From the NCBI GenBank assembly GCA_018818165.1, contig JAHISP010000006.1, forward strand, positions 1 to 64,000: 64,000 nt of DNA. The letters are read 5' to 3'. Within the stretch, counting starts at the first letter, position 1. Each line of letters starts with the position of its first letter. Positions 1 to 64,000 of this stretch are shown one piece after another. A program made the position numbers and the translations under genes. Under the pieces are notes generated by a model, which searched no databases, had not been told where the DNA came from, and worked only from the letters and a program-made list of their open reading frames with translations. The stretch comes from Bacteroidota bacterium (lineage in GTDB: Bacteria > Bacteroidota > Ignavibacteria > Ignavibacteriales > Melioribacteraceae).

Positions 1-1
1 T

Positions 2-142
2 GCAGAATTGGTAAATAGAGAAATGAATGCTGGTATTCAAAGCATAAATTTTGATGCAACCAATTTCAGCTCTGGAATATATTTCTACAGAATTTCAGCT
101 GGTAACTTTATTGAAACTAAAAAAATGGTTTTGATGAAATAG
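2..142 (+). CDS. C-terminal end of a T9SS-sorted secreted protein (partial)
   Basis: An open frame enters from the left edge and stops at TAG 140-142, giving the last 46 residues of a protein. It has the late part of the T9SS C-terminal sorting domain: the SSGIYFYRISAG strand pair and the final KKMVLMK, matching the tails of the genes at 234-3611 and 41073-44024. The function of the missing N-terminal part cannot be judged. A hairpin terminator follows at 178-213. Confidence 0.85.
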   Translation, partial: AELVNREMNAGIQSINFDATNFSSGIYFYRISAGNFIETKKMVLMK

Positions 143-177
143 TATCAAGATGTTAGATAAATGATATAAGAATAAAA

Positions 178-213
178 ATCGAAAAGATGTTTCGTTGGAA
201 CATCTTTTTCGAT
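178..213 (+). terminator. Hairpin terminator after the partial T9SS gene
   Basis: Arms ATCGAAAAGATGTT and AACATCTTTTTCGAT pair with a single bulged base around a short loop (CGTTGG region). It lies between the stop at 142 and the next start at 234. The run of T is inside the 3' arm and not after it, so termination efficiency is uncertain. Confidence 0.6.
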
Positions 214-233
214 AAATAAAAATGGAAATAACA

Positions 234-3200
234 ATGAAAAACAAATTACAATTATTAAGTACAATTCTATTGATAGGGTTGCTTTTTAACACAAGTATTT
301 TTGGACAAGTTAATATGCAAAAGCCAAGGGGAGAAGGAACAAGTTCTTGGCCATATGAAATTTACACAATTGAAAATCTTTCATGGTTAGCTCAAAACGG
401 AGATGAGTGGGATAAATACTTTATTCAAACTGCTGATATTAATGCTTCTATAACGCAATATTGGGATGATGCAAATGGAACTATCCTAACTGGAGATTTA
501 TATGATGACGCTGATGATGGAACATCTGCAGGAAATAATGAAGGCTTTCCTCCAATAGGCGATTATTTATTAGAATTTAAGGGTCATTATAATGGTAATG
601 GGCATGTAATAATGAATCTAAAAATAAATCGTTCATCTGATGATCATGTTGGATTTTTTGGATATACAGATGGTGCTGAAATTTCTAATGTTGGTGTAAT
701 TAACATAAATAATATTGGAAACAGGATAGTTGGGGGTTTAGTCGGGTTTAACCATTCTTCTACAATAAGTAATTCCTTTAGTACTGGAAATGTTAGTGGA
801 GATGATTATGTCGGTGGATTAGTTGGATACAATAACACTTCTTCTTTTATTAGTAATTGTTATAGTACAGCCTCGGCTACAGCGAGCAATGGAAGAGCTG
901 GTGGTTTAGTCGGAGTTAACAACCAAATGTCAACAATAAATAATACCTATAGTTCTGGTTCTGTAAATGGAACTTCAGATGAAGGGGGTTTGGTTGGGTC
1001 AAATGCTTCAACTATATCAAATTCATTTTGGGATACGCAGACTTCAGGGCAATCAACTAGTGCTGGAGGAACAGGAAAAACGACTTTACAAATGAAAGAT
1101 ACATATATGTACATAAATGCCGGGTGGGATTTTGTTGGAGAAATTACAAATGGAACTTCTAATTATTGGGATGACGTAAATAATGGTTACCCTATTTTAA
1201 GTTGGCAAAGTGGCGCAGATGGGACTTTGGGACCATTTTATTCAGGAGGAAGTGGCACAAGTGGAGACCCATATTTAATTAGTACAACAGCAGATTTGGT
1301 TTATCTTTCGCAACATTCAGTTCACTGGACATATTATTTTAAGCAAACAGCCAATTTATCTTTTAATTTAAGCGAAACGCTGGTTGATTGGAACAGTGAT
1401 GGGATTGCTGATGGAAGTGGAACTTCTGGATTTACTCCAATTGGAAACTCAACTACAAAATTTACCGGAACATATGACGGACAAGGACACGTGATAAGCA
1501 ATTTGTTTATAAACAGAGGCGCAGAAAGTAATATTGGTTTATTTGGTTCTATTTGGAGTGGAGATATTTTAAATGTTGGTGCTGAAAATGTTGAGTTTAC
1601 TGGCACGAATAATGTCGGAGGTTTAGTTGGAACTTCTGCATTTTCATCCACAATAAATAGTTGTTATAGTACCGGAACAGTTGAGGGAAGTGCCTCTTAT
1701 GTAGGTGGTTTGGTTGGAACAAATGCTTCTTCTACAATTAGAAACTGTTATAGTAGAGTGTCAGTAACAGGAAATTCAAATGTAGGTGGTCTTATAGGTT
1801 TCCAAGAATACCATACTCTACAAAATAGTTATAGTACAGGCAATGTTACAGGTAACTCTTATTCTGGAGGTTTAGTAGGTTATGAGGATGCAGGTTCAAC
1901 AACAAATTCATTCTGGGATACTGAAACTTCAGGAAAAACAATTAGTGCTAGTGGAACTGGAAAAACAACAGCAAATATGAAATATTACAAAACATTTACC
2001 GATGCTGGTTGGGATTTTGTAACAGAAGGTGTGAATGGAAATAATGATTATTGGGATGCAGATCAAGAAGAAACTGTAAATGACGGTTATATGATTTTAT
2101 CTTGGGAAGATGGTGCCGATGATGTTTATCGAAAATATTTAACAGGAAATGGAACTGAATCTAATCCATATCAAATTTCATCACCGGATGATTTACTTTA
2201 TCTTTCTCTCCACAGTAACGATTGGGATAAACATTTTGCCCAAGTATCACATATAACTTTTGATGCAGACCCAAATAACGTTGATTGGGACTTGGATGAA
2301 GATCCTGAAGATTTAGATGATTATGTAGGTTTTAAACCAATTGGAAATGCAACAACTCCATTTACTGGTGTTTACGATGGATATGCTCATTACATTGCAA
2401 ATTTGTTTATTAATCGTGCTATAGAGGATTTTGTTGGCTTTTTTGGTTATACAAATGGTGCAACAATTGAAAAACTTGGGTTGCACAATGTTAATATTTA
2501 TGGTTCTAGATATATTGGGGCATTAGTCGGAAGAGCTTTAAGTTCATCAATTAGTGAATCTTACAATACTGGAAGTGTTGAAAGCAATGTCGCAACTGGA
2601 GATTATATAGGAGGCTTTGTTGGTGTTAATAGTACTTCTTCAATTACTAATTGTTATAGTCGTGCTTCAGTAACAGGCGGTGACGATTATGCAGGTGGTT
2701 TGGTTGGACTAAATAATAGTTCTTCCACAATCGACAAATGCTATAGTACAGGTTTGGTTACAGGTGACCAATCTTTAGGGGGATTAGTTGGAAGTAATTC
2801 AGCAACTGTAACAAATTCATTTTGGGATACACAAACTTCAGGGCAGGCAACAAGTTCTGGCGGAACAGGAAAAACCACAACAGAAATGAAATTAAATTCA
2901 ACTTTTCTGGAAGCAGGGTGGGAATCAGATATTTGGAATATGGATGCCGTGATAAATAATGGCTACCCATATTTAGATTGGGTGATACCAGGAGGAAATC
3001 CACTTCCAGTTGAAATAACCTCCTTCACAGCAAATATGTTAGATGGAAAAGTTGAATTAAGCTGGCAAACAGCAACAGAAGTAAATAATTACGGATTTGA
3101 TGTAGAGACGTTGCGTGCAACGTCTGATGAATGGGAAACAATTGGTTTTGTAGAAGGCAGTGGAAATAGCAATTCACCTAAAAATTATACTTTTATTGAT

Positions 3201-3611
3201 GAAAATCCATTACAAGATTCAGTAGAATATAGATTAAAACAAATAGATACCGATGGTAATTATTCTTATTACTCAGAAACAGTAAAAGTAGCTGGATTTG
3301 GAACTACAGCTGTAGATGACGATACATTACCAACAGAATATAAACTATCACAAAATTATCCAAATCCATTTAATCCAAGTACGACAATAAGTTATTCGAT
3401 ACCAACAAATGTGAAAAGTGAAATGTCAAATGTGAAACTTATTGTGTTTGATGTACTTGGAAAAGAAGTAGCAACTTTAGTAAATGAAAACCAATCAGCT
3501 GGTCATTATAAAGTTGAATTTAATGCAAGTAATTTATCATCAGGCGTTTACTTTTATCGATTGGAATCTGGTAATTTCAAACAAAATAAAAAATTAATGC
3601 TTATTAAATAA
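234..3611 (+). CDS. Secreted GLUG-repeat protein with T9SS sorting domain
   Basis: A large exported surface or extracellular protein of about 1125 residues; substrate or partner unknown. ATG 234 is preferred over ATG 222 because it directly begins a signal peptide (MKNKLQLLSTILLIGLLF) and has GGAA 6 nt upstream. The body is three repeats of about 310 residues. Each opens with a 'DPYxIxxxxDLxYLSxH' type segment, continues with GLUG motifs (GGLVGxN, often followed by SxIxNCYSTGxV), and closes with FWDTxTSGxxxSxGGTGKTT and a 'GYPxLxW' segment. After PLPVEITSFTA comes a fibronectin-like linker, then the T9SS tail with NYPNPFNPSTTISYSIP and a terminal KKLMLIK. GLUG modules occur in bacterial adhesins and IgA-peptidase-like surface proteins, so an adhesive role is possible but inferred. 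Confidence 0.9.
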   Translation: MKNKLQLLSTILLIGLLFNTSIFGQVNMQKPRGEGTSSWPYEIYTIENLSWLAQNGDEWDKYFIQTADINASITQYWDDANGTILTGDLYDDADDGTSAGNNEGFPPIGDYLLEFKGHYNGNGHVIMNLKINRSSDDHVGFFGYTDGAEISNVGVININNIGNRIVGGLVGFNHSSTISNSFSTGNVSGDDYVGGLVGYNNTSSFISNCYSTASATASNGRAGGLVGVNNQMSTINNTYSSGSVNGTSDEGGLVGSNASTISNSFWDTQTSGQSTSAGGTGKTTLQMKDTYMYINAGWDFVGEITNGTSNYWDDVNNGYPILSWQSGADGTLGPFYSGGSGTSGDPYLISTTADLVYLSQHSVHWTYYFKQTANLSFNLSETLVDWNSDGIADGSGTSGFTPIGNSTTKFTGTYDGQGHVISNLFINRGAESNIGLFGSIWSGDILNVGAENVEFTGTNNVGGLVGTSAFSSTINSCYSTGTVEGSASYVGGLVGTNASSTIRNCYSRVSVTGNSNVGGLIGFQEYHTLQNSYSTGNVTGNSYSGGLVGYEDAGSTTNSFWDTETSGKTISASGTGKTTANMKYYKTFTDAGWDFVTEGVNGNNDYWDADQEETVNDGYMILSWEDGADDVYRKYLTGNGTESNPYQISSPDDLLYLSLHSNDWDKHFAQVSHITFDADPNNVDWDLDEDPEDLDDYVGFKPIGNATTPFTGVYDGYAHYIANLFINRAIEDFVGFFGYTNGATIEKLGLHNVNIYGSRYIGALVGRALSSSISESYNTGSVESNVATGDYIGGFVGVNSTSSITNCYSRASVTGGDDYAGGLVGLNNSSSTIDKCYSTGLVTGDQSLGGLVGSNSATVTNSFWDTQTSGQATSSGGTGKTTTEMKLNSTFLEAGWESDIWNMDAVINNGYPYLDWVIPGGNPLPVEITSFTANMLDGKVELSWQTATEVNNYGFDVETLRATSDEWETIGFVEGSGNSNSPKNYTFIDENPLQDSVEYRLKQIDTDGNYSYYSETVKVAGFGTTAVDDDTLPTEYKLSQNYPNPFNPSTTISYSIPTNVKSEMSNVKLIVFDVLGKEVATLVNENQSAGHYKVEFNASNLSSGVYFYRLESGNFKQNKKLMLIK

Positions 3612-3621
3612 GGAAAATAAA

Positions 3622-3801
3622 ATGTTTGAATCGTGGAATGGATGGTCTCCCAAAGATGGAGATTACGAAGCAAAATATGATACGCCAAAGCAAAGTACAT
3701 TACTTCTAGTAATTAGCTCAAAAGTTGTAGTAAATACAACTTATGCTGTATTAAGTTTATCTGTTTTCGCAATAATTTTAAATTTAATAATGAAAGTATA
3801 A
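3622..3801 (+). CDS. Small hypothetical membrane protein, 59 aa
   Basis: ATG 3622 lies 10 nt after the stop of the GLUG protein with AGGAAAATAA just upstream as a ribosome binding site. The 59-residue product has a polar, aromatic N-terminus (MFESWNGWSPKDGDYEAKYD) and a hydrophobic C-terminal half ending VFAIILNLIMKV, suggesting one membrane-spanning or membrane-associated helix. Tight spacing implies co-transcription with the upstream gene, and a hairpin terminator follows at 3840-3880. I do not recognise a family. A chance ORF is possible, but the good ribosome binding site and terminator placement favour a real gene. Confidence 0.5.
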   Translation: MFESWNGWSPKDGDYEAKYDTPKQSTLLLVISSKVVVNTTYAVLSLSVFAIILNLIMKV

Positions 3802-3839
3802 ACAAAATTAAGATTAGTAATACAGAGAATTAAGGGTGT

Positions 3840-3880
3840 AAAGACGACTCAAATTATTGGTTTTAAGGGGAGTTGTCTTT
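3840..3880 (+). terminator. Hairpin terminator after the small ORF
   Basis: Arms AAAGACGACTC and GAGTTGTCTTT (one G-T pair) around an A/T-rich loop, 39 nt after the stop at 3801. Closes the GLUG-protein/small-ORF unit. Confidence 0.65.
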
Positions 3881-4319
3881 GCAATATTATTTAGTGAAGA
3901 TTTTGTAGAAAAAAATGAGAATTGAAATTAGACGAAAAATATGTGACAATAAGTTTTTGAAACAGAACGTTAAAATGAAGGTAAAATAAAATCCCTCATT
4001 TTTTAGATAGAGAATAAATTGTGAACAAAACAAGATATGTAAAAAGAGTACTTCGATGATTTTGATTTTTTGTAAATGTTAAACATGGATAATGCAATAG
4101 GATTAAAATAGAAATTTTAAGAAAAGAGTAATCAATATAGAAGCAAACTTGCCCAACTTACTTGGTTTTAGTGTTTGTAATAAAATATTTACTGAGTGTA
4201 GTTGAAGTAAGGTGGAATGAAGAAACGTATAAACAACTTTAACATAGTGATAATTTTGTAAGAGCGAGTTAGCCGAATATACATTATTGCTTTTTATTTA
4301 TTCATATTTTGGATTAAAA
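3881..4319. other. AT-rich intergenic stretch with no recognisable gene
   Basis: About 440 bases with stops in all frames. I see no tRNA, repeat or clear promoter. The frame of the downstream sugar transferase opens only at 4318, after a TAA at 4315. Confidence 0.6.
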
Positions 4320-4419
4320 GAATTTAATTATAAAACAACAATTTAAATATTACCCACTTTTTAAAAGACTTTTTGACCTAATATTAGCATTAACTCTCAT
4401 AATCCTTATTCTTCCTATT

Positions 4420-5016
4420 ATGATATTAGTAGCAGTGCTGATTTTTATTAAGTCAAAAGAGTTTCCAATATTTATTCAAGAAAGAGGAATTACATTAAAT
4501 AATTTTCGTTACAAGATTATAAAATTTAAAACGATCAAAGAGAGAAAATCTGTAGGAATCGAAGATAGATTGAATAATAATATTTTCTACAAACCAGAAC
4601 TTACATCAGAATTAACAAAATTTAGTAATTGGTTACGTACAACAGGCATAGATGAACTTCCTCAACTGCTAAATGTTGTAATTGGTAATATGAGCTTAAT
4701 TGGTCCAAGACCATTAATGCTAAGTGATTTAGAAATAATGAAGAGAGAATACCCAGGGTTTTACAAAAAAAGGGGAACATTTAATAGCATTCCAGGAATA
4801 TCTGGTTTATGGCAGATTTATGGGGAACGAAGAAAAGGAATGGAGAATTTAATTAAACTTGAGGAAGATTATAAAAGGAATGCGTCATTGTTATTTGACC
4901 TAAAATTAATGATAAAAACAATTCCAATTATAATTTTCGCAAATCACTCGGATTCAATATCGAGCAATAGAGAAATTATTAATACACAACAAATTAAAAT
5001 AACTGATCTTAATTAG
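4420..5016 (+). CDS. Sugar transferase (undecaprenyl-phosphate sugar phosphotransferase type), start unresolved
   Basis: Bacterial sugar transferase family (Bac_transf): moves a sugar phosphate to a lipid carrier in capsule, exopolysaccharide or O-antigen initiation. The core is LRTTGIDELPQLLNVV followed by NMSLIGPRP, then PGISGLWQ. ATG 4420 is the first canonical start, but in the same open frame, from about 4348, lies the conserved N-terminal segment YPLFKRLFDLILALTLI, which holds the family's K-R-x-x-D motif and the membrane helix. The frame is open back to 4318 with no ATG, GTG or TTG; only ATT 4327, ATA 4330 and similar codons are available. Either a rare start codon is used or the 5' end is damaged. 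No other polysaccharide genes lie next to it, which is unusual for this family. Confidence 0.85.
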   Translation: MILVAVLIFIKSKEFPIFIQERGITLNNFRYKIIKFKTIKERKSVGIEDRLNNNIFYKPELTSELTKFSNWLRTTGIDELPQLLNVVIGNMSLIGPRPLMLSDLEIMKREYPGFYKKRGTFNSIPGISGLWQIYGERRKGMENLIKLEEDYKRNASLLFDLKLMIKTIPIIIFANHSDSISSNREIINTQQIKITDLN

Positions 5017-5672
5017 CTAAGAAACAATGAAAAACAAATTTTAATTATTTGTTGCTATCCCAGTGTTCGGATTATTTTTGTATCAAATACATTTAGAAAA
5101 ACAAATGCTTAACCATTCATCACGGCAAAAAGGGCAATCTAAAATGCTTATAAAAATGCAACACATGAACACTTCTAATGGATGGCGAAGATTCAACCAC
5201 TAAAGGCGGCAGTTTTAGAATTATATAGAAAAACATGTAGTGGCGAATTGAAATTTAATAGTTTTGTAGGTCTGTTATTAAGTTTTGAGTTAACCTCAAT
5301 AATATACTGGTAATTAAGTACCCAAAGTATACGAAAATTAAAAGTCGGGATATTATAAAGTAGACTTAATTGCAATCAATCAATCAATCAATCAAACAGA
5401 ATTTACTTTTGTCCAATTTAAGTTGATGGATTTACACAAATTAAAAAGATGAATTTAATTAAGTAAAATATTTTCGCAACCCAGTGTTCAGAATACTTAT
5501 AAAATAAAGACCAATAATAATAAAATCTCATAGGCTTCGAAAATTGTAGAGTTTTGTTCTTTTAGTTCCTATATAAACATGAATTACCGTAATATATTAT
5601 TTGGATAGTATCAAACAAATAATTACTTTCTATTTCAAAAAATGAATAATAATAAGGTATTAACGAATAATT
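5017..5672. other. Long AT-rich intergenic region with a CAAT microsatellite
   Basis: About 650 bases without a convincing gene. A 43-codon ORF (5182-5313, MAKIQPLKAAVLELYRK...) has plausible codon use but no clear ribosome binding site, so it may be a gene remnant. The decamer CCCAGTGTTC occurs twice, near 5056 and 5481, in otherwise different surroundings. I find no tRNA and no strong promoter for the downstream arginine deiminase. Confidence 0.5.
5373..5395. repeat. (CAAT)5 tandem microsatellite
   Basis: Five perfect CAAT units followed by CAA in noncoding sequence. Tetranucleotide tracts can vary in length by slippage; no gene start lies close enough to suggest phase variation. Confidence 0.8.
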
Positions 5673-6923
5673 ATGGCTGTAAATGTAACATCCGAAATAG
5701 GAAAAGTTGAAGGAGTAATAGTTCATACTCCAGGTAGTGAAGTTGAAAACATGACTCCACAAAATGCTGAGCGAGCTTTATATAGTGATATTCTCAATTT
5801 ATCTGTAGCAGGAAGGGAATATTCTTCATTTAAAAATATTTTAACCAAATTCACAAAAGTTTATGAGGTTACTGAACTTCTATCTGAAATTGCTAAAAAC
5901 GAAGAAGCAAAAACAAGTATAATTAACAATATTTGCAAAAATGAAAATATCTTAGATTTAAAAACTCAGTTATTGGAATTGTCTTCAGAAAAATTAGCAA
6001 AAGTTTTAATTGAAGGACTTCCGCTTGTGCAAGATAATCTAACAAAATATCTTAGTGAGGAAAGATATTCTCTTCAACCACTTCACAATTTCTTTTTTAC
6101 TCGTGATGCTTCAATGACAATTCGAAAAAAAGTTTTAATTGCCATGATGAGCAGTAAAGTACGAGAGCGTGAATCAATAATTATGGAAGCTATTTTTAAT
6201 TATCATCCAGAACTTAAGACAGAAACGGTTAATCCACTAAGAAGCAAATTTTACAATGATAAAATTACTATCGAGGGCGGTGATGTTTTAGTACCAAGAG
6301 AAGATATTTTATTAATTGGTGTTGGCGCAAGAACCACATCACAAGGTGTTGATTTTATACTTGAGCGAATTAAGGAACAAGGCGAACGACGCCATATTAT
6401 TATTCAAGAGCTTCCACTTAAACCAGAATCATTTATTCACCTCGATATGGTATTTACTTTTCTTGACCAAGATCAATGTATGATTTATGAGCCAGTAATT
6501 AAAAATCGTCATGATTTTCACACTATTCATATTACGGTTGATAATGGCAAAGTGGAATCAATTACTGAGCAAAGAGATATTTTGGAAGCACTTGGTAAAC
6601 TTGGCATGGAGTTAAATCCAGTATATTGTGGTGGGCATGGCGATATTTGGACTCAAGAACGCGAGCAATGGCACAGCGGTGCAAATCTTTTTGCTCTAGC
6701 TCCGGGACAAGTAATTGGATATGGCAGAAATGAAAGAACTATTGCCGAATTAAATAATAATGGTTACGATGTTCTAAATTCTGAGGATATTTTTGATGGA
6801 AAAATATTGCTGGACGATTACAAAAAATTTGTAATTACTCTTCCTGGTTCCGAACTAGCAAGAGGCGGCGGCGGTTGTCGTTGTATGACAATGCCTGTTA
6901 ATAGACAAGAAGTTGATTGGTAG
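5673..6923 (+). CDS. arcA: Arginine deiminase
   Basis: Hydrolyses L-arginine to L-citrulline and ammonia. At 416 residues it is the usual length. Family motifs: FFTRDASMTI about residue 148, EGGDVLVPRED about 205, HLDMVFTF with the catalytic His, GGHGDIWTQEREQW about 325, and the C-terminal catalytic Cys in GGGGCRCMTMP. The usual partners for ATP-yielding arginine catabolism (ornithine carbamoyltransferase, carbamate kinase, arginine/ornithine antiporter) are not adjacent. So either they lie elsewhere or the enzyme serves nitrogen release or acid resistance. The ribosome binding site is weak (AAGG about 16 nt upstream of ATG 5673), but no better start is visible. Confidence 0.93.
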   Translation: MAVNVTSEIGKVEGVIVHTPGSEVENMTPQNAERALYSDILNLSVAGREYSSFKNILTKFTKVYEVTELLSEIAKNEEAKTSIINNICKNENILDLKTQLLELSSEKLAKVLIEGLPLVQDNLTKYLSEERYSLQPLHNFFFTRDASMTIRKKVLIAMMSSKVRERESIIMEAIFNYHPELKTETVNPLRSKFYNDKITIEGGDVLVPREDILLIGVGARTTSQGVDFILERIKEQGERRHIIIQELPLKPESFIHLDMVFTFLDQDQCMIYEPVIKNRHDFHTIHITVDNGKVESITEQRDILEALGKLGMELNPVYCGGHGDIWTQEREQWHSGANLFALAPGQVIGYGRNERTIAELNNNGYDVLNSEDIFDGKILLDDYKKFVITLPGSELARGGGGCRCMTMPVNRQEVDW

Positions 6924-6996
6924 TTTGTTGAAAAAATGAAATATTTTTATGTAAGACACTACAGTTAAATTCTTTAATTTGGTTGAAAAAATATGA

Positions 6997-7056
6997 CAGT
7001 TCACTTTCGTGAACTGATTATAATCAAAAATCATTAAGGCTTTAGCCTCATTTAGA
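6997..7056. repeat. REP-like hairpin pair, copy 1 (downstream side of RAYT gene)
   Basis: Two palindromes in tandem: CAGTTCACTTTCGTGAACTG (6997-7016; 8-bp arms, 4-nt loop) and AAGGCTTTAGCCTC (about 7036-7049; arms GGC/GCC). The same pair in the same order and orientation occurs at 7776-7837, so the transposase gene and the other REP-like units lie between direct copies. The second hairpin overlaps the stop codon of the transposase. Confidence 0.8.
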
Positions 7057-7491
7057 ATCATCAATAAGCTTCCATCCATATTTAATCATAAACTCTTCAA
7101 TCTCTTCTGAAAATGACTTAGTTTTATGATGTTCTTCCTGTTTTCTAATGTATTCTTTAATATTCTTTATATGCGATTCACTCACACTTACTGCCCAATA
7201 ATCATCTTGCCATATAAATTTTGCTTTTGTCAAGTTTTCATTATTAATCCAATTTGATGATTCTCCTTTAATGAGTTGTGCAATTTTACTTATTGATTGC
7301 TCACGATTTAGTGAAACTAAACAATGGATGTGATCTTTGTAGCCATTTATTTCTTCTAGCCAGATGTTTTTGGCTTTTGAATTTTCTTTTATATGATTGA
7401 TAACATTCTTTCGTAATTCAGATGTTATTAAAAATGGTTCTCGGTTTTTAGTTGAAAAAACTAAGTGAATCCAAATTCTTACCCAACTCAT
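7048..7491 (-). CDS. REP-associated tyrosine transposase (RAYT; IS200-like Y1 family)
   Basis: A 147-residue single-domain HUH/Y1 nuclease (Y1_Tnp). The HUH-type pair is in KDHIHCLVSL (about residue 90) and the likely catalytic Tyr in IKEYIRKQEEHH (about residue 125). The N-terminus WVRIWIHLVFSTKNREPF is characteristic of this group. RAYTs cut single-stranded DNA at REP palindromes and are usually domesticated single-copy genes, unlike true insertion sequences. Here the gene is surrounded on both sides by short palindromes (6997-7056, 7507-7653, 7776-7896), so the locus has the form of a REPtron. The frame is intact. No IS605 tnpB or transposon ends beyond the REP-like units are seen. Confidence 0.88.
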   Translation of the reverse strand: MSWVRIWIHLVFSTKNREPFLITSELRKNVINHIKENSKAKNIWLEEINGYKDHIHCLVSLNREQSISKIAQLIKGESSNWINNENLTKAKFIWQDDYWAVSVSESHIKNIKEYIRKQEEHHKTKSFSEEIEEFMIKYGWKLIDDSK

Positions 7492-7506
7492 AGCGCCTCC
7501 TAAATG

Positions 7507-7653
7507 CGGCTAAAGCCGATTTGTTATTTTCTTTATCTTAATTCGTTGGCTAAAGCCAAACGGCAATAATATGTTAAATCCATCCAATTGTAGCTTAAAG
7601 CTAACGGCAATAATTTTTCAAAAGCTTTTTTTTGCTAATGCCAACGGTAATAT
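7507..7653. repeat. Cluster of REP-like palindromes upstream of RAYT gene
   Basis: Four related units: CGGCTAAAGCCG (7507-7518); TTGGCTAAAGCCAAACGGCA plus ATAAT (7546-7570); TAGCTTAAAGCTAACGGCAA plus TAAT (7591-7614); a decayed TTGCTAATGCCAACGGTAAT plus ATT (7631-7653). The common form is a palindrome built on nGCTAAAGCn followed by a fixed tail AACGG(C/T)AATAAT. Stems vary with compensating changes (GGC/GCC, AGC/GCT), indicating selection on the hairpin and not just on the sequence. Confidence 0.75.
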
Positions 7654-7775
7654 TGTTTCAAAGCATTCTTATTCTGCTTAATCAAAACCATATTATTAAA
7701 ATTATCTTTTTCAAACTGTGTAAATTAATATACAATTATTTCAGAATAATAATTTTGTCACTTTTTGTTTTATTG

Positions 7776-7896
7776 CAGTTCACTTTAGTGAACTGATTGA
7801 TAGAATAAAAAAGAAAAAGGCTTTAGCCTCATTTAGCTTTTCAGAGGCATTAACAATTAATTTGAAATTTGACTAAAGTCAAACGGTAGTAATATT
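7776..7896. repeat. REP-like hairpin pair, copy 2, plus tailed palindrome
   Basis: CAGTTCACTTTAGTGAACTG (7776-7795) and AAAGGCTTTAGCCTCATTTA (7817-7836) repeat the pair at 6997-7056. They are followed by a tailed unit TTGACTAAAGTCAAACGGTA plus GTAATATT (7869-7896), in which the stem again changed with compensation (GAC/GTC). A further degenerate unit lies about 7914-7936. Confidence 0.75.
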
Positions 7897-8011
7897 ATTA
7901 AGCAAAAATAAAACTTTGGCAAAGCACAGCAATATTATACCAAGCTTATTATTATTTTGCCAAGAGTAATGCAATTGTAATTTAAAAAAATCATTTTAAC
8001 GTAAATCGTGA

Positions 8012-8212
8012 ATCGGAGGTAGTGAGTGTATAGTTGTTTACGATATTCTTGGACGTGAAGTTGCAACGCTAGTAAACCATGAGCATAATTCGGGTAATTA
8101 TGAAGTAACATTTGATGCGTATAAATTTACTAGTGGAGTTTTCTTTTATAAGTTAACTGCTGGTGATTTTATTGATGCAAAGAAAAATAACTTTGTTAAA
8201 GAAAATAAATAA
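8012..8212 (+). pseudogene. Remnant of a T9SS sorting domain gene
   Basis: An open stretch without a start codon encodes IVVYDILGREVATLVN, then GNYEVTFDAYKFTSGVFFYK and LTAGDFIDAKK, the C-terminal half of a T9SS sorting domain, and ends at TAA 8210-8212. A stop at 8009 precedes it and the NYPNPFNP part is missing, so the rest of the gene is gone. It lies directly beside the REP-like/RAYT cluster, so loss may be connected with rearrangement there. Confidence 0.75.
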
Positions 8213-8247
8213 GTTTTAGAGTCAAGAGTAGATAAATTAATTAAGAG

Positions 8248-8320
8248 AGCGAGCGACGGGATTCGAACCCGCGACATTCAGCTTGGGAAGCTGACACTCT
8301 ACCAACTGAGTTACGCTCGC
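8248..8320 (-). tRNA. tRNA-Gly (anticodon CCC)
   Basis: Read on the minus strand: acceptor GCGAGCG/CGCTCGC, D arm ACTC-AGTTGGTA-GAGT, anticodon arm TCAGC-TTCCCAA-GCTGA, T arm GCGGG-TTCGAAT-CCCGT. The seven-base anticodon loop places CCC at 34-36, decoding GGG glycine codons. All stems pair (with one terminal T-arm wobble). No CCA is encoded in the genome. Confidence 0.92.
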
Positions 8321-8415
8321 AAAATGATAATGCATAAATAAAACAAATGTAAAATTAAACCAAATTAGTAAAATTAAATATTAGTTAAAAAAGTAAATCT
8401 TTCATTCAAAATATT

Positions 8416-10722
8416 TTAATTTAGAGGCAACTTAATAGTAAATGTTGTTCCTTTGTTAACTTTACTTTCAACAATAATTTCACCGTTGTTTTTAATAATA
8501 AACTCATGAACTAGAATTAGACCCAGTCCTGTTCCCTTTTCTTCGCCAGTGCCATCGGTTGAAAAAGTAGATTCAATTTTGAATAATTTTTTAAGAGAAG
8601 TTTCATCAATACCAATTCCAGTATCGCTAATACTTACAATAAAATTATTGTCTTGCTTTTTACTTTCAATTGTAACTTCACCATTGTTATTAGTAAACTT
8701 AATTGCATTATTAAGCAAATTGCGAAGTGCAAAATTTATCATTTCTCTATCGGCAAATATTTTTGAATCTTCAATCAATTCACTTTTTAATACAATTCCT
8801 TTTTGCTCAAAATTGTTTTTAAAAAGTTTTGAATTTTCGAGAACAAGTTCATTAAAATCAAATAATTGTTTTTCAATGTTAATCATACCAAGCTGAGCTC
8901 TTGCCCATTGAAGTAAATTTTCAAGAAGTGCAAATACCTTTTGGGATGCACCATTTATTCCTTTGCTCATTTCTTTAATATCTTCTATACTCATATCGTC
9001 AATATCTTCCGACATTATTTCAGATAATCCTAGCAGAGAAAAGAAAGGACCTTTTAGGTCGTGCGCAATTATTGAAAAGAATTTATCTTTTGTAGCGTTT
9101 AAGTTTTTAAGATTATCCTCAGACTCTTTTAATTGATAATTAGTAAACTCAAGTTCATCTGCATAGCGTTTCATCATTTTATTGCTGTGTTCCAAAGCTA
9201 AATTTGTCTTTTTCTTAAATTTATATCGCCTCAGCAATAAAATACTTCCACCGCCTATTAAAATAATAATTACAATAAGCGCAATTGTAATATATTTTTG
9301 ATTGGATAACTGAAGATTTTGTATTTCTTGAGATTTTGTTAATATTTCAATTTCTTTCTCTTTTTTTTCTGATTGATATTTGATTTCAATATCAGTTAAT
9401 CTTTTTGCGTTACTTTGGCTAAGAAATTCGTCTTTAGCTTCTATGTATTTAAGTATATTTGAGTATGCTTCTTTGTAATTTCTTTTATTAGCATTCGCTT
9501 CGGCTAAACTTTTATATGCTGGAAAAATTTCTTCGAAAAGTTCCGTTTGTTTCCCGAATTGAATGGAATTATTTAAGTAGGAAATTGCTTTATCAAAATT
9601 GCCTTTCTTTAAATAAACTGTACCAATATTTCTATTAAGAATAGTTAGTTTATAGTAGTCCAAGTTTTTATCAACATTTGCAAGAGATTCAATAAAATAA
9701 ATTAAGGCCTCATCATATTTCTTTTCATTTATTAAACACTCGCCAATATTATTTTTTGTAACAGTAATCCCTTCAATAAGGTCTATTTCTTGAAATATTG
9801 AAAGAGCTTTTTTGTAAAAATTATGAGCATTTTTGAAGTCATTTTTATGTTTATAAACTTCTCCAAGATTATTATAAAAATTGGCTAGATATATTTTGTT
9901 TCCACTTTTTTCACTAAATGAAATTGCGTCAAGGTAATATTTAATAGCTTTGTCATAATTCCCAATAGCATCGTAGCAATTAGCTATTATGCTGTTTGCG
10001 GTTGATATTTTTAGTGTGTCTTTTGCATCTTCAAAAAATGGCAATGTTTCCAAAGCATTTTTAATTGCATTTTCATACTGACCTGATACTGTGCCTTGAA
10101 TTAATGCTTTATTTAGTTTTAAGACTGCGTAACTATATAATGCATTTTGTTCTTTATAAATTTGCATTGCTTGTTGAAGATAAAAATCACTAGAATCAAC
10201 ATTTCCTAAATAGGAACATATAGTTGCTTTTGTTTGAATGGAAAGTGCTCTTTCTAAAGGATAGTTTTTGTAATCGAAAATTTGTAATGAACTGTCAATA
10301 AAACTTATTCCACTTTCAAACTTTCCGGAAAAACTTAATAATATACCTTTCGCCTGATAACCAAGAGCAAGTCCATATTTAGAATTAGTTCTTATTGCTA
10401 AGTTCAATATGGAATCACAAATTTCTTGAGCAGGGGCTATATTTCCTGATATTAAATAGCCTCGTGTAAGTGTAGACAAAGCTTTTATTTCTAATTCTGT
10501 ATTCTTAATATTTTTGCTTGCCAAAATTGCATTATTTGCGTAATTGATGGCATCGGCAACTTTTGTGCGCTCTAATAATTTTTTTGAAAGTTCTATTGAA
10601 AGTTCAATTTTTTTTATTCCTTCGCTCTTTTCAACTAATTGTTTCAGGCTGTCTACTTGAGTAAGAGAAAATAAATGTGAACTAAATAGAAATATGATTG
10701 TTGTAATTTTTAATATATACAT
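8416..10722 (-). CDS. TPR-linked membrane sensor histidine kinase
   Basis: A 768-residue two-component kinase common in the Bacteroidota lineage. Signal peptide (MYILKITTIIFLFSSHLFS), then a long periplasmic array of tetratricopeptide repeats to about residue 430, a short coiled segment, one membrane helix about 475-495 (ITIALIVIIILIGGG), a cytoplasmic coiled coil, a HisKA domain with the phospho-acceptor His in FFSIIAHDLKGPFFS (about 552), and a HATPase_c domain with N box NLLNNAIKFTNN (about 670), G1 DTGIGID and G2 GTGLGLILV. TPRs suggest the signal is a protein or peptide partner. No response regulator is adjacent, so it is an orphan kinase here. Confidence 0.92.
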   Translation of the reverse strand: MYILKITTIIFLFSSHLFSLTQVDSLKQLVEKSEGIKKIELSIELSKKLLERTKVADAINYANNAILASKNIKNTELEIKALSTLTRGYLISGNIAPAQEICDSILNLAIRTNSKYGLALGYQAKGILLSFSGKFESGISFIDSSLQIFDYKNYPLERALSIQTKATICSYLGNVDSSDFYLQQAMQIYKEQNALYSYAVLKLNKALIQGTVSGQYENAIKNALETLPFFEDAKDTLKISTANSIIANCYDAIGNYDKAIKYYLDAISFSEKSGNKIYLANFYNNLGEVYKHKNDFKNAHNFYKKALSIFQEIDLIEGITVTKNNIGECLINEKKYDEALIYFIESLANVDKNLDYYKLTILNRNIGTVYLKKGNFDKAISYLNNSIQFGKQTELFEEIFPAYKSLAEANANKRNYKEAYSNILKYIEAKDEFLSQSNAKRLTDIEIKYQSEKKEKEIEILTKSQEIQNLQLSNQKYITIALIVIIILIGGGSILLLRRYKFKKKTNLALEHSNKMMKRYADELEFTNYQLKESEDNLKNLNATKDKFFSIIAHDLKGPFFSLLGLSEIMSEDIDDMSIEDIKEMSKGINGASQKVFALLENLLQWARAQLGMINIEKQLFDFNELVLENSKLFKNNFEQKGIVLKSELIEDSKIFADREMINFALRNLLNNAIKFTNNNGEVTIESKKQDNNFIVSISDTGIGIDETSLKKLFKIESTFSTDGTGEEKGTGLGLILVHEFIIKNNGEIIVESKVNKGTTFTIKLPLN

Positions 10723-10820
10723 GCGACTTATTAACCAAATATTTTAAAGGATATAACAAATTATATTATTGTCGAAAGTTAATAAAAATTATTTAGTTGT
10801 CAGCTATGAATAAAAACATA

Positions 10821-10849
10821 AACTATTAATATGATAAATATTAATAGTT
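10821..10849. promoter_or_regulatory. Perfect 12-bp inverted repeat in a 345-bp intergenic region
   Basis: AACTATTAATAT and ATATTAATAGTT flank a five-base spacer GATAA. It lies between the divergent histidine kinase (start 10722) and chemotaxis pair (start 11068). No T tract follows, so an operator or hairpin is more likely than a terminator. The rest of 10723-11067 shows no gene. Confidence 0.5.
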
Positions 10850-11067
10850 CAAATCATTACATGGTTTGTAACTTCATTTATTTTTGAAAACCATGGTTAT
10901 GCAAGATAATAAAAAAGAATAAACTCTTAAAGTATTTAATGAATTCTATTTATGCTAACCAATGAATATCTAGTGTCTTTGTCGCCCAACGGACATTTTA
11001 TCACATTTTGCTAAACTTAAGCATATGGAATTCGATAATATGTTTCACATTATAAAAGGAGATACGA

Positions 11068-11589
11068 ATGAGGCAAAAAATTACACCAACAAGCATTGAA
11101 AAAGTAATGCGCGAGGATGATTTTATAGTATCAAAAACAGATACAAAGGGAATAATAACGTATTGTAATGAAATATTTATAGAGTTTGCAAAATATTCCA
11201 ATAGAGAATTGCTTGGGCAAAATCATAATATTATTAGGCATCCAGATATGCCAAGAACAATATATAAATTATTGTGGGAAACAATTAAATCGGATAAAGA
11301 AATTAATGCCTATGTAAAAAATATGGCGAGTGATGGTTCATATTATTGGGTAATTGCAAATATCACTCCAGTAAAAAATGAAAATGGTAAAATAGTTGGC
11401 TACTATTCAGTTAGAAGAAAACCAAATAGAACAATTTTGGATAAAACTATAATTCCATTTTATCAAAAATTGCTTGAAGAAGAGAAAAAAAATAATCTTG
11501 GAAATCAAATGGAAGCATCGGGTAAAATATTAAATAATTTATTAAATGAAAAAGGGATGACTTATGAAGAATTTATACTCTCCTTATAA
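11068..11589 (+). CDS. Stand-alone PAS sensor protein (Aer N-terminal-like)
   Basis: A 173-residue protein with one PAS domain. The segment from [13 protein letters not shown] through [20 protein letters not shown] to [16 protein letters not shown] is typical of the FAD-binding PAS of aerotaxis receptors (Aer). A helical C-terminal tail follows (about 130-173). AGGAG precedes ATG 11068. The last 26 bases overlap the start of the chemoreceptor gene, giving translational coupling. Together the two proteins contain the PAS, membrane, HAMP and signalling parts of Aer, so they probably work as one redox or oxygen sensor. FAD binding is inferred from family resemblance only. Confidence 0.88.
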
Positions 11590-13117
11590 GGGAGATAGCT
11601 TTGAGGGATATGTTCGCTTAAGGCTCATGATTATATCAATTTTTACAATAATCTGTCTAGTATTTTTGCTTATAATAAATGATTTCAATTTTGTAACAGT
11701 CCCATCAATTCTCTTTTTAATATTTTTTATTTCAATTCCACTAATTAGTATTAATTCCTACATTCAGATTAGATCATATTTGAAAGAAGCTTTTGTTTCA
11801 ATAAGTGATCAATCAAGTGCCATTTCGCAAGGAAACTTTGAAAAAAGAATAACAGGTATTACATCTAATAATGAATTTGCTAAAATGGCTTGGCAAATTA
11901 ATGATGTTACGGATCAGTTTGAAGCATTTATGAAAGAAATAGATACTTCAACTCAATATGCTTCGGAACACAAGTTTTTTAGAAAACCCATGCATCAAGG
12001 TTTGCGTGGAATGTTGAAGCAGACTATTAAAAATGTCTCTGTTTCGCTGGATTTTCAAGCTGAAACAAATATTTTAATAGATTTACAATCATATCTAGAT
12101 AGAAGTACTAATTTAATTCTTCAAGCTATTGAAGCTTTTACGCAAGGAGACTTAACAATAAGTATTCAAAAAGAAAGGGATGGTGATGTTATTTCAAAAA
12201 TTATAGATTCATTTAATGAAATGGTAAAAGCGCAGGAACAGATTATTATAAAAATTAGTGATGCAGTAGAAGCTACTGCAAGTGCTAGTGCCGAGATATC
12301 AGCTAGCGCTGAAGAGATGGCTGCCGGTGCACAAGAACAGAGTTCGCAAACTGCTGAAGTTACAATTTCAGTTGAACATGTTACTGCCACAATTATGGAA
12401 ACTACAGAAAACACCAATAAAGCAGCAGAAGAAGCAAATCATTCTAAAGTAATTGCAGAAAAAGGAGGTATTGTTTTTTCTGAACTTGAAAATGGAATGA
12501 ACAATATTGCTGAAGTGGTTATGCAATCATCAGAAATTGTAAACCGTCTTGGTAAAAGTGGAGAAAAGATTGGTGAAATTATTCAAGTAATTGATGATAT
12601 TGCTGACCAAACAAACTTACTTGCGCTTAATGCTGCAATTGAAGCTGCGCGTGCTGGAGAACAAGGACGAGGATTTGCTGTTGTGGCTGATGAAGTTCGT
12701 AAGCTTGCTGAAAGAACAACAAAATCCACAAAAGAAATTGCAGATATGATTAAAACAATTCAAGATGAAACTAAAAACGCAGTCGATTCGATGTATAAAG
12801 GCAGAACCGAGGTTGAAAATGGAAAAGTTTCAGTTAGGCAAGCTGGTCAATCGTTAAGTGAAATTATTGTTTCATCCAATAAAGTAATGGGTATTGTTAG
12901 AAATGTTGCTGAAGCAAGCAAAGGTGAGGCTGATGAGGCAGAACAAATTAGCCACAATATTTCTGGAATTAATACAGTTGCTCATGAAACTGCAATTGGT
13001 GTTGAACAAATAGCCCAAGCTTCGGAAGACTTAAATAGGCTTACTGAAAATCTGCAAACTTTAATTTCAAAATTTACTTTGTCAAATAATCAATTAATTA
13101 GTTTACCTAAAAACTAA
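11564..13117 (+). CDS. Methyl-accepting chemotaxis protein lacking a periplasmic sensor domain
   Basis: A 517-residue chemoreceptor. Two closely spaced membrane helices (about residues 22-40 and 45-65) leave almost no periplasmic loop. Next come HAMP-like segments and a coiled-coil signalling domain with the hairpin tip [20 protein letters not shown], then [20 protein letters not shown]. Without its own ligand domain it probably takes input from the PAS protein encoded just upstream (11068-11589, 26-bp overlap). The start ATG 11564 has AAGGG 8 nt upstream. No CheR-binding pentapeptide is seen at the C-terminus, which ends LISLPKN. A terminator follows. Confidence 0.93.
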
Positions 13118-13132
13118 GTTAAAAAACAAATT

Positions 13133-13163
13133 AAAAATGACGCTTTCTAGCGTCATTTTTTTT
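13133..13163 (+). terminator. Rho-independent terminator of the PAS/chemoreceptor unit
   Basis: Perfect arms AAAAATGACGCT and AGCGTCATTTTT, loop TTCT, with further T residues after the stem. Confidence 0.92.
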
Positions 13164-13496
13164 ATACCAAGCTAATTTAAATCCTCAACAAAATTTATTA
13201 AATAATACATTGAGATAAGTTCAAATTTCCTACAAAATCTTTTTGAAAATTATTAAGAAAATTACAATAAATGAAAGATGAAAATATTAGTATTTGAAGG
13301 GTATAGAAATCACCAAAATTGGTCGCAATTGGAAAAACCATTTACGAAGTTGAATTGGAAAATGGCTACAAAAAATGGATGTAATATTCATGCATAAAAG
13401 CAGTTTTTTGAAAAAGATTGAAAAGGCAGAAGGCGGTGAAAAGACTAATACATAAAAATGGAGAAGAATCTGAAAGAAAAAAAATAATAAAATTAT
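13164..13496. other. Gene-free stretch, possibly decayed coding sequence
   Basis: No intact gene. A short run (about 13330-13384) reads TIYEVELENGYKKWM and stop, which resembles the end of a PepSY-like periplasmic protein. Neighbouring frames are interrupted, so this may be gene debris. Confidence 0.35.
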
Positions 13497-13611
13497 GGTT
13501 GTCTCAAAGCAAAAAACTGCAATTCTTAGAAGGGGAGTGAGAATCTTTTCATTTTGTGAAGAAGAAAGATATCTCTATTGTCTGTATAAAAATACTGCTT
13601 TTGAGACAACC
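13497..13611. mobile_element. MITE-like element or IS remnant with 15-16 bp terminal inverted repeats
   Basis: GGTTGTCTCAAAGCA at 13497-13511 is mirrored by TGCTTTTGAGACAACC at 13596-13611 (one base difference in length). The 115-bp interior has no ORF. G-TTGTCTCAAA ends resemble the terminal repeats of transposases of the IS1182/IS5 type, so this may be a non-autonomous derivative. No target-site duplication is clear. Confidence 0.55.
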
Positions 13612-13625
13612 TCTAATCAAATAGC

Positions 13626-14399
13626 TCAATTAGTTACATTTATAAAACCAGTAGCGATTAAAACTTCTGCCTGATTATAAATTATAATTTTGTACTCACC
13701 AGCTTTCGGAAATTTATACCTAAAATAAGTATCGTTCCAATTTACTTTAACTTTATATTTTTTTGATTCAATATATTCGTCATATTCAAAAGAACGGTGT
13801 TCTTTTCGCCAAAAATCGACAAGAATAACTCCAGTTTTAAGAGGTGAACTATTAGTTATTTGAATAAAAATTTCACCATTATTCTCACTTAGTGAAGCTC
13901 TTCTTGTAATACCAATTGGAGTGCCGCCAACTAAGACTTTTTCGCAAAATACGAGTTTCACATTATCGTAGTAATTACTCCTCTTAACAGTGTTTAACTC
14001 GCGTTTTAGCTTTTCAGTAATAGTAACAATAATTGATGCAATTTGTCGCTGAGAAATATCAATAAAGTAAAGCTTATATTTGCCCGTTTCCAAAAATTTG
14101 TAATCACATTTAATTCTTCTTTCATTATTTTGGAAGTTTATTGATTTACTATTAAATGGTTGATATTTACCATCTGAAAATTTATCAATTAATAAGTAAA
14201 TAATGCTACCTTCAATTGGTTTGCTTTCGGTATCCAAAATAACATGAAGTGTTTTTCCCCAAGGCTCAATTTCCCACTCATTTTTTGCATTTATTGGTTC
14301 GTTTTTTTCAGTTACAGAATCAGAAACATAAACAGTTTGTGCGTTGTTGAGTGAGATAAAAAGCAGAAGAAATATTATTATTTGAAGTATTTTATTCAT
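13626..14399 (-). CDS. Exported protein of unknown function
   Basis: A 257-residue protein with a clear signal peptide (MNKILQIIIFLLLFISLNNAQ). The remainder has no cysteine motif or catalytic signature I recognise. It looks like two beta-sandwich-like segments, each with a 'GKYKLYFIDI' or 'GEYKIIIYNQAE' pattern as found in Ig-like or C2-like exported domains. The first half has WEIEPWGKTLHVILDTESK, the second GGTPIGITRRASLS. A single-gene unit, convergent with the MITE-like element. Confidence 0.75.
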   Translation of the reverse strand: MNKILQIIIFLLLFISLNNAQTVYVSDSVTEKNEPINAKNEWEIEPWGKTLHVILDTESKPIEGSIIYLLIDKFSDGKYQPFNSKSINFQNNERRIKCDYKFLETGKYKLYFIDISQRQIASIIVTITEKLKRELNTVKRSNYYDNVKLVFCEKVLVGGTPIGITRRASLSENNGEIFIQITNSSPLKTGVILVDFWRKEHRSFEYDEYIESKKYKVKVNWNDTYFRYKFPKAGEYKIIIYNQAEVLIATGFINVTN

Positions 14400-14828
14400 T
14401 TGTAACCTTTGTTTTGTATTTATTATTTCCGAAAGGCTGGAGAGAAAATTGTTAGAATAGTAAACAATTCTAATCTTTCCAACATTATTAGCATAGATGA
14501 AATCCGTTTACAATATCTGGAATATGTGAAAAACTTTCGTGTACCAACAAGTTTGATACAATTGTTTTTTACTCCAAAATATTTAGTTATTAACAAAATT
14601 TTAATATTAGTCCAGCGTCCTTGATAACTGAGATAAAAACATCCATATCAATAATATCAAATTTGTTTTGCAGGATGTTAATCAACTTCATATATTCAAC
14701 CAATAATAATTTACATAAATAGTTCCATAATTCTTACATTTTAAAATTACACTTGTTTGATAAATAATGCCAATATTAAATATATTTATATCATTAAAAG
14801 AAAATTATATACTTAAAGGTAAAATAAA
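14400..14828. other. Intergenic region between divergent exported-protein genes
   Basis: A 71-codon ORF at 14409-14624 lacks a ribosome binding site and known features, so I do not call it. A 7-bp inverted repeat (TTAGAAT/ATTCTAA, 14452-14473) is the only structure seen. Confidence 0.5.
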
Positions 14829-15791
14829 TTGAAAAAACTACTGGCTCTCTTCATAGTAATTCTTTTTTCTAGTGCATGCCAAGATAACAATGTTAGTTTA
14901 GGAAGTAAATTAATTGAAGTTGAATTAATAGGAGATTTAGCAGAACGAACACTTGAAGCTTCTGGTTTAACGTGGTATAAAGATAATTTAATAATTCTAC
15001 CTCAATTTCCTCATAAATGGGATGACCTATTTGACGGTGCAATTTATTTTATTCCTAAAAAAAGAATTGAGAACTATATTAATGGTGAAAATAGTAATCC
15101 TATTAAAGGAGAAAAAATTCAATTTATTGCAGATGGATTAGATGAAATTGGGAAAAGTAGCGGATCTGGATATGAAGCAATTACATTTGTTGGTGATAAT
15201 GTTTATGTATCAATAGAATCAATTAGCGATGCAATAGGTTCAAGTTACATTGTGAAAGGTAAAATTGATTTCGAAAATAGGAAACTAGTATTAGATGCAA
15301 GTACCAAATTTGAAATAAAATCGCAAACTGGAATTAATAATATGGGTGAAGAAACAATTTTTCAATTTAATAGCTACATTTATGCAATACATGAAGCAAA
15401 TGGATTAAATGTTAATAAAAATCCATACGCGACAAAACTGGACGAAAAATTAATGACCAGTGAGAAAATTCCAATACCAAATATTGATCTACGTTTAACC
15501 GATGCGACAGATGTTGATTCAACAGGTAAATTTTATGTTATCAATTATTACTATCCAGGTGAGTTTAATAAACTGAAACCAAATTTGGAAAAAGATAGTA
15601 AGGCAATAGAGCAAATTTTGGAATTACAAATTACAGATAATAAAATTGTACAAATAGACAAAAGTATTATTGAATTGACAAATATAAAAGAAGAAAATGG
15701 ACATAATTGGGAAGGAATAGTTAGATTTAATAATGGATTTTTACTTGTAACAGATATGTTTCCAAAAACTATTTTAGCCTATTATAAATAA
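14829..15791 (+). CDS. Lipoprotein with SdiA-regulated/phytase-like beta-propeller
   Basis: 320 residues with a TTG start at 14829 preceded by AAAGGT. The N-terminus MKKLLALFIVILFSSAC is a lipoprotein signal with the lipid-attached Cys at residue 17. The body reads like the 'esterase-like phytase' or SdiA-regulated six-bladed propeller family: ASGLTWYKDNLIILPQFP near the start, SGYEAITFVGDNVYVSIES in the middle, and NGHNWEGIVRFNNGFLLVTD near the end. Members are surface or periplasmic proteins of unclear substrate; enzymatic activity should not be assumed. Confidence 0.75.
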   Translation: MKKLLALFIVILFSSACQDNNVSLGSKLIEVELIGDLAERTLEASGLTWYKDNLIILPQFPHKWDDLFDGAIYFIPKKRIENYINGENSNPIKGEKIQFIADGLDEIGKSSGSGYEAITFVGDNVYVSIESISDAIGSSYIVKGKIDFENRKLVLDASTKFEIKSQTGINNMGEETIFQFNSYIYAIHEANGLNVNKNPYATKLDEKLMTSEKIPIPNIDLRLTDATDVDSTGKFYVINYYYPGEFNKLKPNLEKDSKAIEQILELQITDNKIVQIDKSIIELTNIKEENGHNWEGIVRFNNGFLLVTDMFPKTILAYYK

Positions 15792-15871
15792 AATAGTCTT
15801 TGAAAAAGCCATAATACTTAAATGTGGCTAACAAATTAATAACTCTATAAAATAAAAGAGGTTACATTTTC

Positions 15872-15902
15872 TTGACATTCAGGATTAATAAGATTATTTT
15901 TG
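15872..15902 (+). promoter_or_regulatory. Bacteroidota-type promoter for rplM-rpsI
   Basis: TTG (15872-15874, within TTGACA), a 20-nt spacer and TATTTTTG (15895-15902) fit the -33/-7 consensus TTG-n-TAnnTTTG. It lies 43 nt upstream of the rplM start and downstream of the previous stop at 15791. Confidence 0.7.
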
Positions 15903-15945
15903 TACTCTTTTGTAAAATAGAATGTGCCTTATTGGAGGATTAGAT

Positions 15946-16386
15946 TTGAAACAGGAAAAATTAACAAGATTTATAAGAACTGAAGATGCGGATAGAAAGT
16001 GGTACGTTGTTGATGCTACAGATAAGGTTCTTGGAAGATTGGCTACACAAGTTGCCAACGTTATTCGTGGCAAACATAAAGCTATATTTACACCAAATAT
16101 GGATACTGGTGATTTTGTAGTTGTAATTAATGCAGATAAAGTAAAAATGACTGGTAAAAGAGAATTACAAAAAACATATTTCAGACATTCTGGATACCCA
16201 GGTGGTGGAAAAACTACTACTTTTGCTCAATTAATGGCAAAAAAACCAGAAGTAGTAATTGAAAAAGCAGTTAAAGGAATGTTGCCTAAAACAAGATTAG
16301 GTAGAAAATTATTTACCAAATTGAAAGTTTATGCTGGTAACGAACACCCACATGCAGCTCAACAACCAGAAACGCTAAGTATATAA
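15946..16386 (+). CDS. rplM: 50S ribosomal protein L13
   Basis: Structural protein of the large ribosomal subunit. The TTG at 15946 is preferred over ATG 15922 because GGAGG sits 7 nt upstream of it and the product then begins [20 protein letters not shown], the usual L13 N-terminus; the extra nine residues from 15922 are unlike the family. Family segments: [38 protein letters not shown], and [20 protein letters not shown]. Followed after 14 nt by rpsI, the standard pair. Confidence 0.96.
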
Positions 16387-16400
16387 GTAGAGGAATTTTA

Positions 16401-16787
16401 ATGACAGATAAAATATTTGTTGGAAGAAGAAAGAACGCAACTGCAAGAATTATCCTAAGAAGTGGTTCAGGTAAAGTTATTGTAAATAAAAGAGAAATTG
16501 AAACATATTTTCCTCTCAAAACTAACAGAGATGATATATTGCTTCCTTTTAATATTACAGAAACTTTAAGTTCTTACGATGTTTTTGCAAATGTTTCAGG
16601 TGGTGGTTTTACAGGACAATCTGAAGCTATTCGTTTGGGTATTGCAAGAGCATTAGTTGATATTAATGCAGACTTTAAACCTTTGTTAAAAGCTCAAGGC
16701 TTAATGACAAGAGATCCAAGAATGGTTGAGCGTAAAAAATACGGACAACCAAAAGCTAGAAAAAAATTCCAATTCTCAAAGAGATAA
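16401..16787 (+). CDS. rpsI: 30S ribosomal protein S9
   Basis: 128 residues, normal length. It has the [20 protein letters not shown] start, the [19 protein letters not shown] core and the basic tail ending [11 protein letters not shown] that reaches the P-site tRNA. GAGGAATTTT precedes ATG 16401. In an operon with rplM. Confidence 0.97.
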
Positions 16788-16818
16788 AGAATTTAATTTA
16801 TTATTATTTAATCAATCA

Positions 16819-16904
16819 TACTTTTGGATTTGCCCCCTGTGTCCTACATTAAAATGGATTTGAGGCAAAGTTGAAAAAAGTAGAAGAAAAACAGGAGCAT
16901 TATT
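16819..16904 (+). promoter_or_regulatory. Leader of rpsB-tsf with -7-like element and possible hairpin
   Basis: TACTTTTG (16819-16826) matches TAnnTTTG; no TTG lies 20 nt upstream. The leader can fold with TTTGCC (16829-16834) pairing to GGCAAA (16864-16869). S2 operon leaders are known autoregulatory sites in other bacteria, but this structure is only a suggestion. Confidence 0.35.
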
Positions 16905-17834
16905 ATGCCTAAAGTTCAATTAACTGAGTTATTAGAAACAGGTGCGCATTTCGGTCACCTTACCCGCCGTTGGAATCCCAAAATGAAGCCATATATTTTT
17001 ATGGAAAAAAACGGGATTCATATTATCGATCTTAAAAAAACACAAATTGCTATTGATGAAACAGCTCAATTATTAGAAAATATTTCAGCTCAAGGTAAAT
17101 CTGTACTTTTTGTTGGAACAAAAAAACAAGCTAAATACATTATTGCTTCAGAAGCAAAAAAATGTGATAGTAACTGGGTTAGTGAAAGATGGCTTGGTGG
17201 AATGTTAACAAACTATGCTACAATCAGAAAAAGCATTAAAAGAATGCAAACCATTGACAAAATGGAAACTGATGGTACATTTGAAAAAATTACTAAAAAA
17301 GAAAGACTATTTAGAACCAGAGAACGTGATAAATTAAGAAAAGTTCTTGATGGTATAGAATCAATGCACAAACTTCCTGGTGCTCTTTTTATTGTTGATA
17401 TTAAAAAAGAAGCAATTGCTGTTGCTGAGGCAAAAAGATTAAAAATACCTGTATTTGCAATTGTTGATACAAATTGCGACCCAGATTTAATTGATTCAAT
17501 TATTCCTTCAAATGATGATGCAGGAAGAGCAATTCAACTAATTGTTGGAGTTATTGCTGATTCTATTGTAAGCGGTCAGGCAAAAGCTAAAGAGCTTAAA
17601 GCTGAACGAGCTGCGGATGATGAAAGAATTAAAAAAGAAACTGAAGGCGAAAAGAAAGATGGTGATTCTGATGATAAGCCAAAAGTTAGAAGAGTAAAAT
17701 TTGATTCGCAAGGTAAAAAAGTTGCTAGAGTTATTAAAAAAACTGATACTGATGTAGCAGCAACAACTGAAGAAAAAGTTGAAGATGTTGTTGTCTCAGA
17801 AGAAAATGTAGCTGATGACAAAGCTGCTGAATAG
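16905..17834 (+). CDS. rpsB: 30S ribosomal protein S2 with charged C-terminal extension
   Basis: 309 residues. The first 230 or so are canonical S2 ([70 protein letters not shown]). The last 75-80 residues are a low-complexity, highly charged tail rich in K, E, D and V, making the protein longer than the usual 230-260 residues. Such tails occur in related phyla. AGGAG precedes ATG 16905. First gene of the rpsB-tsf pair. Confidence 0.96.
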
Positions 17835-17864
17835 AAAAAGATTAAAATATAAGGAATAATTATT

Positions 17865-18734
17865 ATGGCTATTACAGCATTGCAAGTAAAAGAGTTGCGT
17901 GATAAAACAGGCGCTGGAATGATGGATTGCAAAAAAGCTTTAGTAGAATCTGATGGTGATTTAGTTAAAGCTATTGAAAATCTAAGAAAAAAAGGTGCTT
18001 CTGTTGCTGCTAAAAGAGCAGATAGAGATGCTAAAGAAGGTACTGTTTTAACAAAAGTTCTTGATGGTGGTAAAACAGGTATAATTCTTGAAATTAATTG
18101 TGAAACTGATTTTGTTGCAAATAGTGATGATTTTGTAAATTTCTCTAATTTTATCCTTGATGTAGTTGCTACAAATAAGCCATCTAATTTGGATGAATTA
18201 TTAGCCTCTGAGTTAAAAGGTAAAAAAGTTGATATTGAATTGACAAATATTATTGGTAAAATTGGCGAAAAAATTGAAGTTTCTAGATTCAAATTACAAA
18301 CAATAGAAAATGCAACTTTTGTTGATTATATTCATGCTGGTTCAAAGCTTGGTGTCTTGTTGCAAGTTGAAAATACTGCTGGTGTTGATTCTGAAAAAGT
18401 TTTACCTACATTTAAAGATATTGCAATGCAAGCTGCTGCAATGAAACCACTTTATCTTGTTAGAGAGGAAATTCCAACTTCTGTAATTGAAAAAGAAAAA
18501 GAAATTTATAAAGAAGTTCTTCGTAAAGAAGGTAAACCAGAGCAAATGCTAGATAAAATTGCTGATGGAAAAATTAATAAATTCTTTCAAGAAGTTTGCT
18601 TAACAGAGCAAATTTATGTTAAAGATAATTCAAAATCAGTAAAAGATGTTATTGCTGGTTTTAACAAAGAAAATTCTTCAGATGTAAAACTGACAGCTTT
18701 TTATCGATATCACGTGGTTGATGAAAATAAATAA
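17865..18734 (+). CDS. tsf: Translation elongation factor Ts
   Basis: Nucleotide exchange factor for EF-Tu. 289 residues. UBA-like N-terminus AITALQVKELRDKTGAGMMD then CKKALVESDGDL, the core with INCETDFVANSDDF, and the dimerisation part with DIAMQAAAMKPLYL and LTEQIYVKDNSKSVKD. AAGGAATAAT precedes ATG 17865, 30 nt after the rpsB stop. Confidence 0.97.
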   Translation: MAITALQVKELRDKTGAGMMDCKKALVESDGDLVKAIENLRKKGASVAAKRADRDAKEGTVLTKVLDGGKTGIILEINCETDFVANSDDFVNFSNFILDVVATNKPSNLDELLASELKGKKVDIELTNIIGKIGEKIEVSRFKLQTIENATFVDYIHAGSKLGVLLQVENTAGVDSEKVLPTFKDIAMQAAAMKPLYLVREEIPTSVIEKEKEIYKEVLRKEGKPEQMLDKIADGKINKFFQEVCLTEQIYVKDNSKSVKDVIAGFNKENSSDVKLTAFYRYHVVDENK

Positions 18735-18747
18735 ATAGAATTTCACG

Positions 18748-18780
18748 AAGGTCTTAATTTTTATTAAGACCTTTTTTTTT
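18748..18780 (+). terminator. Rho-independent terminator of rpsB-tsf
   Basis: Perfect arms AAGGTCTTAAT and ATTAAGACCTT with loop TTTT and a following T run. Confidence 0.93.
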
Positions 18781-18797
18781 ATTATATTTGGAACATT

Positions 18798-19517
18798 ATG
18801 ACAACAGAATTAAAATACAAAAGAGTTTTATTAAAACTAAGTGGCGAATCCCTAATGGGAGAAAAGGGTCAAGGTATTGATCCTAAAATGTTAGAGTATT
18901 TTGCTGGTGAAGTAAAAAAAATTCAAAATATTGGTGTTGAAGTTTGCATTGTTATTGGTGGTGGTAATATTTATAGAGGCTTAAATGCTGTTGAACAGGG
19001 AATTGATAGAGTTGCAGGTGACCAAATGGGAATGTTGGCAACAGTAATTAATTCAATTGCCTTGCAAAATGCATTTGAAATTCGCGGAATGTATACACGC
19101 TTAATGACTGCAATTCATATGCAAGAAATAGCTGAACCATATATTAGACGTAGAGCAATGCGTCATTTGGAAAAAGGTAGAATAGTTATTTTTGGTGCTG
19201 GAACTGGTCACCCATATTTTAGTACAGATACAGCAGCTGCACTACGAGCTGTAGAAATTGAAGCTGATGCTGTTTTTAAGGGAACAAGAGTTGATGGTAT
19301 TTTTGATTCTGATCCTGAAAAAAATCCTGAAGCTAAAAAATATGATTCAATAACCTACAAAGATGTTATGACAAAAGGTTTAAGAGTTATGGATATGACA
19401 GCAATATCTTTATGTCAAGAAAACGACTTACCAATAGTTGTTTTTAATATGAACAAAGAAAATAATTTGCTGGAATTAGTTTCTGGTAAAAAAGTAGGGA
19501 CTAAAGTAACACATTAG
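18798..19517 (+). CDS. pyrH: Uridylate kinase
   Basis: Phosphorylates UMP to UDP with ATP, first kinase step toward UTP and CTP. 239 residues, amino-acid kinase fold: [54 protein letters not shown], and [21 protein letters not shown] -7-like element TATATTTG (18783-18790) ends 7 nt before ATG 18798, so the mRNA could be leaderless or have a very short 5' end. GGA in the same stretch could act as a weak ribosome binding site. Followed by frr, the usual order. Confidence 0.96.
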
Positions 19518-19546
19518 AATTTTTAAATATATTATGAGGTCACATA

Positions 19547-20101
19547 ATGGATGAAATAATTAGAGAAGCAAAGGATAAGATGGATAAAACCATTGAAGCC
19601 TTTAGGCAAGAAATTACAAAAGTTAGAACTGGTAAAGCTACTACAGCTCTTTTAGATGGAATAAAAGTTGACTATTATGGTACACTTACACCTCTTAACC
19701 AAGTAGGTAATGTTTCAGTTTTAGATGCCCATACGTTATCCATAACACCTTGGGATAAAAATATGGTTTCAGTTATTCAAAAAGCAATATTAATTGCAGA
19801 TTTAGGTTATAATCCTCTAAATGATGGAACTAATATTAAAATACCAATTCCTCAATTAACAGAGGAAAGAAGAAAAAATTTAGGCAAATTAGCTAAGAAA
19901 TTTGGTGAAGAAGCTAAAATTGCCTTAAGGAACATTAGACGTGATGCAAACGATAAACTTAAAAAATTGGAAGTCGCAAAAGAGATTTCTGAAGATTTAA
20001 GACACGATGGCGAGATGGATGTTCAAAAAGTTACAGATAATCACTCCAAAACCATTGATGAGATGGTAGCTCATAAAGAAAAAGAGATAATGGAAATTTA
20101 A
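19547..20101 (+). CDS. frr: Ribosome recycling factor
   Basis: Splits post-termination ribosomes with EF-G. 184 residues, standard length. Characteristic segments: MDKTIEAFRQEITKVRTGKA, LLDGIKVDYYGTLTPLNQVG, ISEDLRHDGEMDVQKVTDN. ATGAGGTCACATA precedes the start. Co-transcribed with pyrH (29-nt gap) and closed by the terminator at 20113. Confidence 0.97.
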   Translation: MDEIIREAKDKMDKTIEAFRQEITKVRTGKATTALLDGIKVDYYGTLTPLNQVGNVSVLDAHTLSITPWDKNMVSVIQKAILIADLGYNPLNDGTNIKIPIPQLTEERRKNLGKLAKKFGEEAKIALRNIRRDANDKLKKLEVAKEISEDLRHDGEMDVQKVTDNHSKTIDEMVAHKEKEIMEI

Positions 20102-20112
20102 TTGAAAACAAT

Positions 20113-20139
20113 AAAAAGCCGACTAACAGTCGGTTTTTT
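20113..20139 (+). terminator. Rho-independent terminator of pyrH-frr
   Basis: AAAAAGCCGACT and AGTCGGTTTTTT arms (one G-T pair) with loop AAC, the T run included in the 3' arm. Confidence 0.88.
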
Positions 20140-20324
20140 ACTTATCTAGAAATTAAAAAGACAATTAACAAAATATCTTATCCGCAAATCACAATTCATT
20201 AATATTTGAATCAAAAACTGTTTTAGCTACTAAAATATCCTTTAATCTTATTGAATTTGCTTTGTTTATGCTCAAAATTTTGCAATTTTAAACTAATTGA
20301 TTTTCAAAAATTAGGAGACAAATT

Positions 20325-22574
20325 ATGAGCGTTTCGAAAGAAGAAGCATTAAGGTATCATAGCGAAGGCAGAAAAGGGAAAATTGAAGTTATTGCTACAA
20401 AACCATGTTTTACGGCAAGAGAATTAGCCCTTGCTTATACACCAGGTGTAGCTGAACCATGCCTTGAAATTGAAAAAGATGAATCAAAAGTATATGAATA
20501 TACTGCAAAAGGCAATCTTGTTGCGGTTGTTTCTAATGGAACAGCAGTTCTTGGACTTGGTAATATAGGGGCAGCTGCTGGTAAACCAGTAATGGAAGGA
20601 AAAGGTGTTTTATTTAAGAGATTTGCTGATATAGATGTTTTTGATATTGAATTGAATACAGAAGATCCTAAAGAAATAATTAGAGCCGTACAACTTTTAG
20701 AGCCAACTTTTGGTGGAATTAATCTTGAAGATATTAAAGCACCAGAATGCTTTGAAATAGAGCAAGAATTAATTAAAACGATGAATATTCCAGTATTTCA
20801 CGATGATCAACATGGAACTGCAATCATTTCATGCGCAGCTTTAATTAATGCTGCAGAAATAGCTGGTAAAAAGCTTGAGGAAATGCGATTAGTTGTAGTT
20901 GGTGCTGGTGCAGCGGGAATTGCTTGTAGTAACCTGTATATAACTGCTGGAGTGAAAAGAGAAAACATTGCAATGTTTGATACAAAAGGTCATATTCATA
21001 AAGGTAGAACAGATTTAAATAAATATAAAGAAGCATTTGCAAACGAAATTGCTTTTTACTCAATAGAAGAAGCTTTAAATGGAGCGGATGCATTTCTTGG
21101 ACTTTCAAAAGGTGGATTGCTTAAAAAACATATGGTTGCTGGAATGGCAAATACTCCTATCATAATGGCAATGGCAAATCCTAATCCAGAAATTACATAT
21201 ACAGATGCATTAGAAGCACGTAGCGACGTAATTATGGCAACTGGAAGAAGCGATTATCCAAATCAAGTTAATAACGTACTTGGATTCCCGTTCATTTTTA
21301 GAGGTGCGTTGGATGTTAAAGCAACGGCAATTACAGAAGAAATGAAAATGGCTGCTGTAAAAGCGTTGGCAGATTTGGCTAAAGAAGAAGTTCCAGATAT
21401 TGTTAAAAGAGCTTATAAAGGAGAAGACTTTTCATTTGGTCGCGAATATATAATTCCTAAACCTTTTGACCCTCGTGTACTTTGGAAAGTTGCTCCTGCT
21501 ATTGCAAAAGCAGCAATTGATGGTGGTGTTGCACGTAAAATAATTACAGATTGGCACGCTTATGAAGAGGAATTAAAAGAGAGATTAGGTTTTTCTCAAG
21601 AAATTATTCGACTAATGTCACACAAAGCTAAAGAAAATCCTAAAAGAATTGTTTATCCTGAAGGCGAAAACGAAAGTATTATTAGAGCGGCAAATGCTGT
21701 AGCATTAGAAGGAATAGGTTTCCCTGTGCTTCTTGGAAGGAAAGATTTTATTGAGAACAAAATATCAGAATTGGGATTTGATTACACAAAATTTGAAATA
21801 CATGATTTGAGAAGTTCCTCAAAAGCTAAGAAGTATGCAGAAAAGTTTTACGAAAAAAGGAAAAGAAAAGGAGTTACTCTAGATATTGCGGAAAAACTTA
21901 TGCATCGCCGTCCAAATTATTTTGGCTCAATGATGGTTGAAACTGGAGAAGCAGATGCCTTAATTAGTGGTGTAAGTGCATTTTATCCAGAAACAATAAA
22001 GCCAGCTTTAGAGTGTATTGGAGTTAAAGAAGGTATCAACAAAGTTTCGGGAATGCACGTTGTAATTTTAAAAGGTAAAGTGTTTTTCTTAGCTGATACT
22101 TCTGTAAATATAAATCCAACAGCAGAGGAAATTGCCGAAATAGCTATCCTTGCTGCAGATACTGTAAAAGAATTTGATATTACACCTTCGGTTGCAATGC
22201 TTTCATTTAGTGAATTTGGAAGTGTTACTGATGAGGAATCTATTAAAATGCGAAAAGCTACAGTAATTGTAAACAATTTACGTCCAGATATTAACTGCGA
22301 TGGCGAAATGCAAGCAGATACTGCAGTTGATTTTGATGTCTTATCTCAAGAGTATCCTTTTACTAAGCTTCAAAGCCGTGCAAATGTTCTAATATTTCCA
22401 AATCTTTCTTCTGGAAATATTCTTTACAAGTTGTTGGATAAATTAGCATCCGCTGCTGTTATTGGACCAATTATGCTTGGAATGAATAAATCTGTTCATT
22501 TACTTCAACGTAATGCAAGTGTTGATGATATTATTAATATGTCGTCAATTGCTGTGGTTGATGCTGCTTATTAA
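20325..22574 (+). CDS. maeB: NADP-dependent malic enzyme fused to phosphate acetyltransferase domain
   Basis: Oxidative decarboxylation of malate to pyruvate. 749 residues, the MaeB architecture. Residues 1-430 are malic enzyme ([59 protein letters not shown], nucleotide-binding [16 protein letters not shown]). Residues 430-749 are a phosphotransacetylase-like domain ([38 protein letters not shown]). In MaeB the second domain is usually regulatory, binding acetyl-CoA, and not catalytic. GGAGACAAATT precedes ATG 20325. Single-gene unit with its own terminator. Confidence 0.95.
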
Positions 22575-22598
22575 AAATCTATTGATTTCTAATTTATT

Positions 22599-22634
22599 AA
22601 AACCCAATTACATTTTTTGTGATTGGGTTTTTTG
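22599..22634. terminator. Bidirectional terminator between maeB and convergent outer-membrane genes
   Basis: Arms AAAACCCAATTAC and GTGATTGGGTTTT with a T-rich loop. A T run follows on the plus strand and an A run precedes it, so it can serve both converging genes. Confidence 0.88.
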
Positions 22635-23294
22635 TTAAAATATGAATTGTAAACCAATACCAAAATTGAAAGCGTCTATTATTTGTTTATCTGAATGTTC
22701 TGTTAAATCCAACAAACCTTCCGGATTATCTTGATATTCATCGTACTCAAGTGTAAATACACGATGTTGATACTCTACTTCAAAAAGAATATTAAAAAAG
22801 CCTTTAGTTACTATTTTCATTCCTATTGAAAGTGATAATTCATATTCATCTTTTGAATAAAAATCATAGAGACCAGGCTTCATAATATTGTTAAATTCAC
22901 CATTAAGAAAAAAAAAGGATTTTGAATCAAGATATTTTTCAACCATTAATCCAATAAATGGAACATATGTTGAATCAAAAACATTATAAGTGTAAAATAA
23001 GCTGGCACCAACGTAGGATTTCGTAATATCTATTACATCAACGTGATAGTAGTCAGGAATGTCAAATTTGAAATTCACTTTTGGTTTGGAAGCAGAAATG
23101 CCCAACGTTGGCCCAAATTCAAAATTATTATCATACAATGAGAAAAATCCTTGAATTGAATAGTCAGAATATGAATAATAACTATTTCCAAGATTTGTGA
23201 TATATTTGGCAGTTATTCCAGAAGCTTGTGCAAAAATATTGCTCACCAATACAAGAATTAATACAAATAGAATTAAACTTTTATTAAAACACAT
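22635..23294 (-). CDS. Putative outer-membrane beta-barrel protein, tandem paralogue 2
   Basis: 219 residues with a signal peptide (LILFVLILVLVSNIFAQ) and alternating-hydrophobic strands ending GIGLQFIF, a C-terminal aromatic typical of outer-membrane barrels. It is a paralogue of the upstream gene at 23284-23931: both have a Y-S-Y-(x)-S-I-x-G-x-F-S segment, FExEYQHRxxxLEYDEY near residue 170, and an NFGxGLQ(F/Y) end. The two overlap by 11 nt and form an operon with this gene second. Function unknown; a small 8- or 10-strand barrel is likely. Confidence 0.8.
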   Translation of the reverse strand: MCFNKSLILFVLILVLVSNIFAQASGITAKYITNLGNSYYSYSDYSIQGFFSLYDNNFEFGPTLGISASKPKVNFKFDIPDYYHVDVIDITKSYVGASLFYTYNVFDSTYVPFIGLMVEKYLDSKSFFFLNGEFNNIMKPGLYDFYSKDEYELSLSIGMKIVTKGFFNILFEVEYQHRVFTLEYDEYQDNPEGLLDLTEHSDKQIIDAFNFGIGLQFIF

Positions 23295-23931
23295 ATTGCA
23301 AACCTACACCAAAGTTAAGAGATGCAATATGCATTAATAGTGAGGAACTATGTATCTTTTTACTCATCCCGTATTCATCATATTCAAGATTTAGCCAGCG
23401 GTGCTGATATTCTAATTCAAATGTAACTCTAAAATTATTTTTCCTAATCTTAAAGCCACCAAGCATTGCAAAAGAATAGTCATTGCTTGTTTTATAGTTA
23501 TATAAACCAGGATTGATAATTGCTTTGTTTTTTGATTCATCAATAATAGAATCGATTAAGATATTTCCCCTCACTCCAATAAAAGGAGAATAAGTTGCTT
23601 TGCATGGGGAAAAATAAATAGCTCCTCCAAAGTGATTTTTCAAAATATTAGCTTCATCTGAGAATGAATATTCTGGAACTGTAGAAGCAAAAGGAATTTC
23701 TGAATAAGAGAATCCAAAATTGGGTCCAATTTCAATCATATCATCCCAAATAGAAAAAAGTCCTTCAATTGAAAATGCATGGTAAGACCAGTATGTTAAT
23801 TCATTAACTAAGGGGTCATTATTTATTTGTGTAGAATATTTAGCCGAAAGAATAAAATCTTTTGCTCTAATATTTGAGTTAATTATTACAAGAATAATAC
23901 AAAATAAGAATTTTATCATTTCTTTTGCCAT
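23284..23931 (-). CDS. Putative outer-membrane beta-barrel protein, tandem paralogue 1
   Basis: 215 residues. N-terminal signal peptide (MIKFLFCIILVIINSNIRA, with M at residue 5 as a possible alternative start), FELEYQHRWLNLEYDEYG near residue 170 and the closing NFGVGLQYVF. It is the first gene of a two-gene unit with its paralogue. Similarity spread over the full length, with unequal residues everywhere, suggests an old tandem duplication. No ligand or function can be assigned. Confidence 0.8.
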   Translation of the reverse strand: MAKEMIKFLFCIILVIINSNIRAKDFILSAKYSTQINNDPLVNELTYWSYHAFSIEGLFSIWDDMIEIGPNFGFSYSEIPFASTVPEYSFSDEANILKNHFGGAIYFSPCKATYSPFIGVRGNILIDSIIDESKNKAIINPGLYNYKTSNDYSFAMLGGFKIRKNNFRVTFELEYQHRWLNLEYDEYGMSKKIHSSSLLMHIASLNFGVGLQYVF

Positions 23932-24040
23932 TATGATTTGTTTTTAATGTTGGTTCAAAACTAATGAAAAGAAAAATAAAGTAATATGATAAAAATAGTA
24001 ATATCAAATCATTATCTTTACAATAACAAAAAGAAAACTT

Positions 24041-24946
24041 ATGAAAACAAAATCTGGATATGTTGCAATAATTGGAAAGCCAAATGTTGGCAAATCGACC
24101 TTGATGAACAGCATTCTTGGCGAAAAAATTTCGATAGTTACAAATAAACCACAGACTACTCGTAAACGTGTTCTAGGTATTTTATCTGACGAAAAATATC
24201 AAATTATTTTTCTGGACACACCTGGAATTTTAGATCCAAATTATTTGCTTCAGAAAAAATTTATGGAGTATGTTCAAAATTCGGTGAATAATGCAGATGT
24301 TTTAGTTGTTCTTGTTGACGTAGTAAACGATAAAGATGGAAGAAATACACTTGAAGATAAAATAGTAAAGCAGATTTTAGACAAACAAAAGAAACCCAAA
24401 ATATTAATTCTGAACAAAATTGATAAATCAAACGAAGAAATTGTAAATAGATTAGTAGAAAAATTTGAAAAATTGAATTATTTCCAAAAAATTATTCCTA
24501 TTTCAGCATTGTTAAAATTTAGTGTACCAGAAGTTGTAAATGCAATTGTTGAACTTCTTCCAATTGGACCAAAGTATTATCCCGACGATCAGCTTACAGA
24601 TGAGCACGAGCGATTTTTCGTTTCCGAAATTATTCGCGAAAAAATATTTGAAATATATAAAGAGGAAATTCCTTTTAGTACTGAAGTTTTAATTGAAGAA
24701 TTTAGCGAAAATGAAGGACGTAAAGATTTTATTTCAGCAAGTATTGTTGTTGAGCGGGAAACTCAAAAACCAATTATTATTGGCAAAAAAGGGGAAGCCA
24801 TAAAAAGAGTTGGTAAATATGCTCGCGAAGCAATTGAAGTTTTGTTAGGTAGACCAGTTTTTTTGGAATTGCGAGTTAAAGTCCGCCCAAAATGGAGAAG
24901 CGACGAAAGACTTTTAAACTCATTTGGATATAATGATAATGAATAA
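24041..24946 (+). CDS. era: GTPase Era
   Basis: Ribosome-assembly GTPase acting on the 30S subunit and 16S rRNA 3' end. 301 residues. G1 GKPNVGKSTLMNSIL, G2 region NKPQTTRKRVLGI, G3 DTPGI, G4 NKID, then a C-terminal KH domain with ETQKPIIIGKKGEAIKRVGK. Its last 8-14 bases overlap the start of the following transporter gene, indicating translational coupling. Confidence 0.97.
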   Translation: MKTKSGYVAIIGKPNVGKSTLMNSILGEKISIVTNKPQTTRKRVLGILSDEKYQIIFLDTPGILDPNYLLQKKFMEYVQNSVNNADVLVVLVDVVNDKDGRNTLEDKIVKQILDKQKKPKILILNKIDKSNEEIVNRLVEKFEKLNYFQKIIPISALLKFSVPEVVNAIVELLPIGPKYYPDDQLTDEHERFFVSEIIREKIFEIYKEEIPFSTEVLIEEFSENEGRKDFISASIVVERETQKPIIIGKKGEAIKRVGKYAREAIEVLLGRPVFLELRVKVRPKWRSDERLLNSFGYNDNE

Positions 24947-25871
24947 CTCCTTTTATGGTCGCTATAAAGGTGAAGTTAATCTACTTATTGTAACTTTACT
25001 TTGGAGCGCAACATTTGTTATTGTTAAAGGTTCTCTAGAAGATATTTCGTCTATGTTGTTTATTGGACTTCGTTTTCTTATTGCTGGCTTAATTCTTTTA
25101 CCAATTGTAATTAGACAAAAACTTGATTGGAAAAATTCAAAATTACTTCCGCCAATATTTTTGGGCGTTTTGCTATTTCTTGGATTTGCTACACAAACCG
25201 TTGGACTTAAACATACATCTGCGACTAAATCAGCATTTTTAACTGGGTCGGCGGTTGCTATTATTCCTTTTCTACAGCTAATTATTGAAAAAAAGAAGCC
25301 CAAAACTGGTCCTTTAATTGGCGTTGCAGTCGTTTTAATAGGAATTCTTTTTCTCTCTGGAGGAAATTCTATTGTTACTTTGCTAACAGATATTGTAACT
25401 AATTTTAATTTTGGTGATTTCCTTACTCTTATCTGTGCAGTGTTTTTTGCACTTTATGTTGTTTATCTCGATATGCTTTCAGCCAAATATATTTTTTGGA
25501 TGCTTCTAATTATTCAAATTGGAGTTTCAGCAATTTTATCATTTTCAACTGCAATAATTTTTGATTTTATAAATTATGAGTCACTAAGAGTTGAGTTAAC
25601 AACTCAACTAAGTTTTGGAATTATTTATACTTCAATTTTTGCAACACTTTTCACAACCACTTTGCAAACAAAATATCAAAAATTAGTTTCACCAACCAAA
25701 GCTGGAATTGTATATTCGTTTGAGCCAATATTTGCTGCCATAATAGCATTTGTGTTTCTAAGTGAACGAATATCTCCATTTGGTTTGCTTGGGGCAATTC
25801 TTATTTTTGTAGGACTAATCATATCAGAAACTTACGATGGAATTTTTAAATCATTACGGAAATCTGATTAA
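24933..25871 (+). CDS. DMT-superfamily (EamA) transporter
   Basis: About 312 residues with ten predicted membrane helices in two EamA repeats. The first starts VNLLIVTLLWSATFVIVKGS; the second has the FEPIFAAIIAFVFLSERI motif typical of drug/metabolite exporters. Possible starts are TTG 24924, ATG 24933 and ATG 24939; all overlap the era stop at 24946. ATG 24933 lies 4 nt after GGA and ATG 24939 lies 10 nt after it, so the choice is open. Substrate unknown; relatives export amino acids or metabolites. Confidence 0.88.
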   Translation: MIMNNSFYGRYKGEVNLLIVTLLWSATFVIVKGSLEDISSMLFIGLRFLIAGLILLPIVIRQKLDWKNSKLLPPIFLGVLLFLGFATQTVGLKHTSATKSAFLTGSAVAIIPFLQLIIEKKKPKTGPLIGVAVVLIGILFLSGGNSIVTLLTDIVTNFNFGDFLTLICAVFFALYVVYLDMLSAKYIFWMLLIIQIGVSAILSFSTAIIFDFINYESLRVELTTQLSFGIIYTSIFATLFTTTLQTKYQKLVSPTKAGIVYSFEPIFAAIIAFVFLSERISPFGLLGAILIFVGLIISETYDGIFKSLRKSD

Positions 25872-25945
25872 TCTATCCAATCTATGTGTAATTTTTCATA
25901 TTAATAACTAACTTTGACAACATCAATTATAATTATTTCTAATAA

Positions 25946-26230
25946 ATGTCTAATAATTTTGTAAAAGCTGAGATAACGGTTTCGGGATTAGTTCAGGGTG
26001 TTGGATTTAGATATTTTGTTTATTCTAAAGCACAAAATCTTGGTTTAACTGGATATACAAAAAATATGTTTTCTGGTGAAGTTTACACGGTTGTTGAAGG
26101 TGAAAAGTATTTAGTGGATGAATTGATTGATTATATAAAAATTGGACCAAGCCGCTCGCATGTAAGAAAGCATTCGGTTAATTGGCTTGAATATAAAAAT
26201 GAATTTAACTTATTTGAGATAAAATATTGA
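25946..26230 (+). CDS. acyP: Acylphosphatase
   Basis: Hydrolyses carboxyl-phosphate bonds in small acyl phosphates. 94 residues, the family size. Signature GLVQGVGFRYFVYSKA with the catalytic Arg, then GLTGYTKNMFSGEVYTVVEG with the catalytic Asn. The stop overlaps the TTG start of ispF (TTGA). Confidence 0.93.
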   Translation: MSNNFVKAEITVSGLVQGVGFRYFVYSKAQNLGLTGYTKNMFSGEVYTVVEGEKYLVDELIDYIKIGPSRSHVRKHSVNWLEYKNEFNLFEIKY

Positions 26231-26712
26231 AATTAGATTATAGAATTGGTTTTGGTTACGATGTGCATCAATTTGCAGATGATAGAAAATTTATGCTTGG
26301 CGGAATTGAAATTCCATTTGAACGTGGATTAAAAGGGCATTCAGATGCCGATGCTTTATTGCATTCCATTTGTGATGCAATGCTTGGCTCATTGGCACTT
26401 GGCGATATTGGCAAACACTTTCCTGATACTGATCCAAAGTACAAAGGTATTTCTAGCAAAATACTTTTAACTGAAGTAAATAATTTGGTTGAAAGTGAAG
26501 GTTACAAACTCGGCAATCTTGATTCCACAATTGTATTGCAACGTCCTAAAATAGCCACACATATTGAAAGCATTAGAAAAATGATTGCCTCCATTCTTTT
26601 TTGTGATATAAACCAAATTTCTGTTAAAGCTACTACATCAGAATGGATGGGATTTGTGGGCGAAGAGAAGGGGATTAAAGTTATTTCAACAGTAATAATG
26701 GTAAAAAAATAA
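26227..26712 (+). CDS. ispF: 2-C-methyl-D-erythritol 2,4-cyclodiphosphate synthase
   Basis: Fifth step of the MEP isoprenoid pathway: cyclises CDP-methylerythritol 2-phosphate and releases CMP. 161 residues. Zinc motif GYDVHQF (Asp, His), GHSDADALLHSICDAMLGSL, and the C-terminal SVKATTSEWMGFVGEEKGI. Starts at TTG 26227, overlapping the acyP stop as TTGA; no ATG is available upstream in frame. ispD is not adjacent. Confidence 0.96.
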   Translation: MKLDYRIGFGYDVHQFADDRKFMLGGIEIPFERGLKGHSDADALLHSICDAMLGSLALGDIGKHFPDTDPKYKGISSKILLTEVNNLVESEGYKLGNLDSTIVLQRPKIATHIESIRKMIASILFCDINQISVKATTSEWMGFVGEEKGIKVISTVIMVKK

Positions 26713-26713
26713 T

Positions 26714-27319
26714 ATGTTAGAAAGCACACTTCTTTTCATGAGTCATCTAGACCCAATTCTTATATATTTGATATTATTTCTTTTTGCGTTTACAGAAAAT
26801 ATATTTCCACCCTCACCAAGTGATGTTGTTGTGGTTGTTGGAGCTTCTTTAATTGCCACAACTACATTGGAATTTATTCCGGTTTTATTAATTACTAGTT
26901 TTGGAAGTTCATTAGGTTTTATGCTAATGTATTTAGTTGGGAAACTTTTTGGTGAAAAAATTATTCGTTCTGGCAAATTGAAATTTATAACTCAAGAAGG
27001 ATTAAGTAATACTGATATTTGGTTTAATAAATGGGGATATAAATTAATAGTGGCTAATAGATTTTTGCCAGGAACCCGCTCAGTTATTAGCTTTTTTGCT
27101 GGTGTATATGAACTTGAGTTAATTAAAACTTTTGTGTTTTCAACAATATCTGCGTTTGCGTGGAACGTACTAATTATTGAAGTTGGAATGTTTTTAGGTA
27201 ACAATGTAGAATCAATTGATTACTATCTTTCAACATATTCTCTTATTGGGTCTATAATTGCAGCTGTTGTAATTTTATATTTTGCATTAAAATATTACTT
27301 AAAAAGGAAACGAAATTGA
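26714..27319 (+). CDS. DedA/VTT-family membrane protein
   Basis: 201 residues with four to five hydrophobic segments. DedA features: FTENIFPPSPSDVVVVVGAS near the start, the FGxSLGFMLMYLVGKLFGE segment, and ANRFLPGTRSVISFFAGVY with the conserved Arg. DedA-family proteins are flippases for undecaprenyl phosphate or phospholipid, or act in membrane homeostasis. Begins 1 nt after ispF and ends by overlapping the lnt start (TTGA). Confidence 0.9.
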   Translation: MLESTLLFMSHLDPILIYLILFLFAFTENIFPPSPSDVVVVVGASLIATTTLEFIPVLLITSFGSSLGFMLMYLVGKLFGEKIIRSGKLKFITQEGLSNTDIWFNKWGYKLIVANRFLPGTRSVISFFAGVYELELIKTFVFSTISAFAWNVLIIEVGMFLGNNVESIDYYLSTYSLIGSIIAAVVILYFALKYYLKRKRN

Positions 27320-28989
27320 AATTGTTTGCCAAATATAGAATTCCAAAAACTCCTGAGCAAAGGAGATTAAATCGCAAAAATATTCTTCTTGGTTTATTTA
27401 GTGGAATAATGATTGGACTTTCGTATCCACCAATTCCACTTCCATATTTAGTTTTTGTTGCATTTGTACCATATTTTATTGTGATAGAAAAACGTGATAA
27501 ATTAGCAGAGATAAATAGATTCACATATTTTACTGCATTCATTTTCAACTTAATTACTCTTTATTGGGTTGGAGGTTGGCTTCCAAATTCTGATCCTTTT
27601 TTAATGATTGCTGGAACAACATTGCTGTTTTTTAATCCAATTGTTTTTTTAATTCCATCTACTCTGTATTATTTAACTAAAAAGTATATTAATAGGAAAC
27701 TAGCACTTCTTCTTTTTCCATTATTTTGGATTACTTTTGAGTTTGCATATAGTTTAACCGATTTCAAATTTCCTTGGCTAACTCTTGGAAATACGCTTTC
27801 GTATTTTACAAATTATATTCAAATAGCTGATATTATTGGTGTTTACGGACTTACAGTTCTCATCCTTTTTGCAAATATATTTGTCTATTATTTTAAAAAA
27901 GATATTTCCACTTATGGAACAATAAATAAGAAAGCTTTGACTGGATTTGTACTGCTCATTCTTCTCCCAATTATTTATGGAAATTATAGAATATTCAGTT
28001 TCGCTTCAAAAGAAGGAAATGTTAAAGTTGGTTTAATCCAACCAAATATTGACCCAAATGAAAAATGGAAGGATGGAAATTTAAATGAGAAAATAGATTC
28101 CTATTTATCATTAAGTAAAAATGCAATTGATAGTGGAGCGCAAATAATTATTTGGCCAGAAACTGCTCTGCCTGTTTATTTGCTTGCCGGAAATTATCCA
28201 AACGAAGTTAAACGAATTCATGAATTTGCAGATTCAAATAAAACTTCTATTCTTACTGGAATGCCAGATGCAACAGTTTACTATAATTTGAAAAACGCTC
28301 CAGACGACGCAAAACCTTCAAAAGATGGAAAAACTTCATATACATCTTACAATTCCATTTTACTTTTTAATCCAAATAGCACAGAAGTGCAAAAATATGG
28401 AAAAATGAAACTTGTTCCATTTGGCGAAAAGGTGCCTCTTGTTGAATCGTTACCATTTCTTGGCGATTGGATAAAATGGAATGTTGGAATTTCGAGTTGG
28501 AACACTGGAAGAGATACAACCATTTTTCAAGCAAAATCTTTTGATGAACAAAAAGAGAAAATTGTTAAAATTGGTGGAATAATTTGTATTGAATCCATTT
28601 ATCCAATATTTACATCCATTTTTGTGAATAAAGGCGCTGAGTTTATTGTTGTTGTTACTAATGATAGTTGGTACGGAGATACAAGCGGACCTTACCAGCA
28701 CAAAGAGATGAGTGTGATTCGAGCGGTTGAAAATAAACGTTCCGTAGTTAGAGCTGCAAACGGTGGAATTAGCTGTTTAATAGATCCACTTGGAAAAACA
28801 ATTACAGAAACAAAAATGTACACAAAAACTACTCTAGTTGTTGATGTATCCTTAAATAGTGAATTGACTTTTTATACAAAGCATCCTTGGTTGATTCCAA
28901 TTTTTGCTTCAGTGATTTCAATTATAATTATTTTATTAAGTTCAATTGCAAAAATTAAAAGGAAATACAATGATAGATTTACGAAGTGA
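27316..28989 (+). CDS. lnt: Apolipoprotein N-acyltransferase
   Basis: Last step of lipoprotein maturation: N-acylates the diacylglyceryl-cysteine at the inner membrane. 557 residues, slightly longer than the E. coli protein. Several N-terminal membrane helices, then a nitrilase domain with the catalytic triad Glu in WPETALPVYL, Lys in KMKLVPFGEKVP and Cys in IGGIICIESIYP, and a final membrane helix. TTG 27316 overlaps the previous stop and the frame continues into the ltaE start by 20 nt. An intact Lnt fits the several lipoproteins encoded in this window. Confidence 0.95.
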   Translation: MKLFAKYRIPKTPEQRRLNRKNILLGLFSGIMIGLSYPPIPLPYLVFVAFVPYFIVIEKRDKLAEINRFTYFTAFIFNLITLYWVGGWLPNSDPFLMIAGTTLLFFNPIVFLIPSTLYYLTKKYINRKLALLLFPLFWITFEFAYSLTDFKFPWLTLGNTLSYFTNYIQIADIIGVYGLTVLILFANIFVYYFKKDISTYGTINKKALTGFVLLILLPIIYGNYRIFSFASKEGNVKVGLIQPNIDPNEKWKDGNLNEKIDSYLSLSKNAIDSGAQIIIWPETALPVYLLAGNYPNEVKRIHEFADSNKTSILTGMPDATVYYNLKNAPDDAKPSKDGKTSYTSYNSILLFNPNSTEVQKYGKMKLVPFGEKVPLVESLPFLGDWIKWNVGISSWNTGRDTTIFQAKSFDEQKEKIVKIGGIICIESIYPIFTSIFVNKGAEFIVVVTNDSWYGDTSGPYQHKEMSVIRAVENKRSVVRAANGGISCLIDPLGKTITETKMYTKTTLVVDVSLNSELTFYTKHPWLIPIFASVISIIIILLSSIAKIKRKYNDRFTK

Positions 28990-29995
28990 CACAGTTACAA
29001 AGCCAAGTTTAGAAATGCGAAAAGTAATGGCTAATGCAGAAGTTGGCGACGATGTATATAAAGAAGATCCAACAACAAATAGATTACAAAAATATTGTGC
29101 TGAATTATTTGAAAAGGAAGATGCCTTGTACGTTCCTAGTGGAGTTATGGGAAATCAGCTTTGTTTAAATGCCCTTACGCAACCTGGCGATGAAGTAATT
29201 TGCGAAAAAAATGCTCATATTTTTCAATACGAATCTGGCTCACCAGCAATGCTTAGTGGGTTATCAATGAACTTAATTGAAGGTGAAAATGGAGTAATTA
29301 CTCCAACTCAAGTAGAACAAGCTATTCGTCCAACAAGTGCATATTATATGCCCCGAACAAGAGTTATTGAAATTGAAAACACTCATAACGTTGCTGGTGG
29401 TGTGGTTCACCCAATTGAGAATATAAAAGCCTTGAGAACATTAGCTGATAAACACAATCTAAAATTACATCTTGATGGAGCAAGACTTTGGAATGCTTCA
29501 ATAGCGTCTGGAATTTCGGTTGCTGAATATTCATCTTACTTTGATACGGTTTCCGTTTGTTTGTCAAAGGGACTTGGCGCGCCAGTTGGTTCTGTTATTC
29601 TTGGCGAGAAGGGAATTATTGAAGAAGCATTTCGTATGCGTAAAGCTTGGGGCGGAGGAATGAGACAAATTGGAATAATTGCCGCTGCTGGACTTTTTGC
29701 TATTGAAAATAATTTTAATCGTTTGGAAAAAGACCACGAAAATGCAAAAATGCTGGCTAATGGTCTTTCACAAATTGAAGGCGTTGAAGTTGACTTATCA
29801 CTTGTTCAAACAAATATTTTGATGTTTAAACCAACAAAAATGGATGTTGAAAGTGTTATTGCAAAATCGAAAGAAAAAGGACTTTTACTTGGTGCTGGTG
29901 GTTTAGGAGTAGTTCGTGCTGTAACTCATCTTGATATTTCTTCTGATGATATTAACAAAGCTATACAAATATTATCAGAGGTTTTTAATGGATGA
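28970..29995 (+). CDS. ltaE: Low-specificity L-threonine aldolase
   Basis: PLP enzyme cleaving L-threonine or allo-threonine to glycine and acetaldehyde. 341 residues from ATG 28970, which has AGGA 8 nt upstream and gives the family's MIDLRSDTVTKPS start; an ATG at 28946 would add eight unrelated residues. Motifs: GDDVYKEDPTTNRLQ, EKNAHIFQYESG, LHLDGARLWNA, and the PLP Lys in CLSKGLGAPVGSVI (about residue 200). Overlaps lnt by 20 nt and the next gene by 8 nt, so it is inside a coupled operon. Confidence 0.94.
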   Translation: MIDLRSDTVTKPSLEMRKVMANAEVGDDVYKEDPTTNRLQKYCAELFEKEDALYVPSGVMGNQLCLNALTQPGDEVICEKNAHIFQYESGSPAMLSGLSMNLIEGENGVITPTQVEQAIRPTSAYYMPRTRVIEIENTHNVAGGVVHPIENIKALRTLADKHNLKLHLDGARLWNASIASGISVAEYSSYFDTVSVCLSKGLGAPVGSVILGEKGIIEEAFRMRKAWGGGMRQIGIIAAAGLFAIENNFNRLEKDHENAKMLANGLSQIEGVEVDLSLVQTNILMFKPTKMDVESVIAKSKEKGLLLGAGGLGVVRAVTHLDISSDDINKAIQILSEVFNG

Positions 29996-30446
29996 AAAAA
30001 TGGATTTAACCACATTCCATCATTCAATAAAAGAAAAAGTAAAATTTCATGAAGTAGATTTTATGAAGGTTGTAAATAATGCAGTTTATTTTAATTATTT
30101 TGAAGATGCGCGTGTAAAGTACTTGCAAGATTTAAAAGCAAAATATAATTTGAGCGAAATAATGACAGAAGATTCATTTTTTATTATGGCTCACAACGAA
30201 ATAGATTATTTATTTCCAGCAATATTTGATGATGAATTAATTGTGTACACAAAAATTGAATGGATTAAAAATACAAGTTTTAGCTTTAAGCACATTATTT
30301 TAAATGAAAAAGATGGTGAAACAATTGCTATTGGTGGTGGAATATTTGTTCACATAAAACTGTCCACAAAAGAAAAGCAAAATTTACCACTATCACTAAT
30401 TTCTGCAATTCAAGATTTTGAAAAAGGTGTCTTGAAAAAAGGGTAA
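29988..30446 (+). CDS. Acyl-CoA thioesterase (4HBT hot-dog fold)
   Basis: 152 residues from ATG 29988, chosen because AGAGG lies 7 nt upstream and the start overlaps the ltaE stop. The longer frame from 29931 would add unrelated residues. The motif HEVDFMKVVNNAVYFNYFEDARVKYL carries the catalytic Asp of the YbgC/4HBT thioesterase group (consensus D-x-x-G-H-V-N-N-x-x-Y), although the usual Gly-His is replaced by Lys-Val. The substrate is unknown. Confidence 0.85.
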   Translation: MDEKMDLTTFHHSIKEKVKFHEVDFMKVVNNAVYFNYFEDARVKYLQDLKAKYNLSEIMTEDSFFIMAHNEIDYLFPAIFDDELIVYTKIEWIKNTSFSFKHIILNEKDGETIAIGGGIFVHIKLSTKEKQNLPLSLISAIQDFEKGVLKKG

Positions 30447-30462
30447 TGAATGACTATCTTTG
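30432..30462 (+). promoter_or_regulatory. Bacteroidota-type promoter upstream of the exonuclease gene
   Basis: TTG (30432-30434), spacer of exactly 20 nt, TATCTTTG (30455-30462). The same spacing as at 15872-15902. The -33 part overlaps the end of the thioesterase gene. Confidence 0.6.
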
Positions 30463-30489
30463 ATTTCTTATAAATCATTTGGGGGTTAT

Positions 30490-31176
30490 ATGAAGCTTGT
30501 TTTTGATATTGAAACTGTGGGCGTTGAGTTTGAAACATTATCTGAAAGTCAGCAGGAGTTTATACTCAGATATTCTGAAAAAGAACAAGGTGATGAACAA
30601 CGAGAAAAATTAAAGGACGAAGCAATTAGATACCTTTCATTGTATCCCTTAACTGCAAAGGTTGTTGCCATTGGAATGCTGAACACAGATACAGAACATT
30701 CAATGGTTTTATTTGAAGAAAAAGAGCATAAAGAATGGCAATCTGAAGAATCTGGAGTTAAGTATTGTTCATATTCTGAGGCTGATATGCTTTCACATTT
30801 TTGGGAATTTGCAAAAAAAGCTGATTCAGTAATTACTTTTAATGGGCGCAATTTTGATATTCCATTTTTGATGATGCGCTCAGCAATTCTAAAAATTAGA
30901 CCTTCCAGAAATTTTATTAAAAAGCGATATGATAATAAATCACACATAGATTTGTTAGAAGTACTCACTAACTATGGAGCCACTAAAAAATTTAATCTTG
31001 ATTTTTACTGTAAATCTTTTGGAATTGAATCACCAAAATCTCATGGTGTTTCAGGAATAGATGTAAAGGAACTCTATACTGCTGGTAAAATTGAAGAGAT
31101 TGCAACTTATTGCGCACACGATGTAGAAGCAACTTATCAGTTATATAAAATATGGAACGAATATTTAAATATTTAA
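30490..31176 (+). CDS. 3'-5' exonuclease, PolB-like DEDDy family
   Basis: 228 residues from ATG 30490, which follows GGGGG by 5 nt; the upstream ATG 30460 lies inside the promoter and is rejected. RNase H fold with the exonuclease motifs: VFDIETVG (ExoI), ITFNGRNFDIPFLMMRS (ExoII), and YCAHDVEATYQLYKIW (ExoIII, Tyr-x3-Asp, so the DEDDy class). Resembles the predicted PolB-related exonuclease family (DNA_pol_B_exo2). Likely DNA repair; partner polymerase unknown. Confidence 0.9.
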   Translation: MKLVFDIETVGVEFETLSESQQEFILRYSEKEQGDEQREKLKDEAIRYLSLYPLTAKVVAIGMLNTDTEHSMVLFEEKEHKEWQSEESGVKYCSYSEADMLSHFWEFAKKADSVITFNGRNFDIPFLMMRSAILKIRPSRNFIKKRYDNKSHIDLLEVLTNYGATKKFNLDFYCKSFGIESPKSHGVSGIDVKELYTAGKIEEIATYCAHDVEATYQLYKIWNEYLNI

Positions 31177-31917
31177 TTAGTGATAAAATTTTGGAGTGCA
31201 GCCACGGCTATTTAACCAAAAAGTATTTTGCAACATATTATATGTTTTATCAACCTGTCTAGTTGAAAATAATTCCTTGTTATTATTAACAAATCTTTTA
31301 CAAATTAGGTTAATAATTCCATTTTCATCAATGTCTGGATAAAGCTCCAAAACGATAATTATTTTTATTAAATCAATTAGTTCTCCAATTGATTTTTCCC
31401 ATATTATCATTCTATTAGTATTTATTAGTAAATATGATATAAAATTTGGAGTTGATTTTTGTGGAAAAATAAAATTATTTTCATTTACAGGTTCACTTAC
31501 AATATAATTTTGTGGTTCAATTTTTCCAATTAGTTCTTCTAAATCCTTATTTACAATCATTAACAATTTCTTGTATTTCAACGTTTCCGATTTTAGTAAA
31601 CTTTTAAGTTCACTTTCACTTGGATATCTTTTATCGTATGGATTTGAAGTTACCAGATCAAATTGTTTCTTTATGAAACCTTGCAATTCGGGATTATTAT
31701 CCGTAATTGAAAGATTTTTAGATGCATACATATTTAATGGTAAAGATTTTGGCGATTCAAAGCAATCAACAATACGAGTTAATTCGTCGCTAATTTTCTC
31801 TAAATAACCTATTTTTTCATTATCATGATTAAATGTATCTAGTGCAAATAATATTTGGTGATAATTGAAATTTCCTGCAAACATGACATCCTCATAAAAT
31901 TTATTGAATATGTTCAA
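31177..31917 (-). CDS. Hypothetical cytoplasmic protein
   Basis: 246 residues, no signal peptide or membrane helix, mostly helical (NDELTRIVDCFES, LKYKKLLMIVNKDLEELIGK). The C-terminal part (ENGIINLICKRFVNNNKELF then STRQVDKTYNMLQN) has the look of a small helix-turn-helix seen in Bacteroidetes RteC-like proteins, but the match is too weak to name. It converges with the exonuclease gene with no space between the two stops. Single gene. Confidence 0.6.
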   Translation of the reverse strand: MNIFNKFYEDVMFAGNFNYHQILFALDTFNHDNEKIGYLEKISDELTRIVDCFESPKSLPLNMYASKNLSITDNNPELQGFIKKQFDLVTSNPYDKRYPSESELKSLLKSETLKYKKLLMIVNKDLEELIGKIEPQNYIVSEPVNENNFIFPQKSTPNFISYLLINTNRMIIWEKSIGELIDLIKIIIVLELYPDIDENGIINLICKRFVNNNKELFSTRQVDKTYNMLQNTFWLNSRGCTPKFYH

Positions 31918-32158
31918 TAAGTATGCCTAATAATTTGTACAGAAAAATGATTATTTTTTGAGGTGTTCTGTGATTTAAATCACTGGAGAAGTAATAAACG
32001 GTAATAATTACTTGTTATTAAGTCTACTTTTAATTTCATTCTATTTGTAATAGGAAAATTAAATGAATTAATCATCATAGTCTTAATCAAAAGATTTGTT
32101 TTAATTTGAGTTTACAATAAAGTTGAACTATTTTGCAATCAAATTAATAGGAATATAT

Positions 32159-32791
32159 ATGATTGAAGAGTTGCTCTTATATATAACGTCACTTTTTACA
32201 ATGATTAATCCACTTGGCGTTGTTCCACTATTTATTTCACTTACAGATTCATTTACTCCTTCAGAAAGCAGAAGAGTTGCAATTAAAGCAAGTGTAATTT
32301 CGTTTATTACTCTAACTCTTTTTGCTCTTACCGGTAAAATACTTTTTGACTTCTTTGGAATATCGGTTGATGGATTAAAGGTAATTGGTGGAATTCTATT
32401 TTTTATAATGGGTTACGAAATGCTTCGCGGACGAACGGTTCCAAAGAAAATGGATAATGAAACAAATTCAAATTTTGGAAAAGAAGTTGCTATAACGCCT
32501 ATTGCTATTCCAATGATAACTGGACCTGGCTCAATAACAATGGTAATAATTTTAATGCAAAGTGCCGACTCAATATTCAAAAAAGCCGAAATAATTTCTG
32601 CAATTTTTGTAGTTACATTTTTAACCGCAATTATTTTAATTAGTGGAAGAAAATTAATGAGTTTCCTTGGACCTAGCGGAAGTAATGTATTAATGCGCTT
32701 AATGGGATTAATTGTAATGCTAATTGCGGTGGAATTTTTCTTTTCTGGAATAACTCCATACATTTACAAAATTGTTGAATCAATTCCTTAG
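32159..32791 (+). CDS. MarC-family integral membrane protein
   Basis: 210 residues from ATG 32159 (AGGA 7-10 nt upstream); the longer frame from 32123 is less likely. Six membrane helices with the MarC/UPF0056 motifs LFTMINPLGVVPLFISLT near the start and AIPMITGPGSITMVIILM in the middle. The family is found near drug-resistance genes but has no proven transport function. A metallo-hydrolase gene begins 9 nt downstream. Confidence 0.92.
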   Translation: MIEELLLYITSLFTMINPLGVVPLFISLTDSFTPSESRRVAIKASVISFITLTLFALTGKILFDFFGISVDGLKVIGGILFFIMGYEMLRGRTVPKKMDNETNSNFGKEVAITPIAIPMITGPGSITMVIILMQSADSIFKKAEIISAIFVVTFLTAIILISGRKLMSFLGPSGSNVLMRLMGLIVMLIAVEFFFSGITPYIYKIVESIP

Positions 32792-32800
32792 TTTTTAAGT

Positions 32801-33994
32801 ATGACAAAAAATATGAATAATAATCGATATTTAAACTTAATTTACACCAAAATATTGTTAATAATATTTTTGGCAATAATTTTATCTGGATGTACAATTA
32901 TAAATTACCATCAAAAAAGTAAGATTGATGAAAATCCAAAAGTTGAAAATTATAAAAATGGAGAATTTGTGAACACAAATCCAACCGAAATGATAACAGA
33001 TTCTTTTATTAAAATTGGATATAAATTTATGTTTGAAAACACACAACTTCGAAAACCAAACTTTGAAATCCCTACAGAAAAGATAAATATTGATTCATTC
33101 GCCAATCTTGGAGATAAAAATTTATCCGCAATTTGGCTCGGACATTCAACAGTTTTAATAAATATTGATGGAACCTTAATTTTAACCGACCCAATATTTT
33201 CAAAATGGGCGGCACCAATTAATTGGTTTGGACCCAAAAGATTTTTCAATCCACCAATTGAAATTGAAGAACTTCCAATTTTAGATGCAGTTATAATTTC
33301 GCACAATCATTACGACCATTTGGATAAAGAGAGCGTTTTACGACTAAATGGGCTTACAAAAATATTTATTGTCCCAATTGGTGTTGGAAAATATTTGGAG
33401 GAATGGGGAATTTCGACTTCCAAAATTGTTGAAAAAAATTGGTGGGAAAGTTACAAATTGAATGACAAAATTGATGTTATTACAACTCCCGCACAACATT
33501 TTTCTGGAAGAGGAATTTTTGACAGAAATAAGTCTTTGTGGGCTTCGTTTGTTATAAAAAGTAAAAATCACTCAATCTATTTTGGTGGCGATTCGGGATA
33601 TTTTCAAGGTTACAAAGAAATTGGCGAAAAATATGGTCCGTTTGAAATTACAATTTTGCCAATTGGTGCTTACAACAAAATGTGGAAAAGCATTCATACA
33701 AATTCCGAAGAAGCTGTAAAAGCTCATATTGATTTGAAAGGCAAACTTTTACTGCCAATTCATTGGGGAACTTTTAATTTAGCATTGCACAGTTGGATTG
33801 AACCAGCGGAACAGCTAATTATTGCAGCAAATGAAGCAAAAATTGAGTTTGCAATTCCAAAAGCGGGAAAAATAATTGATAATTCATCTAAACATATAAT
33901 TGAAAAATGGTGGATTTTTAATGATAATTATGTCGAAAAAGTAGAAAAAGATATTTCAGAAAGTTGGAATGAGGCAAAACTTGAATCTGAATAA
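32801..33994 (+). CDS. Lipoprotein MBL-fold metallo-hydrolase (NAPE-PLD/UlaG-like)
   Basis: 397 residues. The N-terminal helix ends in a lipobox (FLAIILSGC), so the protein is probably an outer- or inner-membrane lipoprotein. Metallo-beta-lactamase metal motif SHNHYDHLD about residue 167, then YFGGDSGYF, and the C-terminal LLPIHWGTFNLALHSW, the pattern of the NAPE-PLD-like group. A phospholipid-type phosphodiester substrate is possible by family but not shown. 9 nt after marC, probably the same operon. Confidence 0.88.
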   Translation: MTKNMNNNRYLNLIYTKILLIIFLAIILSGCTIINYHQKSKIDENPKVENYKNGEFVNTNPTEMITDSFIKIGYKFMFENTQLRKPNFEIPTEKINIDSFANLGDKNLSAIWLGHSTVLINIDGTLILTDPIFSKWAAPINWFGPKRFFNPPIEIEELPILDAVIISHNHYDHLDKESVLRLNGLTKIFIVPIGVGKYLEEWGISTSKIVEKNWWESYKLNDKIDVITTPAQHFSGRGIFDRNKSLWASFVIKSKNHSIYFGGDSGYFQGYKEIGEKYGPFEITILPIGAYNKMWKSIHTNSEEAVKAHIDLKGKLLLPIHWGTFNLALHSWIEPAEQLIIAANEAKIEFAIPKAGKIIDNSSKHIIEKWWIFNDNYVEKVEKDISESWNEAKLESE

Positions 33995-34056
33995 TGTTGA
34001 ATTGAGAAAGGAATTATTTATATACTAAAATATTTATCACTTAATAAGGCTTAATT

Positions 34057-34869
34057 ATGAAAGAATTTGAAAACAAAAATGTTGTAATTACTGGCGGTGC
34101 GAGTGGAATAGGCAGATTGATGGCAAAGTTGCTTGCAAATAAAGGTGCAAATGTTATCATTCTTGATATTAATCAAACAAATCTTGATAATGTTGTAACC
34201 GAAATTAGAAACTCGGGCTATAAATCATCTGGTTATATCTGCAATGTTGGTAATTTTAATGAAGTGGAAGAAACGAAAAAAACTATAACAGAAAAACACG
34301 GATTTGTTGAAATTCTGATAAATAATGCTGGAATAATTACTGGAAAGTATTTTATTGATACATCAATTCAAGAAATTGAAAACACAATACGAGTAAATAC
34401 ACTTGCGGGAATGTGGACTACAAAAGTATTTTTACCTGATATGTTAGATAAAAACACGGGACATTTGGTAAATATTGCTTCGGCTGCTGGAATGATTGGA
34501 GTTGCAAAAATGGCGGATTATTCAGCAAGCAAATTTGCTCATTTCGGTTTTGACGAAGCGCTCCGAATGGAAATAAAACAAATGAAAAAGAAAATTCATA
34601 CTACAATTGTAACTCCATATTTTATAAATACTGGAATGTTTAATGGCGTTAAATCACGATTTTCATTTTTGCTCCCAATTTTGGATGAAAATAAAATTGC
34701 CAACAAAATTGTAAACGCAATTATTAAAAAGAAACATCGCGTAATTTCTCCACCAATGGTTTACACACTTTTTCCGCTAAGACTTTTGCCTGTTCCAATT
34801 TTTGATTGGATTTCCAATTTTATGGGCATAAATGATGCTATGAAAAATTTTGTTGGAAGGGGAAAATAA
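34057..34869 (+). CDS. Short-chain dehydrogenase/reductase
   Basis: 270 residues. Classical SDR: nucleotide motif TGGASGIGRLMAKLLANKGA, NNAG (about residue 90), and catalytic Tyr-Lys in YSASKFAHFGF (about residue 154-158). The C-terminal hydrophobic LFPLRLLPVPIFDWIS resembles membrane-associated retinol dehydrogenase-like SDRs. Followed after 1 nt by an aldehyde dehydrogenase. The pair could oxidise a long-chain or isoprenoid alcohol to aldehyde and then acid; the substrate is inferred, not shown. Confidence 0.9.
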   Translation: MKEFENKNVVITGGASGIGRLMAKLLANKGANVIILDINQTNLDNVVTEIRNSGYKSSGYICNVGNFNEVEETKKTITEKHGFVEILINNAGIITGKYFIDTSIQEIENTIRVNTLAGMWTTKVFLPDMLDKNTGHLVNIASAAGMIGVAKMADYSASKFAHFGFDEALRMEIKQMKKKIHTTIVTPYFINTGMFNGVKSRFSFLLPILDENKIANKIVNAIIKKKHRVISPPMVYTLFPLRLLPVPIFDWISNFMGINDAMKNFVGRGK

Positions 34870-34870
34870 A

Positions 34871-36424
34871 ATGAATAAAACATTATCTTACAATCCAGCA
34901 ACGGGTAATGAAATTGGTGAATCACAATTATATACTACCGATGAATTAGTTAAAATGATTGCGGAAAGTAGAGCTGCACAAGTAGAATGGCAAAAAATTC
35001 CAATAAAAGTTAGGAGCAAGAAAATTCTAAAAATTAAGGATTATCTTGTAAATAATATCGATTCGCTTTCACAAATAATTTCGGATGATAATGGAAAAGT
35101 AAAATTTGATACACTTTCAACTGAAATATTTCCAGCAATAATGGCTACAAAATACTACGCTAAAAATGCAGCAAAATTTTTGAAGAATAGAAAAATTTCA
35201 AGCTCATCAATTGTTTTAATCAACAAAAGATCGTTTGTGCGTTATGAACCTTATGGTGTAGTTGGAGTAATTTCGCCTTGGAATTATCCTTTTGCTATTC
35301 CATACTCTGAAGTAATAATGGCTTTAATTGCCGGAAATGGAGTAATTTTAAAAACAGCAACTGAAACTCAAATGGTGGGAATTGCTTTACGCGATGCAAT
35401 AAATAGTGCCGATTTGCCAAAAGGACTTTTCCAATTTATAAATTTACCAGGCAGAATTGCCGGTGAAGCATTTTTGAAAAATGGAATTGACAAACTATTT
35501 TTCACAGGTTCAGTTCCAATTGGAAAGGAATTAATGAAACTCGCCTCAGATACTTTAACTCCAGTTTCGCTTGAACTTGGTGGAAATGATGCAATGCTTG
35601 TTTGCGAAGATGCCGATATTGATAGAGCCGTAAATGGTGCAGTTTGGGCTGGTTTTTCAAATGCGGGACAAAGTTGCGGAGGGGTTGAACGAATTTATGT
35701 TCACAAATTAGTTTATAACGAGTTTTTGCAGAAATTAAAAAATGTGGTTGAAAATCTGAGAGTTGGAAATCCTAATGATTTTAACACAGATATTGGCGTA
35801 ATGACTACAGAAAAGCAACTAAATACAGTCCAATATCACATTGATGAAGCAATTAAAAGTGGCGCAATTCTTTTTGCGGAATCAAAATCTGAATTTAATT
35901 CCAAAAATATTTTAACTCCCAAAGTGATTACAAACGTAAATCACAATATGATTATGATGAAAGAGGAAACTTTTGGACCAATACTTGGAATAATGAAAGT
36001 AGAAAACATGGACGAAGCAATAATTCTTGCAAATGATTCCATGCTTGGATTAACAGGTTCGGTTTGGTCAAAAAATCATAAAAAAGCCATAAATTTGGGA
36101 AGCAAAATAAAAGCTGGAGCAATTACAATTAACGATCATTTAATGAGTCACGGTTTGGCGGAAACAGCTTGGGGCGGATTTAATGAATCTGGAATAGGTC
36201 GTGCACATGGTGAACAAGGTTTTATGGAAATGGTTCAAGCTCAATATATTATTAATGATATTTTGCCTGGCGTTAAAAAAAATATTTGGTGGCATCCCTT
36301 CAGTAAAGATTTATACGACGGATTAAAAGCAATTATCTACTTGTTTTATGGAAATGATATGGCTTCAAAACTAAAAAATCTTTTTAAGCCACTAAAAGTA
36401 ATTCCACGAATGTTTAAAAAGTAA
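34871..36424 (+). CDS. Aldehyde dehydrogenase
   Basis: 517 residues from ATG 34871 (AGGGGAAAATAAA upstream); the ATG at 34850 would read inside the SDR gene. ALDH motifs: GVISPWNYPFAIPYSEV, FTGSVPIGKELM, the general-base Glu in VSLELGGNDAML (about residue 234) and the catalytic Cys in AGQSCGGVERIYVH (about 268), and EETFGPILGI. The tail after 470 is hydrophobic with basic residues (KAIIYLFYGNDMASKLKNLF), suggesting membrane association, as in its SDR partner. Confidence 0.93.
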   Translation: MNKTLSYNPATGNEIGESQLYTTDELVKMIAESRAAQVEWQKIPIKVRSKKILKIKDYLVNNIDSLSQIISDDNGKVKFDTLSTEIFPAIMATKYYAKNAAKFLKNRKISSSSIVLINKRSFVRYEPYGVVGVISPWNYPFAIPYSEVIMALIAGNGVILKTATETQMVGIALRDAINSADLPKGLFQFINLPGRIAGEAFLKNGIDKLFFTGSVPIGKELMKLASDTLTPVSLELGGNDAMLVCEDADIDRAVNGAVWAGFSNAGQSCGGVERIYVHKLVYNEFLQKLKNVVENLRVGNPNDFNTDIGVMTTEKQLNTVQYHIDEAIKSGAILFAESKSEFNSKNILTPKVITNVNHNMIMMKEETFGPILGIMKVENMDEAIILANDSMLGLTGSVWSKNHKKAINLGSKIKAGAITINDHLMSHGLAETAWGGFNESGIGRAHGEQGFMEMVQAQYIINDILPGVKKNIWWHPFSKDLYDGLKAIIYLFYGNDMASKLKNLFKPLKVIPRMFKK

Positions 36425-36440
36425 AAGTTGAAGATATTTC

Positions 36441-36593
36441 ATTAATGAGTCTGGTCTAAAAAGGTATTTCCCGTCATTGCGAAGAACGGAGTGACGAAGC
36501 AATCTTTTGATTTTGCGCTAAATTCGGCAGATTGCTTCGCTCCGCTCGCAATGACATTATTCAATAGAACCTTTTTATAGTAGACTCATTAAT
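36441..36593. repeat. 153-bp palindromic element (MITE- or REP-like)
   Basis: Outer inverted repeat ATTAATGAGTCT (36441-36452) and AGACTCATTAAT (36582-36593), with the repeat continuing inward as CTAAAAAGG/CCTTTTTAT. Inner arms GTCATTGCGAAG...GAAGCAATCT and AGATTGCTTCGC...GCAATGAC form a second hairpin. The inner part is much richer in GC than its surroundings and matches the 'GTCATTGCGAG...GAAGCAATC' palindromes dispersed in many bacterial genomes. No ORF. Sits between the ALDH gene and the next unit. Confidence 0.8.
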
Positions 36594-36626
36594 AATTTAG
36601 TTTGTTTAAAAAATAACGGGGGAAGA

Positions 36627-37046
36627 ATGGTAATTTATAAAGTTCCAAGAAAGTTAGAAGTTACTTGGATTGAAGATATTAAAGCAATTGTTGATACTTG
36701 GCAGAGTTATTTTGTTACACAGTTTGAGTTTGAGCGTGCAATATTGGAAAAAGGTTTAGGGCATGCAAAGGCTAATAATGGAATTGCATGGATAGTTGAT
36801 TCTACAAATGCAAGCGGGGCAATGCCAAAATTTATGATTGATTTTATAGATAAAAAGGTATTTCCCGAATTCTCAAAAAATGGGATAAAATATTTTATTA
36901 CAATTTCGTCAGGGGCAAGTGTAATAGCAAGAAAGACAGTTTCGCAATTTTCTGCAAAAACTCATCATAATGGATTGATTTTAGTTGAGTTGGATAACTT
37001 AGAAGAAGCAATAATTTGGCTTAAAAATAAGCAAAATGAAAAATAA
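36627..37046 (+). CDS. SpoIIAA/STAS-like domain protein
   Basis: 139 residues, single domain. Alternating strands and helices (IAWIVDSTNASGAMPKFMID, KYFITISSGASVIARKTVSQ, LILVELDNLEEAIIWLK) suggest a STAS or SpoIIAA-like alpha/beta fold. The 'V-D-S-T-N-A-S-G' loop sits where anti-sigma antagonists carry the phospho-Ser, though no partner kinase or sigma factor is nearby. A strong ribosome binding site GGGGGAAGA precedes ATG 36627. Assignment is tentative. Confidence 0.6.
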   Translation: MVIYKVPRKLEVTWIEDIKAIVDTWQSYFVTQFEFERAILEKGLGHAKANNGIAWIVDSTNASGAMPKFMIDFIDKKVFPEFSKNGIKYFITISSGASVIARKTVSQFSAKTHHNGLILVELDNLEEAIIWLKNKQNEK

Positions 37047-37047
37047 A

Positions 37048-37074
37048 TGGGCTATCCTTAAAAAAGATAACCCA
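37048..37074. terminator. Imperfect hairpin between convergent genes
   Basis: TGGGCTATCCTT and AAAGATAACCCA arms with a G-T pair and a mismatch. It lies between the stops at 37046 and 37082, so it may serve both genes. Confidence 0.5.
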
Positions 37075-37081
37075 CTTAAAA

Positions 37082-37897
37082 TTAATTTTTAGCGGTGTTA
37101 AATAAATGCACATCTGTTTGTGGAAAAGGAATTGAGATTTTGTTTTCATCAAATTTCTTTTTGATGTTTTCAGTTACACTTGAATAAACATCCCAATAAT
37201 CAGCTTTGTTTACCCAAGGGCGGACATTAAAATCAACGCTACTGCTTCCTAAATTTCCAACAAAAACTGCTGGAGCAGGTTCTGCTAAAATTCTAGAATC
37301 ATTTTTTAATACTTCCCAAATTACATTTCTTGCTTTGTCAATATCATCGCCATAGCCAATACCAAACTTCATATCTACTCGGCGAGTATCGTTGATTGAA
37401 TAATTGGTTATTATTCCACTGCTTAATTGTGAATTTGGAATAAATATAGTTTTATTATCAACGCTTGTAAGAGTAGTAACAAAAATACCAATTTCATGAA
37501 CAACGCCTAATACTCCAGCAGCTTCAACAAAATCACCAACCTTCATTGGTTTGAAAATAATTAACATAACTCCAGCAGCAAAGTTTGAAAGAGAACCTTG
37601 CAAAGCCAAGCCAACAGCAAGACCAGCAGCACCAAGAACCGCAATAATAGACGTAGATTCAATTCCAGCTCTATCAATAGCAGCAATAATTACAAAGGCA
37701 TATAAAGTAGCTTTAAATAAGTTTGCTAAAAATCTAACAAGAGTTGCATCGAGGTGACGGAAATTCATTACTTTAGTTAAGGATCTGGTTATCATTCTTG
37801 CAATCCATGTGCCAATAACTAAAATTAATAATGCAACAACAAGATTAATTCCATAATTCATAGCGTATGTTTCAACCAATTTTAATAAATTTTCCAT
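37082..37897 (-). CDS. mscS: Small-conductance mechanosensitive channel (MscS family)
   Basis: 271 residues, close to E. coli MscS in size. Three N-terminal membrane helices; the pore helix is AVLGAAGLAVGLALQGSLSN followed by FAAGVMLIIFKPMKVGD. The cytoplasmic vestibule has IPNSQLSSGIITNYS and the C-terminal alpha/beta domain with NVRPWVNKADYWDVY. Opens under membrane tension to release solutes on hypo-osmotic shock. Transcribed divergently from the TonB receptor gene, sharing the intergenic region with the Pho-box-like array. Confidence 0.95.
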   Translation of the reverse strand: MENLLKLVETYAMNYGINLVVALLILVIGTWIARMITRSLTKVMNFRHLDATLVRFLANLFKATLYAFVIIAAIDRAGIESTSIIAVLGAAGLAVGLALQGSLSNFAAGVMLIIFKPMKVGDFVEAAGVLGVVHEIGIFVTTLTSVDNKTIFIPNSQLSSGIITNYSINDTRRVDMKFGIGYGDDIDKARNVIWEVLKNDSRILAEPAPAVFVGNLGSSSVDFNVRPWVNKADYWDVYSSVTENIKKKFDENKISIPFPQTDVHLFNTAKN

Positions 37898-38028
37898 TTT
37901 TATCCTTCTGTTATTTGATATTTAGTTATTTAAAATATTTTTAAAAATAATAATAATATGCAGCGATACAAAATATTTATTAACTAAAGACTATATCATA
38001 TCCTCGAATATCATAATAACCCAAATGT

Positions 38029-38107
38029 CTTAACAATTCCTTAACACTTAGTTAACAGTTACTTAATGTTAAGGTAACGTTCAGTTAACATCACTTTTTT
38101 AATTTTG
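38029..38107 (+). promoter_or_regulatory. Pho-box-like array 1: six 11-bp-spaced TTAAC units plus -7 element
   Basis: Units TTAAC 38030, TTAAC 38041, TTAAC 38052, TTAAT 38063, GTAAC 38074, TTAAC 38085: every start is exactly 11 bp after the last. The -7-like TAATTTTG follows at 38100-38107, starting 11 bp after the final unit, so the last units would cover the -33 region. OmpR/PhoB-family activators bind direct repeats with 11-bp period, and CTTAAC units are the form of the cyanobacterial Pho box. Downstream is the TonB-dependent receptor (start 38148, 40 nt after the -7). Confidence 0.7.
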
Positions 38108-38147
38108 GAAACAAAATAAATCAAACAATCTTTGGAAGGAATGTACG

Positions 38148-41048
38148 ATGCAATTACTAACTAATACTAAACATAGTATGTCAAAAATTTATAGCAAAGT
38201 TTTATTATTATTAATCACAATTGTTCTGTTAGCAGGAACACTATCAGCCCAAGCAAATGGAAAAATATCTGGGTTAGTTGTTGATGCTGATTTTGGTGAG
38301 CCATTAATAGGGGTAAATGTTCTTTTAGAAGGAACAATGATTGGTTCAGCAACTGATATAGAGGGAAAATTTGTTATTTCAAAATTGAATCCAGGTAAAT
38401 ACAATGCAATTGTATCAATGATTGGGTTTACAAAACAGGTGATAACTGAAATAGAAGTAAAACAAAACGAAGTAGCAAAAATTCAAGTAATACTTCAAAC
38501 AGAATCTTTTGAAACTGAAGAAGTTATTATATCGGCAAAAGCTGTTATGAATACTGAAGCCTCACTTTTAGCAAAACGACAAAAATCAATTGAAGTTAGC
38601 GATGCTATTAGTGCAGAACAATTTCAAAAAATGGGAGCTGGAAATGCTGCTGATGCTGCTAAACAAATTGTTGGTGCTACCGTTGTTGGTGGCAAGGACG
38701 TTTTCGTTAGGGGACTTGGAGATAGATATACAAGTACTAATCTTAATGGAGCTCAAATTCCAAGTGCTGATCCTTATAAACGCTCTGGTTCAATAGATAT
38801 TATTCCTTCAAATTTAATTGATAATATTCAAGCTGTTAAAAGTTTTACGCCAGATAAACCTGGCGATTTTTCTGGTGGATCAGTTGACGTGAAAACAAAA
38901 GATTTTCCAGATCAATTTAGTCTGTCTTTAAGTGCCTCAAATAAATTTAATAGTGAATTAACATTTAATAATAGTGGATTAAGTTATACTGGTGGTTCAT
39001 CAGATTGGTTGGGTTTTGATAATGGAACAAGAGCATTGCCCACTGAAGTTGGAAGAGATACTTGGATTGCAGATGTTGGCGCAGCGCAGCGCGATGATAA
39101 AATGGCAAAAGAAATAAATGATGTAACAAATTCATTCAATTCACAAATGTCTCCTTTCAAATCTGCTGCTCCACTTAATCAAAGTTATGCTTTATCTGTT
39201 GGAAATCAATATGAAGTTTTGGGAAAGCAAGTTGGCTTAATTGGAAGTTTAACATATAAAAATGATCATTCTGGTTATATAAATGGTCAGTTGAACAGAT
39301 GGGATAGAGGTGTTGCTGACCCAAATAAAACACAATTGGATACAAACTTTGCAATGTCGGATACTAGAAGTATTTCAGAAGTAGTACTTGGTGGATTATT
39401 CAAAGCATCATTTAAATTGAACAATGCAAATGCCGTTAGCTTCAATTATTTGTATAATCAAAGTGGCGAAAGTACTTCACGATTTGTAAATGGAAAATAT
39501 CCTTATGATATTGACGCGAGTTGGAATTATCAAGCTAGAACACTTTTATATAATGAACGAAGTTTGCAATCATATCAATTAGAAGGTAATCATTCATTAG
39601 AATCACTTGGAGCTTTAAAAGTTGAATGGCTTGCATCTTCAATGAACTCAAATCAATATGACCCAGATAGTAGATTTTTCTACAATTATGAAACAAATAA
39701 TGGTGTATTCGGAGTAAAATCCAACCTTCCTCCAGAAAGATATTTTAGAGAAACAAATGAAAATCAAAATAGATTTAACCTTAATATTACTTATCCTTTT
39801 CAAGTTTGGGGTAATGGATTATCTAGTCTAAAAGTTGGTGGTGCTTATTCAAAGGCTGATAGAACTTTCAACGAAAGAAGGTTTGTTTACAACCCCGTGA
39901 CAAGTCTTGGAACAATATTGCGAAATGAAGAAGGAAATGTGGATGACTTATTTTCCGAAAAATATCTTGGATGGACTTCGCAAGATACATTAAATAACGG
40001 AATGACATTGAACCGATTTTCATTATATATAAATGAAACAGACCAAACTTCTTCAAATTATACAGGAAATAACGAAATACTTGCATACTACGGAATGATT
40101 GATTTGCCAATTTCTTCATCTTTGCGTGCAATTGCTGGGGCAAGGTATGAATCAACAGATATGAAAGTTATTAGTGCAAAAGAGACAATTGAAGATGCAA
40201 TTATAAATACAAACGATATTCTTCCTTCATTAAGTATTATATATAATCCAATTCAAAATATGAATTTTAGAATTTCTTATGGAAGAACTTTGGCTCGCCC
40301 TTCATTTAGAGAAATTTCTCCATTCCAAAATTATGAGTTTAATGGTGGTGACACTTATGTTGGAAATCCAGAATTGCAACGCACTCTTATTGATAATATA
40401 GATTTAAGATGGGAGTGGTTTACAAATCCAGGTGAAATATTATCAGTTTCATTATTTGTCAAAAAATTTACAAATCCTGTTGAGTTAAAAATAGTTGATG
40501 CACCAAATAAGGTTATGTCTTGGACTAATGTTGACCAAGCGCAAGTTTATGGTTTAGAGTTTGAAACAAGAACAAGATTGGACTTCCTTTCAAACTCCAC
40601 AAATAATTTTCAATTTGGTGGAAACTTTTCATTGATTTATTCTAAAGTTGATATAGACGCAACTGAACTTGCTAGTTTAAGAATATATGAGCCAGATACA
40701 AAATCAACACGCCAGTTTCAAGGGCAATCGCCTTATATTGTTAATCTGTATTTAGATTATGAAAATAGCGATTTAGGTTTTACATCAAGTATTTACTACA
40801 ACGTCTATGGAAAAAGGCTTGCATCTGTTGGTTCATTAGGAACTCCAGATGTTTTTGAAACACCTACTAATTTATTGAACTTCACTGCTACTAAAAGTTT
40901 AATAGCAAATTTGATGCTAAAAATACAAGTGGAAAATATTCTTAACGCTTCAAACGAAAAAATTCAAGAATTTAAAGGAAACACATACATATACAGCAGT
41001 TATTTAAGAGGACGCAGTTTGTCTGTGGGACTCAGTTATAAAATTTAG
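38148..41048 (+). CDS. TonB-dependent outer-membrane receptor (CarboxypepD_reg-like N-domain)
   Basis: 966 residues. Signal peptide (LLLLITIVLLAGTLSAQA), a carboxypeptidase-regulatory-like beta-sandwich about 38-125 (GKISGLVVDADFGEPLIGVN), a plug domain about 140-260 (NAADAAKQIVGATVV, FVRGLGDRYTSTNLNGAQIP, GSVDVKTKDFPDQ) and a 22-strand-type barrel ending SYLRGRSLSVGLSYKI. AAGGA precedes ATG 38148. The Pho-box-like array upstream and the T9SS protein 24 nt downstream suggest import of a phosphorus source such as organic phosphate, DNA or polyphosphate. The substrate is not readable from sequence. Confidence 0.92.
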   Translation: MQLLTNTKHSMSKIYSKVLLLLITIVLLAGTLSAQANGKISGLVVDADFGEPLIGVNVLLEGTMIGSATDIEGKFVISKLNPGKYNAIVSMIGFTKQVITEIEVKQNEVAKIQVILQTESFETEEVIISAKAVMNTEASLLAKRQKSIEVSDAISAEQFQKMGAGNAADAAKQIVGATVVGGKDVFVRGLGDRYTSTNLNGAQIPSADPYKRSGSIDIIPSNLIDNIQAVKSFTPDKPGDFSGGSVDVKTKDFPDQFSLSLSASNKFNSELTFNNSGLSYTGGSSDWLGFDNGTRALPTEVGRDTWIADVGAAQRDDKMAKEINDVTNSFNSQMSPFKSAAPLNQSYALSVGNQYEVLGKQVGLIGSLTYKNDHSGYINGQLNRWDRGVADPNKTQLDTNFAMSDTRSISEVVLGGLFKASFKLNNANAVSFNYLYNQSGESTSRFVNGKYPYDIDASWNYQARTLLYNERSLQSYQLEGNHSLESLGALKVEWLASSMNSNQYDPDSRFFYNYETNNGVFGVKSNLPPERYFRETNENQNRFNLNITYPFQVWGNGLSSLKVGGAYSKADRTFNERRFVYNPVTSLGTILRNEEGNVDDLFSEKYLGWTSQDTLNNGMTLNRFSLYINETDQTSSNYTGNNEILAYYGMIDLPISSSLRAIAGARYESTDMKVISAKETIEDAIINTNDILPSLSIIYNPIQNMNFRISYGRTLARPSFREISPFQNYEFNGGDTYVGNPELQRTLIDNIDLRWEWFTNPGEILSVSLFVKKFTNPVELKIVDAPNKVMSWTNVDQAQVYGLEFETRTRLDFLSNSTNNFQFGGNFSLIYSKVDIDATELASLRIYEPDTKSTRQFQGQSPYIVNLYLDYENSDLGFTSSIYYNVYGKRLASVGSLGTPDVFETPTNLLNFTATKSLIANLMLKIQVENILNASNEKIQEFKGNTYIYSSYLRGRSLSVGLSYKI

Positions 41049-41072
41049 TTTATTTATCAATTAGGAGAAAAA

Positions 41073-44024
41073 ATGAAAAAAGTAATACTAACAACATTGG
41101 TTTTAACAAGTTTGTTTGTAAGCAGTTTTGCGCAAACATCCGAGTTTTTTAACCAAGTTAATTACAAAGGTGCGTTTGGCCAAACTAACTGGCTTAAAGG
41201 CTGGACTGCCCTTGATCATTATTCATATTTAGCACCAAACAAAGTAGCTGCTAATACTATTACAATAACAGATGCAAGTATTAATGCTGGTGACAAAGTA
41301 TTTTGGACTTCGGATAATGTTTATCTTTTAGAAGGTTTTGTTTTTGTTGAAGATGGTGCAGTTTTAACAATTGAGGCTGGTACAGTTATCAAAGGCAAGC
41401 CAGGACAAGGCGAAAGTGCATCTGCTTTGATTATAACAAAAGGTGCAAGAATATATGCAGAAGGTACTGCAAATAATCCAATTATTTTCACGTCAGAAAG
41501 CGATGATGTTAATGATGCATTCGATTTAGTTTTACCTTCAACAAATCTTTGGGGTGGAGTTATTATTCTTGGAAATGCAAAAATAAACACTTCAACTGGA
41601 AAGGGTAATATTGAAGGATTACCAGTTTCAGTAAAATCAGAATATGGTGGAAATGATGATAACGATAATTCTGGTGTTTTGAAATATGTATCAATTCGTC
41701 ACGGTGGTACTGATGTTGGTTCAGGTAATGAAATTAATGGTTTAACTCTTGGTGGCGTTGGAAGAGGAACTACAATTGATTACGTTGAAGTATTTCAAAA
41801 TAATGATGATGGTTTTGAGTGGTTTGGTGGTTCTGTTAATTGCAAGCATTTAGTTGCTGCTTTCAATAGTGATGATGCTTTTGACCACGATGAAGGTTTA
41901 ACTGGTAAAATGCAATTCTTATTTGCAATTCAAGATGAAAATTTTGGAAACGCACTTGGTGAACATGATGGTGGAACTGACCCTGAAGACGGAATTCCTT
42001 ATGCTTTCCCACAATCTTATAATGTTACTTTACTTGGTTCTGGAATGAATTCAACTAATGCAGATAACGATAATGGTTTTAACATACGTGATAACTGGGG
42101 TGGATTATACAAAAACTCAATCTTTGGTGATTATGTTGGTATAGCAATGAAAGTTGAAGATTTGGCTACTGGTCAAGATTCAAAACAAAGATTAGATGAT
42201 GGACAAATAGTTTTCCAAAATAATATTTGGTTTAACTTTGGTGGTGGAAATGACTTTGATGCCCTTGGCAAAAATGCTCCAGAAAAAGAATATTTGAAAA
42301 ATGCAGCAAATGCGAATACTATTGAAGACCCACAATTTGCTGGAATTTCAAGAACTGCTTATTCAGAATTACTTTCACCTACAGTATCAAGTGGTTCAGT
42401 TGCTTATAACAATTTAGCCTCTTATCCTGCTGGCGATGATTTTTACGAAGTAGTAAACTACAAAGGTGCATTTGGACAAACAAACTGGTTAAAAGGCTGG
42501 ACTGCTCTTGACCATTATGGCTACTTAGCTCCTACTAAAACATCGACGAATGTTGTTGAAGTTACTGATGCTGATATAAATGCTGGTGAAAAAGTATTTT
42601 GGACTGCAAATAATACATACGTGTTAAATGGTTTAGTTTATGTTGAATCTGGTGCAGAGTTAAACATTGAAGCTGGTACTGTTATTAAAGCCAAAGCAGG
42701 ACAAGGCGAAAGTGCATCTGCATTAGTAATTACAAAAGGTGGCAAAATATTTGCTGAAGGAACTGGAGTAAATCCAATTATATTTACAGCAGAAAGTGAC
42801 AATGTTAATGATGCTTTCGATTTGGTATTACCATCAACTAATCTTTGGGGTGGTGTTATCGTATTAGGCGATGCGCTTGTTAATACTTCAACTGGCATGG
42901 GAAATATTGAAGGATTACCAGTTTCAATAAAATCAGAATACGGTGGAAATAACGATTATGATAATTCTGGAATTATTAAATATGTTTCAATCCGTCACGG
43001 TGGAACTGATATTGGTTCTGGAAATGAAATAAACGGTTTAACTCTTGGTGGTGTTGGTTATGCAACAACTATTGACCATGTTGAAGTTTTCCAAAATAAT
43101 GACGATGGCTTTGAGTGGTTTGGTGGAAAACCAAGATGTAAATACTTAGTCTCAGCGTTTAATGGTGATGATGCATTTGACCATGATGAAGGTATCAGAA
43201 GTCCAATGCAATTCTTGTTTGCAATTCAAGATGAAAATTTTGGAAATGCACTTGGTGAACATGATGGTGGAACTGACCCAGAAGATGGAATTCCTTACGC
43301 ATTCCCACAATCGTATAATGTTACTTTCCTTGGTTCTGGAATAAATTCAGCTAATGCGGATAACGATAATGCATTTAACTTACGTGACAACTGGGGTGGT
43401 TCATATAAAAACTCAATCTTTGGTGATTACGTTGGAATAGCAATGAAAGTTGAAGATTTAGCTACTGGTCAAGATTCCAAACAAAGATTGGATGATGGAC
43501 AAATAGTATTCCAAAATAATATTTGGTTTAATTTTGGTGGTGGAAATGATTTTGACGCACTTGGCAAAAATGCTCCAGAAAAAGAATATTTGAAAAATGC
43601 AGCAAATGCAAATACTATAGAGGATCCACAATTTGCTGGAATTACAAGAACTGCCTATTCAGAAAGTCTTGACCCAAGACCAACTGTTAACGGAGCAGCT
43701 TATGCTAATATTGCTGATTATATTACTAGTGTAAGAAAATTGGATAATATTGCTATTGCAAGTAATTATGTTTTATCTCAAAACTATCCAAATCCATTTA
43801 ACCCAACTACAAAAATACAATTTAGTGTTCCAAGTCAATCACACGTTACATTAAATGTATTTAATATTCTTGGACAAAAAGTTGCAACACTTGTAAATGG
43901 AGTTAAAGCTTCAGGAAATTATGAAGTAAACTTTGATGCTGCAAAATTATCAACTGGTATTTATATCTACAGATTAGAAGCCGGAAATAATATTATAACA
44001 AAGAAAATGACATTGTTAAAATAA
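41073..44024 (+). CDS. Duplicated secreted protein with T9SS sorting domain
   Basis: 983 residues. Signal peptide (MKKVILTTLVLTSLFVSSFAQ), two near-identical halves of about 430 residues, and a T9SS tail (YVLSQNYPNPFNPTTKIQFS). Each half opens with NYKGAFGQTNWLKGWTALDH, and contains IEAGTVIKxKxGQGESASAL, VSIRHGGTDxGSGNEINGLT, FQNNDDGFEWFGG and NALGEHDGGTDPEDGIPYAF; the repeats suggest a right-handed beta-helix. Such proteins are often encoded next to TonB-dependent receptors and may bind or process the receptor's substrate at the surface. AGGAGAAAAA precedes ATG 41073; likely the same operon as the receptor and the same Pho-type control. Enzymatic activity unknown. Confidence 0.9.
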   Translation: MKKVILTTLVLTSLFVSSFAQTSEFFNQVNYKGAFGQTNWLKGWTALDHYSYLAPNKVAANTITITDASINAGDKVFWTSDNVYLLEGFVFVEDGAVLTIEAGTVIKGKPGQGESASALIITKGARIYAEGTANNPIIFTSESDDVNDAFDLVLPSTNLWGGVIILGNAKINTSTGKGNIEGLPVSVKSEYGGNDDNDNSGVLKYVSIRHGGTDVGSGNEINGLTLGGVGRGTTIDYVEVFQNNDDGFEWFGGSVNCKHLVAAFNSDDAFDHDEGLTGKMQFLFAIQDENFGNALGEHDGGTDPEDGIPYAFPQSYNVTLLGSGMNSTNADNDNGFNIRDNWGGLYKNSIFGDYVGIAMKVEDLATGQDSKQRLDDGQIVFQNNIWFNFGGGNDFDALGKNAPEKEYLKNAANANTIEDPQFAGISRTAYSELLSPTVSSGSVAYNNLASYPAGDDFYEVVNYKGAFGQTNWLKGWTALDHYGYLAPTKTSTNVVEVTDADINAGEKVFWTANNTYVLNGLVYVESGAELNIEAGTVIKAKAGQGESASALVITKGGKIFAEGTGVNPIIFTAESDNVNDAFDLVLPSTNLWGGVIVLGDALVNTSTGMGNIEGLPVSIKSEYGGNNDYDNSGIIKYVSIRHGGTDIGSGNEINGLTLGGVGYATTIDHVEVFQNNDDGFEWFGGKPRCKYLVSAFNGDDAFDHDEGIRSPMQFLFAIQDENFGNALGEHDGGTDPEDGIPYAFPQSYNVTFLGSGINSANADNDNAFNLRDNWGGSYKNSIFGDYVGIAMKVEDLATGQDSKQRLDDGQIVFQNNIWFNFGGGNDFDALGKNAPEKEYLKNAANANTIEDPQFAGITRTAYSESLDPRPTVNGAAYANIADYITSVRKLDNIAIASNYVLSQNYPNPFNPTTKIQFSVPSQSHVTLNVFNILGQKVATLVNGVKASGNYEVNFDAAKLSTGIYIYRLEAGNNIITKKMTLLK
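41142..43730 (+). repeat. Tandem internal duplication of about 1.3 kb within the T9SS gene
   Basis: Copy 1 about 41142-42440, copy 2 about 42441-43730. Long blocks are nearly identical at DNA level, for example around 42120-42350 and 43410-43640, while others differ, giving a mosaic typical of recent duplication or gene conversion. Confidence 0.85.
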
Positions 44025-44053
44025 GTTGTTTTCTTTCTCCTTCCAGAGAATAT

Positions 44054-44082
44054 GGCGTCTGCTTGCAGACGCCTTTTTTTTT
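44054..44082 (+). terminator. Rho-independent terminator after the receptor/T9SS unit
   Basis: GGCGTCTG-CTTG-CAGACGCC perfect stem followed by a run of nine T. Confidence 0.95.
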
Positions 44083-44159
44083 GAAATTGGAATAATAAAA
44101 ATTAATTAAATTTGTTTTGGATATAAGAATTATTAAAGAGAAATATTAAGGAAGAAGAT

Positions 44160-44618
44160 ATGAACAAAACGATTGCTCTTGTTGCTCATGATAATAGGAA
44201 AAAAGATTTAGCAGAATGGGTTTCATTCAATGCTGGCTCTTTAATGGAGCACAAAATGGTTTGTACTGGCACAACTGGAAAAATGATTGAGAGAATTCTT
44301 AAAGAGAAAAATTTGAAGAATGCAAATATTAAGATTAAAAAACTAAAATCGGGTCCTTTGGGCGGCGACCAACAGCTTGGAGCAATGATTGCCGAAGGAA
44401 AGATTGATATAATAATTTTTTTCTGGGATCCAATGGAACCACAACCACATGATGTTGATGTAAAGGCACTTTTGCGTATTTCAGTGTTGTATAATATTCC
44501 AATTGCTAATAATAGATCAACTGCCGATTTTATTATCTCGTCTCAATTATTTGAGGGTGAATATACTCCTATTCTCAAAGACTACTCAAAATACTTAATG
44601 CGAAATGTTATTCTATAA
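44160..44618 (+). CDS. mgsA: Methylglyoxal synthase
   Basis: Converts dihydroxyacetone phosphate to methylglyoxal, releasing free phosphate. 152 residues. Motifs: ALVAHDNRKKDLAEW with the catalytic-region His-Asp, TGTTGKMIE (phosphate loop), KSGPLGGDQQLGAMI, and FFWDPMEPQPHDVDVKALLR with the catalytic Asp. The enzyme is inhibited by inorganic phosphate and works as a bypass when phosphate is short, which suits its position between two Pho-box-like promoters. AAGGAAG precedes ATG 44160. I see no Pho-like units of its own. Confidence 0.95.
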   Translation: MNKTIALVAHDNRKKDLAEWVSFNAGSLMEHKMVCTGTTGKMIERILKEKNLKNANIKIKKLKSGPLGGDQQLGAMIAEGKIDIIIFFWDPMEPQPHDVDVKALLRISVLYNIPIANNRSTADFIISSQLFEGEYTPILKDYSKYLMRNVIL

Positions 44619-44626
44619 CTTACTCA

Positions 44627-44702
44627 GACCTTGAAGGTTTCAGTAATCAATTTAATATATTACTTCCTTTGTGCTTTTACTTTACAAAACCTTCGAGGTT
44701 TT
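44627..44702. repeat. Two related palindromes (ACCTTGAAGGT and AAAACCTTCGAGGTTTT)
   Basis: GACCTTGAAGGTTT at 44627-44640 and AAAACCTTCGAGGTTTT at 44686-44702, both built on AACCTT-x-AAGGTT type stems, 45 nt apart. They resemble short dispersed palindromes of this lineage. Either could also terminate mgsA transcription. Confidence 0.6.
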
Positions 44703-44727
44703 AATACCTGCTAACGTGAGTTTATAA

Positions 44728-44784
44728 ATTAACAATAGCATAACACTGCCTTAATAATAGCTTAATACTCAATTTGTAATTTTG
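44728..44784 (+). promoter_or_regulatory. Pho-box-like array 2: four 11-bp-spaced units plus -7 element
   Basis: TTAAC 44729, ATAAC 44740, TTAAT 44751, TTAAT 44762, all exactly 11 bp apart, then TAATTTTG at 44777-44784. The -7 octamer and its distance from the last unit (starts 11 bp after the unit's end) are identical to array 1 at 38029-38107. Downstream start is the glycosyltransferase at 44823. Confidence 0.72.
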
Positions 44785-44822
44785 TATATGAAATATTTAT
44801 CTAATCACAAATTGAGACTAAA

Positions 44823-45971
44823 ATGAATGAAGTAATTGTTTTGTTTCTTAGTTTAGCTATAACCATTTCGATTATACATCTTCTCACCTCTGCAATAATT
44901 ATGAAGCAAAAAATCAAATTAGCCAGCAATGATGTGAATATTCTAAGTGATTATAAATATCCTTCCATAACAATCTTGAAACCACTGAAAGGAATAGATG
45001 ATGGATTGGAGGATAACTTGCGTTCATTTTTCAACTTAGATTATCCTGATTATGAAATAGTATTTGGTTTAGATTCATACCACGATGCAGCTTTTGATGT
45101 TGTTAGAAAATTACAAAATGAGTTTAAATCAGTTAAATCAAAACTTGTTGTAGATGATTTTGCTATTGGCTTGAATCCAAAAGTAAATAATATGCACAAC
45201 ATGTATCCATCCGCAAATGGTGAATTTATTTTTATCAATGACAGTAACACCCGAGTTAAAGTAGATTTTCTTAAAAATTTAGTTTCAGAATTTTATAATG
45301 ACAATGTGGGATTGGTTACAGCTACAATTCGTGGTGTGGGAGCAAAAAATATAACATCAATTTGGGAAAATTTACATTTGAATACATTTGTTGCGCCTAA
45401 TGTTTTTATAGCTAAAAAATTCGCAAATATTTCAATAGTGATTGGGAAATCAATTTTAATTCCAAGAAAAGTGCTGGATGAAATTGGGGGCTTCAATCCA
45501 CTCAAAAATTATCTTGCGGAGGATTTTTTACTTGGAATTAAAGTAAAAGAATTGGGATATGAAATTAAAACAGCCACAACAATGGTTGATAATGTTAATG
45601 AAAATATATCCTTTGAAAAGTTTTTGAACCGACACAGCAGATGGGCAAAGATGAGACGGAACATTGATATAAAACATTATCTTTTAGAATGGTTCTCAAA
45701 CCCAATATTTTCAAGCCTTATTTTGATGGCATACTTACATAATCTGGATGGCGAAATAATCTTTGCATCAGTTACTCTTATTAAAATGATTCATGATTTT
45801 TATATAATGAAATTAATGAGGAGCGATTTTAAATGGCATAATATTTTTGCAGTGCCATTTAAGGATTTAGCAATTGCTTTAATTTGGTTCACTCCATTTT
45901 TTAGCTATAGTGTTAAATGGAGAAATAATAAAATTAAAATTGGCAAAAACTCAGTTTTACAATCAGCATAA
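44823..45971 (+). CDS. GT21-type lipid glycosyltransferase (ceramide glucosyltransferase/Pgt-like)
   Basis: 382 residues. Membrane helix about 5-25, GT-A catalytic domain with SITILKPLKGIDDGLEDNLR, the metal-binding Asp in FINDSN (about 139), AEDFLLG (about 231) and the R-x-x-R-W motif in FLNRHSRWAKMRRN (about 270), then C-terminal membrane helices. This is the GT21 pattern (ceramide glucosyltransferases; related bacterial processive enzymes in rhizobia glycosylate diacylglycerol). It transfers sugar from a nucleotide sugar to a lipid at the membrane. A Pho-box-like array lies directly upstream and the PlcP-like gene follows in the same unit, so the likely acceptor is diacylglycerol released from phospholipid. 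The acceptor is inferred. Confidence 0.88.
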   Translation: MNEVIVLFLSLAITISIIHLLTSAIIMKQKIKLASNDVNILSDYKYPSITILKPLKGIDDGLEDNLRSFFNLDYPDYEIVFGLDSYHDAAFDVVRKLQNEFKSVKSKLVVDDFAIGLNPKVNNMHNMYPSANGEFIFINDSNTRVKVDFLKNLVSEFYNDNVGLVTATIRGVGAKNITSIWENLHLNTFVAPNVFIAKKFANISIVIGKSILIPRKVLDEIGGFNPLKNYLAEDFLLGIKVKELGYEIKTATTMVDNVNENISFEKFLNRHSRWAKMRRNIDIKHYLLEWFSNPIFSSLILMAYLHNLDGEIIFASVTLIKMIHDFYIMKLMRSDFKWHNIFAVPFKDLAIALIWFTPFFSYSVKWRNNKIKIGKNSVLQSA

Positions 45972-45995
45972 ATAATTTTAACAGGAAAAATAGAA

Positions 45996-46916
45996 ATGGG
46001 AAAAGAAATAAAAATTTACGATGATATTTACGAATCTGGATTTTTGGGATTTGATGAAAATGGAATATTAAGAACAGATTTTAAAATGAAAGAAATTAAA
46101 ATATTACCAAATTTCACAAAGTACTTTGGAAAACCAGTTGACCACTTTGAAAATGTAATTATTAGCGACATTCATCTTGGAAGTAAACTTTCTCAAACAG
46201 AGACATTGATTACATTTCTGAAAAATATTTCTTTTGAAAGACTAATAATTAATGGTGATGTTTTTGATTCGATTAATATGAAACGCTTGAGCAAACAACA
46301 TTGGAAAGTATTATCTGAATTAAGAAAAATTACAGATAAAGAAAACCACAGAGAAGTAATTTGGATACGTGGAAATCATGATGGATTTTCTGATTTGCTT
46401 ACGCAATTGCTTGGCATTAAAGTCTATAACGAATATATGTTTGATTGGAATAACAAAAAAGTACTAGCCTTGCATGGTGACGTTTTTGATGTATTTACAA
46501 GTAAGCATCCAATAATATCAGAAGTCGCGGACAGAATATACAAATTTGCAATTTATATTGACCCAGTGAAAAACAGAATTAGCAAATTTTTGAAAAGAAA
46601 CACAAAAGCATTTTTACGAAATGCTCAAATTGTTAGAGAACGATCATTGGCATACGGAAAGCATAAGAATGCCGATGTTGTTTGCTGTGGGCATACACAT
46701 TATCCAGAAATGGTAGAACAAAATGGAATGACTTATCTTAATTCCGGAAGTTGGACAACTAATCCAACAACATTTATTGGTTTTACAAAAGATGATGTAA
46801 AAGTAGTGCCTTTTTCAAACGATGACATTTTCAAAATTGAAACTAGTCAGATTGATGAAAACCAATTTTTACATGATTTTGATATGTTGGACGAAAAGAT
46901 TGCGGTTCAATCATAG
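45996..46916 (+). CDS. Calcineurin-like metallophosphoesterase, PlcP-like (phospholipase C candidate)
   Basis: 306 residues, cytoplasmic. Metal ligands: ISDIHLGSK (about 57), NGDVFDS (about 86), RGNHDGF (about 126), LHGDVFD (about 159), and CGHTHYPE (about 231). This is the UDP-2,3-diacylglucosamine hydrolase-related group (COG2908 type) that includes PlcP, the phospholipase C that degrades phospholipids to diacylglycerol in phosphate-starved bacteria; PlcP is typically encoded beside a lipid glycosyltransferase. Here it follows the GT21 gene by 24 nt. The first 45 residues are an extension not seen in the core family. LpxH-like activity on lipid A precursors is the alternative, less supported by context. 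Confidence 0.85.
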   Translation: MGKEIKIYDDIYESGFLGFDENGILRTDFKMKEIKILPNFTKYFGKPVDHFENVIISDIHLGSKLSQTETLITFLKNISFERLIINGDVFDSINMKRLSKQHWKVLSELRKITDKENHREVIWIRGNHDGFSDLLTQLLGIKVYNEYMFDWNNKKVLALHGDVFDVFTSKHPIISEVADRIYKFAIYIDPVKNRISKFLKRNTKAFLRNAQIVRERSLAYGKHKNADVVCCGHTHYPEMVEQNGMTYLNSGSWTTNPTTFIGFTKDDVKVVPFSNDDIFKIETSQIDENQFLHDFDMLDEKIAVQS

Positions 46917-46966
46917 ATTAAAATTATTTAGTTCAATATTTGTTCAAGACAGAGTAAGAAAAATTA

Positions 46967-48250
46967 CTAAATTGCTTTTGATTTTATTTTGCCTTTAGAA
47001 TTATTATTTGTTTTGAACTTTTTAATTAAATCAGCAAAAATAAAAGCAGCTGGTTTAAAGGTTCGTTTAAATTTGTTTTCGTAATCAACATGAATTAAAC
47101 CAAATCTTTTGGATTTTCCTTCAAGCCATTCGTAGTTATCAAGCAGCGACCAATAAAAGAATCCAATTAATAATTTCCCACGCTTGATTTGTTTACTTAC
47201 AACTTTTAGATGTTTTTTTATAAATTTAATTCGCAATTTTTCATCATCAGTTGCAATCCCGTTTTCAGTAATTATCATTTCTTTATCATACTTTGAAACA
47301 AGCTTAATTATTTTTTTTAATCCATTTGGATAAATCTCCCATCCCATATCTGTAGTAGGATTCTTAGCGAAAAGCTCCATTGGATTTTTATAATTAATCT
47401 TAAATTTTGCATGAAGGCGGTAATAGTAATTTATTCCCCAAAAATCTATTTTGTTATCCAGAGGTAAATAAGAAACATAATCAAGAAGAAAGGGGAAATA
47501 GATTTCCAGAGTGTTTGTCCTAAACGCATCTAAAATCATCACATTGAAAAATTGATGTAACCTGTTTGCTAAGCTTTTATCCAAAAACCAACTACGTGCT
47601 TCTTTGAAAATAACAAAATGTTTAGCAATTCCAACTTTTATGTCTTCGTCAAAATTTTTAAGCATATCGTAAATTCGAATATGTGCATAAAGAATATTAT
47701 ATGTTACATCCATTACCTTGTATAGATCTTTTTGTCCAGGAGGAAATTTTGCATCGCCATAAGCTGCTAAAGCCCAAACGAGTGGTTCGTTAAAAGTAAT
47801 CCAAAATTTAATTTTAGGGGCAAATTCTTTAATCATTTTTTTAGCAAATTTTGTAAAAATTTCAATAGAACTGGCATCTGTCCAAGGCGATAATGAATGG
47901 AACCAACTAGGATGAGTAAAATGATGCAGAGTAATAATTGGCTCAATATTCATTTCAATAAGTTTATCAATCATTTGATGATACCTATCAATAGCGGGTT
48001 GTGAATATTCATTTCGAGTCGGTTCAATTCGTGCCCATTCTATTGAAAATCTGTAAGCATTTAAATTTAGTTCCTTTAAATATTCAAAATCAGTTTCCCA
48101 AAGGTCCCAATGGTTACTTCCATTTTCATAGCGGGGATCTGCATTGTCGTTTTTGAATTTACCGAGATTTTCCCAATCGGTAAAGTCATTTTCTATATTT
48201 CCTTCAATTTGGAAGGCAGACGTTGCAACACCCCAAAGAAAATTTCGCAT
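46967..48250 (-). CDS. Glycoside hydrolase family 1 protein
   Basis: 427 residues. GH1 (beta/alpha)8 barrel: FLWGVATSAFQIEGNIENDF start, NAYRFSIEWARIEP, acid/base Glu in TFNEP (about 153), nucleophile Glu in ITENG (about 327), FFYWSLLDNYEWLEGKSKRF near the end. No signal peptide, so cytoplasmic. The ATG at 48250 directly abuts the OlsF-like gene end, so both are one unit under array 3. Usual activity would be beta-glucosidase. GH1 also contains SFR2, a plant transglycosylase acting on galactolipids, so given its neighbours a role in glycolipid remodelling is a possibility but only inferred. Confidence 0.9.
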   Translation of the reverse strand: MRNFLWGVATSAFQIEGNIENDFTDWENLGKFKNDNADPRYENGSNHWDLWETDFEYLKELNLNAYRFSIEWARIEPTRNEYSQPAIDRYHQMIDKLIEMNIEPIITLHHFTHPSWFHSLSPWTDASSIEIFTKFAKKMIKEFAPKIKFWITFNEPLVWALAAYGDAKFPPGQKDLYKVMDVTYNILYAHIRIYDMLKNFDEDIKVGIAKHFVIFKEARSWFLDKSLANRLHQFFNVMILDAFRTNTLEIYFPFLLDYVSYLPLDNKIDFWGINYYYRLHAKFKINYKNPMELFAKNPTTDMGWEIYPNGLKKIIKLVSKYDKEMIITENGIATDDEKLRIKFIKKHLKVVSKQIKRGKLLIGFFYWSLLDNYEWLEGKSKRFGLIHVDYENKFKRTFKPAAFIFADLIKKFKTNNNSKGKIKSKAI

Positions 48251-49990
48251 TTATACTAATTCCTTATTTTTATGAGGATAAATATAACGCTCTTTTTTCC
48301 TCTCTTTAATTTTTTCTACTTCAATTTTTAATAATCCATCCACGCAATTTGAAAAATCACGGTCAATATTAAATGCAAGAAAATTTACTCCATCATCTTC
48401 CGCAATTTCAGCATAATGTTTAAAGAGAATTGGGTATTTAAAATTCAATTCATTCAGTTTTAATGTAAGTGTGTTATAATCAGTTCTACGCACGTCGGAT
48501 GTAAACACTAATTTTAAATCATTTAAAATATTATCGTTAATCAAAAAAGCATTTTTTGCTTCTGCAGTTTCTTTTTGGGATCTGTACCATTTATTTGTAT
48601 AGCTAATAATCAAACTAATTGCTTCGTCTGTATATTTATCACTTATGCTTACCGGCCCAAATAGGTATTTCAACTCGGGTGCATTTGCGATAATTGCACC
48701 AATCCCTTGCCAAAGATAATCAAGAGCATTACTATTCCAATATTTTGATCGAACAAAACTTCTTCCTAACTCAATGGAATAGGGTAGCACATTTTTAATG
48801 AAATCCTCAGAAAAATTAAAAAGTGTTGATGAATAAAATCCATCTACGTTATGTAATTCAAGTATTTGATTTCCAAATCCAAGACGATAAGAGCCAACAA
48901 TTTCTAAGTTCTCATTATCCCAAATTACAAGGTGATTATAGTATTTATCAAATTTATCTGTATCTTTTTTGTTCCCAGTTCCTTCCCCAACTTTTCTAAA
49001 AGTAATTTCACGCAACCTCGCAATTTCTTTTATAGTATTTGGTGAATTTGAATAATCAACTAAGTAAATTGTTTTGCTATCCCTAGTCTCCATAAGCTTA
49101 ACAGAATTTCTTAACTCTTTTATCATGAAGCGACAATCAATTGGATGAATAATGTTTTTCTCTGTAGCAAAAAGTCCAGCTTTATTTTTGCCAATTTTAT
49201 CAACATGCTTTTTTAATAGCTTTATGTAAATACTATCTTTAATGCCAGTATGAAATGTTTTTGATGGAATTGGACTTCCAATAATTATTTCCAAATGTTT
49301 GTTCTTTTTATTAAATAATTCATGTGACAGTAAAATTATAGAAAGACGTTTGTTCAATACTGATAGAAGATAGAACAGCGCGGAGTTACGGGCTTTTATA
49401 TAAACTGGAAGTATTGGAGAATTGAATTTGTTTGAAAGAAAAATAGGTGATTTATTCCATTTGGAATCTGTGATGGTTAATCCTTTAAGTCTACTTACTT
49501 CACCTGCTGGAAAAATAATAACAACCTTTTCCTCTTCTAGAGCTTGTGAAATTGCAAGAAGTCGCTCACGTTTAAAACTGGAGTTTTCAATATCTACAGG
49601 TAATATAAAATCGTTAATATTGTCAATTGAAGAAAGAATATCGTTAGCAACAATTTTAATGTCATTTCTTACAAGTGAAATTGCCTTTATTAATGCAAGC
49701 GAATCTAGCGAACCTATTGGATGATTTGCGGTAACAATTAAACGTCCTTCCGCTGGAATTTTAAGGATATCAGAAGAGGATATAGTAAAAGTAAAATTTA
49801 AATATTCAAAGATTTCATCTATAAATTCTATTCCACAAATATCTTCTTTTCCAATTAATAAACTATTTATCTCATCCACATGAAGAATCTTTTTAAACAA
49901 ATTTATTGTAATTCTCTTAAGCAAAGACACATTTTCAAATATTTTAATCCCTTTTTCATTAAGAATATTTTCTAAATTTATTTCCTTCAT
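48251..49990 (-). CDS. OlsF-like bifunctional acyltransferase (ornithine lipid synthesis candidate)
   Basis: 579 residues in two domains. N-terminal lysophospholipid-acyltransferase domain (PlsC/OlsA-like) with TANHPIGSLDS (NHxxxxD, about residue 85) and IIFPAGEVSRL (about 160). C-terminal GNAT-like domain, about 300-480 (OlsB-like, Acetyltransf_5), with KTIYLVDYSNSP, REITFRKVGEGTG, and ELGRSFVRSKYW. This order and total length match OlsF, which first N-acylates ornithine and then O-acylates lyso-ornithine lipid to make phosphorus-free membrane lipid. First gene of the minus-strand unit driven by array 3. A haemolysin-like acyltransferase of other specificity remains possible. Confidence 0.85.
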   Translation of the reverse strand: MKEINLENILNEKGIKIFENVSLLKRITINLFKKILHVDEINSLLIGKEDICGIEFIDEIFEYLNFTFTISSSDILKIPAEGRLIVTANHPIGSLDSLALIKAISLVRNDIKIVANDILSSIDNINDFILPVDIENSSFKRERLLAISQALEEEKVVIIFPAGEVSRLKGLTITDSKWNKSPIFLSNKFNSPILPVYIKARNSALFYLLSVLNKRLSIILLSHELFNKKNKHLEIIIGSPIPSKTFHTGIKDSIYIKLLKKHVDKIGKNKAGLFATEKNIIHPIDCRFMIKELRNSVKLMETRDSKTIYLVDYSNSPNTIKEIARLREITFRKVGEGTGNKKDTDKFDKYYNHLVIWDNENLEIVGSYRLGFGNQILELHNVDGFYSSTLFNFSEDFIKNVLPYSIELGRSFVRSKYWNSNALDYLWQGIGAIIANAPELKYLFGPVSISDKYTDEAISLIISYTNKWYRSQKETAEAKNAFLINDNILNDLKLVFTSDVRRTDYNTLTLKLNELNFKYPILFKHYAEIAEDDGVNFLAFNIDRDFSNCVDGLLKIEVEKIKERKKERYIYPHKNKELV

Positions 49991-50050
49991 TTATTTTTCT
50001 CCAAGTATAATCGTTTTATAAAAACATAAAATTCCATTATGTAAACTCAA

Positions 50051-50108
50051 CAAATAATTATTTAGCCACGTTAAGTTGGTGTTAATAATGTATTAATTAA
50101 TTGTTAAG
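50051..50108 (-). promoter_or_regulatory. Pho-box-like array 3: four 11-bp-spaced units, minus orientation
   Basis: On the minus strand CTTAACAA, ATTAATAC, ATTAACAC and CTTAACGT follow each other with exactly 11-bp spacing (plus-strand GTTAA/ATTAA at 50103, 50092, 50081, 50070). A -7-like TAATTATTTG (50060-50051 read on minus) follows one base further away than in arrays 1 and 2. It faces the olsF-like gene starting at 49990. Because TTAA is a palindrome, plus-strand reading is partly possible, but flanking C/A bases fit the minus orientation better. Confidence 0.65.
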
Positions 50109-50193
50109 ACTCTCGGATAGGTAAGCAATAATTTAGCTTTTTATTAAAAAATATGTAATTTACCAAAGTGCTTTCTATTTATATGGAATTATT

Positions 50194-51801
50194 TTGGTAA
50201 AATGCTGCAATAAAATATTTTTATTCCTTTTAGCAACAATATTTGTTACTCAAGCAAATTATCCGCAGGATTCAACAACAATTAAAAAACACTTAAATTA
50301 TTTAGGAAGTGATTTGTTTGAAGGTAGAGGAACTGGAACAATTGGAGGAGAACTTACTGCGAAATATTTAGCGCTTTATTTGAACAAGTATGAACTTATG
50401 CCTATGGGTTACGAAAATACTTTCTATCAATACATTCCAATGCACGGCATTAAACCCAAAGATGATTCTAAAATTATAATTGTAAATAACGCTAAAGATA
50501 CACTTCAGATAAAGAAAGATTTTCAATTTTACCACGTTGGTGGAAGAACGTTTGCACCTAATCCAATTTCAATAGTTTTTGGTGGATTTGGAATTTCTGC
50601 ACCAGAGTTTAATTATGATGATTATGCCGAAGTTAATGTTGAAGGTAAAGTTGTTCTTTTCTTTGAAGGTGAGCCAAGTTCTAATAACCCAGAATATTTT
50701 AATGGAATATATCCTTCCAATTATAGTTTTGCAGATACAAAACAAAAAATTGCACTTTCAAAAGGAGCTATTGGAACAATTCAAGTTCCAACTTATTCAT
50801 GTTTGTCAGACTCAGATTGGGAAAAACTTAACCAAGAGTTCTTTTTTGAAGATATATCATTAGCATATTTGCCTACACCGTTGTTGAGCATTTTATTAAA
50901 TCCAAAATCGGTATCTCTGCTTTTTAAAGATTCTGAGTATTCGTTTAACACAGTAAAAAAAATGCTTGAAACACAGGAAATGAAAAGCTTTGAATTAAAG
51001 AGCAAACTGCTTTTAGAACCCAAATTTAATCGCCGTGATTTTGTTGCACCCAATGTTGTGGGCTATTTACAAGGTAATGATGATGACCTAAGTAATGAAT
51101 ATGTTGTAGTTACTGCGCATTATGATCATCTTGGTATTGGTTTGCCAGTTGAAAGAGATTCAATTTATAACGGAGTTTTGGATAACGCAATCGGAGTTTC
51201 GGCATTGCTGGAACTTGCGAAATTGTTCAGTGACAATAATTCGTCAATAAAACGGTCTATTATTTTTCTTTTTGTTACTGGTGAGGAAAAAGGATTGCTC
51301 GGCTCCTCTTATTTTGTTGATCATCCGCCAATTCCTAAAGATAAAATTGTTGCAAATATTAATATTGATGGTCTTGCAGTTATTGATGATTTCAATTCTA
51401 TTGTTGGAATTGGAGCTGAGTTTTCTACTCTAGAAAAATTACTTATTGAAACTGCAAAAAAAAATAAATTAAACGTGGATGAAATTCCAAGTGAATTTGA
51501 TTCATATGAATCATTCCTTCATTCAGATCAATTAGCTTTTGCACTTGCGGGAATTCCATCAGTCCTGCTTTCTGAAGGAATAAATTATATTAATCTCAAT
51601 AGAACAGAAGCTATTAAAAAATGGAAAGATTATATCAATTATAAATATCACACACCATTTGATGATTTAACACAAAGTATAAATTACAAAGCAGTTAACC
51701 ACCATATAAAAATATTGCATAGTTTTATAATGGAAGTGGCAAATAGCGATAGTAAAATAGAGTGGAAAAGTTCTTCTCCTTATAAAAGGAATGTTAAATG
51801 A
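50194..51801 (+). CDS. Secreted M28-family zinc peptidase
   Basis: 535 residues. TTG start at 50194 (GGAATTATT upstream), signal peptide to about residue 20 (NKIFLFLLATIFVTQA). A PA-domain-like insertion lies in the first half; the M28 catalytic domain has VVTAHYDHLGIG (zinc His-x-Asp), NGVLDNAIGVSALLEL (bridging Asp), GEEKGLLGSSYF (Glu-Glu), INIDGLAVIDDF and FLHSDQLAFALAGIPS. Aminopeptidase or related function in the periplasm. Its stop overlaps the pstS start (ATGA), so the two are one operon. No Pho-like -7 fits before it on the plus strand. Confidence 0.9.
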   Translation: MVKCCNKIFLFLLATIFVTQANYPQDSTTIKKHLNYLGSDLFEGRGTGTIGGELTAKYLALYLNKYELMPMGYENTFYQYIPMHGIKPKDDSKIIIVNNAKDTLQIKKDFQFYHVGGRTFAPNPISIVFGGFGISAPEFNYDDYAEVNVEGKVVLFFEGEPSSNNPEYFNGIYPSNYSFADTKQKIALSKGAIGTIQVPTYSCLSDSDWEKLNQEFFFEDISLAYLPTPLLSILLNPKSVSLLFKDSEYSFNTVKKMLETQEMKSFELKSKLLLEPKFNRRDFVAPNVVGYLQGNDDDLSNEYVVVTAHYDHLGIGLPVERDSIYNGVLDNAIGVSALLELAKLFSDNNSSIKRSIIFLFVTGEEKGLLGSSYFVDHPPIPKDKIVANINIDGLAVIDDFNSIVGIGAEFSTLEKLLIETAKKNKLNVDEIPSEFDSYESFLHSDQLAFALAGIPSVLLSEGINYINLNRTEAIKKWKDYINYKYHTPFDDLTQSINYKAVNHHIKILHSFIMEVANSDSKIEWKSSSPYKRNVK

Positions 51802-52637
51802 AGCAAAAAGTTAATGCATTTTTCGCGGTTCTGATGCTTTTAGTTGGCGGTTGCTATAGTTCATCAAGCATTTCAGAAGTGGATGCTATTATTATTAAAG
51901 GTTCCGACACCATGTTGCAATTAACACAAAAACTTGCTGATACTTTTTCCGAAAATAATCCGAATACTAAGTTTCAAATTTATGGTGGTGGAACAGAAAC
52001 TGGAATAGAAGAACTACTTTCTGGAAGAATTGATATTTGTAATGCCTCAAGAAATTTAACTCCGCTTGAAGCAAAAAATTTAGCTGATTATTATGGTAGC
52101 ATAGGTATGTACTATTTAATTGCCAAAGATGCAATTAGCATTTATGCAAACATTGAAAGCCCAATTAATAATTTATCAATGGAAGAACTAAATAAGATAT
52201 TAACTGGGCAATATTCTAATTTAGATTCTCTTAATCTTGGAAAGGGAAAAATAGTTTTAGCGATACGCGATTCTGATTCAGGCACTAGAAAATTTCTACA
52301 AGATTTAGTTTTGCCAAATAATGAATTTAGTAAAACTGCAAAAGCATTTGCCACAACAGAGGAAATAATTGCTTTTATTCAAGAGAACAAAAATGGAATT
52401 AGCTTTGGCGGTATTGGGTTAGCAAAGGGAATAAAACTAATATCAATAAATGGAATTGAACCAAATTCAAAAAACACTAAAAATGATAGTTATCCTTTAA
52501 CAAGGTATTTGCATTTTTTTACAACCAAATCTCCATCGGGGAAGGTCAAAAAATTTATAGATTGGGTTCTTAGTCCAGAAGGGCAAAAAGTAGTGAAAGA
52601 AGAAGGATTTGTACCGCTTTGGGAAATAAATTATTAA
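51798..52637 (+). CDS. pstS: PstS-family phosphate-binding lipoprotein
   Basis: 279 residues. Signal with lipobox (FFAVLMLLVGGC), then the PBP-like phosphate-binding fold: IIIKGSDTMLQLTQKLADTF near residue 35, GGGTETGIEELLSGRIDICN then ASRNLT, LAIRDSDSGTRKFLQDL (phosphate-contacting Ser/Arg), and WVLSPEGQKVVKEEGFVPL at the end. Delivers phosphate to the PstCAB transporter; those permease and ATPase genes are not in this window. The start overlaps the peptidase stop by 4 nt. Position beside the lipid-remodelling genes supports the phosphate theme of the region. Confidence 0.92.
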   Translation: MKQKVNAFFAVLMLLVGGCYSSSSISEVDAIIIKGSDTMLQLTQKLADTFSENNPNTKFQIYGGGTETGIEELLSGRIDICNASRNLTPLEAKNLADYYGSIGMYYLIAKDAISIYANIESPINNLSMEELNKILTGQYSNLDSLNLGKGKIVLAIRDSDSGTRKFLQDLVLPNNEFSKTAKAFATTEEIIAFIQENKNGISFGGIGLAKGIKLISINGIEPNSKNTKNDSYPLTRYLHFFTTKSPSGKVKKFIDWVLSPEGQKVVKEEGFVPLWEINY

Positions 52638-52819
52638 GTCAAAAACACTTAAACTGTATTAAAAAATAAATGCTCAAAAAAGTAATTACTAACAATTTTA
52701 TCATATTTTCACTTTTTTTGTCACTTGACGAACTATATGGCATTTCAACGAAAATACTTATACTAAATTAAAAAGTAATTATTATTTTTAAGCAAAAAAT
52801 TATAATTCTGTAATAATTT

Positions 52820-53944
52820 ATGGGTTTTATGTCAAGACAAAATAGTTTTGTAACTCTTATCGAAAAATCAAAAGATGGTCTGTTAAGTAACTTTTGGTTA
52901 TTAAACAGTTTTGGATGGCTAGTTTATGCAATAATATTTCTTCCATTTGCAATAACATTTTATGGTAGTGATTCAACAAAAGTAATACTTGCATTATTTA
53001 ATATATTTTTTGGCTTCATTGTAACTTCCGTTTTAAGATACATCTATAAAAATATTAAAATCCATCATAGATCTTTTATTAATACCGTTGTTTCTATATT
53101 CATTATCTCGTTTTTAGCGACAATGATTTGGTATCGTCTTGATGATTTAATGAGAATTTTATTTGTTGGATGGGAAAAGGGTTTTAAGAATGATTCTTTT
53201 ATTAGCATGATTTATGAGGTAATATGGGCTACTCCAATTTTACTAGTATGGAGTATCTTGTATTTTTCAGCCAACATTTTTAATGAACTTATTATCCAAA
53301 AAGAAACTTCGGAAAGAGCAAATGCTCTAGCTAAGGATGCCCAACTTGAAATGCTGCGCTATCAATTAAATCCGCATTTCATTTTTAACACATTAAGTTC
53401 ATTAAGAGCTTTGGTTCAGAAAGATCAGAGTAAAGCAAAAGATATGATAACAAAATTATCAGAGTTCCTTCGCTATAGCCTTGTTGACAATAGTTCAAAC
53501 GAGGTTCCCCTTTCTTCAGAAATTGAAGTTATTAAAAGTTATTTGGATATTGAAAAAGTACGATTTGGAGATGATTTAGAAGTTAAGTTTGATATTGAGA
53601 ATCTTGCTGAGGATTATCCAGTTCCAAGTTTTTTATTAAATCCATTATTAGATAATGCAATAAAATATGGTTATAATTCAAATACCTCAAAATTATATAT
53701 TGAAATTAATGCAAAAGTAACAACAGATAAAAGCTTAAATATCAATGTAATTAATAATGGAGGTTTAAGGAAAGATATTAGAAACGATAAAGACGGTACA
53801 AAAACCGGATTAAACAATGTTAAAAAAAGACTTCAATTTATTTATCCTAATTCTAGTACTTTTAGTTTAATAGAAAAAGATGGTTTTGTAATAGCAACAA
53901 TTATTATCAAAAAACAAATTAATCAAAATGCAAAAACAGATTAA
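52820..53944 (+). CDS. LytS-type membrane sensor histidine kinase
   Basis: 374 residues. Four membrane helices in the first 170 residues with no large sensor domain, then a His_kinase domain (YehU/LytS group) with the phospho-acceptor His in LRYQLNPHFIFNTLSSLRAL, and an HATPase with PSFLLNPLLDNAIKYGY. Its end overlaps the LytTR regulator gene by 17 nt, so the pair is one two-component system. The input signal is unknown. Confidence 0.93.
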   Translation: MGFMSRQNSFVTLIEKSKDGLLSNFWLLNSFGWLVYAIIFLPFAITFYGSDSTKVILALFNIFFGFIVTSVLRYIYKNIKIHHRSFINTVVSIFIISFLATMIWYRLDDLMRILFVGWEKGFKNDSFISMIYEVIWATPILLVWSILYFSANIFNELIIQKETSERANALAKDAQLEMLRYQLNPHFIFNTLSSLRALVQKDQSKAKDMITKLSEFLRYSLVDNSSNEVPLSSEIEVIKSYLDIEKVRFGDDLEVKFDIENLAEDYPVPSFLLNPLLDNAIKYGYNSNTSKLYIEINAKVTTDKSLNINVINNGGLRKDIRNDKDGTKTGLNNVKKRLQFIYPNSSTFSLIEKDGFVIATIIIKKQINQNAKTD

Positions 53945-54653
53945 AGCTATAATAGTTGATGATGAAAAATTAGCAATTGAAGATTTAGAGAACATCTTGA
54001 ATGATTTCAGAAATGATATTGAAATTGTTGGGAATGCAAGTAATCTTAAAGACGCAGTTGAACTAGTAAAAGCCAAAACTCCTGAATTAATCTTTTTAGA
54101 TATTCAATTAAAAGGAGAGAGTGGGTTTGATCTTTTGGAAGTGATTGATGATAAAATAAGAGTAATATTTATTACAGCTTATGATGATTACGCAATTAAA
54201 GCATTTGAAGTGAGCGCACAGGATTATTTGTTGAAACCAGTAAATCCAGATAGATTAAAAAAATCAATTGAACGGCTTATTACAAATGAAAATCAAGAGA
54301 CATATTCTGTTGAAAAGCTAAAATATTCTGATTCAGTTTTTATTTCGTTAAACAATAAATTTAATTTTTTGAAATTAAATTCAATTGTAGCAATCACAGC
54401 TGCAGGAGATTATTCAGAAATACACACGCTCGAAAATAAAAGGAAGCTTTCAACTAAGCTAATGAGAGAGTGGAGTGATAGACTTCCCGAAAGTTATTTT
54501 TGCAGAATTCATCGCTCAACGATTATCAATCTTGAATATTTAGAAAAAATAGAAGAATGGTTTAACCAATCCTACAGTGTTTATATGAAGGGTGAAGAGA
54601 AGCCCTTCGCAATGAGTCGTGGGTATGCAGCAAAACTCAAAAATATGTTTTAA
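53928..54653 (+). CDS. LytTR-family response regulator
   Basis: 241 residues. Receiver domain with acidic pocket IIVDDEKLA, phospho-acceptor Asp in LIFLDIQLKGESGFD (about 57) and the KPVNPDRLKKS loop Lys. C-terminal LytTR DNA-binding domain from about 140 (FNFLKLNSIVAITAAGDYSE, FCRIHRSTIINLEYLEKI). LytTR regulators bind direct repeats with about 21-22 bp spacing, so the 11-bp arrays nearby are not obvious targets. Coupled with the kinase. Confidence 0.94.
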   Translation: MQKQIKAIIVDDEKLAIEDLENILNDFRNDIEIVGNASNLKDAVELVKAKTPELIFLDIQLKGESGFDLLEVIDDKIRVIFITAYDDYAIKAFEVSAQDYLLKPVNPDRLKKSIERLITNENQETYSVEKLKYSDSVFISLNNKFNFLKLNSIVAITAAGDYSEIHTLENKRKLSTKLMREWSDRLPESYFCRIHRSTIINLEYLEKIEEWFNQSYSVYMKGEEKPFAMSRGYAAKLKNMF

Positions 54654-54830
54654 ATTTTAAAAATAATAAAAACGGAAATATCTATTCCTTCTCATTAATA
54701 TTAAAACCAAATATATTTACGGACAAATAAAGAAACTCATCGATTCAATATACAACTCACCGATAAAAAATATTCAACTATTTCGCATTCCATTATTTTT
54801 ACTCTAAATCTATAATAATTTGAGGATGGA

Positions 54831-57800
54831 ATGAAAAAATTAAAATGTTTACTTACTATCATATTACTTTCAAGTTTTGTGTCCAAAGCAAATAATATTA
54901 AGGCACTTTATATTTTTCCAGATAAATTTGGAGCAAACAATTATTTGATGCTAGATGATATAGAAAGATTTGGGTGGGATATTACATTAGCTGGAACTTC
55001 AGAGTTGATGAAACCATGTGGAGGTGCAAAAGCTAATTTTGGAGCAAGTGATACCTATGTTGATGTTATACTTACTGATTCACTTGATATTACGGAGTAT
55101 GATTGTTTAATAATAGGGCCAGCCAGTTGGCAATATGGGGATGCTTATGGAGATTTGATGGCATCAGAATCAGTTATGAAAATGATTAATAAGGCAAATG
55201 ATTCTGGTAAAATAATTTACGCAACATGTGCTGGAGTTAGAGTTCTAGCTAAATCCGGGATTTTAGTAGGCAAAAATGTAACTGGTAGAGATGAATATAA
55301 ATCTGAGTTTATAGCAGGTGGGGCAAATTATTTGGGAACGGGTATTTTACCAGTAATTGATAGAAACATTGTTACTTCATCAAGAGGATTATATTTTCAT
55401 CTTCAAAATAGTCAAGCAATTGCAACAGCGCTTGAAGAAAAAAACAAAGGAAAAATTCTAACAAATGAAAATTCACAGATCCAATTTGAAAATAACAATA
55501 TTGAAAATGCTATTTGGTCGAAAGTAATTGGAGGAGAAGCATCAGATGGATTTACCGCAATATGTGAAAATTCAGATGGGAGCTTAAAAATAACAGGCTA
55601 TACATATTCATTAGGGGAAGGAAATTCTGATTTATTAATAGTTAAAACTGATTCTGATGGAAATAAATTGTGGTCTAAAACTATTGGAAGCCCTGGTTGG
55701 GAATATGGAAATTCTATCTGTGCAACAAATGAAGGAGATTATGTTATTACTGGATATGTTTTTTCAGATGAATCAGCTTCTAAAGATGTACTTATTCTCA
55801 AAATAGATTCTAATGGAAATATATTGTGGCAAAAGGAAATAGGTGGAAGTGGTGTTGATGTGGGAATGTCTGTTTGTGTAGCAGATGATAATAGTTATGT
55901 AATTTGCGGCTATACTGAATCCTTTGGCTCTGGAGAAGATGATGTTTATTTAATCAAAATATCGAAAAATGGTGACATATTATGGAGTAAAACTTTTGGT
56001 GGTGAGCAAACAGATAGGAGCAATTCAGTTATCAAAACTAATGATGGCAATTTAGCATTGGTTGGTTCTACTGGCTCATATGGTACTGGAAATATGGATG
56101 TCTACTTTATCAAGGTTAATCAAAATGGAACAGAACTTTTAGTTAATTCATTTAACGATTCAAATTTTGATATGGGTACTTCTGTTTCACAAACCAAAGA
56201 TGGAGGTTATATCATTTCTGGAAACTCTGATTACTATGAGTCAGAGCCAATGGATGTTTATCTACTAAAACTTAATTCACTAGGGGAGAAGGAATGGGAT
56301 ACTAAGTTTAAGGAAAATATTTTTTATGATTATGGAAATAGTGTCAAAGAAACTGATGATGGTGGATTTATAATTTGTGGGGCCTCTAAATTTCATGAAT
56401 CTTCAAATGAAATATATTTTGTAAAAACTGATGCCAAAGGTAAATTGGAATGGAAAAAGCTATTTGGTGGAATTTCTTCAGATTGGGGAAATTCTATAAT
56501 ACAAACACAAGACAATAATTACGTAATTGTTGGAAATACAAAATCATTTCCAGAACATGACCAAAATGGGTGGGTATTCAAAATATCAAACATATTTCCT
56601 AAATTCAATTTCACACCTAAAACCGGGCATGCCCCATTAAAAGTAGAGTTTATTGACTCTTCTTTTGGAAATGTAATTGATTGGAAGTGGGATGTAGATG
56701 GAAATGGTTTGTATGATTTTTATGAACAAAATCCTGTCTTCACTTTTGAAACTCCAGGTGTATATAATCCATCCCTTAGCTGCACTGATGGTACTTGTGA
56801 GAAAAAAATCTGGCATGAAGATATGATTAAAGTTTTTAACGGCGAAAGTGCTCTTTTGTTTTCAAACAATCAGAATAAAGTTATTATTCCACCTGCCGAA
56901 TCAATTAACTTAACCGAATCATTTACTATTGAAGCTTGGATACATCCTACTGGGTGGGGTAGTTCAGTTAATGGAGAGCCAGTAATTATGTCCAAAAATG
57001 CTTTTGAATTGTATATGAATAAAAAATCCATTGGAACAAGAAATCCAAATAGTATGGTTTTAGCGCTAAAAAATATTGATGGTACAATTAGTAAGCTAAC
57101 TACTTCAGATTCAACATTTCAATTTAACCAGTGGCAACATATTGCCGCAACTTATGATGCATCTACTAGTGAGGCACACATTGTCATTAATGGAATAGAC
57201 CAAGCAATTTTACCTTTTTCGGTAAATCCCTCAGGAGCATTATTAAATAATGAACAAGATAGTTTAATTATAGGGAACAACCAACTGAAAATTTCAAAAC
57301 CGTTTGAAGGCCTAATTGATGAAGTTAGAATTTGGAAAAATGCTAAAACAGTTCTGCAGATTAAAGATAGTTTTAAAAAGTATTTAAGTAGCGATGAATC
57401 TGATTTAGTTGGATACTGGCAGTTCAACGAGGGTAATGGACTACAAGTTACAGATAAAACTAATTTCAAAAATGATGGGAAAATAAATGAAGTTGAATGG
57501 GAACAAAGTGTTGATATAACTTCAGTTACATCCTTATTCCAGGACAATCCTAATAATTTGTTAAAACCAAATGATTACATATTATACCAAAATTTTCCTA
57601 ATCCTTTTAATCCAACAACAATTATTAAATATGGAATTCCTGAACAAAGCAATGTGAAAATAGAAATATTTAATATTCTTGGGCAGACTATTGAAGTTTT
57701 GGTAAATGCCGAAAAGTCATCTGGATATTATGAATATAACTGGAATGCCTCAAATTTACCAAGTGGAATGTATCTAGTTAGTATTCGCTCTGAAGGATTA

Positions 57801-57851
57801 ATTTCTAAAAACATTTTCACACAAGTTAAAAAAGCTCTTTTGTTGAAATAA
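54831..57851 (+). CDS. Secreted DJ-1/PfpI-like, repeat, PKD, LamG and T9SS fusion protein
   Basis: 1006 residues. Signal peptide (LKCLLTIILLSSFVSKA). About 22-205 is a DJ-1/PfpI (class I glutamine amidotransferase-like) domain with the nucleophile-elbow Cys in IIYATCAGVRVLA. About 225-585 holds seven or so repeats of about 50 residues (GNSDLLIVKTDSDGNKLWSK, GGEQTDRSNSVIKTNDGN), a propeller-like array. Then a PKD domain (FTPKTGHAPLKVEFIDSSFG), a LamG-like jelly roll (ESFTIEAWIHPTGW, GLIDEVRIW), and a T9SS tail (ILYQNFPNPFNPTTIIKYGI). GAGGATGGA precedes ATG 54831. A DJ-1-like domain at the head of an extracellular protein is unusual; its function is unknown. Confidence 0.88.
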   Translation: MKKLKCLLTIILLSSFVSKANNIKALYIFPDKFGANNYLMLDDIERFGWDITLAGTSELMKPCGGAKANFGASDTYVDVILTDSLDITEYDCLIIGPASWQYGDAYGDLMASESVMKMINKANDSGKIIYATCAGVRVLAKSGILVGKNVTGRDEYKSEFIAGGANYLGTGILPVIDRNIVTSSRGLYFHLQNSQAIATALEEKNKGKILTNENSQIQFENNNIENAIWSKVIGGEASDGFTAICENSDGSLKITGYTYSLGEGNSDLLIVKTDSDGNKLWSKTIGSPGWEYGNSICATNEGDYVITGYVFSDESASKDVLILKIDSNGNILWQKEIGGSGVDVGMSVCVADDNSYVICGYTESFGSGEDDVYLIKISKNGDILWSKTFGGEQTDRSNSVIKTNDGNLALVGSTGSYGTGNMDVYFIKVNQNGTELLVNSFNDSNFDMGTSVSQTKDGGYIISGNSDYYESEPMDVYLLKLNSLGEKEWDTKFKENIFYDYGNSVKETDDGGFIICGASKFHESSNEIYFVKTDAKGKLEWKKLFGGISSDWGNSIIQTQDNNYVIVGNTKSFPEHDQNGWVFKISNIFPKFNFTPKTGHAPLKVEFIDSSFGNVIDWKWDVDGNGLYDFYEQNPVFTFETPGVYNPSLSCTDGTCEKKIWHEDMIKVFNGESALLFSNNQNKVIIPPAESINLTESFTIEAWIHPTGWGSSVNGEPVIMSKNAFELYMNKKSIGTRNPNSMVLALKNIDGTISKLTTSDSTFQFNQWQHIAATYDASTSEAHIVINGIDQAILPFSVNPSGALLNNEQDSLIIGNNQLKISKPFEGLIDEVRIWKNAKTVLQIKDSFKKYLSSDESDLVGYWQFNEGNGLQVTDKTNFKNDGKINEVEWEQSVDITSVTSLFQDNPNNLLKPNDYILYQNFPNPFNPTTIIKYGIPEQSNVKIEIFNILGQTIEVLVNAEKSSGYYEYNWNASNLPSGMYLVSIRSEGLISKNIFTQVKKALLLK

Positions 57852-57914
57852 TAAATAAGGTAATACATATTATTGGAGAAACTTATTAGAAATGTTAATT
57901 TGAGCATTTTTTAT

Positions 57915-57947
57915 AAAAAAAAGACGTTCCAGCGAAACGTCTTTTTT
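57915..57947. terminator. Bidirectional terminator between T9SS fusion and Kdo operon
   Basis: AAAAAAGACGTT and AACGTCTTTTTT arms around a 7-nt loop, with the A and T runs on both sides, so it can act for both converging units. Confidence 0.93.
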
Positions 57948-57959
57948 GAGTCTAAATTT

Positions 57960-58982
57960 TTATCTTTCTAATCCAAGAATATCTTGTATATGAAGCATTC
58001 CAATAACTTGATTTTTTCTAGTTACAACTATGCTATTTATAGGATTCTGTTTAAAGATATTATTTGCATCGTTTAATAATTCGTTTTCATCAATAGTAAA
58101 TGGTTTAACAAGAGTTAAAGTGTCAATCACTTTTTTATTAACAGCTTCAGCACCTTTACTTGCAATTAACCTTCGTAGGTCACCATCTGTAAAAATTCCA
58201 ATGGCTTCATTTTTTTCATTAACAATTGTAACTGCACCAAATTTACCAACTGTCATTTCAAGTAAACATTCCGAAATTGTATTATCAACAGTAGCTGTAG
58301 GATTATCAGTTCCCAAAATATCTTTTATTTTATAAGTCATTAAACGAGTATGTTCAACAAATTGTTGTGTGCCTAAATCGGTTAAATTATTTTTAGTCAT
58401 TTGTTGAATAACTTTCCAAGGTGCTGTAATTGTATGAGTTCCAATATTTAATGCATTTCTAACATGCTCAATGTTTCTAACAGAAGAGAACATAATTTTA
58501 GATTTATAGCCATAATAATTAACAGCATCAACGCATTGTTCAACAAGCGAAAGAGCATCGTGTCCTTGATCTTGCAACCTTCCAACCAATGGACAAACAT
58601 AAGTTGCACCAGCAGCCATTGCCATGTAGGCTTGTTGCAAAGTGTAAACAAGATGGACGTTTACTTTAAAGCCTTTATCAGTTAATATTTTGCATGCCTT
58701 AACACCTTCAAGAGAAATTGGAATTTTATAAACTGTGTTTTCTTTATCAAGTCCTAGTGCATCTTGTCTATAAACTTCTGCAACTATTTGCTCTGCGCTG
58801 TCTCCAAGAGCTTCAATTTGTAAAACCGGAACAATTTTGGAAAGTTCAATTATTGTCGCATCAATATCTGTAATACCATGACGATGCATAAATGTTGGTG
58901 TAGTTGTTAATCCTGAAAGAAAACCTAATTGAAAAGCTTCTTTAATTTCCTCCATATCGGCGGAGTCTAAATATAATTCCAT
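57960..58982 (-). CDS. Transaldolase-like aldolase fused to a CBS domain pair
   Basis: 340 residues. About 1-215 is the small transaldolase/fructose-6-phosphate aldolase (TalC/FSA) fold: YLDSADMEEIKEAFQLGFLS, TTTPTFMHRHG, the Schiff-base Lys in VYKIPISLEGVKA (about 85), VHLVYTLQQAYMAMAAGATY, and ITAPWKVIQQM. From about 225 there is a CBS pair with FGAVTIVNEKNEAIGIFTDG, DLRRLI and NSIVVTRKNQVIGMLHIQDI; the IFTDGDLRR form is typical of the CBS pair of arabinose-5-phosphate isomerase KdsD. Third gene of the kdsB-kdsA unit, 29 nt after kdsA. It may supply arabinose 5-phosphate in place of KdsD; this is inference. Confidence 0.88.
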   Translation of the reverse strand: MELYLDSADMEEIKEAFQLGFLSGLTTTPTFMHRHGITDIDATIIELSKIVPVLQIEALGDSAEQIVAEVYRQDALGLDKENTVYKIPISLEGVKACKILTDKGFKVNVHLVYTLQQAYMAMAAGATYVCPLVGRLQDQGHDALSLVEQCVDAVNYYGYKSKIMFSSVRNIEHVRNALNIGTHTITAPWKVIQQMTKNNLTDLGTQQFVEHTRLMTYKIKDILGTDNPTATVDNTISECLLEMTVGKFGAVTIVNEKNEAIGIFTDGDLRRLIASKGAEAVNKKVIDTLTLVKPFTIDENELLNDANNIFKQNPINSIVVTRKNQVIGMLHIQDILGLER

Positions 58983-59011
58983 AATTACATCTCTGTTTTA
59001 TTTATAAAAAT

Positions 59012-59845
59012 CTATTTTCTGTATTTAACTTCTATGTTGTGTAATTCTATTAGTGGCTTCAAGAATTCTTCCAATTGAGTAATATCTAATTGACTTGCAG
59101 CATCACAAAGTGCTTCGCTTGGGCATGGGTGAGTTTCAATGAAAATTCCATCAACACCTGAAGCTACACCGGCTCTACCAAGCACTGGCAAATATTGACG
59201 AGCGCCGCCACTTGGATCCGCACTAGGAATTCCATATTTTCTTATTGCGTGCGTAACATCAAAAACAACTGGATAGCCAGTTTCATTTAAATGGTAAAAA
59301 CTTCTTGGATCAACAACCAAATCGTTATAACCGAAAGTGTATCCACGTTCGGTAAGTATTATTTTGTTATTTCCGGATGCTTCAATTTTTTGAACTGGTT
59401 TAATCATATTTTCTGGAGCCAGAAATTGTCCATGTTTTAAATTAATAACACTTCCACTTTTTGCAGCTTCCACAACAAGATGAGTTTGCATAACAAGATA
59501 TGCGGGAATTTGAATTACGTCAACAACATCGGAAGCTGGTTTAATTTGGTCAGGATAATGAATATCGGTAAGTAATGGAAATCCAAATTCGTTTTTCACT
59601 TTTTCAAGAATTCTTAATCCTTCATCAATTCCAGGTCCACTGTAGTATTCAACCGAACTTCTGTTATCCTTTTGAAATGATGATTTATAAATTAATGGGA
59701 TATTTAATCGTTCTGTAATTTCTTTTAGCTCTTCAGCAACTTTCATCATTATACTTTCGTCTTCAATAACGCATGGACCAGAAATTAAAAATAATTGATC
59801 TGCTCCACATTCTATATTTCCAACATTTACTATTTTTTTACTCAT
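59012..59845 (-). CDS. kdsA: 3-deoxy-8-phosphooctulonate synthase
   Basis: Condenses arabinose 5-phosphate with phosphoenolpyruvate to Kdo 8-phosphate. 277 residues. Motifs: FLISGPCVIEDESIMMKVAE, YKSSFQKDNRSSVEYYSGPG, LLTDIHYPDQI, NLKHGQFLAPENMIKP, FDVTHAIRKYG, FIETHPCPSEALCDAAS. Overlaps the kdsB stop by 4 nt. Position between kdsB and the aldolase-CBS gene links the latter to Kdo formation. kdsC is not seen here. Confidence 0.97.
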   Translation of the reverse strand: MSKKIVNVGNIECGADQLFLISGPCVIEDESIMMKVAEELKEITERLNIPLIYKSSFQKDNRSSVEYYSGPGIDEGLRILEKVKNEFGFPLLTDIHYPDQIKPASDVVDVIQIPAYLVMQTHLVVEAAKSGSVINLKHGQFLAPENMIKPVQKIEASGNNKIILTERGYTFGYNDLVVDPRSFYHLNETGYPVVFDVTHAIRKYGIPSADPSGGARQYLPVLGRAGVASGVDGIFIETHPCPSEALCDAASQLDITQLEEFLKPLIELHNIEVKYRK

Positions 59846-60609
59846 AATTTTATTTCCTGTTTACACATTATTTTTCTAATATTTTCCAAATCTTCTTTTG
59901 TATCAACTGACATACTATTGTTATATTTTGAAATTGCAACATGAATTGGATAACCATTTTCAATCCATCTGTTTTGTTCAAGTCCTTCGGCTATTTCAAG
60001 TCTTGATTGAGGAAGATTGGCTATTTTTTCTAAAGTATTGGGTCTGTATCCATACATTCCAAGATGCTTATAAAAATCAGTTTTTCCAAGCCATTCTGAT
60101 TTTTCAATATCTTTAACACCTGGAATTACACTGCGGCTAAAATAAATTGATTTCATATTTTTATCAAAAATTACAAATGCGTTTGTTAAATCTTCTAAAT
60201 CTTCTGCTTTTGTTATTTTAGCAATCAATGTAGCAATTTCTGTAGTTGGATTGTTAAAACAGGCAGTTAATTCCAAAATTTGTTCTGGAACCAGCATTGG
60301 CTCATCACCTTGAATATTTACTACAACATCAAATTTAATTTTAGAATTTTGCTGAATAATATTGTAAGCCTCAAGACATCTATTTGTCCCAGAATTGTGT
60401 TCTTCAGAAGTCATTACAACATTTCCACCAAATGATTTTACTGCGTCTTCTATCCTTTTATCATCAGTAGCTATATAAACATTTTCAATAGCTTTTTGTG
60501 CTTGCTCATAAACGTGCTGTATCATTGGTTTTCCACAAATATCGGCAAGCGGCTTGCCTTCCAATCTTGTGGAACCGAAACGAGCTGGAATTATTCCTAA
60601 AAAATTCAT
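59842..60609 (-). CDS. kdsB: 3-deoxy-manno-octulosonate cytidylyltransferase
   Basis: Activates Kdo, or its 8-amino form, to the CMP sugar. 255 residues from the ATG ending at 60609, which gives the family start MNFLGIIPARFGSTRLEGKP and has GGTG 5 nt upstream; the ATG at 60636 adds nine unrelated residues. Other motifs: CGKPMIQHVYEQAQKA, VNIQGDEPMLVPEQI, YFSRSVIPGV, KHLGMYGYRPNTLEKI, and EQNRWIENGYPIHV. First gene of the minus-strand kdsB-kdsA-aldolase unit. With kdnA and kdnB close by, its natural substrate may be Kdo8N. Confidence 0.96.
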   Translation of the reverse strand: MNFLGIIPARFGSTRLEGKPLADICGKPMIQHVYEQAQKAIENVYIATDDKRIEDAVKSFGGNVVMTSEEHNSGTNRCLEAYNIIQQNSKIKFDVVVNIQGDEPMLVPEQILELTACFNNPTTEIATLIAKITKAEDLEDLTNAFVIFDKNMKSIYFSRSVIPGVKDIEKSEWLGKTDFYKHLGMYGYRPNTLEKIANLPQSRLEIAEGLEQNRWIENGYPIHVAISKYNNSMSVDTKEDLENIRKIMCKQEIKL

Positions 60610-60694
60610 ATACACCGTATAATAATTAAAGAACAAAGATAATGAAATTAATATTAATCAACTTTATTGATAGTTAATAATAAATCTCAAAAAT

Positions 60695-61672
60695 TTAAAT
60701 AGGTTCAGAAAATAGTGTTTTAATAAAATTGAAATCATCATCTGTAAGCGGGTTCTCAGCTGCCGAAAGATTAATTTTCACTTGCTCCAAATTTCTAAAT
60801 CCTGGGATTACCGAACCGACGACCTGATAGTGTAATAAATATTGCAAAGCAGCTCGAGCTAAATCCTTTTTTGAATTTCCAAACCGTTCTTTAAGTTGAC
60901 ATAAACGCCATTCAATTTTTGCAAGATAATCGTGCTTAAATCTTTCATTTCTATTTCTGTGATCACCGGATTCAAATTGAGGAGGATTATCTTTATTATA
61001 TTTATCTAGCAAAATCCCTTGCGCTAATGGCGAAAAAGCGATAAACGAAATATTATTTTCTTCTAATAAATTTCTAACAGGAGTTCCATCGGCGAGATAA
61101 TGATCGTCAATTGCATTGGCAGAACTTTGAAGTACATCTGGTTTTACTATTGGAACAAGTTTCTGAAAATCTTCATTGGAATATGCAGATTGTCCAATTA
61201 ATCTAATTTTTCCTTCTTCTTTTAAACGATTCATTGTTGCAACTGCTTCATCAAGATATTCGTCATTATCTCCAAAATATCCATGATGGAAATAATAAAT
61301 ATCAATATAATCTCGTTTAAGATTTATCAAAGATTGTTCACATTGATGACGAATATGTGCTGGCTCGTATGAATTTTCAGCAGTTCCAGAAAACCATCCA
61401 ACTTTTGATGAAATAATGAATTGGCTTGTTCGCTCTCCAAGAACTCGGGCAAGCATGCGTTCTGCACGACCATTTCCATAATTATCAGCGTTATCAAAAT
61501 GGGTAACTCCATTTTCTATTGCATAATTAATTGCTCTGTTTATTTCAGATTCGTCAACATTTGCCCAACCGATGGAAGAACCATCTTGCCAATTAAGGCC
61601 ACCCATAGTCCAGCATCCTAAACTAATTTCTGATACTTCTATGTTTGTTTTTCCAAGTTTTCTGTATCTCAT
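60695..61672 (-). CDS. Aldo/keto reductase
   Basis: 325 residues. AKR fold with the catalytic tetrad: Asp and Tyr in THFDNADNYGNG, Lys in FIISSKVGWF, His in IYYFHHGYF. MRYRKLGKTNIEVSEISLGC start and RAALQYLLHYQVVGSVIPGF near the end. NADPH-dependent reduction of a carbonyl compound, substrate unknown. It shares its upstream region with the divergent kdnA. Placement between the kds and kdn genes may be functional or incidental. Confidence 0.92.
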   Translation of the reverse strand: MRYRKLGKTNIEVSEISLGCWTMGGLNWQDGSSIGWANVDESEINRAINYAIENGVTHFDNADNYGNGRAERMLARVLGERTSQFIISSKVGWFSGTAENSYEPAHIRHQCEQSLINLKRDYIDIYYFHHGYFGDNDEYLDEAVATMNRLKEEGKIRLIGQSAYSNEDFQKLVPIVKPDVLQSSANAIDDHYLADGTPVRNLLEENNISFIAFSPLAQGILLDKYNKDNPPQFESGDHRNRNERFKHDYLAKIEWRLCQLKERFGNSKKDLARAALQYLLHYQVVGSVIPGFRNLEQVKINLSAAENPLTDDDFNFIKTLFSEPI

Positions 61673-61858
61673 ATTTTCTCCAGTTAACTAATTTAATGTA
61701 GAAATTACTAAATATTTTCAAGCACTAATAAAATAACAAAAAATTAGTTATTCTTTTATGCTTCTTAAACTATTTTATTAAAACTCCATTTTATATATAG
61801 AAGAGAATCTTGAAATTTTGTAAATTTCACCTTATAAAAATAGAAAAATGGAGTTATT

Positions 61859-63055
61859 ATGCCAGGAATGGAAGTTTATGGTGCAGAAGAGCGAAAAGAA
61901 GTTAATGATGTTTTAGATACAGGAGCTCTATTTCGTTATGGACATGATGAAATTAGAAAAGGGATGTGGAAATCAAAAGAATTTGAAGCCGAAGTTGCAA
62001 ATTATACTGGTGCAAAATATGCGCACGCAGTTTCAAGCGGTTCTACAGCTGTAGCAACACTTCTCGCTGCCGCTGGCATTGGACTTGGAGATGAAATTAT
62101 TGTTCCTCCATTTACATTTGTTGCTCCAATTGAAGCAGCTTTTTTAGCTGGAGCGTTACCAATATTTGCAGAAATTGATGAAACTCTTTGCTTAAGTCCA
62201 GAAGGAATTGAAGCTGCACTTACTCCCAAAACTAAAGCTGTTTTACTTGTTCACATGCTTGGAACAGCTGCAGATATTGATGGAATTATGGAGGTTTGTA
62301 AAAAGCATAATCTAATTTTAATTGAAGATTGTGGACAAGCAATGGGTGCCTTTTGGAAAGGGAAATCAGTTGGATTGTTTGGGAAAGTTGGTTCATTTTC
62401 ATTCGATTATTTTAAGATTACAACTTGTGGGGAAGGTGGTGTAATTATTACTAATGATTTGGATATTTATAATAAAATTGATCAAGTAGCAGACCACGGT
62501 CACACTCATGAGGGAAATAATAGAGGAATGGAACCTCATCATATTATGGGATTTAATTACAGAATTAGTGAGTTAAGTGCTGCTTTTGGTTTAGCTCAAA
62601 TGAGAAAAATTGGTGTTGTAAAAGCTAATAATCAAAAAAATAAAGTTTATTTGAAAAATAGATTAAAAGAAATTCCACAATTAGAATTTAGAGCAAAAGT
62701 GGATATTGAAGGCGATTCTGCCGCCACTTTAAATTTCTTTTTACCCACTGCTGATTTAGCGGTAAAAGTTATTGAACAATTTTCGGCTGTTGGAATTAGT
62801 GGTGCAGCTTATTGGTTCAAAAATCAATATCACTTCATTAATCAATGGGATCACATAAAGAATTTAAGCTTTCCAGCAAAACTTGCGGTTCACCATTTTG
62901 GTGCTCCTCAAGATTATAAAAATCTTCAATTACCAAAATCGCAAGATGTTATGAGCAGATTAGTGTCTTTAGGCATTAGAGCAACATGGACTCAAGAAGA
63001 ACTTGAAATTTTGGGTGATAAAATGGTTAACGCAATTAAAAAAGTAATAGGATAA
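61859..63055 (+). CDS. kdnA: 8-amino-3,8-dideoxy-Kdo transaminase (DegT/DnrJ family)
   Basis: 398 residues, PLP enzyme. The start MPGMEVYGAEERKEVNDVLD, then IIVPPFTFVAPIEAAFLAGA, PIFAEIDETLCLSPEGIEA, EDCGQAMGAFWKGKSVGLFG, and the PLP Lys in FDYFKITTCGEGGVIITN (about 186) closely fit the KdnA line of sugar aminotransferases. KdnA aminates C8 of the 8-oxo Kdo made by KdnB to give Kdo8N. The start ATG 61859 follows GGAGTTATT. The kdnB gene begins 2 nt after the stop. Confidence 0.9.
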   Translation: MPGMEVYGAEERKEVNDVLDTGALFRYGHDEIRKGMWKSKEFEAEVANYTGAKYAHAVSSGSTAVATLLAAAGIGLGDEIIVPPFTFVAPIEAAFLAGALPIFAEIDETLCLSPEGIEAALTPKTKAVLLVHMLGTAADIDGIMEVCKKHNLILIEDCGQAMGAFWKGKSVGLFGKVGSFSFDYFKITTCGEGGVIITNDLDIYNKIDQVADHGHTHEGNNRGMEPHHIMGFNYRISELSAAFGLAQMRKIGVVKANNQKNKVYLKNRLKEIPQLEFRAKVDIEGDSAATLNFFLPTADLAVKVIEQFSAVGISGAAYWFKNQYHFINQWDHIKNLSFPAKLAVHHFGAPQDYKNLQLPKSQDVMSRLVSLGIRATWTQEELEILGDKMVNAIKKVIG

Positions 63056-63057
63056 AA

Positions 63058-64000
63058 ATGCATAAAAATTTCAAAAATATAGATAAAATTGTATATGGCA
63101 AAGGAGCCTTTAGTCAATTAAATGATATTATTGAACCAATAAGAAAAGAAAACGATAAGTTTTTTGTTTTTGTGGTTGATAAATATTTTGAAGGAAAGGA
63201 ATTAGCAAATAGAATTCCAAACCGCGATGAAGATTTATTAATATTTATTGATGTTGATATCAAGGAACCATACACAGAGCAAATTGATAATCTCAGAGAT
63301 TCAATTTTAGCAAATAATGGACTTCCATCAGGTATTGTTGGAATTGGAGGAGGAAGTATTCTTGATATTGCAAAAGCCACTGCGCTCATGTTCACAAACG
63401 AAGGGTCATCAACTTTGTATCAAGGTTTAGATTTAATTAAAAAACCTGGAATATATCATCTTGGTGTTCCAACAATTTCTGGAACTGGTGCCGAATGTTC
63501 TATGACTGCCGTTTTAACCGGTCCAGAAAAAAAACTTGGTCTTAAATGCGAATGGACTGTTCTTAACCAAGTTATACTTGACCCAGAGCTAATTGCAAGT
63601 GTTCCAACCGATAAATGGTTTTATACTGGAATGGATTGCTATATTCATTGTATCGAATCTGAAAGTGGAATCTTTTATAATGCATACTCAAAAGCTTATG
63701 GAGACCAAGCATTGCAATTATGCCGTGAGGTTTTTGTTAACGAAGGACGTGGACAAAATGATGAGAATAATGAAAAATTAATGATTGCTTCATTATTTGG
63801 TGGATTAAGTTTAACATATTCCGAAGTTGGTGCTTGTCACGCTTTTTCTTATGGATTATCGGTTGTAAAAGGTTACCGACATGGAATTGCTAATTGTATT
63901 GCATTTAATCATCTCAAAGAATTTTATGGTGAAGCAGTTGATGAATTCAGAAATATGTTGGAAATTCATAATATTGACTTACCACAAAACTTAGCTAAAG
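63058..64000 (+). CDS. kdnB: Kdo 8-oxidase, iron-type alcohol dehydrogenase (partial, runs off the window)
   Basis: 314 codons visible and open to the window end. ATG 63058 lies 2 nt after the kdnA stop. Iron-containing ADH fold: GIGGGSILDIAKATAL (nucleotide), TISGTGAECSMTAVL, metal-binding GMDCYIHCIESESG and VGACHAFSYGLSVV followed by GYRHGIANCIAF. Position directly after kdnA, as in the known Kdo8N locus of Shewanella, supports KdnB, which oxidises the C8 hydroxyl of Kdo. The C-terminus is outside the window. Confidence 0.88.
   Translation, partial: MHKNFKNIDKIVYGKGAFSQLNDIIEPIRKENDKFFVFVVDKYFEGKELANRIPNRDEDLLIFIDVDIKEPYTEQIDNLRDSILANNGLPSGIVGIGGGSILDIAKATALMFTNEGSSTLYQGLDLIKKPGIYHLGVPTISGTGAECSMTAVLTGPEKKLGLKCEWTVLNQVILDPELIASVPTDKWFYTGMDCYIHCIESESGIFYNAYSKAYGDQALQLCREVFVNEGRGQNDENNEKLMIASLFGGLSLTYSEVGACHAFSYGLSVVKGYRHGIANCIAFNHLKEFYGEAVDEFRNMLEIHNIDLPQNLAK

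Follow-up and report, generated by a model that had tools for sequence, protein, structure and literature searches.

The window, by which we mean the whole stretch of 64,000 nucleotides analysed here, carries a gene that fuses a transaldolase-family barrel to a pair of CBS domains (Table 1); the first plus-strand frame of the same interval is riddled with stop codons. Residues 3–210 of the protein match Pfam TAL_FSA (PF00923; 119 bits against a cut-off of 27) and two further stretches match Pfam CBS (56.6 bits), these being the sole Pfam domains; the FSA equivalog model TIGR00875 gives 163 bits, below its cut-off of 245.95 bits. As 76 loci of public genomes encode relatives of the fusion, and 70 of these relatives are close to full length (334–343 residues), a chance or assembly fusion is excluded. 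The first-pass annotation had described an FSA/transaldolase barrel joined to KdsD-type CBS domains in a gene that follows kdsB-kdsA, and both descriptions are borne out: the Pfam and TIGR matches give the same architecture, and the fusion is the third gene of a run kdsB-kdsA-fusion, in which kdsB shares 4 bases with kdsA and a gap of 29 bases divides kdsA from the fusion. Translation of kdsB probably starts at Met 10 (60609), where its match to TIGR00466 begins.

Table 1. Genes and features of the fusion locus (positions in the window)
Feature	Position	Strand	Basis
Transaldolase-CBS fusion gene, 340 aa	57960..58982	-	ORF and domain matches; relatives at 76 loci
Transaldolase/FSA barrel, residues 1–210	58353..58982	-	Domain matches; short-transaldolase fold match
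Schiff-base lysine K86 of fusion	58725–58727	-	K86 in 71/71 fusions
KdsD-type CBS pair, residues 215–336	57975..58340	-	Profile and PDB matches, CBS tree, motif
IFTDGDLRR of fusion, residues 263–271	58170–58196	-	Motif
kdsA, distinct "M" type	59012..59845	-	TIGR01362, 327 bits vs. cut-off 314
kdsB, CTP:octulosonate cytidylyltransferase	59842..60636	-	TIGR00466, 220 bits vs. cut-off 155
Aldo/keto reductase upstream of kdsB	60695..61672	-	Domain match
kdnA-like aminotransferase, Kdo8N branch	61859..63055	+	Best PDB chain 5k8b
kdnB-like iron alcohol dehydrogenase, cut at window end	63058..64000	+	Likeness to L122 homologue

A kdnA-kdnB pair runs divergently from the kdsB-kdsA-fusion run. The KdnA-like protein finds its best PDB match in 5k8b, an 8-amino-3,8-dideoxy-octulosonate transaminase (1.9e-128; next best 2.8e-49). 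The kdnB-like gene is complete at another locus (L179:59-1138, 359 aa); the PDB comparison was made on the L122 homologue, for which the best chain is 5k8c, Kdo 8-oxidase (2e-121), and the window copy is named by its likeness to that homologue. KdnA- and KdnB-like genes of the Kdo8N branch, known from Shewanella, are thus seen here in an Ignavibacteria-type genome (61859–64000), and the KdnB/KdnA pair is reported to act on Kdo (PMC5125639). The aldo/keto reductase is clustered at 3 of 81 loci. Because of its gene company, the window locus looks like a CMP-Kdo or CMP-Kdo8N locus.

The CBS pair of the fusion is akin to that of KdsD. Against TIGR00393 (KpsF/GutQ/KdsD) the whole protein reaches 70.9 bits, under the cut-off of 203.7, all of it from the CBS part, which aligns to profile positions 153–268 only; the protein has no SIS sugar isomerase domain. 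On this profile the second-ranked CBS stretch of the genome reaches 36.2 bits, and a KdsD model gives 60.8 bits on the CBS part of the fusion. Among PDB structures, residues 213–336 lie nearest to the CBS pairs of arabinose-5-phosphate isomerases (4o9k, 2.1e-13; 3k2v; 3fna). In a tree of CBS sequences (14 of the 71 fusions and 13 of 16 KdsD loci, taken through a DGDLRR filter that dropped L121, L165 and L167), fusion and KdsD sequences group apart from four others with a support of 85/75, which is moderate, and the outgroup branches are long. The annotation had called the motif IFTDGDLRR KdsD-like: this stands for the core TDGD(L/I)RR, common to the fusion and all 15 readable KdsD proteins, but not for the preceding residue, which is Phe in the fusions (xFTDGDLRR in 69 of 71) and Ile, Leu or Val in those KdsD proteins. 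We presume, at about even odds, that the CBS pair senses the end product, CMP-Kdo or CMP-Kdo8N; its relative 4o9k reportedly holds CMP-Kdo, and no account of KdsD CBS domains binding CMP-Kdo was found in the open-licence literature, among the matches listed.

The genome that carries the window (4.88 Mb, 105 contigs, rated 100% complete) retains the rest of the Kdo pathway. It has a single KdsA over the cut-off, a KdsC over the cut-off that lies away from the fusion locus, and WaaA; in a profile search for KdsD, no stretch of it reaches the cut-off, and the best match is the CBS part of the fusion itself. The pathway hole therefore falls exactly at arabinose 5-phosphate. The annotation had named beforehand, as the observation that would count against its proposal, an ordinary KdsD at another place in this genome; such a gene was sought and not found. 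A hidden KdsD was rejected after inspection of the seven SIS-domain matches, which lie on five proteins other than the fusion (a 614-aa frame with two SIS domains, probably GlmS by size and layout, an RpiR-type regulator, GmhA, MurQ and a 420-aa protein with two SIS domains), three of the five being identified also by family. A second KdsA serving LPS was rejected likewise, the other three matches to TIGR01362 scoring at most 135 bits. The operon type ruvB-kdsA-kdsC-kdsD-lptC of sister genomes was not found at the genome's own kdsC, which stands apart. The genome also encodes a full-length classic transaldolase; separately, L018:1423-1761 (G000:C41) encodes a 112-aa short transaldolase in which an internal deletion takes out the region of the catalytic lysine, and which is probably a decaying or misassembled gene.

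The same pattern is seen across genomes. In a phylum set of 296 genomes, each at least 90% complete, we counted the fusion in 5, KdsA in 218 and KdsD in 211 (208 over the cut-off), with E up to 1e-60 for the fusion and KdsA and up to 1e-24 for KdsD. Nine genomes have KdsA without KdsD, and five of these nine carry the fusion (G000, G091, G146, G190 and G292), as against none of the 209 with both KdsA and KdsD (Fisher p = 3.2e-8, taking genomes as independent); two genomes, G052 and G114, have KdsD without KdsA (218 − 9 + 2 = 211). The five fusion genomes belong to four families, f1, f23 (two genera), f35 and f43; in every one of these, other members have KdsD and no fusion, so that the swap is not the effect of one lineage. 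Four further genomes (G023, G200, G268 and G284) have KdsA with neither KdsD nor the fusion matched, possibly through assembly gaps or because they have another source of arabinose 5-phosphate; absence of KdsD alone hence does not imply the fusion enzyme. In a wider sample of 55 fusion-bearing genomes, mostly drafts whose completeness is not stated (54 distinct, as G190 and G332 have identical coordinates; L080 and L086 come from a single strain; the KdsD search took in 50 of the 76 loci), KdsD over the cut-off was found in two, G331 and G315, and in G331 the two genes share one 3.4-Mb contig. A lack of KdsD counts for less in a MAG than in an isolate. WaaA was found in all 34 fusion genomes tested and in three KdsD genomes added to them.

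The KdsA encoded beside the fusion provides a second line of evidence. It is of a distinct type: D60, Y116, M119, H138, R202 and Y204 are present in all 42 fusion-locus rows (from 38 of the 41 loci with a kdsA match, three partial ones being dropped, together with three fusion genomes and the window) and in 0 of 14 KdsA proteins from KdsD genomes, the changes being A60D, F116Y, R119M, K138H, Q202R and P204Y plus a two-residue insert. Four PDB KdsA alignments, among the matches listed, have A, F, R and Q at positions 60, 116, 119 and 202; positions 63 and 247 are fixed in our comparison, yet are S and C also in some PDB KdsA proteins. KdsA of the window type (at least 74% identity to the window KdsA, the next genome having 53%) occurs in 6 of the 296 genomes; five of the six carry the fusion, and the sixth is G249. 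The KdsA of G249 has the same residue as fusion-locus KdsA at all 11 positions compared, in the order kdnA-kdnB-kdsA-HAD-kdsB (kdnB named by likeness), and this genome has a full KdsD elsewhere, two standalone transaldolases only and no match to the fusion. Fusion-bearing G091 shows the same order, with the fusion inserted between kdsA and the HAD gene. As G249 pairs this KdsA type with KdsD, this KdsA evidently runs on the product of KdsD; and that the same KdsA is partnered by either KdsD or the fusion argues that both give arabinose 5-phosphate. From these sequence comparisons, KdsD and the fusion look interchangeable.

We conclude that the fusion very probably supplies arabinose 5-phosphate (a probability of about 0.85), and that its role as a non-homologous replacement of KdsD is well supported by genomic comparison. 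The annotation's suggestion of a non-homologous route to the Kdo precursor thus gains support from both the co-occurrence in 296 genomes and the natural swap in G249.

The fusion is spread over several phyla. By title, the 71 rows of the fusion tree comprise 53 Bacteroidota, 7 Thermodesulfobacteriota, 2 Chlorobiota, 1 Ignavibacteriota, 2 Myxococcota (through the title "Deltaproteobacteria") and 6 in no group. The window and its Ignavibacteria and Chlorobiota kin are joined to Bacteroidota rows (98/84), and rows of the Desulfobacterota type are split in two; these placements suggest that the fusion spread by horizontal transfer, binning errors being the alternative. At 40 of the 76 loci kdsA lies directly upstream on the same strand (at 30 it does not, and 6 have too little DNA), and a KdsC-like HAD gene lies downstream on the same strand at 44; KdnA-like genes are present at 15 loci and KdnB-like genes at 13. 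One such HAD, of about 230 aa, is encoded at L122:2167-2865. Two KdsC-like HADs tested score 54.6 and 57.3 bits against a KdsC cut-off of 208, and these proteins may represent a diverged phosphatase belonging to the pathway.

How the barrel might make arabinose 5-phosphate can be approached through its active site, which we compared in 71 fusions and 25 standalone transaldolases picked by homology with no motif filter (25 of 26 loci, L147 having no matching ORF). Eight residues (D6, T26, E57, K86, N108, R135, S167 and R169) are kept in all 71 fusions, and recur in the standalone enzymes (R169 in 22 of 25, each of the others in 24 or 25). Five positions are changed in all 71: the fusions have T28, H110, L132, F165 and S166, whereas every standalone enzyme has N28, T110 and A166, with F (24) or Y (1) at position 132 and A, V, G or W at position 165. 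Position 130 is C in 65 fusions and T in 6, against S in 24 standalone enzymes and A in one; the pocket of short transaldolases (N28, T110, S130 and F132) is not preserved in the fusion. We take N28 and S130 to contact the C1 hydroxyl, and position 130 of the fusion to be equivalent to S176 of TalB and A129 of FSA. TalB S176/FSA A129 is reported to govern the choice of donor, and the acceptor phosphate to be bound by R181 of TalB (PMC3962226); Asp6 of transaldolases is reported to assist C–C bond cleavage (PMC7092467).

The predicted structure of the fusion (mean pLDDT 92, pTM 0.69) has a barrel that matches the transaldolases of Thermotoga, B. subtilis and T. acidophilum with a TM-score of about 0.9 by target. 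In a barrel tree, 20 of the 71 fusions form one group against 23 standalone transaldolases picked by the TTNP motif (3 of 26 loci dropped), with a support of 99/97. Residue 211 is His in 69 of 71 fusions as against Asp in 23 of 25 standalone transaldolases; T30 and D211 have been mutated in T. acidophilum transaldolase, as PDB entry titles show, and with His in place of D211 the subunit coupling of the fusion may differ.

Arabinose 5-phosphate has carbons 2–6 of fructose 6-phosphate in the same configuration, without the C1 group, and if the barrel makes it, only the C1 site should change. For this reason we favour, somewhat above even chance, aldol addition of glycolaldehyde to glyceraldehyde 3-phosphate as the best single mechanism; the residues around carbons 3–6 are kept and the surroundings of C1 are changed, as should be expected for a donor switch from dihydroxyacetone to glycolaldehyde. 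In the proposed scheme, the fusion would take over from KdsD as an enzyme dedicated to forming arabinose 5-phosphate, a class I aldolase barrel of the transaldolase family standing in for the SIS isomerase domain with a KdsD-type CBS pair attached. Lysine 86 would form a Schiff base with glycolaldehyde; the enamine would attack C1 of D-glyceraldehyde 3-phosphate, which R135, S167 and R169 would hold in place; and hydrolysis would release free D-arabinose 5-phosphate. KdsA would then join arabinose 5-phosphate to PEP to give Kdo 8-phosphate, from which KdsC would take off the phosphate; KdnB and KdnA could convert Kdo to Kdo8N, and KdsB would activate the sugar for WaaA. That the fusion is in full such a dedicated synthase, working by C2 + C3 aldol joining and not by isomerisation of ribulose 5-phosphate, with a KdsD-type feedback sensor on an unrelated catalytic domain, seems to us an evenly balanced proposition. 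The annotation had put forward the FSA-type aldol route, and there is precedent for it: E. coli FsaA and FsaB are described as having glycolaldehyde as a preferred donor and as giving arabinose 5-phosphate with glyceraldehyde 3-phosphate as acceptor (PMC6298115, PMC9947464), which fits the residue changes in the fusion.

Supply of the donor weighs against aldol addition. We know of no glycolaldehyde source in this organism large enough for Kdo; folate synthesis releases some glycolaldehyde, though probably far less than LPS needs. This problem would be solved, with no free glycolaldehyde required, if the barrel instead turned an abundant pentose phosphate into arabinose 5-phosphate, likeliest by 2-epimerising ribose 5-phosphate through a Schiff base at C1, with the C2 proton taken off and put back, or through retro-aldol cleavage and re-addition. 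All the genomic evidence for replacement of KdsD applies equally to such an epimerase, the pocket is unlike that of standalone transaldolases, and the new H110 could serve with E57 as acid and base; yet D6, the aid to C–C cleavage in transaldolases, is kept in every fusion, ketose-to-aldose isomerisation through a lysine is chemically awkward, and we know of no such epimerase in the transaldolase family. As the genomics fits equally and glycolaldehyde is not needed, we keep epimerisation as the main rival, if an unlikely one. Two genomes that carry both genes, and 30 loci with no kdsA directly upstream, count against our preferred account. The changes in the fusion-locus KdsA, R119 to M for example, also speak against it, as they might mean that its substrate differs; the arginine presumably corresponds to Aquifex R106, near the phosphate of arabinose 5-phosphate. 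For the Neisseria enzyme, K133/R163, K50/K55/H197 and N57/R58 are named (PMC6650799); passages of another report do not name the arabinose-5-phosphate contacts that we sought (PMC3052366). The barrel might then make a different aldehyde for a substrate-changed KdsA, and the locus an unusual 3-deoxy-ulosonate in place of Kdo, as the complete separation at D60, Y116, M119, R202 and Y204 (all 42 fusion-locus rows, none of the 14 from KdsD genomes) would allow. A changed KdsA with another substrate is weakened by G249, where the same KdsA type works beside an ordinary KdsD with no fusion, and the KdnB/KdnA pair in the window, with its likes at 13 and 15 of the 76 loci, is of a kind that acts on Kdo; we hold this account to be improbable.

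Two further explanations fare worse still. The fold and family are those of transaldolase/FSA, and K86, E57 and D6 are intact, as they would be in an ordinary enzyme merely placed in a Kdo operon with a CBS pair that senses something unrelated; but the genome already has its full-length classic transaldolase, N28 and T110, invariant in the 25 standalone enzymes, are replaced in every fusion, and the anti-correlation with KdsD would be left unexplained, which makes an ordinary transaldolase very improbable. Just as little weight goes to a KdsD that escaped detection or fell into an assembly gap, the role of the fusion then being an accessory one, in regulation or salvage. Fusion genomes are mostly draft MAGs and two have both genes, but the window's own complete-rated genome has seven SIS matches and no KdsD, the other four fusion genomes of the phylum set, rated 99–100% complete, also lack it, and so do all 10 fusion genomes without MAG in their titles; this explanation is already largely refuted.

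The preferred reading, a KdsD replacement built on an aldolase barrel, places the fusion between several known systems. With KdsD/GutQ/KpsF (TIGR00393) it has in common the company of kdsA, a KdsC-like gene and kdsB, the CBS type with its TDGDLRR core and apparently the same metabolic job; it differs in having no SIS domain, catalysis being assigned to an unrelated Schiff-base aldolase barrel, and in the Phe that precedes the core where KdsD proteins have Ile, Leu or Val. It shares fold, Schiff-base lysine and phosphate site with FsaA/FsaB (TIGR00875), but has H110, T28, F165, the CBS pair, the Kdo-operon setting and a score of 163 against 246 bits; FSA has Gln and Tyr where the fusion has E57 and L132. 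Like the short transaldolases of Thermoplasma acidophilum, Thermotoga and Bacillus subtilis (TAL), it has the acid-base glutamate, Asp6 and Lys86, and the closest solved structures to its barrel are 1vpx, 3r8r and 3s0c (about 32–36% identity), whereas it departs from the 25 standalone enzymes at positions 28, 110, 130, 132, 165 and 166, at D211 in 69 of 71 fusions, and in the added CBS pair. The window aminotransferase, whose best PDB match is KdnA, and the KdnB-like iron dehydrogenase recall the Shewanella Kdo8N pathway; here, in contrast, they accompany a KdsD-less Kdo operon with a distinct KdsA type in an Ignavibacteria-type genome. No report of a transaldolase-CBS fusion or of a replacement of KdsD was found in the open-licence literature, among the matches listed (titles and starts of abstracts); the parts are of known kinds, but none of those matches described their fusion, the role it seems to have or the pathway.

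Arabinose 5-phosphate is needed for Kdo, most Gram-negative bacteria need Kdo for the outer membrane, and KdsD is regarded as the source. If our reading is true, these bacteria would have an undescribed natural route to an LPS building block, through an unrelated aldolase with the same regulatory tail, and glycolaldehyde would be an obligate biosynthetic metabolite for their LPS. The replacement, found in more than one phylum, would close the gap in the pathway of fusion-bearing isolates, among them Runella, Thermonema and Raineya, and would assign a function to proteins whose one other match is to the transaldolase/FSA family. It would be a rare case of unrelated catalytic domains doing the same job under the same type of sensor, and would give the glycolaldehyde chemistry of FSA-type enzymes a physiological role.
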